Source of the DNA: Lachnospiraceae bacterium
GTDB taxonomy: Bacteria > Bacillota > Clostridia > Lachnospirales > Lachnospiraceae
Length of the DNA: 50,292 bases
Direction of reading: 5' to 3'
NCBI GenBank assembly: GCA_017513625.1
Contig: JAFXEW010000040.1
Coordinates: 1-50,292, forward strand
The position numbers and the translations under genes were made by a program. How positions within the stretch are numbered: position 1 is the stretch's first letter; the number at the start of each line of letters is the position of its first letter. The notes beneath the pieces are model-generated. The model worked only from the letters and a program-made list of their open reading frames with translations, ran no database searches and was not told the origin of the DNA. This document shows positions 1 to 50,292 of the stretch, in pieces.

Positions 1-769
1 ATCTAGTCCCTCCCTATATGCATCCATATAAGACAATTTATTTCTTTTTTCATTTAAAGCATCTAAATCGGCATTTATAATCTCTAATGATTGCTTTAAT
101 ACACTCAATGAAATGATACTTTTACTTTTTTCTAATACTTGGATAGTTTTTTGACACTCAGATATCCTATCATTTATTACACTTCTTTTAGTAAGTAGTA
201 TTTCGCTATATATCTGAAACAAAAAACAATATATCAAATCATATGTATCATTTGTTGTCATGATTGGCAAAAACTTTATAATACTCTCTTCTGCAGTATT
301 ATCCAATCGAACAAATTTAGGAATAAGCTGTCTAAATGAAGGCTTATCTTCCATCAAATCAAAGACTATTCTCTTTAACTCATTCCAAAATTCATTTTCA
401 TTATATGCTTCATCAAAAATATATTTTTTCCCTCGAGGGAACAAATCTCTTTTTATAATATATTCCTTCTCATCTGTTCCCACTAATATCAATTCTGCCT
501 GTACCTTATTCTCAATCAAAAAAGTCTTTATCTCTGCATTTTCACTTCGTGTATCAGAATCATAATACAACACTTTAGTTGATTTTGCGCCTAAACATAA
601 ATCAATAATTTTTATTGCTGTAGATTTACCAACACTATTACCACTTTCCCACATATCCTTAGGTGTGTTATCAACTATCAGACTAAGTCCTTTTTCATTA
701 AATGTAATCTCTCTAATAACCTCCTCAGAAGGTTTAGTCTTGCGTACTATCAACTTTTTTATCTTCATA
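1..769 (-). CDS. ABC-3C system ATPase (SMC/DUF2326-like), N-terminal part only
   Basis: The gene starts with ATG at 769 and runs off the left edge, so about 256 N-terminal residues are visible. The start follows a GGAAGG site and lies inside the last codons of the middle-component gene (36-base overlap). A Walker A P-loop reading SGNSVGKST at about residues 48-56 follows a short N-terminal strand region, then the chain becomes charged and coiled-coil-like (about residues 190-250). This fits SMC/RecN-like ATPases of the DUF2326 type that form the ATPase arm of ABC-three-component systems; Walker B and signature motifs would lie beyond the window. The role in a conflict or defence system is inferred mainly from the three upstream genes. 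It could be another AAA/SMC ATPase, but the gene order argues for ABC-3C. Confidence 0.8.
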
Positions 770-988
770 ATACACCTTCCCTTCCTCAATTCTTACTAAT
801 GACAGTAAAAACAACCAATCTAATGCATAATACATAAAATCCACATGAATCTTTTGCTCTAATTCATTTTGTATTTCTTGCAATAGTTCTTCGATTGCTA
901 TAACCCTCACTTGCTCTAAAAACTTTATTAATACACTGCCCAAATAGTACAAAGACATATCCGGTTCTCTTTCAATATTTACAATCAT
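734..988 (-). CDS. ABC-3C system middle component (MC6-like)
   Basis: An 84-residue protein starting MIVNIEREPDMSLYYLG. The start overlaps the stop of the upstream gene in an ATGA arrangement, with GGAG about 8 bases upstream; a longer frame to 1039 has no ribosome binding site. The N-terminal pattern (short strand, Pro, then S-L-x-x-L-G followed by a hydrophobic helix) and a C-terminal winged-helix-like stretch ending in a glycine turn match the small middle components of ABC-three-component systems, which bridge the ATPase and the effector. Its place between an ABC-3C C-terminal-domain gene and a P-loop ATPase is the strongest support. The exact middle-component subfamily is a guess from the N-terminus. 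Confidence 0.78.
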   Translation of the reverse strand: MIVNIEREPDMSLYYLGSVLIKFLEQVRVIAIEELLQEIQNELEQKIHVDFMYYALDWLFLLSLVRIEEGKVYYEDKKVDSTQD

Positions 989-1578
989 AATGGTTTCTCC
1001 AATATCTTGCATTCCATAAAACAATAACAAATAAAACATGTGATTCCGAGTTCCAAATCTTCCTGATATATTCTCCCCATTTCTCCTGATTCCTGAATCA
1101 CACGCAATATTCTTTCTCTGACTAAATTTATAATTCTATCCGAATTAACACGTATAATGTCTATTTCCGATTTTTCGGTATCATTATTTTCTAATAACAC
1201 CTCACCTTTTGCATACAAGTACCACATATGTACACATTTAAGAATTTTGGCTTTCCCGCCAATATTTGAATCATCATATGCATTCAGATAATTTTCACAT
1301 GTTAAATAATAAGCCGAAAATTCTTTTATAACATCTCTATACGCTACCACACCATTATATTCAATTTTATCATCCGGCCTATATTCGTGCATATCGGCTT
1401 CTCCAGTAGAGTATTCTTCTTCAGCGCAAGCATTTCCTAGCGACTTGATTAAACTGGAAATAAGAGATGGTATTTTAATAACTTTTTGCAAATTAACATA
1501 AATGTTTCCAGAATTATTTGCTACCATTACGCCCGAATTTTCACCATTATTTTCAACACTGTATTTATCATTTATCAT
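985..1578 (-). CDS. ABC-3C effector C-terminal domain protein with N-terminal N/G-rich motif
   Basis: A 197-residue protein. Residues about 8-28 hold an Asn/Gly-rich segment (NNGENSGVMVANNSGNIYV). The rest is alpha-helical and carries hallmarks of the ABC-3C C-terminal domain: an early YRPDDKIEYNGVV segment and a terminal block (DLELGITCFICYCFMECKI, then LEKPL) resembling the conserved Cys-rich end of that family. No enzymatic effector domain precedes the domain, unlike typical ABC-3C effectors, which fuse one to it. The start overlaps the upstream stop (ATGA), so it is translationally coupled to the small membrane protein. I infer that this chain docks to the middle component and ATPase while the killing or sensing module is supplied by the adjacent membrane protein through the shared motif. 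Confidence 0.75.
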   Translation of the reverse strand: MINDKYSVENNGENSGVMVANNSGNIYVNLQKVIKIPSLISSLIKSLGNACAEEEYSTGEADMHEYRPDDKIEYNGVVAYRDVIKEFSAYYLTCENYLNAYDDSNIGGKAKILKCVHMWYLYAKGEVLLENNDTEKSEIDIIRVNSDRIINLVRERILRVIQESGEMGRIYQEDLELGITCFICYCFMECKILEKPL

Positions 1579-1793
1579 GAATGAATTTCTCCTGTATTAA
1601 TGCCACTCATTACACCCGAGTTTTTTCCTTTATTAATAACTTCTACTTCACCATTATTTGCCACGTTACGACTTTTTTCTTCTTTTACTTGATTTAGTAT
1701 TTTTTTCGCTTCATTTTTAGCAGCAACGGCAACTATTGTAGAAATCACTGTTGCCACAGTCCCTATTACAGTTAAAATAAGTGTCCAATCCAT
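1575..1793 (-). CDS. Small single-TM protein with C-terminal N/G-rich motif (putative split ABC-3C effector)
   Basis: A 72-residue protein starting MDWTLILTVIGTV, chosen because AAGGAG lies 7 bases before this ATG; an in-frame ATG six codons upstream overlaps that site. Residues about 3-24 form one transmembrane helix, followed by a short Lys/Glu-rich helix (about 25-42) and a C-terminal segment INKGKNSGVMSGINTGEI. That segment aligns with the N-terminus of the next protein at about 11 of 21 positions, including NSGVM and the downstream N-x-G-x-I. It is the first gene of the coupled operon. Family data suggest effectors of such systems may act on membranes; here that is inference. No enzyme motif is present. 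Confidence 0.7.
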   Translation of the reverse strand: MDWTLILTVIGTVATVISTIVAVAAKNEAKKILNQVKEEKSRNVANNGEVEVINKGKNSGVMSGINTGEIHS

Positions 1794-1986
1794 AATCCTT
1801 CTCCTTTTCACTTTTTTCTACCAATCTTACTAAAATCCACCATGCCACAGCCCAGATCCTCAATTTCCTGTCATAAATTTGGTATAAAAATCCTCTTTCA
1901 AACTCCCAGAACCCTTGATTTTCCTACATTTTTCCAGAAAAGCAACTTCTTGCCGTGGCAAACACAACCATTCACAAAACATACTT

Positions 1987-2553
1987 CTAATGTGCCAAAT
2001 TATTTATATTTTTAATTTGTTTCATTTTATATGTATTGGCATATCTTGGCTTAAACGCATCATCTTTCTTTTCTAATTGTATCGCTATTCCATACGTGTT
2101 AGTTGGCTTGCGCATCGCAAAGAAGCCCTCTATCAGAATTAGATTTGCTTCTAACAACCTGCCATACTCTTCATCCTTCAAAAAAATACCCAGTCCCATC
2201 ACAACTTGATTATTCATATTCATTTTGGTGTAGTGCTTATCATTTAGCCACCCATTTATTTTTATGCATAAGTTGTTATCTGTTCGAACAGAAAAACATC
2301 TGGCATAAAATTCACTATATATGTTTTGGTCATTGCTTTGTAAACAGATTTCTATTTCGAAGACTTTCCCGCTATAATCGTTAGAATTTAAATATGCATA
2401 ATTATTCTCTTCTAATTCCGAATATCCACGCTTTTTACTTTCAATATAGTTTCCTACATACGCATTACAGCCGCCCACTACCATAGCACTTGTGGCATTA
2501 GCTTGCATAGCAGGCAACTGAAAATCAAATAATGTGATATTTGAATCTAACAT
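1987..2553 (-). CDS. Hypothetical protein, 188 aa
   Basis: I do not recognise the family. The start has GGAG about 8 bases upstream and follows the KTSC-like gene by 11 bases, so the two are probably co-transcribed. There is no signal peptide or clear membrane helix. The sequence alternates short hydrophobic strands with polar turns (for example VFEIEICLQS, YARCFSV and LCIKING), suggesting a mostly beta fold. The C-terminus is Lys/Asn-rich. Composition is AT-rich like the ABC-3C operon that begins about 190 bases further along, so both may belong to one imported segment. Whether it contributes to that system is unknown. Confidence 0.6.
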   Translation of the reverse strand: MLDSNITLFDFQLPAMQANATSAMVVGGCNAYVGNYIESKKRGYSELEENNYAYLNSNDYSGKVFEIEICLQSNDQNIYSEFYARCFSVRTDNNLCIKINGWLNDKHYTKMNMNNQVVMGLGIFLKDEEYGRLLEANLILIEGFFAMRKPTNTYGIAIQLEKKDDAFKPRYANTYKMKQIKNINNLAH

Positions 2554-2564
2554 ATTTCTCCTCT

Positions 2565-2786
2565 CTATTTCACATACTTATCCCTAACATATTTATTAAT
2601 ATATTCGTTTAACCCTTCTCCGTTTTTAGCCATTACTTTCATTAACTCAACTGCTTCTTTACCGGCACTTGCATATGAGTATGTATAGAGCCTCACCGTC
2701 TTCTTAAATTCGACCATAATATAGTCTGTCCCAATTTCATATGACTCTACGCCTGAATCTCCTCCTAAATTTTTATATATTTGCAT
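2565..2786 (-). CDS. KTSC-domain-like small protein
   Basis: A 73-residue protein. The layout fits the KTSC family: a short hydrophobic lead, SYEIGTDYIMVEFKK as a strand pair, a Y-x-Y strand (LYTYSYASAGKEAVELM), then A-x-x-G-x-G-L-N-x-Y-I-N and a terminal Arg/Lys helix. KTSC was named from a C-terminal lysyl-tRNA synthetase domain and also occurs as small stand-alone proteins of unknown function, often in phage or accessory contexts. It heads a two-gene unit with the unknown 188-residue protein. The match rests on pattern, not on an alignment. Confidence 0.55.
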   Translation of the reverse strand: MQIYKNLGGDSGVESYEIGTDYIMVEFKKTVRLYTYSYASAGKEAVELMKVMAKNGEGLNEYINKYVRDKYVK

Positions 2787-2980
2787 AAATATACCCTCGC
2801 TTTCTGTTTTGTTTTTCTCCCTCCATCCTACCGTTCTTCAGCTTGCATTACTACAGACTTTGTGTATGTGTATTCCCGTTTTTGTCAAGTGTCGACAAAT
2901 CTCCATAACTGTCAGCTCCAACCCGGTCTGTATCATGCAAAAACACCCGAATGCCAGGGTCTTCCTGTATTCGGGTGTTA
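2787..2980. other. Intergenic spacer between the KTSC-like gene and the response regulator
   Basis: No gene is supported here. Apart from the terminator hairpin at 2942-2979, the spacer holds only low-complexity pyrimidine-rich sequence. The promoter for the KTSC-like unit should lie here, but I see no convincing -35/-10 pair. Confidence 0.5.
2942..2979 (-). terminator. Intrinsic terminator after the LytTR response regulator
   Basis: Perfect 11-bp arms (AACACCCGAAT at 2942-2952 and ATTCGGGTGTT at 2969-2979) enclose a 16-base loop. Read on the minus strand, it begins immediately after the response-regulator stop codon and ends in a run of five T. Confidence 0.85.
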
Positions 2981-3679
2981 TTATGCATTGGCACATTCAA
3001 ATTGCCTGTTAATATATATCTTTTTAAACTGATTCATTTTGCGATAGGATATATCAATATCATCACCGTTACTCAGGTACACGATTCTGTCATCAATGCG
3101 TATTATTTCATCCAAGTTAACGATATATACATTGTGACATCTGCAAAAACAATTATCCGGCAACATATTCTCTATTTCCTTCATGGTATTACTACACTTA
3201 ACGGCGCCCTGTCTGGTATGTACCACAACATAATGCTTTTCTGTTTCTACGTAAATGATATTTTTTAATGTAATTTTTCGGACTCCGTCTCCTATTACAT
3301 TTACTTTGATTTTCTGATTACGCCCTAATACGGTTTTTGCTGAAGTAATAGCCTCTTCTACTTCTTCCAGTTGAAGCTTGTCTATGTATCTGAAAGCATT
3401 CACCATATATCCCTTGCGACTCATTTCAATATGCGTTGTCAGAATTATAAATATACCATCTGTCGCTCTTTCCTTTGCCCTGATAATCGTTTCAAATCCA
3501 TCCAATCCCGGCATCTCAATATCGACAAAAGAAATATCATAGCATTCTTTGCTTTCCAGATATTCTTCGCCATTTGAGAAAAACTCCATTTCAATCTCTT
3601 GGTCTTCATCACACCTGACTATTTCAGCACGAACTCGTTCCTGCCAATCTATTTCATCATCCACAATTGCAATTTTCAC
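2981..3679 (-). CDS. LytTR-family response regulator (AgrA-like)
   Basis: A 232-residue cytoplasmic regulator. It has a receiver domain at about residues 1-120, with the acidic pair D7-D8, phospho-acceptor D53 in FVDIEMPG and a conserved Lys region near residue 102, followed by a LytTR DNA-binding domain at about 130-228 (strands around KITLKNIIYVET and the conserved CRCHNVYIVNL segment). The start is a GTG preceded by GGAAG. It follows the sensor kinase by 19 bases, forming a two-component pair. LytTR regulators of this type act in quorum sensing, bacteriocin and accessory control; the target genes are not apparent here. Its own terminator follows directly. Confidence 0.92.
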   Translation of the reverse strand: MKIAIVDDEIDWQERVRAEIVRCDEDQEIEMEFFSNGEEYLESKECYDISFVDIEMPGLDGFETIIRAKERATDGIFIILTTHIEMSRKGYMVNAFRYIDKLQLEEVEEAITSAKTVLGRNQKIKVNVIGDGVRKITLKNIIYVETEKHYVVVHTRQGAVKCSNTMKEIENMLPDNCFCRCHNVYIVNLDEIIRIDDRIVYLSNGDDIDISYRKMNQFKKIYINRQFECANA

Positions 3680-3698
3680 AGTATCACTTCCTTACTAT

Positions 3699-4997
3699 TC
3701 AAATACTATTATTAAACAATATCGTTAATACAAATAATCCAGCCTGCACGTCGATATCGAATATACCATTGTATTTCTTAACACTATCCTTTATATTTTC
3801 CAGCCCGTATCCATGATAATCCGTATCCTCTTTTCGGGTTTTCCATTGGTTATTATTGTTATGTGATGTACTGTCAAATGAATTCTTGACTACAATAATA
3901 ATATTTTTGTCATTATACCTGCACTCAAGTGATATATACTTCTCTTCGGTCGTAATCGCCGCCTCATACGCATTACTTAATATGTTTGAAAAAATAGTAC
4001 ATAGGTCGAACGCATCAATTGCACAATCTGCCGGCAATCTTCCCCGTACATCCATCTTAACATCATTTTGCTTGGCCTTTGCATAATACTGATTAATAAT
4101 GGCATCCACAATGCCATTTTGCACCGTAACCAAATTACCAAACGTATCTATCTTCATGTGTATTTTTTCAAGGTAACTATTTATCCCTTCATATTCGTGG
4201 TTAATGGCCATGTGAGAAATCGTCTCCATATGGCTCCGCAAATCATGCCGAAACTTCCTTGTTTCTTTCTCCCTGTTCTCCAAATACTCATAGTGACTTT
4301 TTTGCTCATTCAGATATTTATCTGTTATGGCCTCTTTTTCCTTGTAAACATTTCGTTGAGTAAAAAGTAAGATCACTGCAGCCAACTGAATAAAAATCCC
4401 TATTATCACAAACACAACCGCCAGCAGATATATGTTTCTGTTCCTTGTCAAATTCAACTCTGTATTCATGAATTCTACAACTGTGACAACCAATGTATCT
4501 GCCAAAAGAAGAAGTGTAAACAAAAACAAATTAAATATTCCTATTGAGTTCATCCCTGATGCAGCATTTTTCTTGTATGTCCTCCCTACAACATAGACCA
4601 ATGACAAAGAAACAACCGAAACACATATATTTTTAAATATTCTGCCATCGGTACCCAACAAGTCCATAGACACATCATACAAAACAGCAATCATCGTATC
4701 TATCATAGATAATGCCAAGACAGCCCATACTAATGCCTTTAACACATCATATATCTTCTCCTCATATAACAGAAATGATAATATCACTAAAATAATGATA
4801 TATAATATGGTTTCTAACACTTCATTGTCATATAAATAAATGAATGTCGATATACCGCATACAGCACACCCAAGTAGTGTCAACCATATCTTCTTATGTT
4901 CTACCTGTCTTTGGTGAAATGCAAAAAACATATTGCACAAAACTGCAACCTTAACAAGATGCAAAATATCTGCTAACACATAAATAAAAAGTGCCAT
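3699..4997 (-). CDS. AgrC-like membrane sensor histidine kinase (GHKL)
   Basis: A 432-residue kinase. Six or seven hydrophobic helices occupy about residues 5-215, then a coiled coil, then a dimerisation helix with the phospho-acceptor His in FRHDLRSHME (near residue 252). The GHKL ATPase has an N-box NILSNAYEA and a G-box YHGYGLENI. This is the AgrC/ComD class that usually senses a peptide. GGGAGGGG precedes the ATG by a few bases. It pairs with the LytTR regulator downstream. No agrB, agrD or peptide-processing gene is visible in the window, so the ligand is unknown. An unusually strong dyad lies just upstream of the ribosome binding site. Confidence 0.9.
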   Translation of the reverse strand: MALFIYVLADILHLVKVAVLCNMFFAFHQRQVEHKKIWLTLLGCAVCGISTFIYLYDNEVLETILYIIILVILSFLLYEEKIYDVLKALVWAVLALSMIDTMIAVLYDVSMDLLGTDGRIFKNICVSVVSLSLVYVVGRTYKKNAASGMNSIGIFNLFLFTLLLLADTLVVTVVEFMNTELNLTRNRNIYLLAVVFVIIGIFIQLAAVILLFTQRNVYKEKEAITDKYLNEQKSHYEYLENREKETRKFRHDLRSHMETISHMAINHEYEGINSYLEKIHMKIDTFGNLVTVQNGIVDAIINQYYAKAKQNDVKMDVRGRLPADCAIDAFDLCTIFSNILSNAYEAAITTEEKYISLECRYNDKNIIIVVKNSFDSTSHNNNNQWKTRKEDTDYHGYGLENIKDSVKKYNGIFDIDVQAGLFVLTILFNNSI

Positions 4998-5012
4998 TTT
5001 CCCCTCCCAAAT

Positions 5013-5052
5013 AAAGAATTATTTGTTATATAAAATATAACAAATATTCTTT
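5013..5052. promoter_or_regulatory. Near-perfect dyad in the leader of the AgrC-like kinase
   Basis: Perfect 11-bp arms ATTTGTTATAT (5021-5031) and ATATAACAAAT (5035-5045) are separated by AAA. They are flanked by a further 7-bp pair (AAAGAAT 5013-5019, ATTCTTT 5046-5052) with one unpaired base. It ends about 5 bases before the GGGAGGGG ribosome binding site. It could be a DNA operator for a dimeric regulator or an RNA hairpin next to the ribosome binding site. Confidence 0.6.
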
Positions 5053-5286
5053 ACTTAGGGAAGGAAAAACTACACCTTCTTATACACCAAAGAAGAAGTA
5101 CACAATTAAATCATGTATTTTTGTAAGCACTATTTATCCTTTCCGTATATACTTATGTATTATCCGGATAAATTCATAATAACTGCCTACCAAAATATAT
5201 AAATAGATTTTGCTTAACCGTATATGTTTTTTCGGTAACTGAATAGTTTATATAGTCCCGCCACTATCTTCTTTTACGCATAAATA

Positions 5287-5310
5287 AAGCCGCTGTTTTC
5301 ACCGCGGCTT
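5287..5310 (-). terminator. Probable intrinsic terminator after the diguanylate cyclase
   Basis: Arms AAGCCGC and GCGGCTT enclose a 10-base loop, followed on the minus strand by TTTATTTATG. It lies about 130 bases after the cyclase stop codon; the T tract is interrupted. Confidence 0.55.
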
Positions 5311-5442
5311 AATCTGCATTTATATACTTCAAAATTCACAGACTTAAATTAACGTCTGCATTAATACTACAAGGATTCCATTTCACCTAAAATCATTCAA
5401 GAATAAACTCTCCATGTCATACATTTAATATATCACCTCACC

Positions 5443-6525
5443 TTATTCTTCCCCCATCCCGGAAACCACCTGGTTCCGGCCGCTTTCTTTTCCTTTGTAC
5501 AGTTTAGCGTCTGCTTCTTTTACTAATTCGTCCAGGGATTTATCAGGCTCGTAAATAGCCAGTCCGATGGTCACAGTGACTTTGATTTCGTTGCCGCCAT
5601 ATATGATTGTATTGTCTGCTATACGTTTTCTGATTGTTTCAAAGAGCTCCGTGATATCTTCTTTATTTCCGTTATAGCCGCAGACCACCAGGAATTCTTC
5701 GCCTCCCCAGCGGCTTGGCTGGAACGCTTCATTCTCTGCTTTTTCGTCGTTTAGTATATTGGCAAGTGCTTTCAAGACCTCGTCCCCGGCATCGTGCCCG
5801 TAGCTGTCGTTGATATTCTTAAAGTAATCCACATCCAGCATCGCAATGGCAAACTGTTCTCCGGCAGCCGTTTCAATAAGCATTTTTAATACCTGTATGA
5901 TCTGCCTGCGGTTACACAGACCGGTCAGATGGTCCTTATTGGCCATGTCATAAAGCTCGCTCTCCAGTTTCATTACCGTGTCGGAATAAATGGCGATATA
6001 CATGATCAGAAAGGCAAAGCCTGCCACCGTATTACCCACGTAAAACATATTGGAGATAATATTATTTCCCAGTACATAGACCGGCGGGTTATTATAGGTC
6101 CAAAACCGGAGAATGATATATATGATCACATTTGCGGCGCCCAGCCAAATGGTTCTCTTCCTTACTTTTTTGCTGTGTACCACAAAATAATCCGAAAATA
6201 CCAGGGATGCCACGAATCCTATGCAGTAATGCTGAAAGCCATACTCCCAGCCCAGGCACACGATTGAAAGCATCATAAACAAGTAGATTTCCGCAAATAC
6301 TATGAATACATATGCCCAGGTTTTTCTTCTGCGCAAAAGCTCAAAGCATAATACATAGATTATGATGCTAAAGCAGTTAAAATAAAATAGTATGGGGGCC
6401 TTATACAGATAGAAAAGTATCCCAAAACTAATATGGCACAACAGCAAAATACAATTTACCGCTATTGTTCCGCATAAAACGGACTTTTGTACTTTTTCAG
6501 GCACATCCTGCATTACTCGACCCAT
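5443..6525 (-). CDS. Membrane-bound diguanylate cyclase (GGDEF)
   Basis: A 360-residue protein with about six hydrophobic helices (residues 15-185) followed by a GGDEF domain (about 195-355). The active-site loop reads WGGEEFLVV, a GGEEF variant expected to be active. The domain also has the DHLTGLCNRR entry motif and the metal-binding segment AIAMLDVDYFKNINDSYGHDAGD. It should convert two GTP to cyclic di-GMP in response to an unknown signal sensed by the membrane part. AAAGGAG precedes the start. No RxxD inhibitory site is seen in the expected place five residues before the GGEEF motif, so product inhibition may be weak. It appears to be monocistronic. Confidence 0.92.
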   Translation of the reverse strand: MGRVMQDVPEKVQKSVLCGTIAVNCILLLCHISFGILFYLYKAPILFYFNCFSIIIYVLCFELLRRRKTWAYVFIVFAEIYLFMMLSIVCLGWEYGFQHYCIGFVASLVFSDYFVVHSKKVRKRTIWLGAANVIIYIILRFWTYNNPPVYVLGNNIISNMFYVGNTVAGFAFLIMYIAIYSDTVMKLESELYDMANKDHLTGLCNRRQIIQVLKMLIETAAGEQFAIAMLDVDYFKNINDSYGHDAGDEVLKALANILNDEKAENEAFQPSRWGGEEFLVVCGYNGNKEDITELFETIRKRIADNTIIYGGNEIKVTVTIGLAIYEPDKSLDELVKEADAKLYKGKESGRNQVVSGMGEE

Positions 6526-6627
6526 GTCAATCTCCTTTCAAAGAGCTTCTTCTGCAAAGAACTCTTTCCTGTAATCATCTTTCATTTACGGCGTCCAATC
6601 TTTTCATAGTGTTTCATTGATGTTTCA

Positions 6628-6885
6628 TTACGGTATATCCAATGCCGTGCTATAGCCGGTATAAATGACGAGGGCCACTGCAAACATAATCAACACAATC
6701 ACCAGGACCATCCCCCATCTCTGCTCGCTTTTATAGGCCTTCCATTTTTCCCGGGCAGGTGCTGCAGATACCGCAGAGGCTCGCATTTTGCCCTTATTTG
6801 CCATTTCAATGTATGGCATGCCCACTTCCTCGCATTTTTGCTTTAGAAGCTGTTTTAGGGCATTTTGGAAGCGTACAAGGGGCAT
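6628..6885 (-). CDS. Possible small protein with C-terminal membrane anchor
   Basis: An 85-codon frame starting MPLVRFQNALKQLL. Residues 1-55 are basic and helical; about 58-78 form a clear transmembrane helix (WGMVLVIVLIMFAVALVIY). No ribosome binding site precedes the ATG, which is only 14 bases after the stop of the L10-like frame, so translation may depend on coupling or may not occur. I do not recognise a family. The hydrophobic helix and lack of stops favour a real tail-anchored protein, but the pair could also be remnants of one decayed gene. Confidence 0.4.
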   Translation of the reverse strand: MPLVRFQNALKQLLKQKCEEVGMPYIEMANKGKMRASAVSAAPAREKWKAYKSEQRWGMVLVIVLIMFAVALVIYTGYSTALDIP

Positions 6886-6899
6886 ATGCAGGTCAGTGG

Positions 6900-7139
6900 T
6901 CAGTCTTTGGCCCCATAATAGGCCAGGTTCGTATGGCCGGACTCTATCAGGGCCCGTTCCAATAGGGTATGCTTGTAAATCTGATACTTACAGCCATGCT
7001 CCCGCAACAGGCGTCTCAGCCGGGTATCCTGTTCTATAGTCAAGCCTCTGTAGCTCACCAGCATGATGGTTCGGGCTGCCGCAATTATTCCCTTGAGCTC
7101 TTCTATCAACTCATTTTCAGTTCTTCTCTTCAGCTCCAT
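6900..7139 (-). CDS. Orphan L10-like domain fragment (79 aa)
   Basis: The 79 residues resemble the first half of bacterial ribosomal protein L10: ELIEELKGIIAAARTIMLVS, then YRGLTIEQDTRLRRLLREHG and YQIYKHTLLERALIESG, matching the L10 pattern of a helix, the Y-R/K-G-L-T turn, the R-x-x-L-R helix and the V-x-K-N-T-L-x-x-x-A strand-helix. True L10 is about 165-175 residues and sits beside L7/L12; here the chain stops just after the N-terminal domain and no ribosomal genes are near. It could be a truncated duplicate or a repurposed N-terminal L10 domain. The upstream ribosome binding site is weak (GAGGG). Confidence 0.5.
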   Translation of the reverse strand: MELKRRTENELIEELKGIIAAARTIMLVSYRGLTIEQDTRLRRLLREHGCKYQIYKHTLLERALIESGHTNLAYYGAKD

Positions 7140-7186
7140 CTGTATTCCCTCTGTCGTACGCCTTGTCTTTCTTCTCTAAATTGCAA

Positions 7187-7225
7187 ACAACGCAAACAGG
7201 ATTAGGTAAACCCTGCTTGCGTTGT
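7187..7225 (-). terminator. Intrinsic terminator after the esterase gene
   Basis: Long arms (ACAACGCAAACAGG at 7187-7200 and CCCTGCTTGCGTTGT at 7211-7225) pair with one mismatch; on the minus strand TTTGCAATTT follows. It lies 9 bases after the esterase stop and 48 bases before the L10-like start. Confidence 0.75.
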
Positions 7226-7233
7226 GATCGTCT

Positions 7234-8829
7234 TTATCTGGTGAACTGGGAAATGAATTTCCAAGCGTTTTCGTTGGTGTGTCTCCTGCATTCATGTACC
7301 TGTCCGCTGACACTGGCAAATGCAGTACGGCATACGCCGTCCTCGCTGTCAAAATAGTGAATAGTGAGGGTAGCATCTCTCTCCTCGTCATACACTTTTT
7401 CTACGCGGTCTCCGGATACGCCCCATATAGGGTCTGCCCAATTTTCTTTATCTTCATAGTCCATATCGAATTTAGCCTTGAGACGGTTTACTTCTCCTGC
7501 ATACCTGATTCTTTCCAATCCGGATGCGCCCTGGAAAGGCAGCTCCGTCAAGTGGGACTTTTCACCGCCAGAGTAGAATATAGGCACGGGCACGGTGGTG
7601 TTGATTTCATCAACGTTTGACTGGCCCAGTGGATTGTTCCACACGGGGAAAAGTGCACTGGCAGGTGCCAGACCCGCAAAGACTTCCGGATACTGTTGGA
7701 ACATATCCCAGGTCTTGCCGCTGCCCATGGAAAAGCCCGTAGCATAGATGCGGTGCTCATCGATGTCATAGCGCTGCTTTAAGTGTTCCAGTACTTCCAT
7801 AGCCTCCGTAGCGGTTACGTTCTGGTGATTTTCTACGGATACATAGAGGAAACCGTATTTATGAGCCACCTCGTACCATCCGGCCACAAAGGTCAGGTAC
7901 ATGGAAGAATCTCCGCCGCCGTGGAATCCCAGTACCAGAGGCACGGGACCATTGTTAAATATATCGTTGTTGTAGTAAGCGAAATAGCCTACCTTATGCT
8001 CTGTAGTGCCCTGGAAGGCGCCTCTGTGGTTGGGTGAGATCTTCACTGTCACACAGCCTGCTTCTTCTGTCATGTCCAGTGCTTCAAAATCCGGCTCCAG
8101 CTGTATTTCGCCGCACCACATTTTAAACTTACGTACGAATGCCTTAAAGTCAGCCTGATAGTCCGCTGTATCCTTAACCAGCAGGTTCTCACAGTCCTTA
8201 AAGGCTGCATTTATTTCCTCTGAATTACCTACGCTGAGGATAGCAATATCCTTGCGCTCAGGCGCAGGTACCACGCTGAGATTTTCCATGGAACACATGG
8301 CAGGTGTGATTTCTCCGGGTCCCCAAAGGTATTCGCCCTTTAAGGTCTTTAACAGGTTCTTTGCCACATAATCTGCTGACGCACCGTAGCTGTAAATATC
8401 TGCCCTGAAAATTGCGCCTCTTACAAAATATCCCTTAAACTCACGCTTAAAGAAGTCGTGCATCTCCACAATACCGTCTGCGTACTGGGGATTCATCTTT
8501 ATCTCCGCAATTAAGGACGCATACAGGTCCTCTGTGGCATTCTTCCAGCCTCCATCACCTGTGGGATATACAAATAATACGCTGGAATCCACCGCTGCCG
8601 CTATATCCTTTAATCCTGTCTTATCTGCAAAAGCAATTGCCTCTTCCATGGTCTGTTTGTTTTCTTCAAACACCAGCAGAAGGGGTGCACGGAATCCGTA
8701 ATTGTTTACCTGTCCGTCAATCTCCGTAGCCGGTACATATGCTTTTAAGTAAAAATTGTCATATGTATGCTCCCAATACTTACCCCCATCGGCTAATCTG
8801 CCTACCTGGGGTCTCTCCATCATTCCCAC
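7234..8829 (-). CDS. Alpha/beta hydrolase, PHB-depolymerase/feruloyl-esterase-like, two-domain
   Basis: A 531-residue protein without a signal peptide, so probably cytoplasmic. The C-terminal half (about 290-531) is an alpha/beta hydrolase: oxyanion motif GFHGGG at 301-306, nucleophile elbow GFSMGSG with Ser367, and a late His in [11 protein letters not shown]. The N-terminal half (about 20-200) also reads like a hydrolase core ([38 protein letters not shown]), with a possible degenerate nucleophile turn near residues 149-152, so the protein may be an internal duplication. The substrate is unknown. A GTG start fits AGGAGG 8 bases upstream; ATG codons two and three codons later are alternatives. 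A terminator follows. Confidence 0.78.
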
Positions 8830-8915
8830 TGTAAATACCTCCTGTTAATCCATTATTTTAGTCTGTGATTTTATTATATCTTCTCTCTTGTATGATACGC
8901 TACTTAGCGCATTCC

Positions 8916-11183
8916 CTATTCGGGCTCCGTAGCCTTCTGCTCCCTGCCCTCCTCTTCTTTCTCTGCACCGGGCTTAGGATTTTCTTTTTCCGGCACTCTG
9001 CGGCGTCCTTTGGGTACCCACTGGTCCAGCAGTGCATTTAACTGGCTTCTGTCAAAGGGCTTTGACAGGAAGTCATCAAAACCGTTGGTCAGATATCCTT
9101 CCCTTGCGCCCTGGAGCGCATTGGCGGTAAGCGCCACGATGATAGGCCTTGCTTCCCTGTCTGCCAGTCTTTCCCTGATGATCTTGGTAGCTTCCATACC
9201 GTCCATCTCAGGCATCATATGGTCCATGAATATCAGGTCATAATCATTCTCCTCCACCATATCAATGGCCTCCCGGCCACTGCAGGCGTCACTGATTTGG
9301 AAACGGTAAGAATTCAGCATGGCTTCCGCCACTTTACGGTTAATCAGGTTGTCATCAACCACCAGCACCTTGAAATCTTCACATATGAACAGCGGTCCGT
9401 TAGACTCTACACTGTCACGGCGTTTCATAGGCACTTCCTTAACCGTACGTCCATCCTCCACCTTTTGGGGAATGGTTATGATAAACCGGGTGCCTTTGCC
9501 GTATTCGCTTTCTACCCGGATATCGCCCTGCATGAGGCTTACCAATTGCTTGGTAATGGACAGACCCAGTCCTGTTCCTTCTATCTTGCGGTTCCGATTC
9601 ATATCCAGCTGTTTAAAGGAATCAAAAATCGTAGCCAGGTCTTCTTTTTTGATACCGATTCCGGTATCTTCAATCACCATCTTCAGTTCAAAGATATCCC
9701 GCTTCAGATAACGGCCCGTTACATCCAGGCTCACGTAACCTTCTTTAGTGAATTTGATGGAATTGTTCATAATATTGATCAGGACTTGCCTGATACGGCC
9801 TTCATCACCACGGAGATGATGTGGAATTTTTTCATCCAGATTCATATTGACCTGCAGACCTTTCTGGCCTGCTGCCATCTTAATCAGATTAGTGGTATCC
9901 TCCACCAGACACTGCACGTAGTAATCGCTTTCCACCAGTTCCATCTTACCGGCTTCCACTTTGGAAAGATCCAGGATGTCGTTAATGATTGCCAGCAGAT
10001 TCAGCGCTGCCGTCTTGATATCACAGGCATAATCAAATATCTTACGTCCACGGCATTCTTCAATAATCAGCTCACTCATACCCACCACCGCATTCATGGG
10101 AGTACGTATTTCATGGGACATATTGGCCAGGAAATTGGACTTGGCTCTGTTGGCCTCCTCTGCTTTTTCACGCATGATATTCAGCTCTTTGATATACTCG
10201 TAAGTACCTGTTACGTCAACGATTAATACAGTATAACCCCGCACATGATTTTCAAAGTCCTTTACCGTACGCATATGTGCCTCATAATGCTTTTCACCAA
10301 TCAGGAACTGTTCATCCTTCACGCCTTCCAACACATGCACGGGGAAGTGTTCCACTTCTTCTACGGACTGACCTATCCGGATATCCGGAAATACCTTTTT
10401 AGCCTCATCGTTAACCATCAGCACTTTCCGGTCTTCATCCAGCGTAATCATGCCATCCCGCAGGGAATTAACCACATTTTCGGTAGCAGTCCTGGTCAAG
10501 TCAAAATCGTTACGGTTCCACACAAAAATAACCAGCACAGAGAACAAAAATGCCATGGCCACAGGCGTGGGGTCATAACCTTCAGGAAATACTTTCAACA
10601 CATATAATATCAATACAACTACAGCAAAAGTTGCTCCCAGAATAATCATCAGCAGTTTGCCTTTTCTTTTGCTGCTGTTTCCCGTTTCCACATTCTTAAA
10701 AAGGGTCCACACGGAAATGCCCCATGGTATCAGCGTACATGCAAGCATGTAAAAATAAAATCCCGGGCCGTAGGTAAGCTTCAGGTGCGGATATGCGCCG
10801 GCATATATGAATTCCACGTCCTTATAATACAAATGATGGGCCGGACTGCTCCAAACCATAATGATAACCGCCACACCGCACAGTAACAAGATACGCTCTG
10901 CCAGCACATGCTCTCTCCGTCCGCAGTAATTCCTGATAAACATCATAAAGAAAATCGCTACGATACTGCTGCCCAGATATTCTATTTTCACCGCCATCAT
11001 GGCTTCCTCTTCGGACCGTGCAAACAGTTCCAACAGATAGCCGGCGTTGTGCACCAGCTCTGCTATCAAAAAGGATAACATCAGCTTTTGCGCATACGTG
11101 GACGAACCACGGTAAAAATATGCTAAAGCCAGAACAATTACTACGATTGCAGCCGCCTGCAATAAAACCAATCCCGTAAACAT
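8916..11183 (-). CDS. Hybrid sensor histidine kinase with 7TM N-terminus
   Basis: A 755-residue inner-membrane kinase. Seven hydrophobic helices (1-225) match the N-terminal 7TM region of histidine kinases. A PAS-like domain (about 235-330) leads into HisKA with His357 in NMSHEIRTP, then HATPase (N-box NIMNNSIKF, G motifs EDTGIGIKK and GTGLGLSI), then a receiver domain (about 604-725) with phospho-acceptor D654 in IFMDHMMPEMDG. The C-terminal 30 residues are Lys/Glu-rich and disordered. A good AAGGAG site precedes the ATG. No cognate response regulator is adjacent, so output may pass to a distant partner. The N-terminal architecture resembles the output-less protein at 19881-21041. Confidence 0.92.
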   Translation of the reverse strand: MFTGLVLLQAAAIVVIVLALAYFYRGSSTYAQKLMLSFLIAELVHNAGYLLELFARSEEEAMMAVKIEYLGSSIVAIFFMMFIRNYCGRREHVLAERILLLCGVAVIIMVWSSPAHHLYYKDVEFIYAGAYPHLKLTYGPGFYFYMLACTLIPWGISVWTLFKNVETGNSSKRKGKLLMIILGATFAVVVLILYVLKVFPEGYDPTPVAMAFLFSVLVIFVWNRNDFDLTRTATENVVNSLRDGMITLDEDRKVLMVNDEAKKVFPDIRIGQSVEEVEHFPVHVLEGVKDEQFLIGEKHYEAHMRTVKDFENHVRGYTVLIVDVTGTYEYIKELNIMREKAEEANRAKSNFLANMSHEIRTPMNAVVGMSELIIEECRGRKIFDYACDIKTAALNLLAIINDILDLSKVEAGKMELVESDYYVQCLVEDTTNLIKMAAGQKGLQVNMNLDEKIPHHLRGDEGRIRQVLINIMNNSIKFTKEGYVSLDVTGRYLKRDIFELKMVIEDTGIGIKKEDLATIFDSFKQLDMNRNRKIEGTGLGLSITKQLVSLMQGDIRVESEYGKGTRFIITIPQKVEDGRTVKEVPMKRRDSVESNGPLFICEDFKVLVVDDNLINRKVAEAMLNSYRFQISDACSGREAIDMVEENDYDLIFMDHMMPEMDGMEATKIIRERLADREARPIIVALTANALQGAREGYLTNGFDDFLSKPFDRSQLNALLDQWVPKGRRRVPEKENPKPGAEKEEEGREQKATEPE

Positions 11184-11235
11184 AGGCTGTTACTCCTTGT
11201 CTTTCAGCTTCCCTTTATCCTCTATTACAATTTGA

Positions 11236-11264
11236 GTCAGGGACTATCCGCAGACAGCCCCTGA
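11236..11264 (-). terminator. Hairpin after the flavin oxidoreductase gene
   Basis: Arms GTCAGGG (11236-11242) and CCCTGAC (11258-11264) enclose a 15-base loop. It lies just downstream of the flavoenzyme stop on the minus strand and before the hybrid kinase. No U tract follows, so termination is uncertain. Confidence 0.45.
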
Positions 11265-11277
11265 CAGGTACTTTATC

Positions 11278-13269
11278 TTAAATATGGTTGGCTACTTCAA
11301 ATGCATCCCAGATTGCATACATGATATTTGCCACCTTCTTGGCATCTCCCAGCAAATAAATCTCAGGCACATCGAATTCCACTTCATGATACAATGCGTT
11401 TTCTTCGTTGTAGCCCACAGCCAGAATCACGCTGTCACACTTAAGTTCCCTAACGCCCTCATCGGTTTCAACAGTCAGGCTGCCATTTGCATACTCTTTT
11501 ACTTTAGTACTTGTGAGTATCTGCACATTATTGAAAGGCAGTAATGCTTCCAACATGTCTTTATTAGAGTGGCAGATGGGGCCGTTTACCTTCATGATAC
11601 GGTCCAATGCCTCTACAATGGTTACATTCTTGCCCTGCTGTGCCAGCCAAAGCGCCGTTTCACATCCTACCAGACCGCCGCCTACGATAACAGTGGTATC
11701 ACCGCTTTCCTTTTCGCCCAGGAGCACCTGTGCGGCTGTATATACCCTGCTGTCATCGCCCAGGGAAAATACCTTGGGAGTGGAACCGGTAGCCATGATA
11801 ACGGTATCGTAGTCACCTGCCAATATATCCTTGGCAGTCACTTCTGTATTCATATGTACTTCTACCTGCAAGCGGTCCATTTCACTTGTATACCAGCTTG
11901 CCAGTGCGATATCATCTTCTTTAAAGCCGGGAGCTCCGCCGGGCCATAAGTTACCGCCCAGCCTGTCCGTCTTTTCAAAAAGAACGGGCTGGTGGCCTCT
12001 GATTGCCAGTACGCGTGCTGCTTCACAGCCTGCCACTCCGCCGCCCACAATCAGAACTTTTTTCTTTCGCAATATGGGCTCATATGCGGTTACACGCTCT
12101 CTGGCAGCTTGAGGATTTACTGCACAGTTAATCAGGGAATATTCTGCAATTCTTCCCATACATCCTTCGTGACAGGAGATGCAGGGACGAATTTGTTCCA
12201 CCTTGCCTGCACGCAGCTTATTACAATAATCAGGGTCTGCAAGGAGGGGTCTGCCCAGAGACACCACGTCACAAATACCCTCCTGTACGGCAGCAAGTGC
12301 CATATCGGGGTTGTCCATACGGCCGGCACAGAATACCGGTACGTCTACTGCTTCTTTCACCATCTTACAGAAAGGACGATACAATCCCTTCTCCTGATAC
12401 ATAGGTGGATGACTCCACCACCATGCATCATATGAGCCTGCATCCACATCCAACGCATCATAACCGTATTGAGCCAGAAGCTTTGCTGCCTCAATACCTT
12501 CTTCAATGTCACGTCCCATTTCTTCAAAGTCTTCGCCGGGAAGTGCTCCCTTTCGCCAGTCTTTGATCATACTCTTTACACTGTATCGCAGTGTTACAGG
12601 GAAGTCCTGTCCGCATCTGCTCTTGATTTCTTCTACTACTTCCTTTGCAAAACGAAGTCTGTTTTCCAATGAACCGCCGTATTCGTCCGTTCTTAAATTA
12701 AACATGGAAATAGCGAACTGGTCCAACAGATATCCTTCATGCACTGCATGAATCTGGATACCGTCAAATCCGCCTCTCATGGCATTGTAAGCACCGTCAC
12801 CAAAGGACTTTACGATACTCCTGATTTCTTCCTTGGAAATGGAACGGCAGGTCTTATCCAGCCATCTGTGAGGAATCTCAGAAGGTGCAATGGGCGGGAA
12901 TTCGCCCAGATTGGTAGGAATGGTTACTCTTCCGAAACCACCTGACATCTGCAGGAAAATCTTTGCTCCGTATGCATGAACACGCTCGGTCATTTCCTTA
13001 CTGGTTCTGACAAAATGTACAGAATTGTATGTAGACACGGGAATGATGGACTGATTCTGCGTCTCCACCTGCTGGTCGGAAAAAGTAACACCGGTGATAA
13101 TCAGACCGGTTCCGCCCTTTGCACGCTCCACATAATAGTCAATACCTCTCTGATTCCATCCGCCTTCAGAATCTCCCAGGCCCAGAGGTCCCATGGGTGC
13201 CATGGCAAAGCGGTTCTTGATAGTCAGCTTGCCTATCTGCACCGGAGTAAAAAGTTCTCTGTACTTCAT
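11278..13269 (-). CDS. FMN/FAD/4Fe-4S NADH:flavin oxidoreductase (old yellow enzyme, dienoyl-CoA reductase type)
   Basis: A 663-residue enzyme of the 2,4-dienoyl-CoA reductase/enoate reductase/BaiCD-BaiH family. Residues about 1-340 form the FMN-binding TIM barrel. Four Cys in the spacing C-x2-C-x3-C-x11-C (starting CISCHEGC) bind a 4Fe-4S cluster. Residues about 390-660 hold FAD- and NAD(P)-binding folds (KVLIVGGGVAGCEAARVL and TTVIVGGGLVGCETALWL). Electrons would run from NAD(P)H through FAD and the cluster to FMN to reduce an activated C=C bond; the substrate (enoate, enone, dienoyl-CoA or bile acid) cannot be told from sequence. GGAG precedes the start. The upstream palindrome at 13327-13344 suggests inducible control. 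Confidence 0.88.
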   Translation of the reverse strand: MKYRELFTPVQIGKLTIKNRFAMAPMGPLGLGDSEGGWNQRGIDYYVERAKGGTGLIITGVTFSDQQVETQNQSIIPVSTYNSVHFVRTSKEMTERVHAYGAKIFLQMSGGFGRVTIPTNLGEFPPIAPSEIPHRWLDKTCRSISKEEIRSIVKSFGDGAYNAMRGGFDGIQIHAVHEGYLLDQFAISMFNLRTDEYGGSLENRLRFAKEVVEEIKSRCGQDFPVTLRYSVKSMIKDWRKGALPGEDFEEMGRDIEEGIEAAKLLAQYGYDALDVDAGSYDAWWWSHPPMYQEKGLYRPFCKMVKEAVDVPVFCAGRMDNPDMALAAVQEGICDVVSLGRPLLADPDYCNKLRAGKVEQIRPCISCHEGCMGRIAEYSLINCAVNPQAARERVTAYEPILRKKKVLIVGGGVAGCEAARVLAIRGHQPVLFEKTDRLGGNLWPGGAPGFKEDDIALASWYTSEMDRLQVEVHMNTEVTAKDILAGDYDTVIMATGSTPKVFSLGDDSRVYTAAQVLLGEKESGDTTVIVGGGLVGCETALWLAQQGKNVTIVEALDRIMKVNGPICHSNKDMLEALLPFNNVQILTSTKVKEYANGSLTVETDEGVRELKCDSVILAVGYNEENALYHEVEFDVPEIYLLGDAKKVANIMYAIWDAFEVANHI

Positions 13270-13285
13270 TAGTTCTCCTTCCTTT

Positions 13286-13311
13286 GCAGGTCATCGGGGT
13301 CAATCACCTGC
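13286..13311 (-). promoter_or_regulatory. Leader hairpin of the flavin oxidoreductase mRNA
   Basis: GCAGGT (13286-13291) and ACCTGC (13306-13311) can pair in the untranslated leader, just before the ribosome binding site of the flavoenzyme. Its function is unknown. Confidence 0.35.
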
Positions 13312-13326
13312 CTTTTCTTTAAGTTC

Positions 13327-13346
13327 TAATTAGTTATCTAATTATA
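13327..13346 (-). promoter_or_regulatory. Palindromic operator overlapping the -10 box of the flavin oxidoreductase gene
   Basis: TAATTAG-N4-CTAATTA (13327-13344) is a perfect dyad. The minus-strand -10 box TATAAT (13341-13346) overlaps one half-site, so a bound dimer would block transcription. The size and AT-rich core fit MarR-type operators. No MarR gene is adjacent. A matching -35 box is poor. Confidence 0.6.
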
Positions 13347-13403
13347 TCATATTATCACAAAAATAGAAGCCATTTCCTACAATTCTCTGATTTTTCTGCA
13401 ACT

Positions 13404-15728
13404 TTAGTGAAAGCCGATTTTTATTCTGAAACGCAGGATATAATAATACCATTTACGATATCTTCGAATGCAATGAAGCAGTGCTTCTCTTTCCTCAATA
13501 CTCTGCTGCAACACTTCCTCCGGTATCACGTCGCTACGGTACAGATACTCTTGATAATACTGCATAAATACAAACTCTTCCCTGTCCTCTAACAGTTCGG
13601 CAAACTGCTGACTCAGCTTATCCTGCAGTTCGCTGAGTGTTTCATTATCAGCTCTCTTACAACCCAGCTTTTCACACAGCCAGAGATTGCGTCCTACTTC
13701 CACCAGGAATTTCTGTTGTGTGGTCATTCGCCTGTAACGCCTTTCTCTAACCACAGAGTCTAACCAAAGTGCCAGGACACCCATAAGGCATGCTGCCACC
13801 GCTCCCATAGCCAGAATGCGGAGCCTTTCCTTCCACAGCGCCTTCGCGTCCGTCCCCTCTTCTAAGGACATATCCGGTAATAACTCTTCCTCATCTCTCC
13901 AAGGCTCCCACTTCTCTGATACAGACGGCGTTACGTTTTCCTCCTCTACCTGCATTACTTTCCAGCCCTTGTTCCGTATGGTGTAATATCCGGGGGTGGG
14001 CTCAAAAGGAATCCAGCCCGCTCCTTCCACATATACCTCCGGCCAGGCGTGTACCATGTCAGAAGTGACTTCCACCTCTTTATCACCTGTCATGGGCACA
14101 CAAAAGCCCTGTACATAACGTGCGGGATAGCCCAGCTCCCTTGCCAGCAACACAAAGGCCGTAGCAAAATAGGAGCAATATCCTTCCTTCTTTTCCAGCA
14201 GGAAATATTCCAAAAAGGCCTCGGGGGTGTCTATTTCTTCGGGATAGGCCCCCGGCGAAGTAGTATATACATAGCTGCCCAGTTCTGTCTCCAGTGCACG
14301 CAATTTTTCAATATCATTACTACAGCCTTCATAAATATCATTCAGATATTCTTCCAGCTTCTCCGTGGGCTTAAAAGCCTCACCGTATAATTCCTTAATC
14401 TCCGCCCTGTAAGCCTTCAACTGCTCCAGACCGAAAGCCGCATTCCCCTTCATGGAATAGTTTTGGAGCACATTTTCCCAAGCCTCTTCATTATCCGGCT
14501 GTATCTGCGCCAGCATAGGATAAAAGTCCGGATTGGATGTATTTAACTGAAAGTAAGTCAAACCATACTCCGTGCCGCTTCCCTTCCTTCCGTCAAACAC
14601 GATGTCCCTGCCGTCATACATATAAACAGCATCTGATATGCTGCGTAGCTTCATAGGTGCAAACAGACAGGCCGTCCTGAAATGCTCATAAGTAATATTT
14701 ATCCCGGAAACATACAGATAGTCAGCCACTACAGCCCCTTCCCTGCGTCTTACGGCGTATTCTGTCTCCAAACGGTCAAAGGGCATCTCACGCAGTGTAC
14801 CCTTATCCGTCTGTATCCAGTCACAGCCGTCAAAACTGTCGTAGGTTTTACCTGTCAGATATATATTCACACGATGACCTTTATCCTTGCGTATGGTCAT
14901 CACATGGCGTTTATTTTCCACAATATCTCCCGACAGCCCTGCATCCTCTGAAAATCCGGTCATGGATATGCCGAAATCGTCTCCGCCGCCTCTCATGATA
15001 TTTTCCGCCAAAATCGTCACTCTTTCACTGACATTGGCATATATTTGCCGAAACAGCATCCAGTCATAAGGCCTTTCAGGCATAGGAAGCAATTGCAGTA
15101 TCACAAAATAAAGTGCCAGAAAAGGTGTGAGCCATAAAATATATTCCCGCCTGTCACGGAATCTTTTCCGTTCCCAGTAACACTGCAGCCTCTCCACATA
15201 ACACAGCAGTATAAATACCAGTGCAAATACCACCCCCCAGGGAGGGAGCACTTCCCTTCGGAACATACATACCAGCAGTCCCGCCAGTACACCTATGCCG
15301 GTAATGTCCCGCAAAAGGGCTCTCTTTTCTGTAAAAACCACCGCCACATAGCCAATCAGTCCCATCCAGACCACCTGCACCAGCTCGTAACCTATATTCA
15401 GTTCTTCTTCATAATAAACAAATCCTGCCCGGAGCCATTCTGTATAATCCCTGTAAAACTCCGTAGGTCTGCCCGCCCCCAAAAGGGGAATAATAATCCC
15501 CGTAAGCAGTATAAATACGGATATACTTACCAGCTTAATATTGGCCTTACCATAGTTCATACATGCCAAAAGACCGATAGTGATAAACAGTATAAGCAGA
15601 TGAAATATCCCTGCCTCGGGAATTCCTGCATATCTGCCCACACCGCCCAATAAAAGTCCGGACAGTGTTACTGCATAAAGTACACGGTAGCCAAGGGGAT
15701 ATGTTGTGTTTAAAATCTTTTTAATCAT
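13404..15728 (-). CDS. Membrane transglutaminase-like protein (TgpA family)
   Basis: A 774-residue protein. About six hydrophobic helices (20-215) precede a large extracytoplasmic part with a transglutaminase-like cysteine-peptidase fold: Cys518 in KKEGYCSYFATAF and His560 in VHAWPEVYV. The acid position reads WIPFEPTPGY, so Glu replaces the more usual Asp. One helix near 640 anchors the chain and a C-terminal cytoplasmic segment follows (DUF4129-like region). It is the last gene of a MoxR-DUF58-transglutaminase operon and overlaps the DUF58 stop (ATGA). Such operons are widespread and poorly characterised; roles in envelope protein processing or assembly are proposed for relatives. Confidence 0.88.
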   Translation of the reverse strand: MIKKILNTTYPLGYRVLYAVTLSGLLLGGVGRYAGIPEAGIFHLLILFITIGLLACMNYGKANIKLVSISVFILLTGIIIPLLGAGRPTEFYRDYTEWLRAGFVYYEEELNIGYELVQVVWMGLIGYVAVVFTEKRALLRDITGIGVLAGLLVCMFRREVLPPWGVVFALVFILLCYVERLQCYWERKRFRDRREYILWLTPFLALYFVILQLLPMPERPYDWMLFRQIYANVSERVTILAENIMRGGGDDFGISMTGFSEDAGLSGDIVENKRHVMTIRKDKGHRVNIYLTGKTYDSFDGCDWIQTDKGTLREMPFDRLETEYAVRRREGAVVADYLYVSGINITYEHFRTACLFAPMKLRSISDAVYMYDGRDIVFDGRKGSGTEYGLTYFQLNTSNPDFYPMLAQIQPDNEEAWENVLQNYSMKGNAAFGLEQLKAYRAEIKELYGEAFKPTEKLEEYLNDIYEGCSNDIEKLRALETELGSYVYTTSPGAYPEEIDTPEAFLEYFLLEKKEGYCSYFATAFVLLARELGYPARYVQGFCVPMTGDKEVEVTSDMVHAWPEVYVEGAGWIPFEPTPGYYTIRNKGWKVMQVEEENVTPSVSEKWEPWRDEEELLPDMSLEEGTDAKALWKERLRILAMGAVAACLMGVLALWLDSVVRERRYRRMTTQQKFLVEVGRNLWLCEKLGCKRADNETLSELQDKLSQQFAELLEDREEFVFMQYYQEYLYRSDVIPEEVLQQSIEEREALLHCIRRYRKWYYYILRFRIKIGFH

Positions 15729-16891
15729 AATATATCCTCCGGATTTCCTTCAATGGGCAGTATCTGTATCTTCAGACGGCTGCTGCTCTGCCCCATATAC
15801 CGCTCACCACCTCCGTCACTGACGATATACAGCAATATACTGATTCCCTTTGCCGTCATTTCCTCCAGCTGCTGCATAAGCCTGTCTGAAGGTTCATAAG
15901 CCACCAGTATCACCGTTCCCGCCTGCCACAGAGTTCCGCCGGTCCACAGACCCTGCAGCAGTCCGGCAAGGCTTCTGCTGCCCGCAAAAGCGATATGGGC
16001 CGTATCCTCGTAAAGCATTTCAAACTGGTCCATTCTGTTCACTCTGCGCTCATAAATACTACCCTGGTCCGCATAAACCGTATAGGGAACATTTTTATCC
16101 GCAAAAAACACACCCAGCGCCAGCACGGTTTCCAGAATCCTGTTTTCCACCGGCATGTGGATGTACATATCTTCATCATATCTTTGGGTATCGTACAGAA
16201 TCACAATATCCTGTTTTTGTTCTCCCTGCTGCAGTCTGGTTTTCAGCTTCTGTTCCCTGGCGGACAATGTCCAGTGAATCAGCTTTAACGGATCTCCGTC
16301 CATATAATCCCTGGTAATCACATCGGGCTGTACCTGCAGTTCTGCCGTCTCCAGATTACTGATATTGATCACATCCTCCAGACTCTTCATTTCCTGCATA
16401 TGTACGGTACGGGGATATACCAATGCTTTAATGGTGCCGGGATTCTTATAACGCAATCGGAACAGGCCGAAAAAATCCGTAAGAATCACTTCCCGGATGC
16501 CCACCTCATACTCTCCCCTGTACCTGCAGATCATCTTGGTGCGGTACTCGTATCTGTCATCGGGCAAAAGCTCGTACTCTTCATTGTCAGGTATATCCGC
16601 CACATAGGACAAGCCCGAAAACATTTTTACCCTGATACTTGCAAAGGCAAAAAAGGTTTCATTAGGAAGTACGAAATAATAGGGCATGGGCCGGCGGCAT
16701 ACGATGGTTCTGCTCTCTATCTCCTGATATATCCTGAATTGTCTGAATACCAGAACCAGGTATATAAGGGACAGTACCGGTATCATGGTAAGCCCCCAGA
16801 ACAGACCGTAGCTCACTGCTCCGCCGTAATAGGAGATTCCCACCAGGGACAGCACCCATAAAAGTGCAAAACAACATCTGCGTACTATCAT
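15725..16891 (-). CDS. DUF58 domain protein
   Basis: A 388-residue protein with two N-terminal transmembrane helices (about 5-50) and a cytoplasmic DUF58 domain (about 195-290) showing the core motif DYMDGDPLKLIHWTLSAR. DUF58 proteins pair with MoxR AAA+ ATPases, and their C-terminal region resembles a von Willebrand A fold (VILYDTQRYDED here). The gene lies between moxR (9-base gap) and the transglutaminase gene (4-base overlap), so all three should be co-translated. An AGGAGAGG site precedes the ATG. Its molecular role is unknown; an adaptor between the ATPase and a membrane target is an inference from the family. Confidence 0.9.
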   Translation of the reverse strand: MIVRRCCFALLWVLSLVGISYYGGAVSYGLFWGLTMIPVLSLIYLVLVFRQFRIYQEIESRTIVCRRPMPYYFVLPNETFFAFASIRVKMFSGLSYVADIPDNEEYELLPDDRYEYRTKMICRYRGEYEVGIREVILTDFFGLFRLRYKNPGTIKALVYPRTVHMQEMKSLEDVINISNLETAELQVQPDVITRDYMDGDPLKLIHWTLSAREQKLKTRLQQGEQKQDIVILYDTQRYDEDMYIHMPVENRILETVLALGVFFADKNVPYTVYADQGSIYERRVNRMDQFEMLYEDTAHIAFAGSRSLAGLLQGLWTGGTLWQAGTVILVAYEPSDRLMQQLEEMTAKGISILLYIVSDGGGERYMGQSSSRLKIQILPIEGNPEDIL

Positions 16892-16900
16892 AATCCTCTC

Positions 16901-17842
16901 CTAAACGGGTATCTTGGCTTTTAATATCAGGCTCTTTAACAAAGTGGCCTTATCAGCTTTGGCAATCCTTGCTTCGGAAGTAAGTATCAGCCTATGAGCC
17001 AGTACATCTCCCGCCACACTCTTTACATCATCCGGCTTTACATAGTCCCTTTTTTGTAAAAAAGCAGCTGCCTGGGCACTGCGCACCAAAGCCAGCATAC
17101 CACGGGGACTTACGCCGTAGTGGAAACTGTTTTCCTTTCTGGTCAGTGCCACAATGTCCTGTATATATGCCAGAATATTTTCTTTTACCTCTACCTTGGA
17201 CACCGCGTCCATCAGCTCCAATATCTCTTCCGGACTGCAGACATTCTCCACCGTATCAAAGGTTTTGCCCTTTAAAAACAGGGACGCCATCTCTATTTCC
17301 TGCTCTCTTCCGGGGTATCCTACGGACAGTCGCATCATAAAGCGGTCCATCTGTGCCTCAGGCAGAGGATAAGTACCCAGGAAATCCACCGGGTTCTGGG
17401 TAGCAATCACCAGAAACGGCTTAGGCAGGGGATACGTAGTTCCGTTAACGGTAGTCTGGCCCTCGCCCATTGCCTCAAGCAGACTGGCCTGGGTCTTGGG
17501 AGAAGTACGGTTAATTTCATCCGCCAACAGTATCTGGTGCATGATTACACCGTCCCTGTATTCAAACTCACCGGTTTTCATATTATACACGGACATTCCC
17601 ACAATATCTCCCGGCAAGGTATCCGGCGTAAACTGTATACGTCCCATGGAACAACCGGTGACCCTTCCAAGGGTTCTGGCTAAAGTAGTCTTGCCCACTC
17701 CCGGTACATCCTCTAAAAGAATGTGTCCCCCTGCCAGCATACAGATAACCACCTTTTTTACCACATCTTCTTTTCCCACAAAGACTGTATTTACCGCCTC
17801 CATGATTTTGTCCGCTAATTCGTAGCCTCTTTCGTTTGTCAT
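16901..17842 (-). CDS. MoxR-family AAA+ ATPase
   Basis: A 313-residue cytoplasmic AAA+ ATPase. Walker A is DVPGVGKTTLA (near 40-50), Walker B and following residues are LLADEINRTSPKTQASLLEAM, sensor 1 lies in VIATQNP, and a lid domain follows with SPRGMLALVRSAQA. This is the typical MoxR layout of a chaperone-like ATPase that works with DUF58 or VWA partners. It is the first gene of the three-gene operon with DUF58 and transglutaminase genes, preceded by GGAGGAG. A strong terminator separates it from the sigma/anti-sigma genes upstream. Confidence 0.93.
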   Translation of the reverse strand: MTNERGYELADKIMEAVNTVFVGKEDVVKKVVICMLAGGHILLEDVPGVGKTTLARTLGRVTGCSMGRIQFTPDTLPGDIVGMSVYNMKTGEFEYRDGVIMHQILLADEINRTSPKTQASLLEAMGEGQTTVNGTTYPLPKPFLVIATQNPVDFLGTYPLPEAQMDRFMMRLSVGYPGREQEIEMASLFLKGKTFDTVENVCSPEEILELMDAVSKVEVKENILAYIQDIVALTRKENSFHYGVSPRGMLALVRSAQAAAFLQKRDYVKPDDVKSVAGDVLAHRLILTSEARIAKADKATLLKSLILKAKIPV

Positions 17843-17885
17843 ATAGACTCCTCCCCGATTTTTCTTACCCTATATTTTACCATGT

Positions 17886-17970
17886 CACAAAAAAAATGCC
17901 TAGTGCCAATGATATGTACCCGCAATTTCAGGTACATATCATACGAAACACCGGCATTTTATTTTTTGTG
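17886..17970 (-). terminator. Long nested hairpin terminator after the anti-sigma gene
   Basis: Perfect inner 12-bp arms ATGATATGTACC (17909-17920) and GGTACATATCAT (17931-17942) sit inside an outer A/T-rich pair (17886-17900 with 17953-17970, including ATGCC and GGCAT). Read on the minus strand, the stem is followed by eight T. Because the outer arms are A-rich and T-rich, it may also stop transcription from the other side. Confidence 0.8.
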
Positions 17971-17984
17971 ATTAAAAACCTTCG

Positions 17985-19175
17985 TTAATCAAAAAGGTGC
18001 AGTATTTTTTCCTTTATATTTTCCGGTACATTCTCGGCTCCGGCAATCATTCTGGCCCCACCATCCTCCTGTACATACAATTTCTCGCCGTAATAATAAA
18101 AGCTTTGTTCCATCATACATTCCTGCTTTGTATCAGCACTTTCGAACAAAATCCATATCTTATAAACCCATTTTTTGTTTTCCGTATCGAACTCCTCTAC
18201 TGCATACATAATATCTTTAAAATACCATCCTGCATCATAAAGCCCTGCAATTTTTTCCTTAACCTTTATTGCAAATGCTTCCTGTTCCTCCCCGGTTCCC
18301 GATATGCTGATTCCCAATCCCATACCAATACCGGGATTCTCTACCTCTTCTCCGGCAAGTAATTTGTTGTAATTTCTATGAGATACATAACGGAACAAGA
18401 TCTCAAATACCAAATCATCATAGGGCAAAACATCTGCCGTAAAAAGCGGGGCATCACCCGTGGTATATTCCATAACTCTGTATGTATTATCCGATACTTT
18501 ACCGAAATCCATGGAATAAATAATATTATCCCGGTCATAAAAGTCAATTATAATAGTGTTCAATTGCACATCCGCCGCATGTTCTTCATCATAGGGTAAC
18601 TGTATGATTTCTTTAACCTTTACCTCTATTTCCCGCCCACTAAAGTAGTACTCATAAGCTTCCTCCATTGCTTCTTTCAGTGTGGATTCATACGCACTGA
18701 CTGCCTCATTGCTATATCTGTCACTCATGGCATATACTTCTTTCATCCGGTATGCAACAATATCCGCCAAAGGCTGTACTTCGCCTTCTGTTAAATCCTC
18801 ACATACCTTTTTTATCTTTGCGGCATCTGCTATTGCCGAGAAGCTAAGCACCCGATTGGTTGCCTGTCCATAACTCAGCATTCCTACAATTCCTACCACT
18901 GCCAAAAGCAGTATGGTAAGCACAATAATAAATAACATTTTTACAATATTTCTGATGCGGATCTTTTTTAAAAAATCCAATTCGCCTGTATTATCTGTTT
19001 TGTTTTGTTCTGTACGAAGTTCCTGCTCTTTTTGCATTCCCCTTTTATATTGTTTCAGCTTAGCGCTACATTCCTGACACTGTTCCATATGAGCCTCTAA
19101 TTCCTTTGCAGTTTCTGCAGCACACAAATCTTCCGCATACAAGGGAAGTAAATCTTTTACTACCTCACATTTCAT
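17985..19175 (-). CDS. Anti-sigma factor with zinc-finger domain and one TM helix
   Basis: A 396-residue protein. The N-terminal anti-sigma zinc finger shows H-x3-C-x2-C in LEAHMEQCQECSAKL. One transmembrane helix (about residues 84-106) leads to a roughly 290-residue extracytoplasmic region with no recognised domain. The start at 19175 (MKCEVVKDLLPLY) has AAGGAG 8 bases upstream; two in-frame upstream ATG or GTG codons fit less well. It follows the ECF sigma gene by 52 bases, the usual arrangement for a sigma/anti-sigma switch in which the membrane protein holds the sigma factor until a signal triggers release. The external part presumably senses an envelope signal. Confidence 0.88.
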   Translation of the reverse strand: MKCEVVKDLLPLYAEDLCAAETAKELEAHMEQCQECSAKLKQYKRGMQKEQELRTEQNKTDNTGELDFLKKIRIRNIVKMLFIIVLTILLLAVVGIVGMLSYGQATNRVLSFSAIADAAKIKKVCEDLTEGEVQPLADIVAYRMKEVYAMSDRYSNEAVSAYESTLKEAMEEAYEYYFSGREIEVKVKEIIQLPYDEEHAADVQLNTIIIDFYDRDNIIYSMDFGKVSDNTYRVMEYTTGDAPLFTADVLPYDDLVFEILFRYVSHRNYNKLLAGEEVENPGIGMGLGISISGTGEEQEAFAIKVKEKIAGLYDAGWYFKDIMYAVEEFDTENKKWVYKIWILFESADTKQECMMEQSFYYYGEKLYVQEDGGARMIAGAENVPENIKEKILHLFD

Positions 19176-19227
19176 ACCCATAGCTCCTTTCCACACTTTT
19201 AGGCACTCTAATCACATATAACCTGTT

Positions 19228-19728
19228 TCACACATCCGGATTCATACTTAGAATCATATCCCTGCTACGCATATACGTGACTCTGGCCCAGACCTCACTT
19301 TTACCAAATATACTCCCTATTTCGCGAAAGGGTAACTCCGCATAAAACCTAAGCATAAATACCTCTTTATACGGTTCCGGTAACTGATGGATGCTTAACC
19401 GAATCTCTTGTGCCGTTATCCGTTCAATCATTCTTTCTTCCAATGAAGTTCCACTATCTGCAGCCAATTGTTCTGATAACTCCGAAGGACGATATCTTTG
19501 TTCCTTGCGCAAGTTATCATAATATGTATTTTTTGCAATCTGACACAACCAGGTGGATATTTTACAGCGATTATCGAAAGTATGTATTTTTTCAATTGCT
19601 TTCACAAAGGTATCCTGCATCAGATCCTCAGCCAGATAAGCATCTGCGCAAAGACGTAATAAAAATCTGTACACCACTTCTCCATGTTGTTTATACACCT
19701 TGTTCATGTCAACATGTTTCACATCCAT
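19228..19728 (-). CDS. ECF-type RNA polymerase sigma factor
   Basis: A 166-residue sigma-70 family protein. Region 2 (about 12-80) includes DLMQDTFVKAIEKIHTF and STWLCQIAKNTYYDNLRK, and region 4 (about 110-160) includes LPEPYKEVFMLRFYAEL and FREIGSIFGKSEVWARVTYMR, the helix-turn-helix that reads the -35 element. Length and layout fit group 4 (ECF) sigma factors. The upstream sequence has a TGTAAC-N16-CGTC promoter of the kind these factors recognise, implying autoregulation. GGGGG precedes the start at close spacing. Its antagonist is encoded next. Confidence 0.93.
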   Translation of the reverse strand: MDVKHVDMNKVYKQHGEVVYRFLLRLCADAYLAEDLMQDTFVKAIEKIHTFDNRCKISTWLCQIAKNTYYDNLRKEQRYRPSELSEQLAADSGTSLEERMIERITAQEIRLSIHQLPEPYKEVFMLRFYAELPFREIGSIFGKSEVWARVTYMRSRDMILSMNPDV

Positions 19729-19748
19729 TACCCCCTTTCACTTTATTT

Positions 19749-19774
19749 GACGCAGTAAAATACTGTTTGTTACA
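19749..19774 (-). promoter_or_regulatory. ECF sigma-dependent promoter (TGTAAC-N16-CGTC)
   Basis: On the minus strand TGTAAC (19769-19774) and CGTC (19749-19752) are separated by exactly 16 bases, the classic ECF pattern, about 20 bases upstream of the sigma gene start. The spacer contains a small dyad (CAGTA...TACTG). Confidence 0.75.
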
Positions 19775-19847
19775 AATTATTTGTAAATAATCCTTTTGTC
19801 CTCGCAGTGCGTTCTTTGCTTCACAGGAAATTCCTATGAAGTAAAAA

Positions 19848-19869
19848 AGGGATACCCCGCGGTATCCCT
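19848..19869 (-). terminator. Intrinsic terminator after the 7TM-PAS sensor gene
   Basis: Perfect 9-bp arms AGGGATACC (19848-19856) and GGTATCCCT (19861-19869) with a 4-base loop, followed by six T on the minus strand, 12 bases after the stop codon. It ends the gene cleanly. Confidence 0.92.
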
Positions 19870-19880
19870 ACACATGCTTA

Positions 19881-21041
19881 TTACTTTTCTTTAGATATAT
19901 CCTCTGCAACAACTTCCTTTGTTTCGTTTCTGCCGCTTATACGGGCCCCAAAAGCCTCCTGCATGGCGTTCATGTACTTGGTCTTCTTGCGTACTTCGTT
20001 CTCAAGCTCGGTATTGTAACGGTTCAAAAGCTCTATATACTTCTGTTGACGGGTTATATCTTCGATTTCAATGATATAACCGATGACCTTTTCATTAAAA
20101 CCGCCGTATATCAGCTCTGCTTTACATTCCAGATGACGCTCGCCTACCTCGATCTTTGTCTCATCTTTCTTGGTAGCGATGTAATTCTTCAAAAACACTA
20201 CTACTTTACGGTACACCTCTGTGTCCGCATCCTCAATAGGTCTGTCCACCTGCATGGACTTAAGCTCCGGGAAAATCTTTTTCGCCAGGGCATTACAGTT
20301 CATAAAACGCAAATCCGTATCAAAAGATATATATGCAAATTCTTCCATCTGTTCATAGGTACCTAAGATACCTGCAGACATGTCGTATACCTTCATTCTC
20401 TTACATACATGGAGATATAAGAAGGAGGATAAACAATACGCGACGGGAAGCAGGGAAATCTCCGTGCCTAACACCTTTTCACCGCCGTACACCAATGTAG
20501 ACAGGGACAAAGCCAGTAAAAGCTCCCAAGAGGTCTTACGTGAAAAACTTTTCTCCGACAGCATGGTCTTTATAATAATGCCGAAACACATCAATACTTC
20601 GAATAACAGCAAAAAGGTATATAAATTGTGTGCCGGTCCGTATTCCTTAACCAGATAGGATATACCATAGGCTTTCTCCAGGCTTACATTCCGGTAATAT
20701 AACGTGCTGTAACCCACGGAATAACTAAAAATCAATACTACAAAACTCCACACCAGCAAAAAATGCTTCAATTTTCTCGGAAACCCCATCTCACACAAAT
20801 CTGCAATGGTCATCATCAGACAGAACGGCATAAAAATGCTGCCCGTATATATGAGACGGTTGGCAAGTAATGCAGTCTCTGTTTCCTGAGCTACAGCCTG
20901 AGCCAGATAACCCATATTACCCAAAACAGTTGCCGTAAATAAAAACAACTGCCCTGAATTTTGATTTTTCCGATTTCCTTTTAGCAAAACAATTAATTCT
21001 GCAATAGCCACTACAAGTGCTATTATATATAAGGCAAGCAT
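19881..21041 (-). CDS. 7TM sensor with PAS domain, no catalytic output
   Basis: A 386-residue protein. Seven hydrophobic helices (1-215) match the 7TM N-terminal region of histidine kinases, followed by a PAS-like domain (about 225-330, ending VIGYIIEIEDITRQQ) and a coiled coil (about 335-365). The chain then ends in a polar tail without HisKA, HATPase, GGDEF or EAL. The start at 21041 has GGGAGGG 8 bases upstream. The terminator immediately follows the stop, so this is not an interrupted kinase at the DNA level. It may signal through a partner or be a shortened kinase that still binds a ligand. Its architecture parallels the hybrid kinase at 8916-11183. Confidence 0.8.
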   Translation of the reverse strand: MLALYIIALVVAIAELIVLLKGNRKNQNSGQLFLFTATVLGNMGYLAQAVAQETETALLANRLIYTGSIFMPFCLMMTIADLCEMGFPRKLKHFLLVWSFVVLIFSYSVGYSTLYYRNVSLEKAYGISYLVKEYGPAHNLYTFLLLFEVLMCFGIIIKTMLSEKSFSRKTSWELLLALSLSTLVYGGEKVLGTEISLLPVAYCLSSFLYLHVCKRMKVYDMSAGILGTYEQMEEFAYISFDTDLRFMNCNALAKKIFPELKSMQVDRPIEDADTEVYRKVVVFLKNYIATKKDETKIEVGERHLECKAELIYGGFNEKVIGYIIEIEDITRQQKYIELLNRYNTELENEVRKKTKYMNAMQEAFGARISGRNETKEVVAEDISKEK

Positions 21042-21128
21042 CTTTAATCCCTCCCTGCTTATCCTGAAACCCATAAATACCTATTAGACAGTATATCACT
21101 ATTTTATGTGTAAATAAATACAAAAAAA

Positions 21129-21159
21129 GACATATTCTCAAAAAAATCAAGAATATGTC
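21129..21159 (-). terminator. Intrinsic terminator after porB
   Basis: Arms GACATATTCT (21129-21138) and AGAATATGTC (21150-21159) are perfect. On the minus strand a run of seven T follows. It lies 15 bases after the porB stop. Confidence 0.9.
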
Positions 21160-21174
21160 CCTTTTTATCCGTAT

Positions 21175-22110
21175 TTATTCGCAACGATTACAAAGTTCTT
21201 CCCAGCGTTTATCCACTTCAGCCTGGAATGCGGCAATTAAATCCTCATTTCCTTTCTTAAACAAATGTCTGAAACGTCTCTGGGGACGCAGGAATTCTTC
21301 AATAGGAAGCTTGTTCTTGGGCGCATAGCTGAGTATCCACTTGCCGTCAACTACTTCAAACATAGGCCAGTAACAGGTCTCCACCGCCAGCTTACAAATA
21401 GTCATCAGTTCAGAAGAATCATATCCCCAGCCTCTGGGGCAGGGAGACATAATGTTCAGGTATGCGGGGCCGGGAGTATAAATAGCTTTTTCCGCCTTTG
21501 TATATAAATCCTTGAAATTGCCGATAAAAGTACTCTGCGCAACATAAGGAATGTGATGTTCTGCCATAATGGCTGCCAGATCCTTACGTATCTGAATCTT
21601 ACCGTTGGACGCACTGCCCGCAGGAGTGGTGGTGGTATCCGCAAACTGGGGTGTTGCGGAGGATCTCTGGGTACCGGTGTTCATATATGCTCCGTTGTCA
21701 TAGCATACATAAACCATATCATGTCCGCGCTCCATAGCACCGGAAAGGGACTGAAAACCGATATCATATGTACCGCCGTCACCGCCGAAGGTGATAAATT
21801 TATAATTATCCTGAATCTTGCCTCTCTTTTTCAGCGCTTTATAAGCGGTTTCAACACCTGAAAGGGTCGCACCGGCATTTTCAAACGCATTGTGGATGTA
21901 ACTGTCCTCATACGCAGTATAATGATACATAAAGGAAGATACCTCCAGACAGCCTGTCGCATTACCGATTACTGCCTTGTCTCCTTCATGTAATGCACGG
22001 AGCACCGTACGTACTGCAATGGTACCGCCACAGCCGGCACACATTCTGTGTCCGGGTGCCAGACGCTCCGGCTTATTCATAACCTCTTTAAAATTATATC
22101 TTGTCTCCAT
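21175..22110 (-). CDS. porB: Pyruvate:ferredoxin oxidoreductase, beta subunit
   Basis: A 311-residue TPP-binding subunit. The TPP motif is GDGGTYDIGFQSLSGAMERG followed by VCYDNGAYMNTG, and Cys residues around HRMCAGCGGTI plus later ones would ligate the subunit's 4Fe-4S cluster. Together with PorA it forms the active site that decarboxylates pyruvate to acetyl-CoA and CO2 and reduces ferredoxin. I place the start at METRYNFKEV (22110); a GTG seven codons upstream is possible. It is the last gene of porG-porD-porA-porB and is followed by a terminator. There is a 85-bp gap after porA. Confidence 0.93.
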   Translation of the reverse strand: METRYNFKEVMNKPERLAPGHRMCAGCGGTIAVRTVLRALHEGDKAVIGNATGCLEVSSFMYHYTAYEDSYIHNAFENAGATLSGVETAYKALKKRGKIQDNYKFITFGGDGGTYDIGFQSLSGAMERGHDMVYVCYDNGAYMNTGTQRSSATPQFADTTTTPAGSASNGKIQIRKDLAAIMAEHHIPYVAQSTFIGNFKDLYTKAEKAIYTPGPAYLNIMSPCPRGWGYDSSELMTICKLAVETCYWPMFEVVDGKWILSYAPKNKLPIEEFLRPQRRFRHLFKKGNEDLIAAFQAEVDKRWEELCNRCE

Positions 22111-22195
22111 CTTATTACCATGCCTTTCCACATATCTGACATATTTCCTGCAAAAAATATTTATGCTCAGATACGCCTTACCCTAATCATTTACT

Positions 22196-23383
22196 TTAAC
22201 GTTCTCTCAAGCCGATATATTCGTACATTCCGGAGACTTCATGAGTAGTCGCAATCTTTTCCAAATTGTCGTACACCTGCATAAAATCCTTCACTGTAAT
22301 ATCACGACCGCCTAAACCATAGAAATAGTTCACTACTTCAGCCTGTGCCTTGGCCTGATACAGTGCCGCACGTACTTCTGCTCCCAAAGGTCCGCCGGTT
22401 CCCGCAAACATTTCTGAACGGTCCATGATTGCCACTGCCTTCACATGGGACAGAGCTTTAGCGATTTCTTCCTCAGGGAAGGGACGGAATACACGAATCT
22501 TCAGTAATCCCACTTTTTTACCTGTAGTGTTTCTGATTTCATCAATGGCAGCCTTACAGGTGCCTGCTGCGGAACCGATAATGACGATGGCATATTCTGC
22601 ATCCTCCATACGGTACTCCTCGAAGAAACCGTATTTTCTGCCGGTCATCTTTTCAAACTTCTCCGCAACCTCCAGAATAACCCTCTTAGCCTGCAGCATT
22701 GCTTCTCTCTGGGCACGTTTGGTCTCCATGTAGTAATTGGATACTGCATAAGGACCTACTGCCATCTTTTCCGTAGGATGCAGCAGATAATGCTCGGGTT
22801 CGTATTCACCTACGAAATCCTTTACCAGCTCATCTTCTACCAAAAGTATATTTTCCACACCGTGACTGGTGATGAAACCGTCCTGACAAATCATAATGGG
22901 AAGCATGACATCCTTATTTTCTGCAATAGGATATGCCTGCAGGAAATTGTCATATACCTCCTGATTGGATTCCGCATATATCTGAATCCATCCTGAATCC
23001 CTGGCTCCCATACTGTCGGAATGGTCCGCGTTAATGTTAATGGGGCCTGTTAATGCTCTGTTTACAAGTGCAAGTGCAATGGGAAGTCTGTCGGAAGCCG
23101 CAACATAAAGCTCCTCCCACATAAGGGCCATACCGCAGGAAGAGGTGGCCGTTAATGCTCTGGCACCTGCTGCAGATGCACCCAGAGTAGCACTCATGGC
23201 ACTGTGCTCACTTTCTACGGGAATAAATTCCGTATCAAGCTCTCCGTTTGCTATGTAATTCGCCACGTACTGGGGAATCTCCGTAGAAGGAGTAATAGGG
23301 AATGCAGGCATTACATCCGGATTAATCTGTTTGATTGCATAAGCAACCGCTTCATTACCTGATAAACGTTCTCTGATCGCCAT
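22196..23383 (-). CDS. porA: Pyruvate:ferredoxin oxidoreductase, alpha subunit
   Basis: A 395-residue subunit. The N-terminal pyrimidine-binding domain contains MPAFPITPSTEIPQYVA and VESEHSAMSATLGASAAGAR, with the conserved Glu region for TPP activation, and a HSDSMGARDSGW segment typical of PorA. The C-terminal transketolase-C-like domain begins near 255 (DAEYAIVIIGSAAGTCKAAI). The fit is best to pyruvate-specific enzymes, but 2-oxoisovalerate enzymes have the same subunit plan. The start codon is immediately after the porD stop, so translation is coupled. Confidence 0.92.
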   Translation of the reverse strand: MAIRERLSGNEAVAYAIKQINPDVMPAFPITPSTEIPQYVANYIANGELDTEFIPVESEHSAMSATLGASAAGARALTATSSCGMALMWEELYVAASDRLPIALALVNRALTGPININADHSDSMGARDSGWIQIYAESNQEVYDNFLQAYPIAENKDVMLPIMICQDGFITSHGVENILLVEDELVKDFVGEYEPEHYLLHPTEKMAVGPYAVSNYYMETKRAQREAMLQAKRVILEVAEKFEKMTGRKYGFFEEYRMEDAEYAIVIIGSAAGTCKAAIDEIRNTTGKKVGLLKIRVFRPFPEEEIAKALSHVKAVAIMDRSEMFAGTGGPLGAEVRAALYQAKAQAEVVNYFYGLGGRDITVKDFMQVYDNLEKIATTHEVSGMYEYIGLRER

Positions 23384-23683
23384 TTACTTACCCTCCCTCA
23401 TACTGATTGCATCGAAGGGACATACCTTGGCACAAATGCCACAGCCCTTACAATGGTCATAATCAAATTCTCCTCGCTTGCAGTCCTGCACCGGTATGGA
23501 AGAATCAGGGCAAACCGGTACGCACAGCAGACACTGTTTACATTTCTCTTCATGGAATACAGGGGTGGAAGTTCTCCACTCACCTGTACAAAATTCCCTG
23601 GAGGTAGCAGCCTCAAATATTTTATTACCCTCTGTTATATCCTGCCAGGGGCTCTTTTCATTAATTCTATCCTGTATCATCAC
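23384..23683 (-). CDS. porD: Pyruvate:ferredoxin oxidoreductase, delta (ferredoxin-like) subunit
   Basis: A 99-residue protein with two 4Fe-4S motifs, CKQCLLCVPVCPD and CKGCGICAKVCPF, each C-x2-C-x2-C-x3-C. It carries electrons from the catalytic core to external ferredoxin. Residues 1-45 form the usual PorD extension with ending segments GEWRTSTPVFHEEK. The gene is 31 bases after porG and abuts porA. The four-subunit form differs from the single-chain enzyme of many clostridia, where this domain is fused. Confidence 0.94.
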   Translation of the reverse strand: MMIQDRINEKSPWQDITEGNKIFEAATSREFCTGEWRTSTPVFHEEKCKQCLLCVPVCPDSSIPVQDCKRGEFDYDHCKGCGICAKVCPFDAISMREGK

Positions 23684-23714
23684 TTTACACCTTTCTTTCT
23701 ATAACGGTATCCGA

Positions 23715-24290
23715 TTACTTTCCAACCACATCCAGCGCAAGCTCCAGTGCCTTCATATTGCCTTCGATAACCTCAGGCTTCTTGGCAAATTTATGTTTGA
23801 AGGATGCCTGCATTTCATCCAGAAATGCGCCCTTTTCCATTACACCGGATACTGCAACCGTAGCTGCAAGCATGGGGGAATTAGGATAATTCTTGCCCAA
23901 TGTCTGCATGGAAATCTCTCTGGCATTAATCACATACACCTCTCCCTGATATCCTCTCAGTAAAGGAATCAGTGCATCCTTAGGCCGCTCGGAATTAATA
24001 ATAATAGCACCTTCCTGTTTCAGACCCGCTGTTACATCAATACTTTCCAACAAAGTTTCATCTACAACCACCACGTAGTCGGGCTCATAAATATTGGAAT
24101 GAACGGTTAACGGGGTATCACTGATCCTGTTGTAGGCAGTAATGGGAGCACCCATACGCTCCGGACCGTACTCAGGAAAGCCCTGTACATACTTACCGGT
24201 CTTAAAGGCCACATCTGCCAGAAGCAGTGCCGCTGTCTTAGCTCCCTGGCCGCCTCTGCCGTGCCATCTGATTTCTACTGATTTGCTCAT
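23715..24290 (-). CDS. porG: Pyruvate:ferredoxin oxidoreductase, gamma subunit
   Basis: A 191-residue subunit starting MSKSVEIRWHGRGGQGAKTA, with the glycine-rich motif GRGGQGAKTAALLLADVA and FPEYGPERMGAPITAYNRIS, both characteristic of the gamma subunit family of 2-oxoacid:ferredoxin oxidoreductases. It is the first gene of the operon and follows, by about 20 bases, the terminator arm of a T-box-like leader, so its expression is probably set by leader readthrough. The enzyme would feed acetyl-CoA and reduced ferredoxin to the butyrate pathway genes about 7 kb away. Confidence 0.93.
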   Translation of the reverse strand: MSKSVEIRWHGRGGQGAKTAALLLADVAFKTGKYVQGFPEYGPERMGAPITAYNRISDTPLTVHSNIYEPDYVVVVDETLLESIDVTAGLKQEGAIIINSERPKDALIPLLRGYQGEVYVINAREISMQTLGKNYPNSPMLAATVAVSGVMEKGAFLDEMQASFKHKFAKKPEVIEGNMKALELALDVVGK

Positions 24291-24309
24291 AATTCATCCT
24301 CTCTTCCAT

Positions 24310-24552
24310 AACAAAAAAACTCCTGCCGCAAACGGCAGAAGTCCACTTCTTCTCAAAACCATCTACGACATACCAACATATGCGCCCTCTTTGACGGGAG
24401 GGAATCCGACAACGTCTACTCGCCCGAACGAAAGTCAAAGCTTTGGCGTTGCAACTCAGGAGGGATCTTCCTTATCATTTTACTCGTACCGCTTCTCAGC
24501 TACCGCGGCTCTCTGTAACTTTCCGATAATAAGTACTGTCTCCATCATCGTC
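24310..24552 (-). promoter_or_regulatory. T-box-like leader with terminator, upstream of porGDAB
   Basis: The minus-strand leader shows several T-box parts in order: GACGATG (24546-24552) pairs with CGTTGTC (24408-24414) to close stem I; an AGTA segment follows on the 5' side; CAGAGAGCCGC...GCGG resembles the AG-bulge arm; CTCCTGAGTTGC resembles the distal loop; the hairpin at 24385-24402 (CCCTC...GAGGG) resembles the next stem. GAAGTGGACTTC (24338-24349) could hold the UGGA that pairs with a tRNA acceptor end, although the usual ACCGCG part is missing. The terminator is CTTCTGCCG...CGGCAGGAG (24320-24341) plus seven T. The specifier codon cannot be assigned. Confidence 0.68.
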
Positions 24553-24660
24553 TTTCCATACCGGTATTAACTGTCATAACCCGTATGTATATTTAATTCT
24601 CATTGTACTTCATTATAGTAAAGTGTAAAACAAATGTCAAGTACCAAATGTCAACAAATC

Positions 24661-24690
24661 AGGCAGCCTTGTATTTAAACAAAGCTGCCT
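24661..24690. terminator. Terminator-like hairpin after the chemoreceptor gene
   Basis: AGGCAGC (24661-24667) pairs with GCTGCCT (24684-24690), with a further ACAA/TTGT pairing inside. It lies 6 bases after the chemoreceptor stop on the minus strand; the T-rich tail is better on the plus strand. Confidence 0.6.
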
Positions 24691-24695
24691 GTCTT

Positions 24696-26099
24696 TTATA
24701 CATTTTTGGTCTGTTCAATTACATTGTTGATGTTTATCTTATACATCTCTAATGCCTCGATAATGGCATCCACTGCATCCTGATTGTCCAGGGAATAATC
24801 ATGCATTTCTTCCACCTTATATTTAAGACCGCTGAAAATCTCATCCACAGCCGCCACATTACGGTTCTGTGATTCGATATTATCATAAAGAGAGGCAAAC
24901 TGTTCCGTCAGTCTTCCGAAACTTTCCTCCAGGTGATTCATAGTCTGTTCCGACTTCTCCAAAGCCTTGGAACTGCCTCTGAACTGTTTGGAAGTAGCAC
25001 TTACCTGTTCAAGCAGACCGTCTACCACCTCGCCTACCTGCTCCGCGAAACGGTCACTATTTTCGGAAAGCTCTCGCATCTCGGATGCAACCACCGCAAA
25101 TCCTGATCCTGCTTCTCCCGCATGTGCAGCTTCGATAGAAGCATTCAGGGAAAGTAATGTGGTCTTGAAGGATATGTCACTGAGTTCTTCCGCAACCGTG
25201 GATACTTCCTGCATCTGCTTTGCCATGGTTGCAAAAATCTGATTGGCATTAACAATAATCCGGCTCACGTCTGCAAGCTGTTTGCTGAGTTCCGTCATAT
25301 TTTCTTTATTTTCTGTCAGGGCCTGCTCAACCATACGCACCTCACGGTTCAGATCCTCTATCTGTTCTCCCGTCACCTGAATTCTGGAATGTACCTGCAT
25401 GCAATTATCTGCTGCATTTTCCGCACTTTCAGAAATGGACGCTGACCCCTGCTGCAGGTCCATGGAATTATCCTCTATCAAACGTGAAGAACAGGTAAAG
25501 TCTTCTTCCAGCTCCTTACCCATCTGTCTGATGGATACCAGAAGTTTTTCAGCTTCTTCGGCTCTCTCCGCACTAATCTCGATAAAAGCCCTTCCACGCT
25601 TAATGGTCTGGTAGAAAAGCCATGCTGCCAGTGTAAATACCACCAGGCAAAGGATATACTGTGATATACTCCCCGCCTTTTCCGGGTGCACAATACACAT
25701 GATAACCAAAAGCACGTCAATAACCACCGTCTGGACTTTGGTAAACTTGGGCTCCAGATATAATCCCGTCATACCGATAACCGCCAGAAACAAGGGGAAG
25801 TCATCGCTGTAGCTCTCACCACTGAACAAAGAAACAATAAATACTAATACACACAGACTCACGGATACTACAAATTCCTGTCTCATAGTGTCCGCATTTC
25901 TCTTCTTCATAAACATCAGAATGCCTATAAAAACAACCAGGCCGATTCCGATAGCCAGCATTCCCGGCACATTCCCGCCTATCAGGTTTTTCACCAGAAA
26001 CAGGGACGACACCACCACCGTAACGATCATCATAAACTTATATATAAGCTCATGAGAAATAGGTTTTTTAACAGAAGTTACATTCGTTTTTTTGTCCAT
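24696..26099 (-). CDS. Methyl-accepting chemotaxis protein without a large external sensor domain
   Basis: A 467-residue receptor. Six hydrophobic helices (about 22-175) with short loops are followed by a long cytoplasmic coiled coil whose hairpin tip reads SFKTTLLSLNASIEAAHAGE and SGFAVVASEMRELSE, the CheA/CheW-binding signature. No HAMP domain and no periplasmic ligand domain are seen, so input probably comes through the membrane helices or a partner. The start at 26099 has GGAG 8 bases upstream; the frame is open for another 17 codons. A small solute-binding-like lipoprotein gene lies 83 bases upstream in the same direction and may be its partner. Confidence 0.9.
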   Translation of the reverse strand: MDKKTNVTSVKKPISHELIYKFMMIVTVVVSSLFLVKNLIGGNVPGMLAIGIGLVVFIGILMFMKKRNADTMRQEFVVSVSLCVLVFIVSLFSGESYSDDFPLFLAVIGMTGLYLEPKFTKVQTVVIDVLLVIMCIVHPEKAGSISQYILCLVVFTLAAWLFYQTIKRGRAFIEISAERAEEAEKLLVSIRQMGKELEEDFTCSSRLIEDNSMDLQQGSASISESAENAADNCMQVHSRIQVTGEQIEDLNREVRMVEQALTENKENMTELSKQLADVSRIIVNANQIFATMAKQMQEVSTVAEELSDISFKTTLLSLNASIEAAHAGEAGSGFAVVASEMRELSENSDRFAEQVGEVVDGLLEQVSATSKQFRGSSKALEKSEQTMNHLEESFGRLTEQFASLYDNIESQNRNVAAVDEIFSGLKYKVEEMHDYSLDNQDAVDAIIEALEMYKININNVIEQTKNV

Positions 26100-26182
26100 A
26101 TCCGTATCTCCGTTCTTATGCTTTAGTATTCCTTCATTACATTGTAGCATAATTGTCTGTCAATTTATATAGGACTATTTTA

Positions 26183-26764
26183 TCATTCTGTCACTTTCCT
26201 TATCGGAGTGGCTGCATTCTCAAAAGGGATATGACCGTATTGCTCCGCCAGCATGACCGTTCCCTCTTTTGATGTAACCATCCAGTACAGAAAGTCCAGT
26301 GTGGCTCTACGGTCCACATCCCTACACTCTTCGTTTACCGCCAGATATAGCATCTCCTCCCTGTCCGGAGAAAATCCCACTGCGTACAATTCACCGTCTT
26401 CATCATACAAATTATATTCATTAGTGGTAAGTTCTCCTGCAAAATCCGTAAAACTCAAATCCATACAGTAATCCTCATACCGGTCCAGTTCTGCCCGGCT
26501 TCTTAAAATAAACGCTGACGGGCTGGTGGTTTTACCCAGTTCATCATCCAACACCAATGAATAATTGTCCGGATGTGCCGTAATAATCTTGACCTCCCCG
26601 CCTGTCTGTCTGGTATATTCTTCCCCGATATCCTGCCACGCATCATCCGTAGCCTCATACATATTCAAAAAGTACACTGTCCCTTTCTCCTGCCGGGCGG
26701 CGCCGCATCCTGCGAGCATGATTATAACCAACAATATCCACAAACCTCTATACATTCTTTTCAT
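26183..26764 (-). CDS. Miniature solute-binding-protein-like lipoprotein
   Basis: A 193-residue lipoprotein with an N-terminal signal and lipobox (MLAGCG; Cys at about 20). Residues 27-110 resemble the first segment of sugar-type extracellular solute-binding proteins (VYFLNMYEATDDAWQDIGEE, Y-T-R-Q-T-G, a conserved CMDLS near 100). Residues about 140-190 resemble the very C-terminal segment of the same family (RATLDFLYWMVTSKEGTVML, IPFENA). Normal members are about 400-450 residues, so the central part is missing and a single joined domain remains. It may be a sensor subunit for the neighbouring chemoreceptor, or a decayed binding protein. GGGGGAAG precedes the start. Confidence 0.7.
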   Translation of the reverse strand: MKRMYRGLWILLVIIMLAGCGAARQEKGTVYFLNMYEATDDAWQDIGEEYTRQTGGEVKIITAHPDNYSLVLDDELGKTTSPSAFILRSRAELDRYEDYCMDLSFTDFAGELTTNEYNLYDEDGELYAVGFSPDREEMLYLAVNEECRDVDRRATLDFLYWMVTSKEGTVMLAEQYGHIPFENAATPIRKVTE

Positions 26765-26795
26765 TTCTTACTTCCCCCTTCTCCATCCCCAAGTT

Positions 26796-26829
26796 AAAAA
26801 GGTCCGAAACCTTAGTTTCGAACCTTTTT
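26796..26829. terminator. Bidirectional terminator between the lipoprotein and cytoplasmic hybrid kinase genes
   Basis: 15-bp arms (26796-26810 and 26815-26829; AAAAAGGT...ACCTTTTT) pair with one mismatch and a short loop. The A and T runs on either side make it symmetrical; it terminates the minus-strand kinase gene. Confidence 0.85.
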
Positions 26830-26862
26830 CGTTATTCCTATTATTTTCAAAGACAAATATTT

Positions 26863-28086
26863 TTATTCATCATTGAGGAGAATATTTTTTAATACAATGA
26901 GTAGCTGGGACATATCAATGGGCTTCGCCAGGTAATCATTCATTTCCATCTCCATGGCTTTCTGCTTGTCCTTTTCAAAAGCGTTTGCAGTCATAGCCAC
27001 TATAGGTATGCCTGCCAGCCAGGGATCATCCATTCTGCGGATTGCCTGGGTGGCCATATAACCATCCATATAAGGCATCTGGATATCCATTAATATCAAA
27101 TCATAATATCCGGGCCCTGCCGTAGCAAGTTTTTCCACTGCAATGGCACCGTCTTCAGCGGTTTCCACTTCAAACCCCACACTGGTGAGCAGTTCCTCAG
27201 CCAGTTCTCTGTTCAGTTCATTATCTTCCGCTACTAAAATGCGACGCCCGGTAAAATCAGAACCATGCCCGGGATTCATATCCACCCGTGCAGGCTTCTC
27301 TTCCTCACATATGGGCAGATCCATCATTACGCTGACCTTGGTACCCTTACCCTGTTCGCTTTCTATGGCAATATTACCGCCCATCATATCCACCAGCTTT
27401 TTGGTAATGGTCATACTTAAGCCTGTTCCTTGTGAAGAATCCTCCGAAGATACATTTTCACGCTCAAAAGGTTCAAATATCTGCCTTAAGAAATCCGGCG
27501 CCATACCGATACCGGTATCCGATACCTGCCATATAAACCGTGCATACCCTCTTCTGCTGCATGGCAACTGTTTAAATGTTAAACGGACCTGTCCGCCGGG
27601 ATTCGTAAATTTAATGGCATTACTGAGCAGATTCATAATGACCTGATTGATTTTCATGGGATCACAAAACACTCTTATTGGTGTAAGCCCTTCTGCCTTG
27701 GCATAGAAGTAAAGGCCCTTCGCATCTGTTTCACGTCGTATAAATGCATCCACCTTTTCGATACCATTGGCCATATTACAGCTTCTCTGGTTTAAATACA
27801 CCTTACCGCATTCGATACGGGTCATGTCCAGAATATCATTCAAAATACGCAGAAGCAGTTCTCCCGCCATTTCAATCTTGTCCAGACATTCCTGCACACG
27901 CCCGGGATTGTCCACACTTTTTTTAGCCAGGGATGCAAAACCCATCATTGCATTCAGGGAAGTTCGTATGTCATGGGACATATTAAACATAAAACTGCTT
28001 TTTTCTTCATTGGCAATTTTGAGTTTCTCCGTTACAGCCTGAAGCTGCTCTTGTAACTCAATTATTTCCGTATCCTTAGTGGTCAT
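26863..28086 (-). CDS. Cytoplasmic hybrid histidine kinase (coil-HisKA-HATPase-REC)
   Basis: A 407-residue soluble protein. A short coiled coil (1-35) leads into HisKA with the acceptor His in FNMSHDIRTSLNAMMG, HATPase with N-box NLLSNAIKF, DTGIGMAP and GTGLSMTI, and a receiver domain (about 285-402) with the acceptor Asp in LILMDIQMPYMDG. There is no sensor domain, so it probably receives its signal by docking to another protein. I place the start at MTTKDTEII (28086), with GGGAGG just upstream; an ATG five codons earlier overlaps that site. No adjacent regulator gene is present. Confidence 0.9.
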   Translation of the reverse strand: MTTKDTEIIELQEQLQAVTEKLKIANEEKSSFMFNMSHDIRTSLNAMMGFASLAKKSVDNPGRVQECLDKIEMAGELLLRILNDILDMTRIECGKVYLNQRSCNMANGIEKVDAFIRRETDAKGLYFYAKAEGLTPIRVFCDPMKINQVIMNLLSNAIKFTNPGGQVRLTFKQLPCSRRGYARFIWQVSDTGIGMAPDFLRQIFEPFERENVSSEDSSQGTGLSMTITKKLVDMMGGNIAIESEQGKGTKVSVMMDLPICEEEKPARVDMNPGHGSDFTGRRILVAEDNELNRELAEELLTSVGFEVETAEDGAIAVEKLATAGPGYYDLILMDIQMPYMDGYMATQAIRRMDDPWLAGIPIVAMTANAFEKDKQKAMEMEMNDYLAKPIDMSQLLIVLKNILLNDE

Positions 28087-28207
28087 TCTTCCTCCCCGCA
28101 TGCCCGCATTCGGGCTCCCTTTGTATATACTTAAAGACTTTTACTCATTATAACATTATTTTTTTTAAAATAACAACCCTACTATTGTACTATGCCGGAT
28201 ATTCTTC

Positions 28208-29500
28208 CTAATTGTTATGATACAGGGCACCGCGTCCTGCATAGCAGCCACCGGCCCCTAATTCGTCTGAAATCCGGAGCAATCTGTTGTATTTTTCCAC
28301 CCGTTCGGAACGGGATGGTGCTCCTGTCTTAATCTGTCCTGCATTTACTGCCACCGCCAGGTCCGCAATGAAAGTATCCGCGGTCTCCCCTGAACGATGG
28401 GAGATAACAGTGGTATATCCTGCCCTCTGTGCCATCCTGATAGCATCCAGTGTCTCAGAAACCGTTCCGATCTGATTAGGCTTTATCAGAATGGAATTGC
28501 CGCAATGAAGCCGGATTCCTTTGGTAAGTCTCTCCGTATTGGTCACGAACAGGTCGTCACCTACCAACTGCATCTGTGCGCCCAGCTCCGCTGTAAGCTG
28601 CTGCCAGCCGGCCCAGTCCTCTTCGTCCAATGCATCCTCAATGGAGGCAATAGGATACTTGGCACGAAGGTTCTTCCAATGCTCAATAAGCTCCGCCGAA
28701 GTAAACTTTTTACCGGATTTAGGCAAAGTATATTCACCGGGTTTATTCCCCTTCCACTCACTTGCAGCCGCGTCCATAGCCAGCATAATATCCTTACCCG
28801 GCTCATAGCCTGCCTCTTTTACTGCTTCTAATATTAAGGCAATAGCCTCTTCTTCTCCGGCAAGGTCCGGTGCAAAACCGCCCTCATCACCCACAGCTAC
28901 TGTCATACCCTGCTTTTTCAGGATGGATGCCAGTGCGTGAAATATCTCTGCGCACCATCTTAAGCCCTCCCTGAAATCAGCAGCGCCGATGGGCATAATC
29001 ATAAACTCCTGCACATCCACCGTGTTGGAAGCATGTGCTCCGCCGTTTAATATATTCATCATAGGCACCGGCTGCCGGTTGCCGTTCACACCACCCAGGA
29101 AACGGTATAAAGGAATCTCCAAGGCCCCTGCTGCCGCCCTGCACACAGCCATGGAGACAGCCAGCATCGCATTGGCTCCCAGTCTGGACTTGTCCAAGGT
29201 ACCGTCCAGTCCCTTCATGGCCAGATCCACCTGATATAGTTCTGTTGCATCCATACCAAGTAACGCTTCCCTGATCTCTGTATTGATGTTTTTGGCGGCA
29301 GTAAGCACACCCTTGCCTTTATATCTGTTGGGGTCCCCATCCCTCAGCTCCAGCGCTTCAAAAGCCCCCGTAGAAGCACCGCTTGGTACTGCCGCCCTTC
29401 CAATGGTTCCGTCTGCCAGAGTTACCGTGGCTTCCACCGTGGGATTACCACGGGAATCCAATATTTCTCTTCCTTTTACATCCATAATTTCAGTTTTCAT
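28208..29500 (-). CDS. eno: Enolase
   Basis: A 430-residue glycolytic enzyme converting 2-phosphoglycerate to phosphoenolpyruvate. The sequence has the enolase N-terminal domain ([20 protein letters not shown]), the lid loop [17 protein letters not shown], the barrel with the metal-binding region ([23 protein letters not shown]), and the signature [14 protein letters not shown] followed by [15 protein letters not shown], which carries the catalytic residues. The start at 29500 has GGAGG 6 bases upstream; a longer frame to 29548 has no site. It stands alone here between signalling and YkgJ genes, not in a glycolytic cluster. Confidence 0.96.
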
Positions 29501-29668
29501 ATACCGCCTCCAATCTGTCATACTGCCTGTACACAGTTTTTCAATCATTTTCAGTATATGAAATCAAATATATAAATATGCAATATGTACTGACTATATA
29601 CGGCTGATATTTTCAGAAATCACCTGATACATCTCCCGCTTCTCTCTGCCAATTGCAAATGCAAGCTT

Positions 29669-30322
29669 CTACACCGGGAAAGCAGCTAACCGGCGTTCAA
29701 ACTGTTCATAAAAATCAGCAGTCTTTTCATACGGCATGAAATAAAATGTCCGTAACAATTTCAGATTAATTTCTTTGGTCTCTTCCAAATCCTCTGCTTT
29801 CCTGCATTTTTCCTCCAGTTCGTTCAGCAGATTATGCCATACATTTAAAAAAGCCCTATTTTCTCGAGGTCTGTCCACGTCAATCCACTTCCCTACTTTT
29901 ACCTTGGTACGGACTTTGCTTTTACATTCGTCGGTCTGAAGAAAATATTTAAAATCACCGTTTTTATATACTCTGCCCAGAGGGAATAATCTGCAGACTC
30001 CCGGTCTGTATTTATGGATACTGCAGCGTCCATCACTGTTTAGAAAAGTACAACGTTCATCATCCCCCGCCATGACCAGACAAGGCAATGTAAGCCCGTC
30101 CACCACATTAAGCTTTATATGCACGGTAAAAAGCTGCTCCATAGTCAGCCCCGTTCCGCAGGTCAGTCTGTATATATCCAGAGGATCCAGTATGATACTT
30201 TCTCCCATCCCCGTGCAACAGGCAAAACAGCCTGCACAATCATTGCAGCCCACCTTGGCCATATCGTTTTCCGTGTATAACTTTCCGTCGGATATTTCTT
30301 TTAAATCCACATTCCTTCTCAT
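29669..30322 (-). CDS. YkgJ-family cysteine cluster protein
   Basis: A 217-residue protein with the cysteine cluster CNDCAGCFACCTG near residues 27-39, a later C in GLTLPCLVM, CTFLNSDGRCSIHKYRPGVC, the conserved RCxxYxxRPxxCRLFP-like block, and RLFPLGR. The family (DUF/YkgJ) is thought to bind metal, possibly an Fe-S or zinc site; the function is unknown. The C-terminal third is helical and lacks Cys. It lies between enolase and the tRNA deacylase with small gaps, so the deacylase may be co-transcribed (39-bp gap). Confidence 0.82.
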   Translation of the reverse strand: MRRNVDLKEISDGKLYTENDMAKVGCNDCAGCFACCTGMGESIILDPLDIYRLTCGTGLTMEQLFTVHIKLNVVDGLTLPCLVMAGDDERCTFLNSDGRCSIHKYRPGVCRLFPLGRVYKNGDFKYFLQTDECKSKVRTKVKVGKWIDVDRPRENRAFLNVWHNLLNELEEKCRKAEDLEETKEINLKLLRTFYFMPYEKTADFYEQFERRLAAFPV

Positions 30323-30361
30323 AACGTTTACCTGCTGCTTTCTTCTGTGTTTATAACTGCC

Positions 30362-30844
30362 TTACTTAATCAAATCCGCAAATTCCCCTTTGGACGCCTT
30401 TATCAGGTCCCCGGGCGCCAGCTCTATCTGGGAACCGATACGTCCGCCGCTGACAATCATAGCCGGCAAGTCCTTTGCCGAACTGTCTATACGGGTTACA
30501 TACTGCTTCTTCATACCCACAGCCGTGCAACCGCCCCGTATATAGCCTGTTACCCCATTAATATCTTTTACCGGTATCATCTCCACACTTTTTTCGCCAA
30601 CACTGCGGGCAGCTGCCTTTAAATCCAATTCCTCTGCTATGGGGATCACAAACACAAAATAATTCCTGCTGTTTCCCTTTGTCACCAGGGTCTTATATAC
30701 CTTTTCGTAGGGAAGCTGCAGCATATCCGCTATCTGCAAACCGTCCACAAACTCCTCACACTCATAAGTGTAGTGCCGAAAAGGTATCTTTAAACTTTCT
30801 AAAATGCGCATGGCATTTGTTTTCACTTCTTTTTGCTTCGCCAT
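30362..30844 (-). CDS. ybaK: YbaK/EbsC-type aminoacyl-tRNA deacylase
   Basis: A 160-residue YbaK/ProX-domain protein that hydrolyses mischarged tRNA, in E. coli Cys-tRNA(Pro). Visible features are the domain start LKIPFRHYTYECEEFVDG, YKTLVTKG with the conserved Lys, the strand FVFVIPIAEELDLKAAAR, the conserved GYIRGGCTAVGMKKQ loop and the terminal VSGGRIGSQIELAPGDLI segment. The start is placed at MAKQKEVKT with GAGG upstream; a frame eight codons longer has no site. Specificity in this organism is not proven by sequence. Confidence 0.9.
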   Translation of the reverse strand: MAKQKEVKTNAMRILESLKIPFRHYTYECEEFVDGLQIADMLQLPYEKVYKTLVTKGNSRNYFVFVIPIAEELDLKAAARSVGEKSVEMIPVKDINGVTGYIRGGCTAVGMKKQYVTRIDSSAKDLPAMIVSGGRIGSQIELAPGDLIKASKGEFADLIK

Positions 30845-30960
30845 CTTAAACCTCGCTGTATCAATCATTCTGTTTCAACATAAAATCTGCCTTCCAAGTA
30901 TATCATACATACCGTTTTCTTTCTACAGTTTATGATTCACGGATATTTTCCCTAAAGCAA

Positions 30961-30994
30961 AAACCCGTACATACCTTGCGGTACATACGGGTTT
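30961..30994 (-). terminator. Intrinsic terminator after etfA
   Basis: AAACCCGTA...ATACGGGTTT arms pair across a mismatched middle and short loop (30961-30994); on the minus strand a T run follows (GGGTTTTTGC). It closes the butyrate operon. Confidence 0.8.
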
Positions 30995-31027
30995 ATTTAC
31001 CTTATATGGATTTAGAAACTGCCTGCA

Positions 31028-32083
31028 TTATTTTGCAGCAACTTCTGCCTTTAACTTCTCAGTCAAAGAAGGAAGGATCTTGTTCAGATCGCCAACAATA
31101 CCGTAATCAGCTACATCAAAGATAGGAGCTGTTTCGTCCTTGTTGATAGCGATGATGATATCGGACTCTTCCATACCTGCGATATGCTGGATTGCACCGG
31201 AAATACCGATTGCAAAGTATACGTTAGGACGAACGGTCTTACCTGTCTGACCTACCTGTAAGTCTTTGGACTTCCAGCCTGCATCTACAACTGCACGGGA
31301 GCAGCTTACGGTACCGCCGATTGCTTCAGCCAGATCTTCTAACAGCTTGAAGTTTTCAGCAGAGCCTACACCACGACCGCCGGATACCAGAATCTTTGCA
31401 TCCATGATATCTACAGTATCGCTTACAGCCTTAACTACTTCCATGATCTCAACATATTTGTGATCGGGAGTAAAGCCTGGATTGAACTCGATTACATTTG
31501 CCTTTGCGCCTTCTACCTTAGGTAACTTCTGCATAACGCCGGGACGTACAGTAGCCATCTGAGGACGGAAGTCAGGACAAGCGATGGTTGCAATGGTGTT
31601 ACCACCGAATGCAGGACGGGTCATTAATAACTGATTATGCTTCTGCTCTTTACCGGGAATGGGGTTGATGGGGAAATCACCAATCTCCAATACGGTACAG
31701 TCAGCAGTCAGACCTGTATGTACTCTTGCAGACACACGGGGACCTAAATCACGACCGATTGCAGTAGCGCCTACCAGGAAGATATCAGGCTTGAATTCCT
31801 TGATTACTTCAGACAGAGCATGTGCATAAGGCTCGGTTCTGTACTCTTTTAATTCGGGATCATCGATAACGATAACCTTGTCAGCGCCGTAAGCAGCCAG
31901 CTCATCAGCCAGACCCTTAACATCGCTACCTACTAATACAGCAGTTACTTCGGTGTTCAGATCCTTAGCCAGATCCTTGCCTTTACCGATTAACTCGAAA
32001 GCAATGCTGTTAATGCAATTATCTACTTGCTGAGCGAAGACATAAACGCCCTTGTATTCTTCTAAGCAATTCTTTGCTTCCAT
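31028..32083 (-). CDS. etfA: Electron transfer flavoprotein, alpha subunit
   Basis: A 351-residue subunit. The N-terminal EtfA/B domain (1-190) precedes the FAD-binding C-terminal domain with SGGRGVGSAENFKLLEDL, CSRAVVDAGW, the QTGKTVRP motif and the conserved YFAIGISGAIQHIAGM, IVGDLNKILP blocks. With EtfB it passes electrons to and from butyryl-CoA dehydrogenase. In clostridial Bcd-Etf complexes, NADH oxidation is bifurcated to crotonyl-CoA and ferredoxin. The gene follows etfB by 19 bases and is last in the operon, before the terminator at 30961. Confidence 0.96.
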   Translation of the reverse strand: MEAKNCLEEYKGVYVFAQQVDNCINSIAFELIGKGKDLAKDLNTEVTAVLVGSDVKGLADELAAYGADKVIVIDDPELKEYRTEPYAHALSEVIKEFKPDIFLVGATAIGRDLGPRVSARVHTGLTADCTVLEIGDFPINPIPGKEQKHNQLLMTRPAFGGNTIATIACPDFRPQMATVRPGVMQKLPKVEGAKANVIEFNPGFTPDHKYVEIMEVVKAVSDTVDIMDAKILVSGGRGVGSAENFKLLEDLAEAIGGTVSCSRAVVDAGWKSKDLQVGQTGKTVRPNVYFAIGISGAIQHIAGMEESDIIIAINKDETAPIFDVADYGIVGDLNKILPSLTEKLKAEVAAK

Positions 32084-32102
32084 TTCATTTACCTCCGTTA
32101 TA

Positions 32103-32885
32103 TTAAATTACGTGCTTATCTTTTAACTTACCGATGATGTAATCAACAGCTTCAGCTGCATCTACGTTCACAACCTCGCCCGCACCCTTTCTTACCTTGT
32201 CGGATGCCTTTGCAATCTGGGTAGGTGAACCCTTCAGACCTAAGTTGCTGTCTTCAACATCTACTAAGTTTGCTCTGCCCCATACAGTAATCTCTGCCGC
32301 ACATGCATCGAAGATTCCGCCGGGAGTCATATAACGGGGCTCATTTAATTCAGCCAGAGCAGTTACCAGACAAGGCATCTGAGCCTTGATTACATGGTAT
32401 CTGTCATCATACTGACGCTGAACAATAACACTGTTGCCTTCTACCTTGATGTCCTGTGCATAGGAAATAACAGGAATATCAAGATGCTCGGAAATCTGAG
32501 GTCCTACCTGAGCGGTATCACCGTCGATAGCCTGACGTCCGGTAATGATTAAATCGTACTCTAAGTTACGAATAGCACCTGCCAGAGTCTGGGAAGTTGC
32601 CCAAGTATCAGCACCACCTAATACTCTGTCGGTTACAAGGATACCCTTATCTGCGCCCATAGCCATTGCCTCACGCAGAACATCTTCTGCCTTGGGAAGA
32701 CCCATGGTAATAACGGTTACTTCTGCACCATACTGATCTTTTAATCTCAGTGCTGCTTCCAGACCAGCCTTGTCATCAGGGTTCATAATGGTAAGCATTG
32801 CACCTCTGTCCAGAGTACCATCGGGATTGAACTTAACACCGCCCTTGGTATCGGGAACCTGTTTAATACAAACAACGATTTTCAT
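32103..32885 (-). CDS. etfB: Electron transfer flavoprotein, beta subunit
   Basis: A 260-residue protein starting MKIVVCIKQVPDTKG, with the ETF beta motif VITMGLPKAEDVLREAMAMGADKGILVTD, the LIITGRQAIDGDTAQVGPQI block and the conserved YDDRYHVIKAQMPCLVTALAEL segment. It forms the heterodimer with EtfA and binds an additional FAD used for bifurcation in clostridial complexes. It is separated from bcd by 226 bp of GC-rich palindromic sequence, so its translation relies on its own AGGAG site. Low variation in codon use suggests high expression. Confidence 0.95.
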   Translation of the reverse strand: MKIVVCIKQVPDTKGGVKFNPDGTLDRGAMLTIMNPDDKAGLEAALRLKDQYGAEVTVITMGLPKAEDVLREAMAMGADKGILVTDRVLGGADTWATSQTLAGAIRNLEYDLIITGRQAIDGDTAQVGPQISEHLDIPVISYAQDIKVEGNSVIVQRQYDDRYHVIKAQMPCLVTALAELNEPRYMTPGGIFDACAAEITVWGRANLVDVEDSNLGLKGSPTQIAKASDKVRKGAGEVVNVDAAEAVDYIIGKLKDKHVI

Positions 32886-32952
32886 TGTATTTTCACTCCT
32901 TATACTTGTTTTATAGAATAATTAATCTGATACGCAATATATTTTCAGACGG

Positions 32953-32991
32953 CCTATCCTTCCGGACGGCTATCCTATCCTTCCGGACGGC
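32953..32991. repeat. Tandem 18-bp direct repeat in the bcd-etfB spacer
   Basis: CCTATCCTTCCGGACGGC occurs twice (32953-32970 and 32974-32991) with a period of 21 bases, each containing the palindrome TCCGGA. It is GC-rich compared with the surrounding gene spacers and probably part of a larger mobile or structured element. Confidence 0.85.
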
Positions 32992-33046
32992 CCTCGAAAA
33001 TGCTTCGCATTTCCTCGGTCGCGCGCTCGCGCTGCATCGCGCTGCT

Positions 33047-33103
33047 AATTTTTCCGTACAGCCTGATTTCCGCAAGCGCAAATCATTCTGTCCGTGAAAA
33101 ATT
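33047..33103. repeat. Stem-loop element in the bcd-etfB spacer
   Basis: AATTTTTCCGTACAG (33047-33061) pairs imperfectly with CTGTCCGTGAAAAATT (33088-33103), enclosing a second hairpin GATTT...AAATC (33065-33084). Between it and the tandem repeat lies more pairing, for example GAAAATG...CATTTC. The whole 32953-33103 stretch looks like one folded element just after bcd. Confidence 0.75.
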
Positions 33104-33111
33104 ACGCCGTC

Positions 33112-34281
33112 TTACTTAAGCAGATCCGCGGAGATGACCATTCTCTGTACTTCGCTGGTACCTTCGTAAATCTCGGTAATCTTTGCATCACGCATCATAC
33201 GCTCTACATCGTACTCTCTGGTGTAACCGTAACCACCATGTAACTGAACAGCCTTTGTGGTAACTTCCATTGCCATCTCTGCTGCGTATAACTTAGCCAT
33301 AGCTGCTTCTACACCGTAAGCAGTCTTGTGATCCTGCTGATACTGATCCTTCTTGCAAGCTGCCTTGTAAACCAGAAGCTGAGCTGCCTGTGCCTTGGTA
33401 GCCATATCTGCAAGCTGGAACTGTGTATTCTGCTGAGCTGCGATGGACTTACCGAACTGCTTTCTTTCCTTGGTGTAAGCGATGGTTCTTTCCAAAGCGC
33501 CTTCGCCGATACCCAGTGCCTGAGCAGCGATACCGATACGTCCGCCGTCCAGAGTGTGCATTGCAATCTTAAAGCCCTGTCCAAGCTTACCAAGGAGGTT
33601 CTCCTTAGGAATACGACAGTCAGTGAAAATCAATTCATATGTGGATGAACCACGGATACCCATCTTCTTTTCCTTGGTACCGAAGGTAAATCCGGGAGTA
33701 CCTTTTTCTACGATAAATGCAGAAATCTCTTTGATAAATCTGCCGGGTTTCTTTTCAATCTTGCCGGTAACTGCAAACACTACATAAACCTCTGCTTCCT
33801 TACCGTTGGTAATGAAAATCTTGGAACCGTTCAGAACCCACTCATCTCCGTCCAGAACAGCCTTGGTCTGCTGACCCTGTGCATCAGTACCTGCGCCGGG
33901 CTCGGTTAAACCGAAAGCACCCAGTCTCTTACCGCTTGCAAGATCAGGCAGATACTTCTGCTTCTGCTCTTCGGTACCGTAGGTCAAAATAGGATCACAG
34001 CAAAGAGAGGTGTGTGCAGATACGATAACGCCTGTGGTACCGCAAACCTTGGAAAGTTCCTCTACACACATAGCATATGTTAAAATATCACACCCCTGTC
34101 CGCCGTACTCCTTGGGAACGGGAATACCCAGGAAACCTGCTTTAGCCATTTTCTCAACGGTTGCACGAGGGAATTCTTCTGTCTCGTCAACTTCCTGTGC
34201 TAAAGGCTTTACTTCTTTTTCAGCAAACTCTCTAAAAAGAGCACGTGCCATTTCATGCTTTTTACTTAAAGTGAAATCCAT
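33112..34281 (-). CDS. bcd: Butyryl-CoA dehydrogenase
   Basis: A 389-residue acyl-CoA dehydrogenase that reduces crotonyl-CoA to butyryl-CoA with EtfAB. Features: N-terminal helical domain with VEELSKVCGTTGVIVSAHTS, FAD/substrate motif GAFGLTEPGAGTDAQGQQT, the second signature QLHGGYGYTREYDVERMMRD, and the catalytic base Glu in IYEGTSEVQRMVIS. Length is typical. It follows hbd by 32 bases. The stop is close to the palindromic spacer that separates it from etfB. Confidence 0.96.
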   Translation of the reverse strand: MDFTLSKKHEMARALFREFAEKEVKPLAQEVDETEEFPRATVEKMAKAGFLGIPVPKEYGGQGCDILTYAMCVEELSKVCGTTGVIVSAHTSLCCDPILTYGTEEQKQKYLPDLASGKRLGAFGLTEPGAGTDAQGQQTKAVLDGDEWVLNGSKIFITNGKEAEVYVVFAVTGKIEKKPGRFIKEISAFIVEKGTPGFTFGTKEKKMGIRGSSTYELIFTDCRIPKENLLGKLGQGFKIAMHTLDGGRIGIAAQALGIGEGALERTIAYTKERKQFGKSIAAQQNTQFQLADMATKAQAAQLLVYKAACKKDQYQQDHKTAYGVEAAMAKLYAAEMAMEVTTKAVQLHGGYGYTREYDVERMMRDAKITEIYEGTSEVQRMVISADLLK

Positions 34282-34313
34282 GATAATAATTCCTCCAAAT
34301 TATATTATTTTCA

Positions 34314-35189
34314 TTACATTGCATCAACAGGAGTCTTGGTTCTGTCTGCATTGTATACATAGAAGCCCTTACCGCTCTTAACACCAAGGTTACCGCCACG
34401 AACCATCTTACGAAGAAGAGGACATGCACGATACTTGCTGTCACCGGTTTCATTGTAAAGAACATCCATGATAGCCAAACAAATGTCCAGACCGATGAAA
34501 TCGCCCAGCTCCAGAGGACCCATGGGATGATTTGCACCCAACTTCATTGCTGCGTCGATACCTGCGATATCAGAAACACCTTCCATCTTAATGAAAGCAG
34601 CTTCGTTGATAAGGGGAATCAGGATACGGTTTACTACGAAACCTGCAGCTTCGTTAACCTGTACGGGAGTCTTACCGATTTCTTCGGAAATCTTAACAAT
34701 TGCATCTACAGTCTCCTGAGGAGTGTTTACACCTGCAATTACTTCAACCAACTTCATACGGTCAGCGGGATTGAAGAAATGCATACCGATCATGGGACGG
34801 GTTAAACCGTTACCGATTTCGGTGATGGACAGTGAAGAAGTATTGGATGCAAAAATACATTCAGGCTTACAAATCTTGTCAAGCTCACCAAAGGTGGTCT
34901 TCTTAACGTCCATATTTTCAAATGCAGCTTCTACGATTAAATCGCAATCTGCACAAAGGTCTTCCTTTAAACCGGGAGTAATCTTTGCAACGATGGCATC
35001 AACGGTTTCCTGAGTCATCTTACCTTTTTCTACAAGCTTTGCATAACCCTTTGCAATCTTGTCCTTACCGCCTTCAGCCCACTCCTGCTTGATATCGCAG
35101 AGTGCAACTTCATATCCGTCTACCTGAGCAAATGCTTTTGCAATACCCTGGCCCATTGTACCGGCACCAATAATACCTACTTTCATCAT
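34314..35189 (-). CDS. hbd: 3-Hydroxybutyryl-CoA dehydrogenase
   Basis: A 291-residue NAD(P)-dependent enzyme that reduces acetoacetyl-CoA to 3-hydroxybutyryl-CoA. The N-terminal Rossmann motif is VGIIGAGTMGQGIAKAFAQ; the catalytic region reads SNTSSLSITEIG, GMHFFNPADRMKLVEVI (with the His of the His-Glu pair) and the C-terminal domain has NRILIPLINEA and GANHPMGPLELGDFIGLD. AAGGAG precedes two consecutive ATG codons; the first is used here, the second lies at 35186. It sits between crt (26-bp gap) and bcd. Confidence 0.96.
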   Translation of the reverse strand: MMKVGIIGAGTMGQGIAKAFAQVDGYEVALCDIKQEWAEGGKDKIAKGYAKLVEKGKMTQETVDAIVAKITPGLKEDLCADCDLIVEAAFENMDVKKTTFGELDKICKPECIFASNTSSLSITEIGNGLTRPMIGMHFFNPADRMKLVEVIAGVNTPQETVDAIVKISEEIGKTPVQVNEAAGFVVNRILIPLINEAAFIKMEGVSDIAGIDAAMKLGANHPMGPLELGDFIGLDICLAIMDVLYNETGDSKYRACPLLRKMVRGGNLGVKSGKGFYVYNADRTKTPVDAM

Positions 35190-35215
35190 TCTGATCTCCT
35201 TATTATTTAATATGT

Positions 35216-36040
35216 TTATTTGTTTACAAAAGGTGCTTTTACCTTTTCTTTGTTCTTATCCAGGAAGAAAGCCATACCGTACTTCTGGTCTTCTGTTTCG
35301 AAGCAGTCACCGAATAACTTCTCTTCGATAACAATTGCAGCATCCATATCTGCATCCAGACCGTCGTTGATTGCCTTCTTACAGTTGCGTACTGCGATAG
35401 GTGCGTTCTTTGCAATACCTGCTGCCATCTTTTCAGCTGCAGCCAGCATTACTTCCTGTGCACTCTTCACTACATTGCCTTCTGCATCAACTTCTGCAAA
35501 ATATACCTCATTTACAAGACCGATTCTGTAAGCTTCTGCCGCCTTGATATTTCTTGCGGTATAAATCATCTGCTTAGCCATGCCTGCACCCACCAGACGT
35601 GCAAGTCTCTGGGTACCGCCGAAACCGGGAGTAATGCCCAGACCTACTTCAGGCTGACCGAATACTGCGTTGTCAGAACAGATTCTGATGTCACAGCTCA
35701 TAGCAATTTCACATCCGCCGCCCAGTGCAAATCCGTTGATAGCTGCGATTACAGGGATGGGGAATACTTCTAACTTACGGAACACATCATTACCCTTCTT
35801 ACCGAAAGCTTCTCCTTCAGCCTTAGTCAGGGTACTCATTTCTCCGATGTCTGCACCTGCCACGAAAGACTTAGCGCCTGCACCCGTTAAGACAAGGCAT
35901 CTGACCTCGTCCAGATTTACAGCATCCAGCGTTTTGTCAAGTTCATCCAGAACCTGGGAATTCAATGCGTTCAGTGCCTTTTCACGATTGATGGTAACAA
36001 CCGCGTACTGACCTTTTTGCTCGTATGCAATGTAATCCAT
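35216..36040 (-). CDS. crt: 3-Hydroxybutyryl-CoA dehydratase (crotonase)
   Basis: A 274-residue enoyl-CoA hydratase that makes crotonyl-CoA from 3-hydroxybutyryl-CoA. The oxyanion-hole segment FVAGADIGEM and the catalytic segment GGGCEIAMSCDIRICSDNA followed by FGQPEVGLGITPGFGGTQRL are typical, including the two catalytic Glu positions. The C-terminal part is slightly longer than in many clostridial Crt proteins (about 260), with an inserted VYFAEVDAEGNVVKSAQE stretch. It follows thl by 125 bp containing a hairpin. Confidence 0.95.
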   Translation of the reverse strand: MDYIAYEQKGQYAVVTINREKALNALNSQVLDELDKTLDAVNLDEVRCLVLTGAGAKSFVAGADIGEMSTLTKAEGEAFGKKGNDVFRKLEVFPIPVIAAINGFALGGGCEIAMSCDIRICSDNAVFGQPEVGLGITPGFGGTQRLARLVGAGMAKQMIYTARNIKAAEAYRIGLVNEVYFAEVDAEGNVVKSAQEVMLAAAEKMAAGIAKNAPIAVRNCKKAINDGLDADMDAAIVIEEKLFGDCFETEDQKYGMAFFLDKNKEKVKAPFVNK

Positions 36041-36120
36041 TTTTATTCTCCTTTTAACTTATCTCCTAATACTGTTTGAAATAAGAGCTTCTAATTTATT
36101 AAATTGCAGAAAACCCGCAA

Positions 36121-36153
36121 ACCAAGCGGTCCGCATGTAACGGAGCGCTTGGT
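36121..36153 (-). promoter_or_regulatory. Hairpin between thl and crt
   Basis: ACCAAGCG (36121-36128) pairs with CGCTTGGT (36146-36153), continued by CCG/CGG after a small internal loop. It follows the thl stop by 13 bases. The tail on the minus strand (TTTGCGGGTTTTC) is only partly U-rich, so it may act as a partial terminator or an mRNA-processing or stability element that makes thl levels differ from crt. Confidence 0.6.
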
Positions 36154-36165
36154 TGGGAACTTTCA

Positions 36166-37350
36166 TTAATCTTCAATTTTAACGATGGTAGAGCAGCCCA
36201 TACCGCCGCCGATACACAAAGTAGCCAGACCGGTCTTTGCGCCCTTAGCCTGCATCTCGTGTAACAGAGTAACCAGAATACGGCATCCGGAAGCACCTAC
36301 GGGATGACCCAGAGCGATTGCACCGCCGTTGGGGTTCAGCTGCTTATCAACATCGATACCCAAATCACGACCTACTGCGATGGACTGTGCAGCAAAAGCT
36401 TCGTTAGCTTCGATGATATCGAAGTCTTCAATCTTCATGCCGGTCTTTTCCATAACCTTTCTGGTAGAGTAAACAGGACCGATACCCATTACTTCGGGAC
36501 GGCATCCAGCCAGAGCACCTGCTACGAAAGTAGCCATAGGCTTAACGCCCAGCTCTTTAGCCTTCTCTTCGCTCATAACAACGATTGCAGCTGCACCGTC
36601 GTTGATACCGGAAGCATTACCTGCAGTAACGAAACCATCTTTATTGATTGCACGAAGCTTAGCCATACCTTCGATGGTAGAACCGGGACGGGGACCTTCG
36701 TCAACCTTGAACTCAACCATTTCTTTTTTCTTCTTAACCATTACGGGAACGATTTCAGCATCAAATGCGCCGGAAGCCTGAGCTGCTTCTGCCTTCTGCT
36801 GACTCTTTAATGCGAACTCATCCAGTTCTTCACGGGTAAGTCCCCACTCACGGCAGATATTATCTGCAGTTGTAATCATATGGTAATTGTTAAATGCATC
36901 CCAAAGAGCATCGTTTACCATGGTATCTACTAAAGTACCATTGTTCATTCTGTAACCGAAACGAGCCTGAGGCATAGCATAAGGAGCCATGGACATGTTT
37001 TCCATACCACCTGCCACAACGATATCAGCATCACCTGCCATAATCATCTGTGCTGCCTGGTTTACACAGTTCAGGCCGGAACCACATACTACGTTCATGG
37101 TAACTGCGGGCACTTCAATAGGAAGTCCTGCCTTGATGGATGCCTGACGAGCTACGTTCTGACCCTGGCCGGCCTGAATTACACAACCCATGTACACCTG
37201 GTCAACAGCTTCAGGAGCAACACCTGCTCTGTTTAAAGCTTCCTTAATAACGATTGCACCCAGCTCTGCTGCCGGAGTGTTGCTTAAAGAACCACCCATG
37301 GTTCCGATTGCGGTACGACATGCACCTGCTAAAACAACTTTTCTTGCCAT
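36166..37350 (-). CDS. thlA: Acetyl-CoA acetyltransferase (thiolase)
   Basis: A 394-residue thiolase that condenses two acetyl-CoA to acetoacetyl-CoA, the entry step of butyrate formation. The N-terminal active-site Cys lies in [15 protein letters not shown], the thiolase signature [19 protein letters not shown] holds the catalytic His, and the second catalytic Cys lies in [12 protein letters not shown]. The start at 37350 (MARKVVLAG) has GGAGG 8 bases upstream; the frame is open a further 41 codons but without a site. A sigma-A-type promoter lies 62-90 bases upstream. It heads the operon thl-crt-hbd-bcd-etfB-etfA. Confidence 0.96.
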
Positions 37351-37411
37351 TTTAGATTCCTCCATGTGAAAAAAATTGATTGTTATTTTATTATCAAATG
37401 TCACTATTCCT

Positions 37412-37440
37412 ATTTTAGCATAGCGATTTCCTATTTGCAA
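37412..37440 (-). promoter_or_regulatory. Sigma-A-type promoter of the butyrate operon
   Basis: Minus-strand TTGCAA (37435-37440) and TAAAAT (37412-37417) are separated by exactly 17 bases, 62 bases before the thl start codon. No other convincing promoter is seen before crt or etfB. Confidence 0.7.
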
Positions 37441-37462
37441 TGTTTTTTGACAAAAAAATAAC

Positions 37463-37488
37463 GGGCTCACCAAATGTCCGGTGAGCCC
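37463..37488 (-). terminator. Intrinsic terminator after hpf
   Basis: Perfect 9-bp arms GGGCTCACC (37463-37471) and GGTGAGCCC (37480-37488), followed on the minus strand by GTTATTTTTTT. It separates hpf from the butyrate promoter, just 23 bases downstream of it. Confidence 0.92.
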
Positions 37489-37527
37489 CTATTTTATTAC
37501 ACTATTTCATTAGTAAAAAGACCTGCT

Positions 37528-38055
37528 TTATTCTTCCGGCTCAATCAGTCCGTAAGTATTGCCTTTTCTCTTGTAAACCACATTCACCTGGTCTGTTTCC
37601 GCATTACAGAATACAAAGAAATCATGTCCCAAAAGTTCCATCTGGATACATGCATCTTCGGGATACATGGGCTTGATATCAAACTTCTTAGTACGTACAA
37701 TCTGAATCTCTTCATCTTCCATGTAATCGTTCTCTACATACATGTCACTGAATGAACTTGCAGACTGCTTTTTATCCACGATTTTATTTTTGTACTTCTT
37801 CAGCTGTCTTTCAATAATCTCTTCTACCAGGTCTATGGATACGTACATATCACTGCTTACCTGTTCGGAGCGGATTATGTTGCCTTTCACGGGAATGGTC
37901 ACTTCAATCTTCTGACGATCCTTCTCTACGCTGAGTGTCACATGTACTTCGGTGTCCGGCTTAAAATACTTTTCCAGCTTACCGATTTTATCCTCTACAG
38001 CCGCTTTCAAACCGGGGGTTACTTCAATATTTCTACCTACAATAATAATCTTCAT
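37528..38055 (-). CDS. hpf: Long-form ribosome hibernation promoting factor
   Basis: A 175-residue protein. The N-terminal S30AE domain (MKIIIVGRNIEVTPGLKAAV, DRQKIEVTIPVKGNIIRSEQVSSDMYVSID) binds the decoding centre; the C-terminal domain (about 118-175, MYPEDACIQMELLGHDFFVFCNAETDQ) dimerises ribosomes into 100S particles. Start chosen at MKIIIVGRN (38055), 9 bases after GGAAGGG; three codons of frame upstream are unlikely to be used. A strong promoter with an extended -10 box lies upstream. It is induced in stationary phase or stress in relatives. Confidence 0.95.
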   Translation of the reverse strand: MKIIIVGRNIEVTPGLKAAVEDKIGKLEKYFKPDTEVHVTLSVEKDRQKIEVTIPVKGNIIRSEQVSSDMYVSIDLVEEIIERQLKKYKNKIVDKKQSASSFSDMYVENDYMEDEEIQIVRTKKFDIKPMYPEDACIQMELLGHDFFVFCNAETDQVNVVYKRKGNTYGLIEPEE

Positions 38056-38090
38056 GTGCATCATCCCTTCCAGTAATTTATTGTACTGTC

Positions 38091-38120
38091 ATTATACCAC
38101 ATCACAGTGGTGTTTTGCAA
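38091..38120 (-). promoter_or_regulatory. Sigma-A promoter of hpf with extended -10
   Basis: Minus-strand TTGCAA (38115-38120), an 18-base spacer ending TGG, then TATAAT (38091-38096); a TG dinucleotide one base before TATAAT makes an extended -10. It lies 36 bases before the hpf start. Confidence 0.78.
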
Positions 38121-38483
38121 CAATTCCATTGAATTTTTACAATTTTTTCACATTTGTCTTGTCAATACAAAAAATTACTTTTTATGTGGAAAACTATATT
38201 TTTGGAATACTTCACAAAACATCCGTTCCAAATTTTTAGGGTGTAAAAACCTTAAAAACGCCCCCAAAAAAGGTGGATAATGTATATAACTCGGTGTATA
38301 ACCGACTTTTTGTCCATTTTGTCGCTTTTTGAAATGTGGATAACTTTAAACGTAAATTTATAAATTTTAACTACGCAATTTCGACACTTCTAACATTTTT
38401 GTTTAAATTGTACATTTTGCGCAGAAATCAAGTACTTTTTTCCTATGCAGAATTATTAGACAAATTATCAAAATTTCAAAAAA
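38121..38483. other. AT-rich spacer between hpf and trxB with DnaA-box-like sites
   Basis: A 363-bp very AT-rich region without a gene. It holds one perfect DnaA consensus (TTATCCACA on the minus strand, 38335-38343) and two near matches in the same orientation: TTATCCACC (38272-38280) and TTTTCCACA (38185-38193). No dnaA, dnaN or rpmH is near, and gene orientation does not switch here, so it is unlikely to be the chromosomal origin. Confidence 0.55.
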
Positions 38484-39395
38484 TTAGTTCTTATCAATGT
38501 ACTGCGCTGCACTAACCACTGCATTGGCTCCGTCTGCCACTGCGGTGATAATCTGACGCAAGGGTTTCTTACGGATATCACCTGCTACGAAGATACCTGC
38601 CGAGGTGGTGCGTCCGTCCTCACCTGCCAGTACATACCCCTGCTCGTCCATTTCCACCAGCCCCTTCAAAAGACCCGATACAGGATGTATACCTACTGCC
38701 ACAAACACACCGTTTACAGGCAGTTCTCTTTCTGCATCCGTCTTTACGTCCTTTATCAGCAAAGCCTCTACCTGATCTTCTCCCCGGATTTCGGACACTA
38801 TATGGCTGTATAGTACTTCCACATTAGGAAGCCTCAGTAATTCCTCCTGCAATACCTTTGCTCCGCGAAGCTCATCTCTTCTGTGAATCAGATATACTTT
38901 ACTGCAAAATCTTGCCAGGTAAATAGCATCCTCCAGTGCCACATCTCCGCCGCCTACTACAGCTACCGTCTTATTACGGAAAAATGCACCGTCACAGGTG
39001 GCACAATAGGATACACCCATCCCTGATAATTCTTCCTCGCCGGGCACCTGCAGATGTGCATGCCGTGCTCCGGTCGCCACCAATACCGCTTTGGCTTCCA
39101 ACACATCCTTTTCCGTCAGAATTTTAATTCTTGCACCGTTATCTTCAATACCGGTCACTTCAGCTTCCTGAAAAACCACACCCAGCTTATCGGCATGGGC
39201 CCTGAACTGCATACCCATATCAAATCCGTTTATCCCGGGCATACCCAGATAATTGTCTACTTCATAAGTGGTCAGTACCTGGCCTCCACTCATAGGATCC
39301 TTTTCCAGTACTACTGTATCCAGTCCCGCACGCTTGGCATAAACAGCTGCCGACAGGCCTGCCGGTCCTGAACCGATTATCACTAAATCATACAT
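38484..39395 (-). CDS. trxB: Thioredoxin reductase
   Basis: A 303-residue flavoenzyme. The FAD motif is VIIGSGPAGLSAAVYAKRAG, the redox-active disulfide is CATCDG, the NAD(P)H motif is AVVGGGDVALEDAIYLA, and the C-terminal FAD motif reads GIFVAGDIRKKPLRQI. It uses reducing equivalents to recycle thioredoxin. The start at 39395 (MYDLVIIG) follows GGAG by 9 bases; an ATG five codons upstream has no site. HRRDELRGAKVLQ in the NAD(P)H domain suggests an Arg-rich cofactor pocket as in NADPH enzymes. No thioredoxin gene is adjacent. Confidence 0.93.
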   Translation of the reverse strand: MYDLVIIGSGPAGLSAAVYAKRAGLDTVVLEKDPMSGGQVLTTYEVDNYLGMPGINGFDMGMQFRAHADKLGVVFQEAEVTGIEDNGARIKILTEKDVLEAKAVLVATGARHAHLQVPGEEELSGMGVSYCATCDGAFFRNKTVAVVGGGDVALEDAIYLARFCSKVYLIHRRDELRGAKVLQEELLRLPNVEVLYSHIVSEIRGEDQVEALLIKDVKTDAERELPVNGVFVAVGIHPVSGLLKGLVEMDEQGYVLAGEDGRTTSAGIFVAGDIRKKPLRQIITAVADGANAVVSAAQYIDKN

Positions 39396-39492
39396 TGTGG
39401 GTATCTCCATTTCTTATATTATTTAAGACCGGAACACTGCCTTCCGGCTGTCCCTTTCTCTCCTACACAAGTTTACCATATTCTTCCTTTTC

Positions 39493-39529
39493 TTTCCATA
39501 TGGAAAAACGATTCCTGCTGTGTTATACT
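39493..39529 (+). promoter_or_regulatory. Palindrome overlapping the candidate promoter of the SDR gene
   Basis: A perfect 14-bp palindrome TTTCCATATGGAAA (39493-39506) sits 17 bases upstream of a -10-like TATACT (39524-39529), so it covers the -35 position of the plus-strand SDR gene. It could be an operator; the -35 match itself is weak. Confidence 0.4.
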
Positions 39530-39588
39530 ATCGTAAATACGATTCTGTGACTTATATTATATGTTTATCGGATAAGGAGTATTCTCTT

Positions 39589-40341
39589 ATGATTCAGACT
39601 GATTATAAACGCTTTGATTCCCGGTTACCCATTGCCTATATCTCCGGGGCTTCCCGCGGCATCGGACGGGCAATCGCTAAAACCTTTGCCTCCGCAGGAT
39701 ACCAGCTGCTTCTTACCTGCAGCCATTCCATGGAACAACTCACTTCCCTGGCCGCAGACTTAGAAGATCAGTACCTTATCACCTGCATCCCCGTACAGGC
39801 AGACATGGGAGACTACGCTCAGGTACGTGACAGTATGCTTTCCCTGCCCCGTCTGGATGTACTGGTTAACAATGCAGGCATATCACATGTAGGACTTTTA
39901 AGTGACTTAGAGCCGCAGCAGTGGCGGCATATTATTGACACCAATCTCAGTTCCTGTTTCTATACCTGCAAGCATGCCGTTCCTCTGATGCTGCAGGCTC
40001 ACAGCGGACGGATTATTAATATTTCTTCGGTATGGGGCAATGTAGGTGCCTCCATGGAAGTGGCCTATTCCGCATCCAAGGGCGGTATGAACAGCTTTAC
40101 CAAAGCACTGGCCAAAGAACTTGCCCCCAGCAATATCCAGGTCAATGCCATCGCCTGCGGCATCATTGACACTGCTATGAATGCGCATCTCTCTGAAGAA
40201 GATATGGATCTTCTAAAACAGGAAATCCCTGCGGACAGACTGGGAACCCCTGCCGAAGCAGCTCATCTGGCGCTGCAACTGGCCCAGGCTCCCGACTATC
40301 TCACAGGGCAGATTATTACAATGGACGGCGGCTGGTGCTGA
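39589..40341 (+). CDS. Short-chain dehydrogenase/reductase (FabG-like)
   Basis: A 250-residue SDR on the plus strand. The cofactor motif is ISGASRGIGRAIA, followed by VLVNNAG, the catalytic Ser in INISSVWGN, and Y-x3-K in YSASKGGMNS. The C-terminus ends in the family pattern LTGQIITMDGGW. The protein resembles FabG, but no fatty-acid genes are adjacent, so 3-oxoacyl-ACP reductase activity is not assured. The start at 39589 has AAGGAG 9 bases upstream. It converges on the MFS gene with only 14 bp between them and no visible terminator. Confidence 0.88.
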   Translation: MIQTDYKRFDSRLPIAYISGASRGIGRAIAKTFASAGYQLLLTCSHSMEQLTSLAADLEDQYLITCIPVQADMGDYAQVRDSMLSLPRLDVLVNNAGISHVGLLSDLEPQQWRHIIDTNLSSCFYTCKHAVPLMLQAHSGRIINISSVWGNVGASMEVAYSASKGGMNSFTKALAKELAPSNIQVNAIACGIIDTAMNAHLSEEDMDLLKQEIPADRLGTPAEAAHLALQLAQAPDYLTGQIITMDGGWC

Positions 40342-40355
40342 TGCACCGGCCATTT

Positions 40356-41558
40356 TTATACCTTTACTTCTTCTTTCTCCAGCACTCCCAGTGTTACGAG
40401 AAGCACCAATGGGAACACAATAGCTGCCAAAAGGCCTGCCTTCAGACCATACTCCGGTGCAAGTCCCGATACCATACTCACAAGCTGAGGCCCCGTAGCA
40501 CAGCCTATATCTCCTGCCAATGCCAGCAATGCAAATAATACAGTGCCTCCCGCCTTGCAGCTGCGTGCCGCAATACTGAAAGTACCGGGCCACAAGATGG
40601 CAATAGAAAGTCCGCACAGTCCGCAGCCAAACAGCCCCAGTACCGGATGGGGTGCAAACACTGCAATCAGATAACTGACTATACACAACAGACAGCTTCC
40701 CTTAATAAACTTATGCAGATTCATGGTGCCTTCACTTCTGCCATAGTATGTTCTTACGATTCCCATAAGGATACAGAAGAAACAAGGCCCCAGTAAATCC
40801 CCTGCTGTTTTATCTACTTTTAAACCTATCTCTGCAAAATAGGATGCCCACTGGGACATACCCATTTCAGAGGCACCTGCACAGAGCATCAGGATTACCA
40901 ACAGCCAGAACATCTTCATACCAAAGAGTTTTCTGACCGGCAGCTGCTCATCCTCTTCCACCAGACGCAGTATGGGCACCTTTGAAAATGCCACTATATT
41001 TATAAACGGCAGCACAGCCCATATAAGGGGCAGATAAAACCAATTTTCACTTCCAAGCATCCTAAGCAGCAGCGTGGATAGCGCAATAAATCCCACACAC
41101 CCCCAGCAGTAAAAGGAATGTAGCAGACTCATGGCTTTTTCCTTTTCGTCCCCGGGTACTGCTTCTACAATAGGGCTTACCAGTACTTCCAATAATCCTC
41201 CGCCCATACCATTCAAAACAGTACCTATAATCAGCGCCGGCACCGGATTCGGCAGCACAGCCGGAAGCAGACCGATGGCAAAAAGCCCCAGCACTGTACA
41301 TACATGGGCCATTACCATACACAGTCTGTGTCCTATCCGGTCCACATACTTTGCTGCTACCAAATCCACCAAAATCTGAAAACCGAAATTCATTATTATC
41401 AGCAGTGAAATCATTTCCAGGGATATTCCCAGCCGCTTCTGATAGGTTACAAATAAAATAGGATTGATATTATTAATAATACCCTGGACAATATATCCCA
41501 GATAACAGGCATAAATAGTCGCCTGATTAGTTTCCAAAAATCCTTTCACTCTTTTCAT
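40356..41558 (-). CDS. MFS transporter
   Basis: A 400-residue membrane protein with about 12 transmembrane helices in two halves. Between TM2 and TM3 it has a short basic loop (AAKYVDRIGHRLCMVM), the MFS signature position; a longer cytoplasmic loop near residues 205-215 (LRLVEEDEQLPVRKLFG) separates the halves. The pattern (VQGIINNINPILFVTYQKRLG at the N-terminus) resembles sugar/fucose-permease-like or related transporters, but the substrate is unknown. Its upstream region holds the large palindromic element at 41614-41774. The gene converges with the SDR gene. Confidence 0.87.
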   Translation of the reverse strand: MKRVKGFLETNQATIYACYLGYIVQGIINNINPILFVTYQKRLGISLEMISLLIIMNFGFQILVDLVAAKYVDRIGHRLCMVMAHVCTVLGLFAIGLLPAVLPNPVPALIIGTVLNGMGGGLLEVLVSPIVEAVPGDEKEKAMSLLHSFYCWGCVGFIALSTLLLRMLGSENWFYLPLIWAVLPFINIVAFSKVPILRLVEEDEQLPVRKLFGMKMFWLLVILMLCAGASEMGMSQWASYFAEIGLKVDKTAGDLLGPCFFCILMGIVRTYYGRSEGTMNLHKFIKGSCLLCIVSYLIAVFAPHPVLGLFGCGLCGLSIAILWPGTFSIAARSCKAGGTVLFALLALAGDIGCATGPQLVSMVSGLAPEYGLKAGLLAAIVFPLVLLVTLGVLEKEEVKV

Positions 41559-41797
41559 CCGTGTTTATCCTTCACATACATATATTGTAAATATAATCCT
41601 TTGCGACTTCGTAGGGGCTTTCCCCGGGGCGTGGCTGTATATTTTCAAACGCGGGTACTTGAAAAACGTCGTCACTTAGCGAGGTATTTTACGAGCTTAG
41701 TGACGTGACGCTTTTTCACGTAGCGAGAGCGTGCCCGCATTGAAAATATACAGCCGCGCCCCGGGGAAAGCCCCCACACCTCACGCGCAAAAGATTA
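41559..41797. other. Spacer between the MFS and aldo-keto reductase genes
   Basis: The spacer is almost entirely the long inverted repeat described separately at 41614-41774, flanked by partly matching CTTTGCG and CGCAAAAG ends. I see no other gene or signal in it. Confidence 0.7.
41614..41774. repeat. Large GC-rich inverted repeat (MITE-like)
   Basis: Arms of about 41-42 bp (41614-41655 and 41734-41774) pair with only two or three mismatches; they share blocks such as GGGGCTTTCCCCGGGGCG and GGCTGTATATTTTCAA. The interior holds another pair, CGTCACTTAGC (41670-41680) with GCTTAGTGACG (41695-41705), and smaller hairpins. Flanks CTTTGCG and CGCAAAAG extend the symmetry. There is no open frame for a transposase, and target duplications are not obvious. 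Confidence 0.85.
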
Positions 41798-42625
41798 TTA
41801 TAAATCAGGGTGTTCTCCGGACCAGCCCATCTGGGGAAGGCATTTTAAGAAGTAACGGTCTTCTTCAGAAAGTGCGAAATCAAATATGTCCTTATTTTCC
41901 AGGCAGCGTTCCACCGTGGATGCCTTAGGAATGATGGCGATATTCTCACGGTCTAAAAATCCCAGCAAAAGCTGCGCCGGAGTCACCTTATACTTTGCTG
42001 CCATATCAAGCACCACAGGTTCAGCGAGAAGAGCTCTTCGTCCTAAAGGACTCCATGCCTGAACCAGAATTCCCCGTGCTTTACAATAAGCTACCGCTTC
42101 CTGCTGCATATAGCCCACATGGAGTTCCAACTGATCTATCATAGGCATTACGCGGGCAGTTTCCCTCAAGGCCTCTATATGATGGGGCAGGAAATTACTG
42201 AGGCCTATGGCACGAATCTTGCCCGCATCATACAGTTCTTCCATGGCCCTCCAGGTATCCTGTATTATTTTTTCCCAATCCCGTACATCCCTGCCTGCCT
42301 TAGGCCAATGGATAAGATAAAGGTCCAGGTAATCGGTACCCAGACGTTTTAGGGATGCTGCAAAAGCCTGCTTGGTTTTCTCATACCCCATTTCAGTACG
42401 CCATACTTTACTTGCAATAAACAATTCCTCTCTGGAAATACCGCTTTCCTCTATAGCCGCACCGATTTCCTCTTCATTTCCGTAAAAGGATGCCGTATCC
42501 AGATAACGGTATCCCGCTTCAAAAGCATTTAGGATTCCCTGCTTTCCATTTCCTTCGGTAGCCAGATAAGTGCCGAAGCCAAGTGCCGGTATTTCTACTC
42601 CGTTTGATAAAGTATATGTTTTCAT
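41798..42625 (-). CDS. Aldo/keto reductase
   Basis: A 275-residue enzyme starting MKTYTLSNGVEIPALGFGTY. Catalytic features are the Asp/Tyr region YRYLDTASFYGNEEEIG, Lys in FIASKVW, and His in LYLIHWP; the NADPH-binding end reads IIPKASTVERCLENKDIFDF. It belongs to the AKR family related to 2,5-diketo-D-gluconate and methylglyoxal reductases; the substrate is unknown. AGGAGG lies only 3-4 bases before this ATG, so an earlier ATG codon (12 codons upstream) is possible. The gene is upstream of the palindromic element and MFS gene on the same strand. Confidence 0.9.
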   Translation of the reverse strand: MKTYTLSNGVEIPALGFGTYLATEGNGKQGILNAFEAGYRYLDTASFYGNEEEIGAAIEESGISREELFIASKVWRTEMGYEKTKQAFAASLKRLGTDYLDLYLIHWPKAGRDVRDWEKIIQDTWRAMEELYDAGKIRAIGLSNFLPHHIEALRETARVMPMIDQLELHVGYMQQEAVAYCKARGILVQAWSPLGRRALLAEPVVLDMAAKYKVTPAQLLLGFLDRENIAIIPKASTVERCLENKDIFDFALSEEDRYFLKCLPQMGWSGEHPDL

Positions 42626-42691
42626 TTTCCTCCTTTTGACAGCCCAATATTTCATTCCCACCGCGGCTTTGCCCCTAACCGTTCAACTGCC

Positions 42692-43252
42692 CTACTCCTG
42701 TATCTTTCTTAAATATCTTACATTACTTAACCAGGCCGGTTCCACCGTATTAGCATACAGTTCCAAATATTCCTCAAAACTCACCGTATCACCATAAGTA
42801 AGTATCTCCATCTCCACTCCAAAAAGCCATATCAGGTAGGACATGGAGTGCATCCCGTTTTTCAGGTAAAACTGTTTCCGACGTATGCGCATCTGCTTCT
42901 CTGCAGAATTATTTTCCATCTTCTCATAAACGCTTTCTATTTCCAGGAAAAATCTTCTGCCGGAATATACTTGTTGCAAAAGTTTCAGTGCTTCACTACC
43001 CAGCCCCTTATTACGCTGCTCCGGCGCAATTGCAAAATAATCTAAAAGGGCCAGATCTCGATACAACACAAATATCCCCAGCCCCACAAAGGTACCGTCT
43101 TCTTTTCCTATAGCATAAACAGCCGCTTTACCTTCCTGTTGCAGCCTGCAAATCATTTCAAAGGGTTTTCTTTCTTCCTTAGGGAAAGCCATCATATATA
43201 AATCCTTTATTTGATTTAACGATTCTCCCTCATAAACCTGTTCCAGTTTCAT
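42692..43252 (-). CDS. GNAT-family N-acetyltransferase
   Basis: A 186-residue protein with a GNAT acetyl-CoA fold: early helix IKDLYMMAFPKEERKPFEMI, beta strands around AVYAIGKEDGTFVGLGIFVLY, the acetyl-CoA loop IAPEQRNKGLGSEALKLL (Q-x-x-x-G-x-G), and a strand FFLEIESVYEK, as in the Gcn5-type fold. The N-terminal motif resembles acetyltransferases that act on amino acids or small amines; the substrate is unknown. GGAG lies 8 bases before the chosen start at 43252; the frame upstream has no site. It follows ddh by about 98 bp. Confidence 0.82.
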   Translation of the reverse strand: MKLEQVYEGESLNQIKDLYMMAFPKEERKPFEMICRLQQEGKAAVYAIGKEDGTFVGLGIFVLYRDLALLDYFAIAPEQRNKGLGSEALKLLQQVYSGRRFFLEIESVYEKMENNSAEKQMRIRRKQFYLKNGMHSMSYLIWLFGVEMEILTYGDTVSFEEYLELYANTVEPAWLSNVRYLRKIQE

Positions 43253-43350
43253 GATATCATCTCCGCTTTTCCTTCTTTTGTACCTGTAAAAACACTCTGT
43301 TTTATTCAGTGAAAGGGCCGGAAAACTCCGACCCTCAATCTTTTGTTGCA

Positions 43351-44337
43351 TTATAATAAATGAGCTCTTAACTCTTCACCGCTCTGCAAGCTTAAATATG
43401 CAGGCGCAATATCAAATACGGTCTTACAACCACGCTGTCCTTCTGCCGCCAGACGATATGCTGCTCTGGCATATGCTGCAATCACACTGGCCGTAAACTC
43501 AGGATTGGAATCCAGCTTCAGGCTGTACTCAATCACATGGTTATGTTCTTCGTTCCAGCCGGTCTTACCGCTACGGATGACGAAGCCTCCATGAGGGATA
43601 CCGCTGTGTTCCCGTATAAGCTCTTCCTGACTGATAAAATGCACGGTTGTATCATAATCCGCAAAATAGTTAGGCATGGTCTTAATTGCTTCCTCTACTG
43701 CTGCCGCATCTGCCCCCTCTTCCAACACTACAAAGCACTCTCTGGTGTGCTTCTGCCTGGTAGTCAGTTCCGGATTTTCGCCTTTTCTTACACTATCAAG
43801 GGCACTATCCACAGGGATAGTATACTGCTTGGCATCCTTTACACCCGCAATGCGTCTGATGGCATCGGAATGTCCCTGGCTTACGCCTTTTCCCCAGAAG
43901 GTATAATCTTTACCGCAGGGCAGAATGGCATTGGCGTACATTCTGTTCAAAGAAAACATACCCGGATCCCAACCCACGGAAATAATGCCTATTTTGCCGG
44001 AAGCCTTGGCAGCCTCATCCACATTTGCAAAATGCTCAGGGATTCTGGCATGGGTATCAAAACTGTCCACCACATTAAACATGGCTGCATACTTAGGGGT
44101 CTGCTCAGGCAAATCGGTTGCACTTCCGCCACAGATAATCAAAACATCTATTTTATCTTTCCAATCTTCTATCTCAGCAATCGTACATACCTTTGCTCCG
44201 GATGTAAGTATCTGTACCTTCTCGGGAGGTCTTCTGGTAAATACCGCCACCAGCTCCATATCCGGATTCTGCTTCACTGCACATTCCACTCCGCGTCCCA
44301 AATTACCGTATCCTAAAATACCAATTCTAATACTCAT
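43351..44337 (-). CDS. ddh: meso-Diaminopimelate D-dehydrogenase
   Basis: A 328-residue NADP-dependent dehydrogenase that converts tetrahydrodipicolinate and ammonia to meso-diaminopimelate in one step, bypassing the succinyl or acetyl branches. The N-terminal Rossmann motif is RIGILGYGNLGRGVE, followed by VFTRRP (NADP ribose phosphate contact), the substrate-site block ISVGWDPGMFSLNRMYA, GKGVSQGHSDAIRRI and RQKHTRECFVVLEEGAD. The C-terminal region with GIPHGGFVIRSG and NPEFTASVIAAYARAAYRL is typical. GGAGG precedes the start. It fits a Gram-positive anaerobe that makes lysine and DAP-type peptidoglycan. Confidence 0.94.
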   Translation of the reverse strand: MSIRIGILGYGNLGRGVECAVKQNPDMELVAVFTRRPPEKVQILTSGAKVCTIAEIEDWKDKIDVLIICGGSATDLPEQTPKYAAMFNVVDSFDTHARIPEHFANVDEAAKASGKIGIISVGWDPGMFSLNRMYANAILPCGKDYTFWGKGVSQGHSDAIRRIAGVKDAKQYTIPVDSALDSVRKGENPELTTRQKHTRECFVVLEEGADAAAVEEAIKTMPNYFADYDTTVHFISQEELIREHSGIPHGGFVIRSGKTGWNEEHNHVIEYSLKLDSNPEFTASVIAAYARAAYRLAAEGQRGCKTVFDIAPAYLSLQSGEELRAHLL

Positions 44338-44633
44338 TTCACATGACCTCCTATCTGCTTAGGATTCTATAATATATCCCTTTTCATATTATTGAAAAAC
44401 ATTTTACATTGTAGCACAAAAAATTTTATATGAAAATATCTTTCTCGTATTTTTCTTGATTTTCAATGGTTACTGCCCTTTTTACTGACCTCTGCATGTA
44501 TTTATCTTTCCTTTATACATCTTTTTGCACGATAGCACCTCTTAATGTGGCATTTTATCTATGGAAATCTTTCGCCCTATCATGTAAAATATAAACAATT
44601 AATGAACACTTTTACATAAGGGAGGAGTTTTAT
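44338..44633. other. Divergent promoter region between ddh and the DUF975 gene
   Basis: A 296-bp AT-rich region from which ddh (minus) and the DUF975 gene (plus) diverge. Regulatory signals should lie here; I see no unambiguous -35/-10 pair or operator. The plus gene has a clear GGAGG site about 8 bases before its ATG. Confidence 0.45.
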
Positions 44634-45455
44634 ATGTGGAGTAGAGCTACATTAAAATCAAGAGCAAAAGCAAAATTATTTGGCAGTTACTGGCCCATCG
44701 TCCTGGTATCCTTTATCTTTTTACTGGTGTCCGGTTCGGGCGGAAGCAGTGATACTTCAGAGCTTTCCGAATATGCGGATACCCTGCCGCCGGAAGTAAT
44801 TGCAACCATTTTCACTACGATATTAATACTTTCACTTATCACTATTTTATTGAGTATATTTGTATTTTTCCCTATTTCTGTAGGATGCCGCCGTTACTTT
44901 ATCAACCTGGAAAACGGCACCGCTACATATGGTGATATGTTATGCGCCTTCCGTGAAAATTACTGGAACGTGGTTAAGATTGGTGTGTTACATGGCTTAT
45001 ATATTTTCCTTTGGACCCTGCTGCTTATTATCCCGGGTATTATTAAGAGCTACGCATACCGTATGGTTCCTTACATTCTGGCAGAAGACACAAGTATTTC
45101 CTCTTCCGAGGTATTTAACCTTTCCTCCAATTTAATGGACAACAACAAATTTGATTCCTTTGTTTTGGATTTGTCCTTCCTGGGTTGGGAGCTCTTAAGC
45201 TTGTTTCTCCTGGGGATTCCGGGAGTTTTCTATGTAAATCCCTATGTGTACCTGACCGAAACGGAATTGTACCTGCATCTGTCCGGTACCCGTGCACGTT
45301 ACACCGCCGGAAGTACCTATGGCGACCAGACCGGCTATTACCACACCCAGTCTACTAACACCGGTTCATCCAATGCTTACGGTGGTTATGCAGACATCTA
45401 CCGCAACGCATACGGTCAGTCCGATACGGACCAAAACAAGGACAACAACTATTAA
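44634..45455 (+). CDS. DUF975 family membrane protein
   Basis: A 273-residue membrane protein. It starts with the family pattern SRATLKSRAKAKLFGSYWP (basic then aromatic), then has about five or six transmembrane segments (about 20-40, 60-90, 110-145, 170-205), including GCRRYFINLENGTATYGDML and LIIPGIIKSYAYRMVPYIL typical of DUF975. The C-terminal 50 residues are Tyr/Ser/Gly/Asn-rich (STYGDQTGYYHTQSTNTG) and probably disordered. The function of the family is not established; some members relate to membrane stress. It is one of two genes on the plus strand and converges on ygiQ. Confidence 0.85.
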   Translation: MWSRATLKSRAKAKLFGSYWPIVLVSFIFLLVSGSGGSSDTSELSEYADTLPPEVIATIFTTILILSLITILLSIFVFFPISVGCRRYFINLENGTATYGDMLCAFRENYWNVVKIGVLHGLYIFLWTLLLIIPGIIKSYAYRMVPYILAEDTSISSSEVFNLSSNLMDNNKFDSFVLDLSFLGWELLSLFLLGIPGVFYVNPYVYLTETELYLHLSGTRARYTAGSTYGDQTGYYHTQSTNTGSSNAYGGYADIYRNAYGQSDTDQNKDNNY

Positions 45456-45483
45456 AACTATTCATTTAAACAAACTATAAATC

Positions 45484-45523
45484 AAAGGGAACGTTGCATT
45501 CCGTATATTGCAACGTTCCCTTT
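45484..45523. terminator. Bidirectional terminator between DUF975 and ygiQ
   Basis: 15-bp arms AAAGGGAACGTTGCA (45484-45498) and TGCAACGTTCCCTTT (45509-45523) are perfect, with a 10-base loop and short A and T runs. It serves the plus-strand gene and, about 75 bases after its stop, the minus-strand ygiQ. Confidence 0.88.
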
Positions 45524-45596
45524 CTGCTTTTGCTGATTTCGTAATTCCTTTTTCTTACCTTCTATAATCCTTACGTTCCGGCCCTTGCACTCCGGA

Positions 45597-47582
45597 TTAT
45601 TTCTTTTTATGCACGTTTCTAATTGTCTTTTTCTTGACCTGTTTTCCTTTATCAGCCATTTTATCGCGATTCTTTCCTGCGCTGTCCCGTCCATAGTCCG
45701 GTGCTCTATTTCCGTTCCTTCCCGCACCGCTCCTGCCTTTACCCGGTGCTCCGTTTCCGCTGTAGTGTCCGTCCTTATGTCCACCACCACTACGGGGACG
45801 AATCAGGCATTTTTTATCAAACCCGATCAAATCGGTCCTGCCTGCTTTGGTCAGAGCCTCCACCACCAAATCATAATTCTTGGGATTACGATATTGGATA
45901 AGTGCTCTCTGCATCGCCTTTTCGTGCGGATTAGTGGCCACATAAACCGGTTTCATATTCCGGGGATCCACTCCCGTATAATACATACAGGTGGATATAG
46001 TGGAAGGCGTTGGATAAAAATCCTGCACCTGCTCCGGCATGTATCCCAGGTCACGGAGATACTCCGCCAGTTCTACTGCCTCCTTCAGGGTAGAACCCGG
46101 ATGGGAGGACATAAGATATGGCACCAGAAACTGCTTTTTACCCAGCTTCTCATTCATGGCCTTATATGCTTTTACAAAACTGTTATATACTGCCACCTCC
46201 GGCTTACCCAGCTTTTGCAGTACTGTATCCGAAATATGCTCCGGGGCCACCTTTAGCTGCCCGCTTACATGGTGCTCGCAAAGCTCCCGCAAAAAAGTTT
46301 TATCACTGTCATACATGAGATAATCAAAACGGATGCCTGAGCGGATAAACACCTTTTTCACATTAGGCAGTTCCCGCAGTTTACGGAGCAGTTTCAAATA
46401 GTCCGTATGGTCCACCTTCAGGTTCTGACAGGGCTTAGGAAACAGACACTGTTTATTGGGACAAGCACCCTTAGTCAGCTGCTTTTCACAGGCAGGGGCC
46501 CGGAAGTTAGCTGTAGGTCCGCCCACATCATGAATATACCCCTTAAAGTCAGGCTCCCAAATCATCTTACCTGCCTCTGCCAGTATAGACTCATGGCTTC
46601 TGGTCTGGATGATTCTGCCCTGATGGAAGGTTAATGCACAAAAGCTGCAACCTCCAAAGCATCCCCTATTACTGATAAGCGAAAATTTCACCTCTTCAAT
46701 AGCAGGAATCCCCCCTGCTTCTTCATAGGAAGGATGATAGGTCCGCATATAAGGAAGTGCATAGACTGCATCCATCTCCTTTTGAGACAGAGGCTTTGCA
46801 GGCGGATTTTGCACTACAAACATCTTGCCGTCATAGGTCTCATAAAGACGTTTTCCGGAAAAGGGGTCCTTGTTGCAATACTGAGTATAAAAACTCTTTG
46901 CAAATTCCAGCTTATCCTGCTTTATCGCCTCATAGGAAGGCAGTTCAATTGCATCATAAATGATACTTCTGTCCCTGGTTTTGTATACCGTGCCGTCAAT
47001 ATAGGTAATATCTCTCACATCCATACCGCTGGCCAACGCATCTGCGATTTCCACTATACTGCGTTCTCCCATACCGTAGGAAATCAAATCCGCACCGGAA
47101 TCAAGCAGTATGGAGCGCTTCAGTTTATCGGACCAATAATCGTAATGAGCCAGTCGCCGCAGGGAGGCCTCGATGCCTCCGATAATAATAGGCTTATGTT
47201 TGTAGCTTTGACGAATCAGATTACAATATACCACCGTAGCATAATCCGGCCTCTTTCCCATCACTCCACCCGGTGAATATGCGTCAGTAGTTCGGCGCTT
47301 TTTGGACACGGAATAATGATTAACCATGGAGTCCATATTACCTGCCGACACCAAAAATCCCAGTCTGGGCTCTCCCAGCCCACTCACAGACTCCCTGTCA
47401 TGCCAATCCGGCTGAGCTATGATACCCACAGTATAACCATGGGACTGCAATACCCTTGCTATTATGGCATGGCCAAAGGAAGGATGATCCACATATGCAT
47501 CACCGCTGATGTAAACAAAATCCAGCTGTGATATGCCTTCCCGCTCCATATCTTCTTTTGAAATCGGCAAAAAACCACTCAT
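45597..47582 (-). CDS. ygiQ: YgiQ-family radical SAM protein
   Basis: A 661-residue protein. The N-terminal region ([22 protein letters not shown], then [27 protein letters not shown]) is typical of the UPF0313/YgiQ family. The radical SAM core has a C-x3-C-x2-C cluster in [19 protein letters not shown], followed by the conserved [12 protein letters not shown] block. It should bind a 4Fe-4S cluster and generate a 5'-deoxyadenosyl radical; the substrate is not known. The last 60 residues are Lys/Arg/Gly-rich and probably disordered, possibly for nucleic-acid binding. The start codon has a spaced AAGG site. The Lgt-like gene is only 17 bp away upstream. Confidence 0.94.
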
Positions 47583-47599
47583 CTTTTATCTGTGCCTTT

Positions 47600-48313
47600 C
47601 TATTTCTGCTTCTGTATTTGCACGTTCTTGTTTCCGCTCTTGTAAAAAAGCACTATACTCCACAGAAAAAATCCAATACAAATCCACTGGCTTCCTGAAA
47701 TGCTTTTCCCAACATGTTCCTCACGTAGGAACTCCTGAGCAAATTTGGCTATAGCACACAACAGCATCACCACAGCTCCTGTATACTTCCGTCCATTGGA
47801 CCTGTAGACGCCCACTCCTATCAAAAACACTATAATGAAAACAATACTCTCCAAAAGCTGCACCGGGAAATAAGGGCCGCCCTGCATATATTCACTGTCA
47901 TAAGTTACCGCCAACGGACCTGAATACTCTATACCATGGCAGCATCCCACCAGATAACATCCGACTTTGGCAATTCCGTACATCAGCGGCATTGCCAAAA
48001 TATAACTTTCCCACATCAATGCCTTACCTTCATCGTAAATGCATCCAAAGATAATAACTCCTGCCAGGAGACCTATAACGCCACCTAAACTGGCAATTCC
48101 CGCATCCCACAATCTGACCTTAAACCCGCTTGCAACTACGGAATACATTCTGGAACCATACAGTATCAGGATCACATTAAGGAACATAGAATAGCCGATG
48201 TACCTCCACGGTACATTACCTCTGCGGAGCAATACCGTTACGGTCACACCGCCGACCAACAAAGCTCCCGCAAATGTACAGGTATACGGAGATAATCGAA
48301 AACCTTCTGTCAT
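47600..48313 (-). CDS. Prolipoprotein diacylglyceryl transferase (Lgt)-like membrane protein
   Basis: A 237-residue protein with about seven transmembrane helices. The middle contains YILAMPLMYGIAKVGCYLVG then CCHGIEYSGPLAVTY, matching the Lgt region usually read as GRIGCFLNGCCYG; the Arg of that motif is replaced by Lys or absent (AKVG). HGGL, the other Lgt hallmark, is not visible. Lgt transfers diacylglyceryl to lipobox Cys of prelipoproteins; this paralogue probably belongs to the Lgt superfamily without certain activity. It precedes ygiQ by 17 bp on the same strand. Confidence 0.7.
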   Translation of the reverse strand: MTEGFRLSPYTCTFAGALLVGGVTVTVLLRRGNVPWRYIGYSMFLNVILILYGSRMYSVVASGFKVRLWDAGIASLGGVIGLLAGVIIFGCIYDEGKALMWESYILAMPLMYGIAKVGCYLVGCCHGIEYSGPLAVTYDSEYMQGGPYFPVQLLESIVFIIVFLIGVGVYRSNGRKYTGAVVMLLCAIAKFAQEFLREEHVGKSISGSQWICIGFFLWSIVLFYKSGNKNVQIQKQK

Positions 48314-48335
48314 TCTAAATCATCCGCCCCCTGCT

Positions 48336-48716
48336 TCATTTATAAAAATTCCAAAAAATAAAATCGCATCTGCCGCTTAGGAAATCATCCATGCAGGACA
48401 TACAACCATTTATCACAACAGCGCACATTACTATTGCAGCAATCAGAATAATCAAAAATATTACACCCACAATAATATGCAGCCACATCAATACCTTACC
48501 AAATACATTGGAAGGATATTTGACCCTTACACCAATCATAATCACCAGCCCTGCAATATACATGAGCTGAAATATAAAACTGATGGTAGCAACCACCTTA
48601 TTCCCACCAGCCGGCAACAACACCTCCAACAATAATCCAAGGATGGGTAATATCAGACACACCAAACCAACCACACATAATTTATTTACCCGGGAATCAT
48701 CTCCATGTTGTTCCAT
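48336..48716 (-). CDS. Small three-TM membrane protein, unknown function
   Basis: A 126-residue protein starting MEQHGDDSRVNKLCVVG at 48716 (GGGAGG is 6 bases upstream; an ATG nine codons earlier overlaps that site). Three transmembrane helices (about 12-33, 42-60 and 80-105) end in a Cys-rich tail, CMSCMDDFLSGRC, which could bind metal or form disulfides. It resembles DUF4190-type small membrane proteins in layout only. The Lgt-like gene follows by 22 bp. Confidence 0.6.
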   Translation of the reverse strand: MEQHGDDSRVNKLCVVGLVCLILPILGLLLEVLLPAGGNKVVATISFIFQLMYIAGLVIMIGVRVKYPSNVFGKVLMWLHIIVGVIFLIILIAAIVMCAVVINGCMSCMDDFLSGRCDFIFWNFYK

Positions 48717-48827
48717 TTCGTACCTCCCATAATCCTTTGTCATACAGTTAGTATTTTATCATACTCTCCCAAACTTGTCAACCTTGTTTCGGGCGGTCTG
48801 CTACCCTCCGCAGTATATAAATAAACT

Positions 48828-48851
48828 CCTCTGGTGCCTAATAACCGGAGG
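48828..48851. terminator. Small hairpin in the spacer after the CPBP-like gene
   Basis: CCTC-T-GGT (48828-48835) pairs with ACC-G-GAGG (48844-48851) with one mismatch. No U run follows, so its role is unclear. Confidence 0.35.
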
Positions 48852-48884
48852 CGTTATCTATTGCTTTTGAAAACCCTATAATAA

Positions 48885-48915
48885 AAGCCCCACGAATGCA
48901 AGCATTCCGGGGCTT
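48885..48915 (-). terminator. Intrinsic terminator after the CPBP-like gene
   Basis: AAGCCCC (48885-48891) pairs with GGGGCTT (48909-48915), enclosing AATG/CATT pairing. The minus-strand tail TTTTATTATAG follows. It lies about 125 bases after the CPBP-like stop. Confidence 0.75.
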
Positions 48916-49041
48916 AGTATATATTTTGAATTAGTATTAATCAGGTCATAATGCTGAAACTCTATGGACTTCTGAAAATTGGAAATTTCCACTCCAACAA
49001 AGTGAGGCTTCCAAGTGCCTCAACTTTAAATATAATATGTA

Positions 49042-49695
49042 CTAAAGCATGAAAAGTAATGTAATAATTGGTAATGCCTTTCTATAATCTTTGTTAACCA
49101 ACAAATAGGCAGCACCAAAAAGAAATCCTCCAACAGCAGAGAGAAGTCCAACCGCTATGCTACCCTTTGTGAAAATATGTGCCAATCCCCATGTTAAACC
49201 AAGGACAATTCCACCATACGGTATTTTTTCATTATGAAACCATCTCTCACAAGCCTTTTGCCCAAACACAATAATAAGCGAAATCAAAAAGCCTTCTGCC
49301 AGATAGTAGATGTATTGGAATACAAACAATAGTGGTCCTCTGGCATTCCATTCTGAAACCAATTTAAATCCGCCCCAATCCAAATACTTATCAATAATAT
49401 TGACAACAAAGCATATAACGATTGCAAGGTATTGCCAAGGAAGCATTTTACTACCACGTTCCCATATATCAAAGCCTGTTGTCCGTTTTCCAATATGTAT
49501 TACTAAAATGCCTAATATAACCCAGCCGGCAATTGTAATCAGCCAATGGACAATATTCTGTGTAGTTGTAAAATTATTCATGTCCATTCCGCAAACACCT
49601 TCTACCGCTACCACCAATAATTCAAAGGCTACACTTGCAAACGCATATAATGCGCACCATAAATAATCAAAACCTGTCACCTTTTTGCTTTCCAT
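49042..49695 (-). CDS. CPBP-like intramembrane protein with degenerate motifs
   Basis: A 217-residue protein with about six transmembrane helices. The C-terminal half resembles the CPBP (CAAX protease and bacteriocin-processing) family: a first motif near residue 133 reads YYLAEGFLISLI, where EExxxR is expected, and a second reads GLTWGLAHIFTKGS, where FxxxH is expected, followed by a glycine-rich helix GFLFGAAYLLV. One of two glutamates and the Arg are absent, so proteolytic activity is doubtful. Relatives take part in prenyl-protein processing or bacteriocin immunity. GGAGG precedes the start. It lies apart from other genes. Confidence 0.6.
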   Translation of the reverse strand: MESKKVTGFDYLWCALYAFASVAFELLVVAVEGVCGMDMNNFTTTQNIVHWLITIAGWVILGILVIHIGKRTTGFDIWERGSKMLPWQYLAIVICFVVNIIDKYLDWGGFKLVSEWNARGPLLFVFQYIYYLAEGFLISLIIVFGQKACERWFHNEKIPYGGIVLGLTWGLAHIFTKGSIAVGLLSAVGGFLFGAAYLLVNKDYRKALPIITLLFML

Positions 49696-50207
49696 ATTGC
49701 CTCCATTAACTTCAAATCTTACGTTCTTCCCATTTTACCACTTCTCTATTTCAATTTCCATGATACTATTTGCCTAAATATAATAAACAGAGCCATGCCA
49801 TGCCTCTGCCTTACTCACCCCGGTTGTCCTACTGTCTCTTGTTTATAACGTTGAATCTTCCTAAGCACACTTTCCCTTGCCGTTTTCTCAACTTCCGTTT
49901 TCTTGTGTTACAAATTGTAGGAATTCTTTCATTCTTTTGTTACCTACCTGTGTCTTAGGTCGAACTATCCAGGGCTTTCCAGGACTATGGAAGACAAAGG
50001 TGAAATCTGAAATTTTGCGCGTAGCAATGAGCCATGCGCAGATGAGCCGAAGGTGACTGCCTGGTGCTCGCACGCAGGCAGGCGCATTCGTGCGAAGATG
50101 CATACGGCGAACGCCGCGACAACGAACAAGCGCAAGCTTGTGAGTGTCGGCATGGCGATACACCTACTAACTGAAAGTTTCAAGCATCTTAACATAGTAA
50201 CTTTTTT
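49696..50207. other. Right-end spacer with GC-rich palindromic island
   Basis: A 512-bp spacer. Positions 49696-49975 are AT-rich without a supported gene; 49980-50165 form the palindromic island described separately. Frames crossing it lack ribosome binding sites and recognisable domains. Confidence 0.6.
49980..50165. repeat. GC-rich nested-hairpin island near the right end
   Basis: A GC-rich block of clustered short palindromes: TGCCTG...CAGGCA (around 50058-50080), GCGCATTCGTGC (about 50080-50095), GGCG...CGCC (50105-50116) and CAAGCGCAAGCTTG near 50126-50139. The base composition differs sharply from the AT-rich flanks. It resembles in style the island between bcd and etfB. It could be a repeat element or a structured RNA. 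Confidence 0.65.
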
Positions 50208-50292
50208 CTATTTCTTTCTTATCGGAATCCAAAGTTCGCACATCAGACCTTCTCTTCCTTTTTCGAAGTAAATCTCATAGTCTGTTTCCGAC
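50208..50292 (-). CDS. C-terminal end of a GyrI-like (AraC effector-binding) domain protein, partial
   Basis: The last 27 or so codons are visible: a TAG stop at 50208-50210 ends a frame reading SETDYEIYFEKG then REGLMCELWIPIRKK. The pattern D-Y-E-I-Y and C/E-L-W-I-P-I is the hallmark C-terminus of GyrI-like/AraC effector-binding domains, which bind small molecules in regulators or occur alone. The gene extends beyond the right edge, so its N-terminus, possibly an AraC helix-turn-helix, is unseen. No terminator directly follows the stop. Confidence 0.7.
   Translation of the reverse strand, partial: SETDYEIYFEKGREGLMCELWIPIRKK

What the first reader, a model, noticed from the sequence alone, without database searches (positions are those of the whole stretch)
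734..1793. Split ABC-3C effector: membrane protein and CTD protein carry the same N/G-rich motif
The small TM protein ends in INKGKNSGVMSGINTGEI and the next protein begins with NNGENSGVMVANNSGNIYV; about 11 of 21 aligned positions match, including NSGVM and N-x-G-x-I. The genes overlap by ATGA. Known ABC-3C effectors fuse an effector domain directly to the C-terminal domain, whereas here the membrane module is a separate chain. Short Asn/Gly-rich pseudo-repeats of this type resemble amyloid signalling motifs of fungi and bacteria that let two proteins join by a shared cross-beta fold. If so, the ATPase-middle component complex could trigger membrane damage by templating the TM protein.
Basis: partly seen in the sequence, partly recalled or inferred. 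Interest (0 to 1): 0.87.

Follow-up and report, generated by a model that had tools for sequence, protein, structure and literature searches.

The report
Matched-motif split membrane defence effector
A gut bacterium's putative DNA-sensing defence operon seems to fire a tiny separate membrane protein through a short sticky motif that both partners share, and in related operons the motif changes but the two copies still match, as in the amyloid death switches of fungi and animals.

Summary
On the minus strand, a 72-aa single-pass membrane protein and a 197-aa ABC-3C-type (CTD10-like) protein overlap by ATGA, and the C-terminus of the first matches the N-terminus of the second. In the 50-kb window N.G.N.G occurs only at these two places in six frames. 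MC6 and a Lamassu/DUF2326-type ATPase follow. I found 13 distinct loci with such a gene pair. In 12 of 13 the two termini match beyond shuffles (at most 29 of 2000); L088 does not (132 of 2000). Between distant loci the motif changes class, yet the pairs stay matched: the cognate assignment is the best of 5040 permutations, whichever member represents the window's group. Shared residues do not share codons beyond chance, so this is no recent DNA copy. Relatives labelled as fused effectors lack the window's motif. Best reading: a homotypic, probably cross-beta, signalling motif lets the activated ABC-3C complex assemble a small membrane killer, working like BASS/HET-S/RHIM systems but with non-NLR, non-Bell partners. 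Pairing is well supported. Within the window's own close group there is no residue-level covariation.

The parts
1575..1793 (-). small single-pass membrane protein (72 aa from ATG at 1793; an in-frame GTG at 1811 would give 78 aa), putative effector
   Evidence: 7-member alignment; dN/dS 0.07-0.18 in six locus pairs, with dS near saturation in the distant ones
1725..1781 (-). transmembrane helix (residues 5-23), followed by a K/R-rich stretch: C-terminus predicted in the cytosol
   Evidence: best Kyte-Doolittle window 2.43; 0 K/R before it, 6 in the 20 residues after it
1584..1658 (-). C-terminal motif of the membrane protein: NxGxhxhxNxGxNxGhhxGxNxGxI
985..1578 (-). CTD protein of ABC-3C type (197 aa), N-terminal motif plus CTD10-like body, no fused effector domain recognised
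   Evidence: Pfam CTD10 E 4.3e-5, below the cut-off; alignment A2
1489..1557 (-). N-terminal motif of the CTD protein: hxNxGxNxGhhVxxNxGxIxhxh
997..1431 (-). CTD10-like domain (residues 50-194)
734..988 (-). middle component MC6 (likely start ATG 988, ATGA overlap with the CTD gene; ORF opens at 1039)
   Evidence: Pfam MC6 54.3 bits, cut-off 27.2
1..768 (-). 5' part of an SMC-like ABC ATPase (Lamassu LmuB / DUF2326 type), cut by the contig start
   Evidence: PADLOC LmuB E 5.4e-9; full-length relative L009 carries DUF2326 E 3.4e-14

Best explanation
This is an ABC-3C (Lamassu superfamily) defence operon in which the effector is not fused to the C-terminal domain but is a separate small membrane protein, coupled by a short homotypic motif carried on its cytosolic tail and on the N-terminus of the CTD protein. 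Shown by comparison: gene order, matching termini, concerted change of the motif between distant loci, purifying selection, grouping of the ATPases. Inferred: at rest the CTD protein is held by MC6 and the ATPase; on sensing foreign DNA the complex releases or clusters the CTD proteins; their motifs stack, probably as an N/G-laddered cross-beta nucleus, and recruit and template the tails of the membrane proteins, whose clustered helices then permeabilise or depolarise the membrane and stop the infected cell.
For: Matching termini in 12 of 13 loci: score 58 for the window (0 of 2000 shuffles as high), the other 11 score 36-79. The motif changes class between groups yet the pair stays matched: N.G.N.G (window group), VNNKG.I.G.I.G.V.NN (L099), GKVATN..G (L073), NNKL..KG..N.QQVG (L074), GN.NIQ..G (L078), QQVA.TI.N (L079); the cognate assignment is the best of 720 (6 groups) and of 5040 permutations (7 groups), with each of the 7 members standing for the window group, and also without the two weak loci (best of 120). 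For 6 of 7 group representatives the tail scores higher with its own partner than the best tail-tail or head-head score with another representative (L079 fails, L088's margin is within chance). Not a DNA duplicate: 35 of 66 shared residues use the same codon in the window group, 32.0 expected from codon usage. The membrane parts of window, L099, L073, L074, L078 and L088 score 31-88 against each other (some of it may be shared hydrophobicity), L079's only 15-20, so the pairing may outlast a change of membrane module. All 13 membrane proteins have one strong hydrophobic window and a basic far side (12, L099). In 28 loci labelled fused, N.G.N.G occurs twice, both times in short non-coding frames broken by stops. 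Conserved N/Q and G are a stated trait of amyloid signalling motifs (PMC7885112, passages); shared motifs in adjacent effector C-termini and receptor N-termini define BASS (PMC8086366 and PMC9815663, passages).
Against: No residue-level covariation inside the window's group of 7 (3398 of 5040 permutations as good); there, orthologous tails and heads score 85-124 with the window's, above the cognate 58, and L012's tail fits the L099 head (51) better than its own (46). L088 pair not significant (132 of 2000), L079 weak (29 of 2000). No amyloid motif among the listed Pfam matches, no PDB match of the motif profile. The window motif has no Q core. Nothing here shows fibres, toxicity or phage defence; a finite beta-strand dock would leave the same traces.
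Confidence: 0.55

Rival explanations
1. The motif pair is a finite docking interface (strand pairing or a small beta-solenoid heterodimer), not a polymer. It fixes the membrane effector to the ABC-3C complex one to one, replacing a covalent fusion.
For: A conserved, short, matched pair is all that a dock needs; no evidence of polymerisation exists; motifs of about 19-25 residues with N.G turns fit a few short strands.
Against: Docking partners need not resemble each other; here the two sides are alike in 12 of 13 loci and change class together, which is typical of homotypic stacking. N/G-rich and Q-containing classes resemble known amyloid signalling motifs.
Confidence: 0.27
2. The membrane protein is not a killer but an anchor: the motif pair tethers the ABC-3C complex to the membrane, where phage or plasmid DNA enters, and the CTD protein or another factor is the effector.
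For: The membrane protein is only 59-84 aa with one helix, little more than an anchor.
Against: No effector domain reached its Pfam cut-off in any of the 13 CTD proteins scanned, whereas three of four fused relatives scanned carry HNH or SMEK domains at that place; one membrane protein (L073) weakly resembles a phage holin family (phrog_13404, E 1.1e-4).
Confidence: 0.15
3. The similarity is a chance or historical leftover: low-complexity N/G-rich ends, or a tandem duplication without function.
For: Both ends are N/G-rich in the window group; within it all motifs are alike.
Against: Composition-preserving shuffles, 307 neighbour pairs and 397 genomes do not produce it; codons are not shared beyond chance and both genes are under purifying selection; unlike motif classes match in unlike loci.
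Confidence: 0.03

Closest known systems
ABC-3C / Lamassu (DdmABC, LmuABC) defence systems
   Same: SMC-like ATPase (DUF2326 in full-length relatives), MC6, a CTD10-like protein, operon order effector-MC-ATPase
   Different: No effector domain recognised on the CTD protein; a separate membrane protein with a shared motif takes its place
BASS pairs (bacterial amyloid signalling: Bell C-terminus and NLR N-terminus in neighbouring genes)
   Same: Short motif repeated at the C-terminus of a membrane-acting protein and the N-terminus of the adjacent gene's product; several motif classes, matched within the pair
   Different: No Bell domain and no NLR/STAND: a one-helix protein and an ABC-3C CTD protein instead; BASS profiles were not at hand, so membership of a BASS class is untested
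HET-S/NWD2 and PP (HELLP/PNT1) signalling of fungi; RHIM of animals
   Same: N/Q and G rich motif linking a sensor to a death protein; L074 and L078 carry hydrophobic-Q-x-hydrophobic-G cores near the RHIM/PP core
   Different: Exact core G-hydrophobic-Q-hydrophobic-G not met; the window motif has no Q; no HeLo domain

Membership tests
ABC-3C system with MC6 | middle component 6 | tested here: met
   window 54.3 bits, cut-off 27.2; above cut-off in the 10 further split loci scanned; L073 annotated as MC6, not scanned; L027's contig ends before it
ABC-3C system with MC6 | SMC/Rad50-like ABC ATPase with C-terminal DUF2326 | tested here: inconclusive
   window gene cut by the contig; its N-part matches LmuB, full-length relatives L009 and L073 carry DUF2326
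ABC-3C system with MC6 | C-terminal docking domain (CTD10) in the gene before MC6 | tested here: inconclusive
   window E 4.3e-5 but 24.5 bits against a cut-off of 28.1; L010 E 3.4e-4; the other 11 CTD proteins weaker or unmatched, none over the cut-off
ABC-3C system with MC6 | effector domain fused N-terminally to the CTD | tested here: not met
   little more than the motif precedes the CTD body in the 13 loci; no effector domain over its cut-off
BASS-type amyloid signalling pair | same motif in the C-terminus of the effector and the N-terminus of the adjacent partner | tested here: met
   12 of 13 loci
BASS-type amyloid signalling pair | effector with Bell/HeLo-like domain | tested here: not met
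   59-84 aa with a single helix; no such match among those listed
BASS-type amyloid signalling pair | partner is an NLR/STAND protein | tested here: not met
   partner is a CTD10-like protein of 181-222 aa without a recognised NTPase
BASS-type amyloid signalling pair | match to one of the BASS1-10 profiles | not testable with these tools
   profiles not held
BASS-type amyloid signalling pair | fibres and cross-seeding | not testable with these tools
   bench work
RHIM / PP motif | core G-hydrophobic-Q-hydrophobic-G (definition seen in passages of PMC7885112) | tested here: not met
   window motif has no Q; L074 (LQQVG/VQQVG) and L078 (IQVVG/IQILG) have one residue more between Q and G

The most novel reading that the evidence does not exclude
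A DNA-sensing SMC/Rad50-like complex of the Lamassu superfamily signals through a prion-like amyloid nucleus to a stand-alone membrane killer. Amyloid death signalling would then not be tied to NLR receptors, and motif classes would be exchanged as matched pairs, giving insulated defence circuits on plasmids, prophages and chromosomes.
Probability: 0.5. Interest if true: 0.87.

Novelty: new variant of a known kind. Interest (0 to 1): 0.76.

Why it matters
Amyloid signalling in immunity is known between NLR-type receptors and HeLo/Bell effectors, and between RHIM proteins. A matched-motif pair inside an SMC-like DNA-sensing system would show that this switch is modular across unrelated sensors, would explain how Lamassu-type complexes can use effectors too small or too hydrophobic to fuse, and offers small, testable peptide pairs of several classes. 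It also suggests a search rule: compare the C-terminus of each small membrane protein with the N-terminus of the next gene.

Tried and rejected
Considered and rejected. (1) Tandem DNA duplication: codons of shared residues agree no more than expected (35 of 66 against 32.0). (2) Artefact of overlapping frames: the gene ends range from a 32-nt overlap to an 11-nt gap, and the two motif copies do not overlap each other. (3) A widespread N/G-rich repeat: full-length motif matches occur only at this locus in 397 family genomes. (4) Exact RHIM/PP membership: core not met. (5) Fine coevolution inside the window's group: tested, absent.

Led nowhere. Phage records hold none of the ATPase or CTD queries tried; the plasmid search with the window CTD protein gave nothing, the ATPase was the productive query there. 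PDB sequence searches gave weak, unrelated hits for the ATPase and the CTD profile and none for the motif. Of 6 family genomes hit by the window CTD protein 3 are this operon and 3 are weak hits at E 0.003-0.01 that I did not look into; of 5 class genomes hit by the CTD profile, own and G943 (L088) are, G915 and G820 (L089, L090) showed no such operon, G709 was not looked into. G594 and G297 (L035, L072) showed none either. L080 was not classified. The two papers most wanted (NAR gkaa726 on ABC-3C, JMB 2020 on BASS) are not held, so a solo-CTD plus membrane protein variant may already be mentioned there. The statement that I found no paper joining Lamassu and amyloid rests on one search (0 papers) of an open-licence library in which 'ABC-3C' occurs in 2 papers.

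Dropped rows: the ATPase tree has 35 rows; the window (partial) and L079 (fragment) ATPases were left out, L027 has none and L099 was found later. 'Fused' is a label by gene size (one larger gene before MC6), checked by Pfam in four loci only; L077 bears it although its effector gene is cut by an insertion sequence, L093 has MC8 instead of MC6, and L030's contig starts 179 nt before its effector gene. L076 (second Acinetobacter copy) is not counted as a distinct locus; L062 repeats L027, L083 and L100 repeat L078, L004 and L005 repeat L010 and L013.

Full report
What is there. The window starts at a contig end (G000:C28:1-50292; the genome is 2.17 Mb in 136 contigs, 81.8% complete). On the minus strand four genes run towards the contig end: a 72-aa membrane protein (1793-1575), a 197-aa protein (1578-985), MC6 (988-734) and the first 256 or so codons of an SMC-like ATPase. 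The first two junctions are ATGA overlaps. Pfam gives MC6 above cut-off and CTD10 below it; PADLOC gives LmuB for the ATPase part.

The paired motif. The membrane protein ends ...NNGEVEVINKGKNSGVMSGINTGEIHS and the next protein begins ...YSVENNGENSGVMVANNSGNIYVNL. In seven close loci (window, L009-L013, L027) six columns, N.G.N.G and a further N.G, are invariant across all 14 motif copies. The score of the window pair is 58 against 25.8 +/- 5.1 for shuffles, 0 of 2000 as high. N.G.N.G occurs nowhere else in the six frames of the window.

Recurrence with a change of class. Baits made of the ATPase gave more distant operons: Collinsella aerofaciens (L073), Lacticaseibacillus paracasei (L074), Acinetobacter plasmids (L079 with an IS-interrupted ATPase, and L076) and two virus-collection contigs (L078, L099); the profile of CTD proteins gave one more Clostridia genome (L088). 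Of the 13 distinct loci 12 go on with MC6 (11 over the Pfam cut-off, L073 by annotation) and an ATPase (cut in the window, interrupted in L079); the contig of L027 ends after the CTD gene. The motif differs between groups, but the two copies within the operon match: SVNNKGVIGGSISGGVSNNV / SVNNKGIIAGKIEGDVTNNI in L099; TATGKVATNVVGSNNS / SAIGKVATNITGDSNS in L073; SNNKLISKGNNNLQQVGGKNSNG / SNNKLSAKGDSNVQQVGTTNING in L074; ATGNENIQVVGTGNQVN / ARGNDNIQILGDNNLVN in L078; SQQVAETIHN / TQQVAKTIIN in L079. Shuffles as high, of 2000: window 0, L009 1, L010 1, L011 0, L012 2, L013 0, L027 0, L073 0, L074 0, L078 0, L099 0, L079 29, L088 132. With one representative per group (7), the true pairing has the highest total of all 5040 pairings, 410 against 381 for the next; it stays the best with each of the seven members as representative of the window group (7 of 7 runs) and, of 120, without L079 and L088. 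For 6 of these 7 the tail-to-own-head score exceeds the best tail-to-tail and head-to-head scores with other representatives; L079 (34 against 39) is the exception, and L088 (31 against 25) is within chance. Window and L099 share 65 of 162 residues in the CTD body and 19 of 40 in the membrane part, but only 10 of 30 in the tail and 9 of 29 in the head, so the motif is replaced faster than the rest while its pairing is kept.

Results against fine specificity. Within the window's own group the true pairing is not better than random re-pairing (3398 of 5040 permutations as good), orthologous ends score 85-124 with the window's, more than the cognate 58, and the L012 tail fits the L099 head better than its own (51 against 46). 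These seven share one motif class, so this says that orthologues look interchangeable, not that the pair is absent. The three loci L073, L074 and L078 are related too (best outside scores 41-56), so the seven groups are not seven independent events.

Not a DNA artefact. In the window group 35 of 66 shared motif residues have the same codon in both genes, 32.0 expected; over 11 loci 55 of 111. dN/dS is 0.07-0.18 for the membrane gene and 0.09-0.15 for the CTD gene in six locus pairs (dS up to 3.3, so the distant ones are rough), and pN/pS of the motif stretches is 0.09-0.25 in three close pairs.

Controls. Among 307 neighbouring ORF pairs the only non-pair scoring 45 or more is a repeat-laden translation that looks like a CRISPR array. 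In 397 family genomes MC6 is found in 13: 3 are the split layout (own genome, G310, G361), 9 have a larger effector/CTD gene (256-419 aa; L063-L071) and 1 (G297) shows no operon. In 398 phylum genomes CTD10 is found in 8: 7 have a 247-340 aa effector/CTD gene, with no matched neighbour in the pair control, and 1 (G594) is a chance match. Of four such proteins scanned, L032 has an HNH domain, L063 and L075 a SMEK domain, L033 only CTD10. In 28 loci labelled fused N.G.N.G occurs twice, in short frames broken by stops; this tests only the window's motif class.

Evolution. In a tree of 35 ATPases all 9 split rows fall in one clade of 12 (support 100/99) together with three others, of which two (L063, L075) carry SMEK-CTD10 fusions and one (L077) has its effector gene cut by an insertion sequence. 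The split label needs 2 changes; one origin is not excluded (32% of 200 bootstrap trees).

The membrane module. In all 13 membrane proteins the best 19-residue window (Kyte-Doolittle 2.17-2.58) lies near the N-terminus, with 0 or 1 K/R before it and 4-7 in the 20 residues after it, so the motif tail should be cytosolic. L073 and L074 match phrog_29486, and L073 weakly a holin family (phrog_13404, E 1.1e-4); the CTD proteins of L073, L074 and L078 match phrog_33256. The Acinetobacter membrane part is not recognisably related to the others (scores 15-20).

Mechanism. In Lamassu, LmuB is thought to sense DNA and LmuA to be the effector that harms the cell (review PMC10586767, passages). Here the place of the effector domain is taken by the motif. 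The simplest working model is: ATPase and MC6 hold the CTD protein; on activation CTD proteins cluster; clustered motifs nucleate an ordered stack; tails of membrane proteins join; the clustered helices breach or depolarise the membrane. The pairing is shown by comparison; the stack, the order of events and the killing are inferred. Amyloid signalling motifs with conserved N/Q and G that sit in neighbouring effector and receptor genes are known from fungi and bacteria (PMC7885112, PMC8086366, PMC9815663, PMC12881547: passages), there between NLRs and HeLo/Bell proteins. The present pair works like these but fails two of their defining features (no Bell/HeLo, no NLR), so it is not filed as a member.

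Verdict. Observation confirmed and strengthened; interpretation partly supported; new variant of a known kind, with a bold reading (amyloid signalling from an SMC-like DNA sensor) that the evidence does not exclude.

Noticed in passing
L010:5164-5568 and L011:5285-5557: In two loci the operon lies just downstream of a truncated 5' piece that looks like uvrB (ResIII match; name and search words recalled), both reaching ..AVEYFVS; the later uvrB words searched were not found in the 12.5-kb loci. Possible shared integration site.
   Followed up: partly
L028 ATPase residues 275-399, L029 ATPase residues 276-400: Pfam CTD10 also matches the middle of the ATPase (E 9.9e-15 and 2.9e-20) in operons whose effector carries CTD10 too. 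Either the model is mixed or effector tail and ATPase arm are related.
   Followed up: partly
L078, L099, L027 (virus-collection contigs); L073, L074, L079 (plasmid records); L012 (upstream gene that looks like a serine recombinase, not scanned): The split operon occurs on mobile elements; L073 lies next to a restriction-modification system and toxin-antitoxin genes.
   Followed up: no
window 2565-2786 and 1987-2553, minus strand: Two small ORFs upstream of the operon without a Pfam match at E 1; their adjoining ends score 35 in the neighbour-pair control, among the highest of the non-pair rows.
   Followed up: no
window 2981-4997, minus strand: Genes that look like a response regulator and a membrane histidine kinase in Agr style (assignment recalled from the sequences, not scanned).
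   Followed up: no
L033:7330-7840: Array whose translation repeats FQFLIGRLKT, probably CRISPR, about 1 kb from an ABC-3C operon labelled fused.
   Followed up: no
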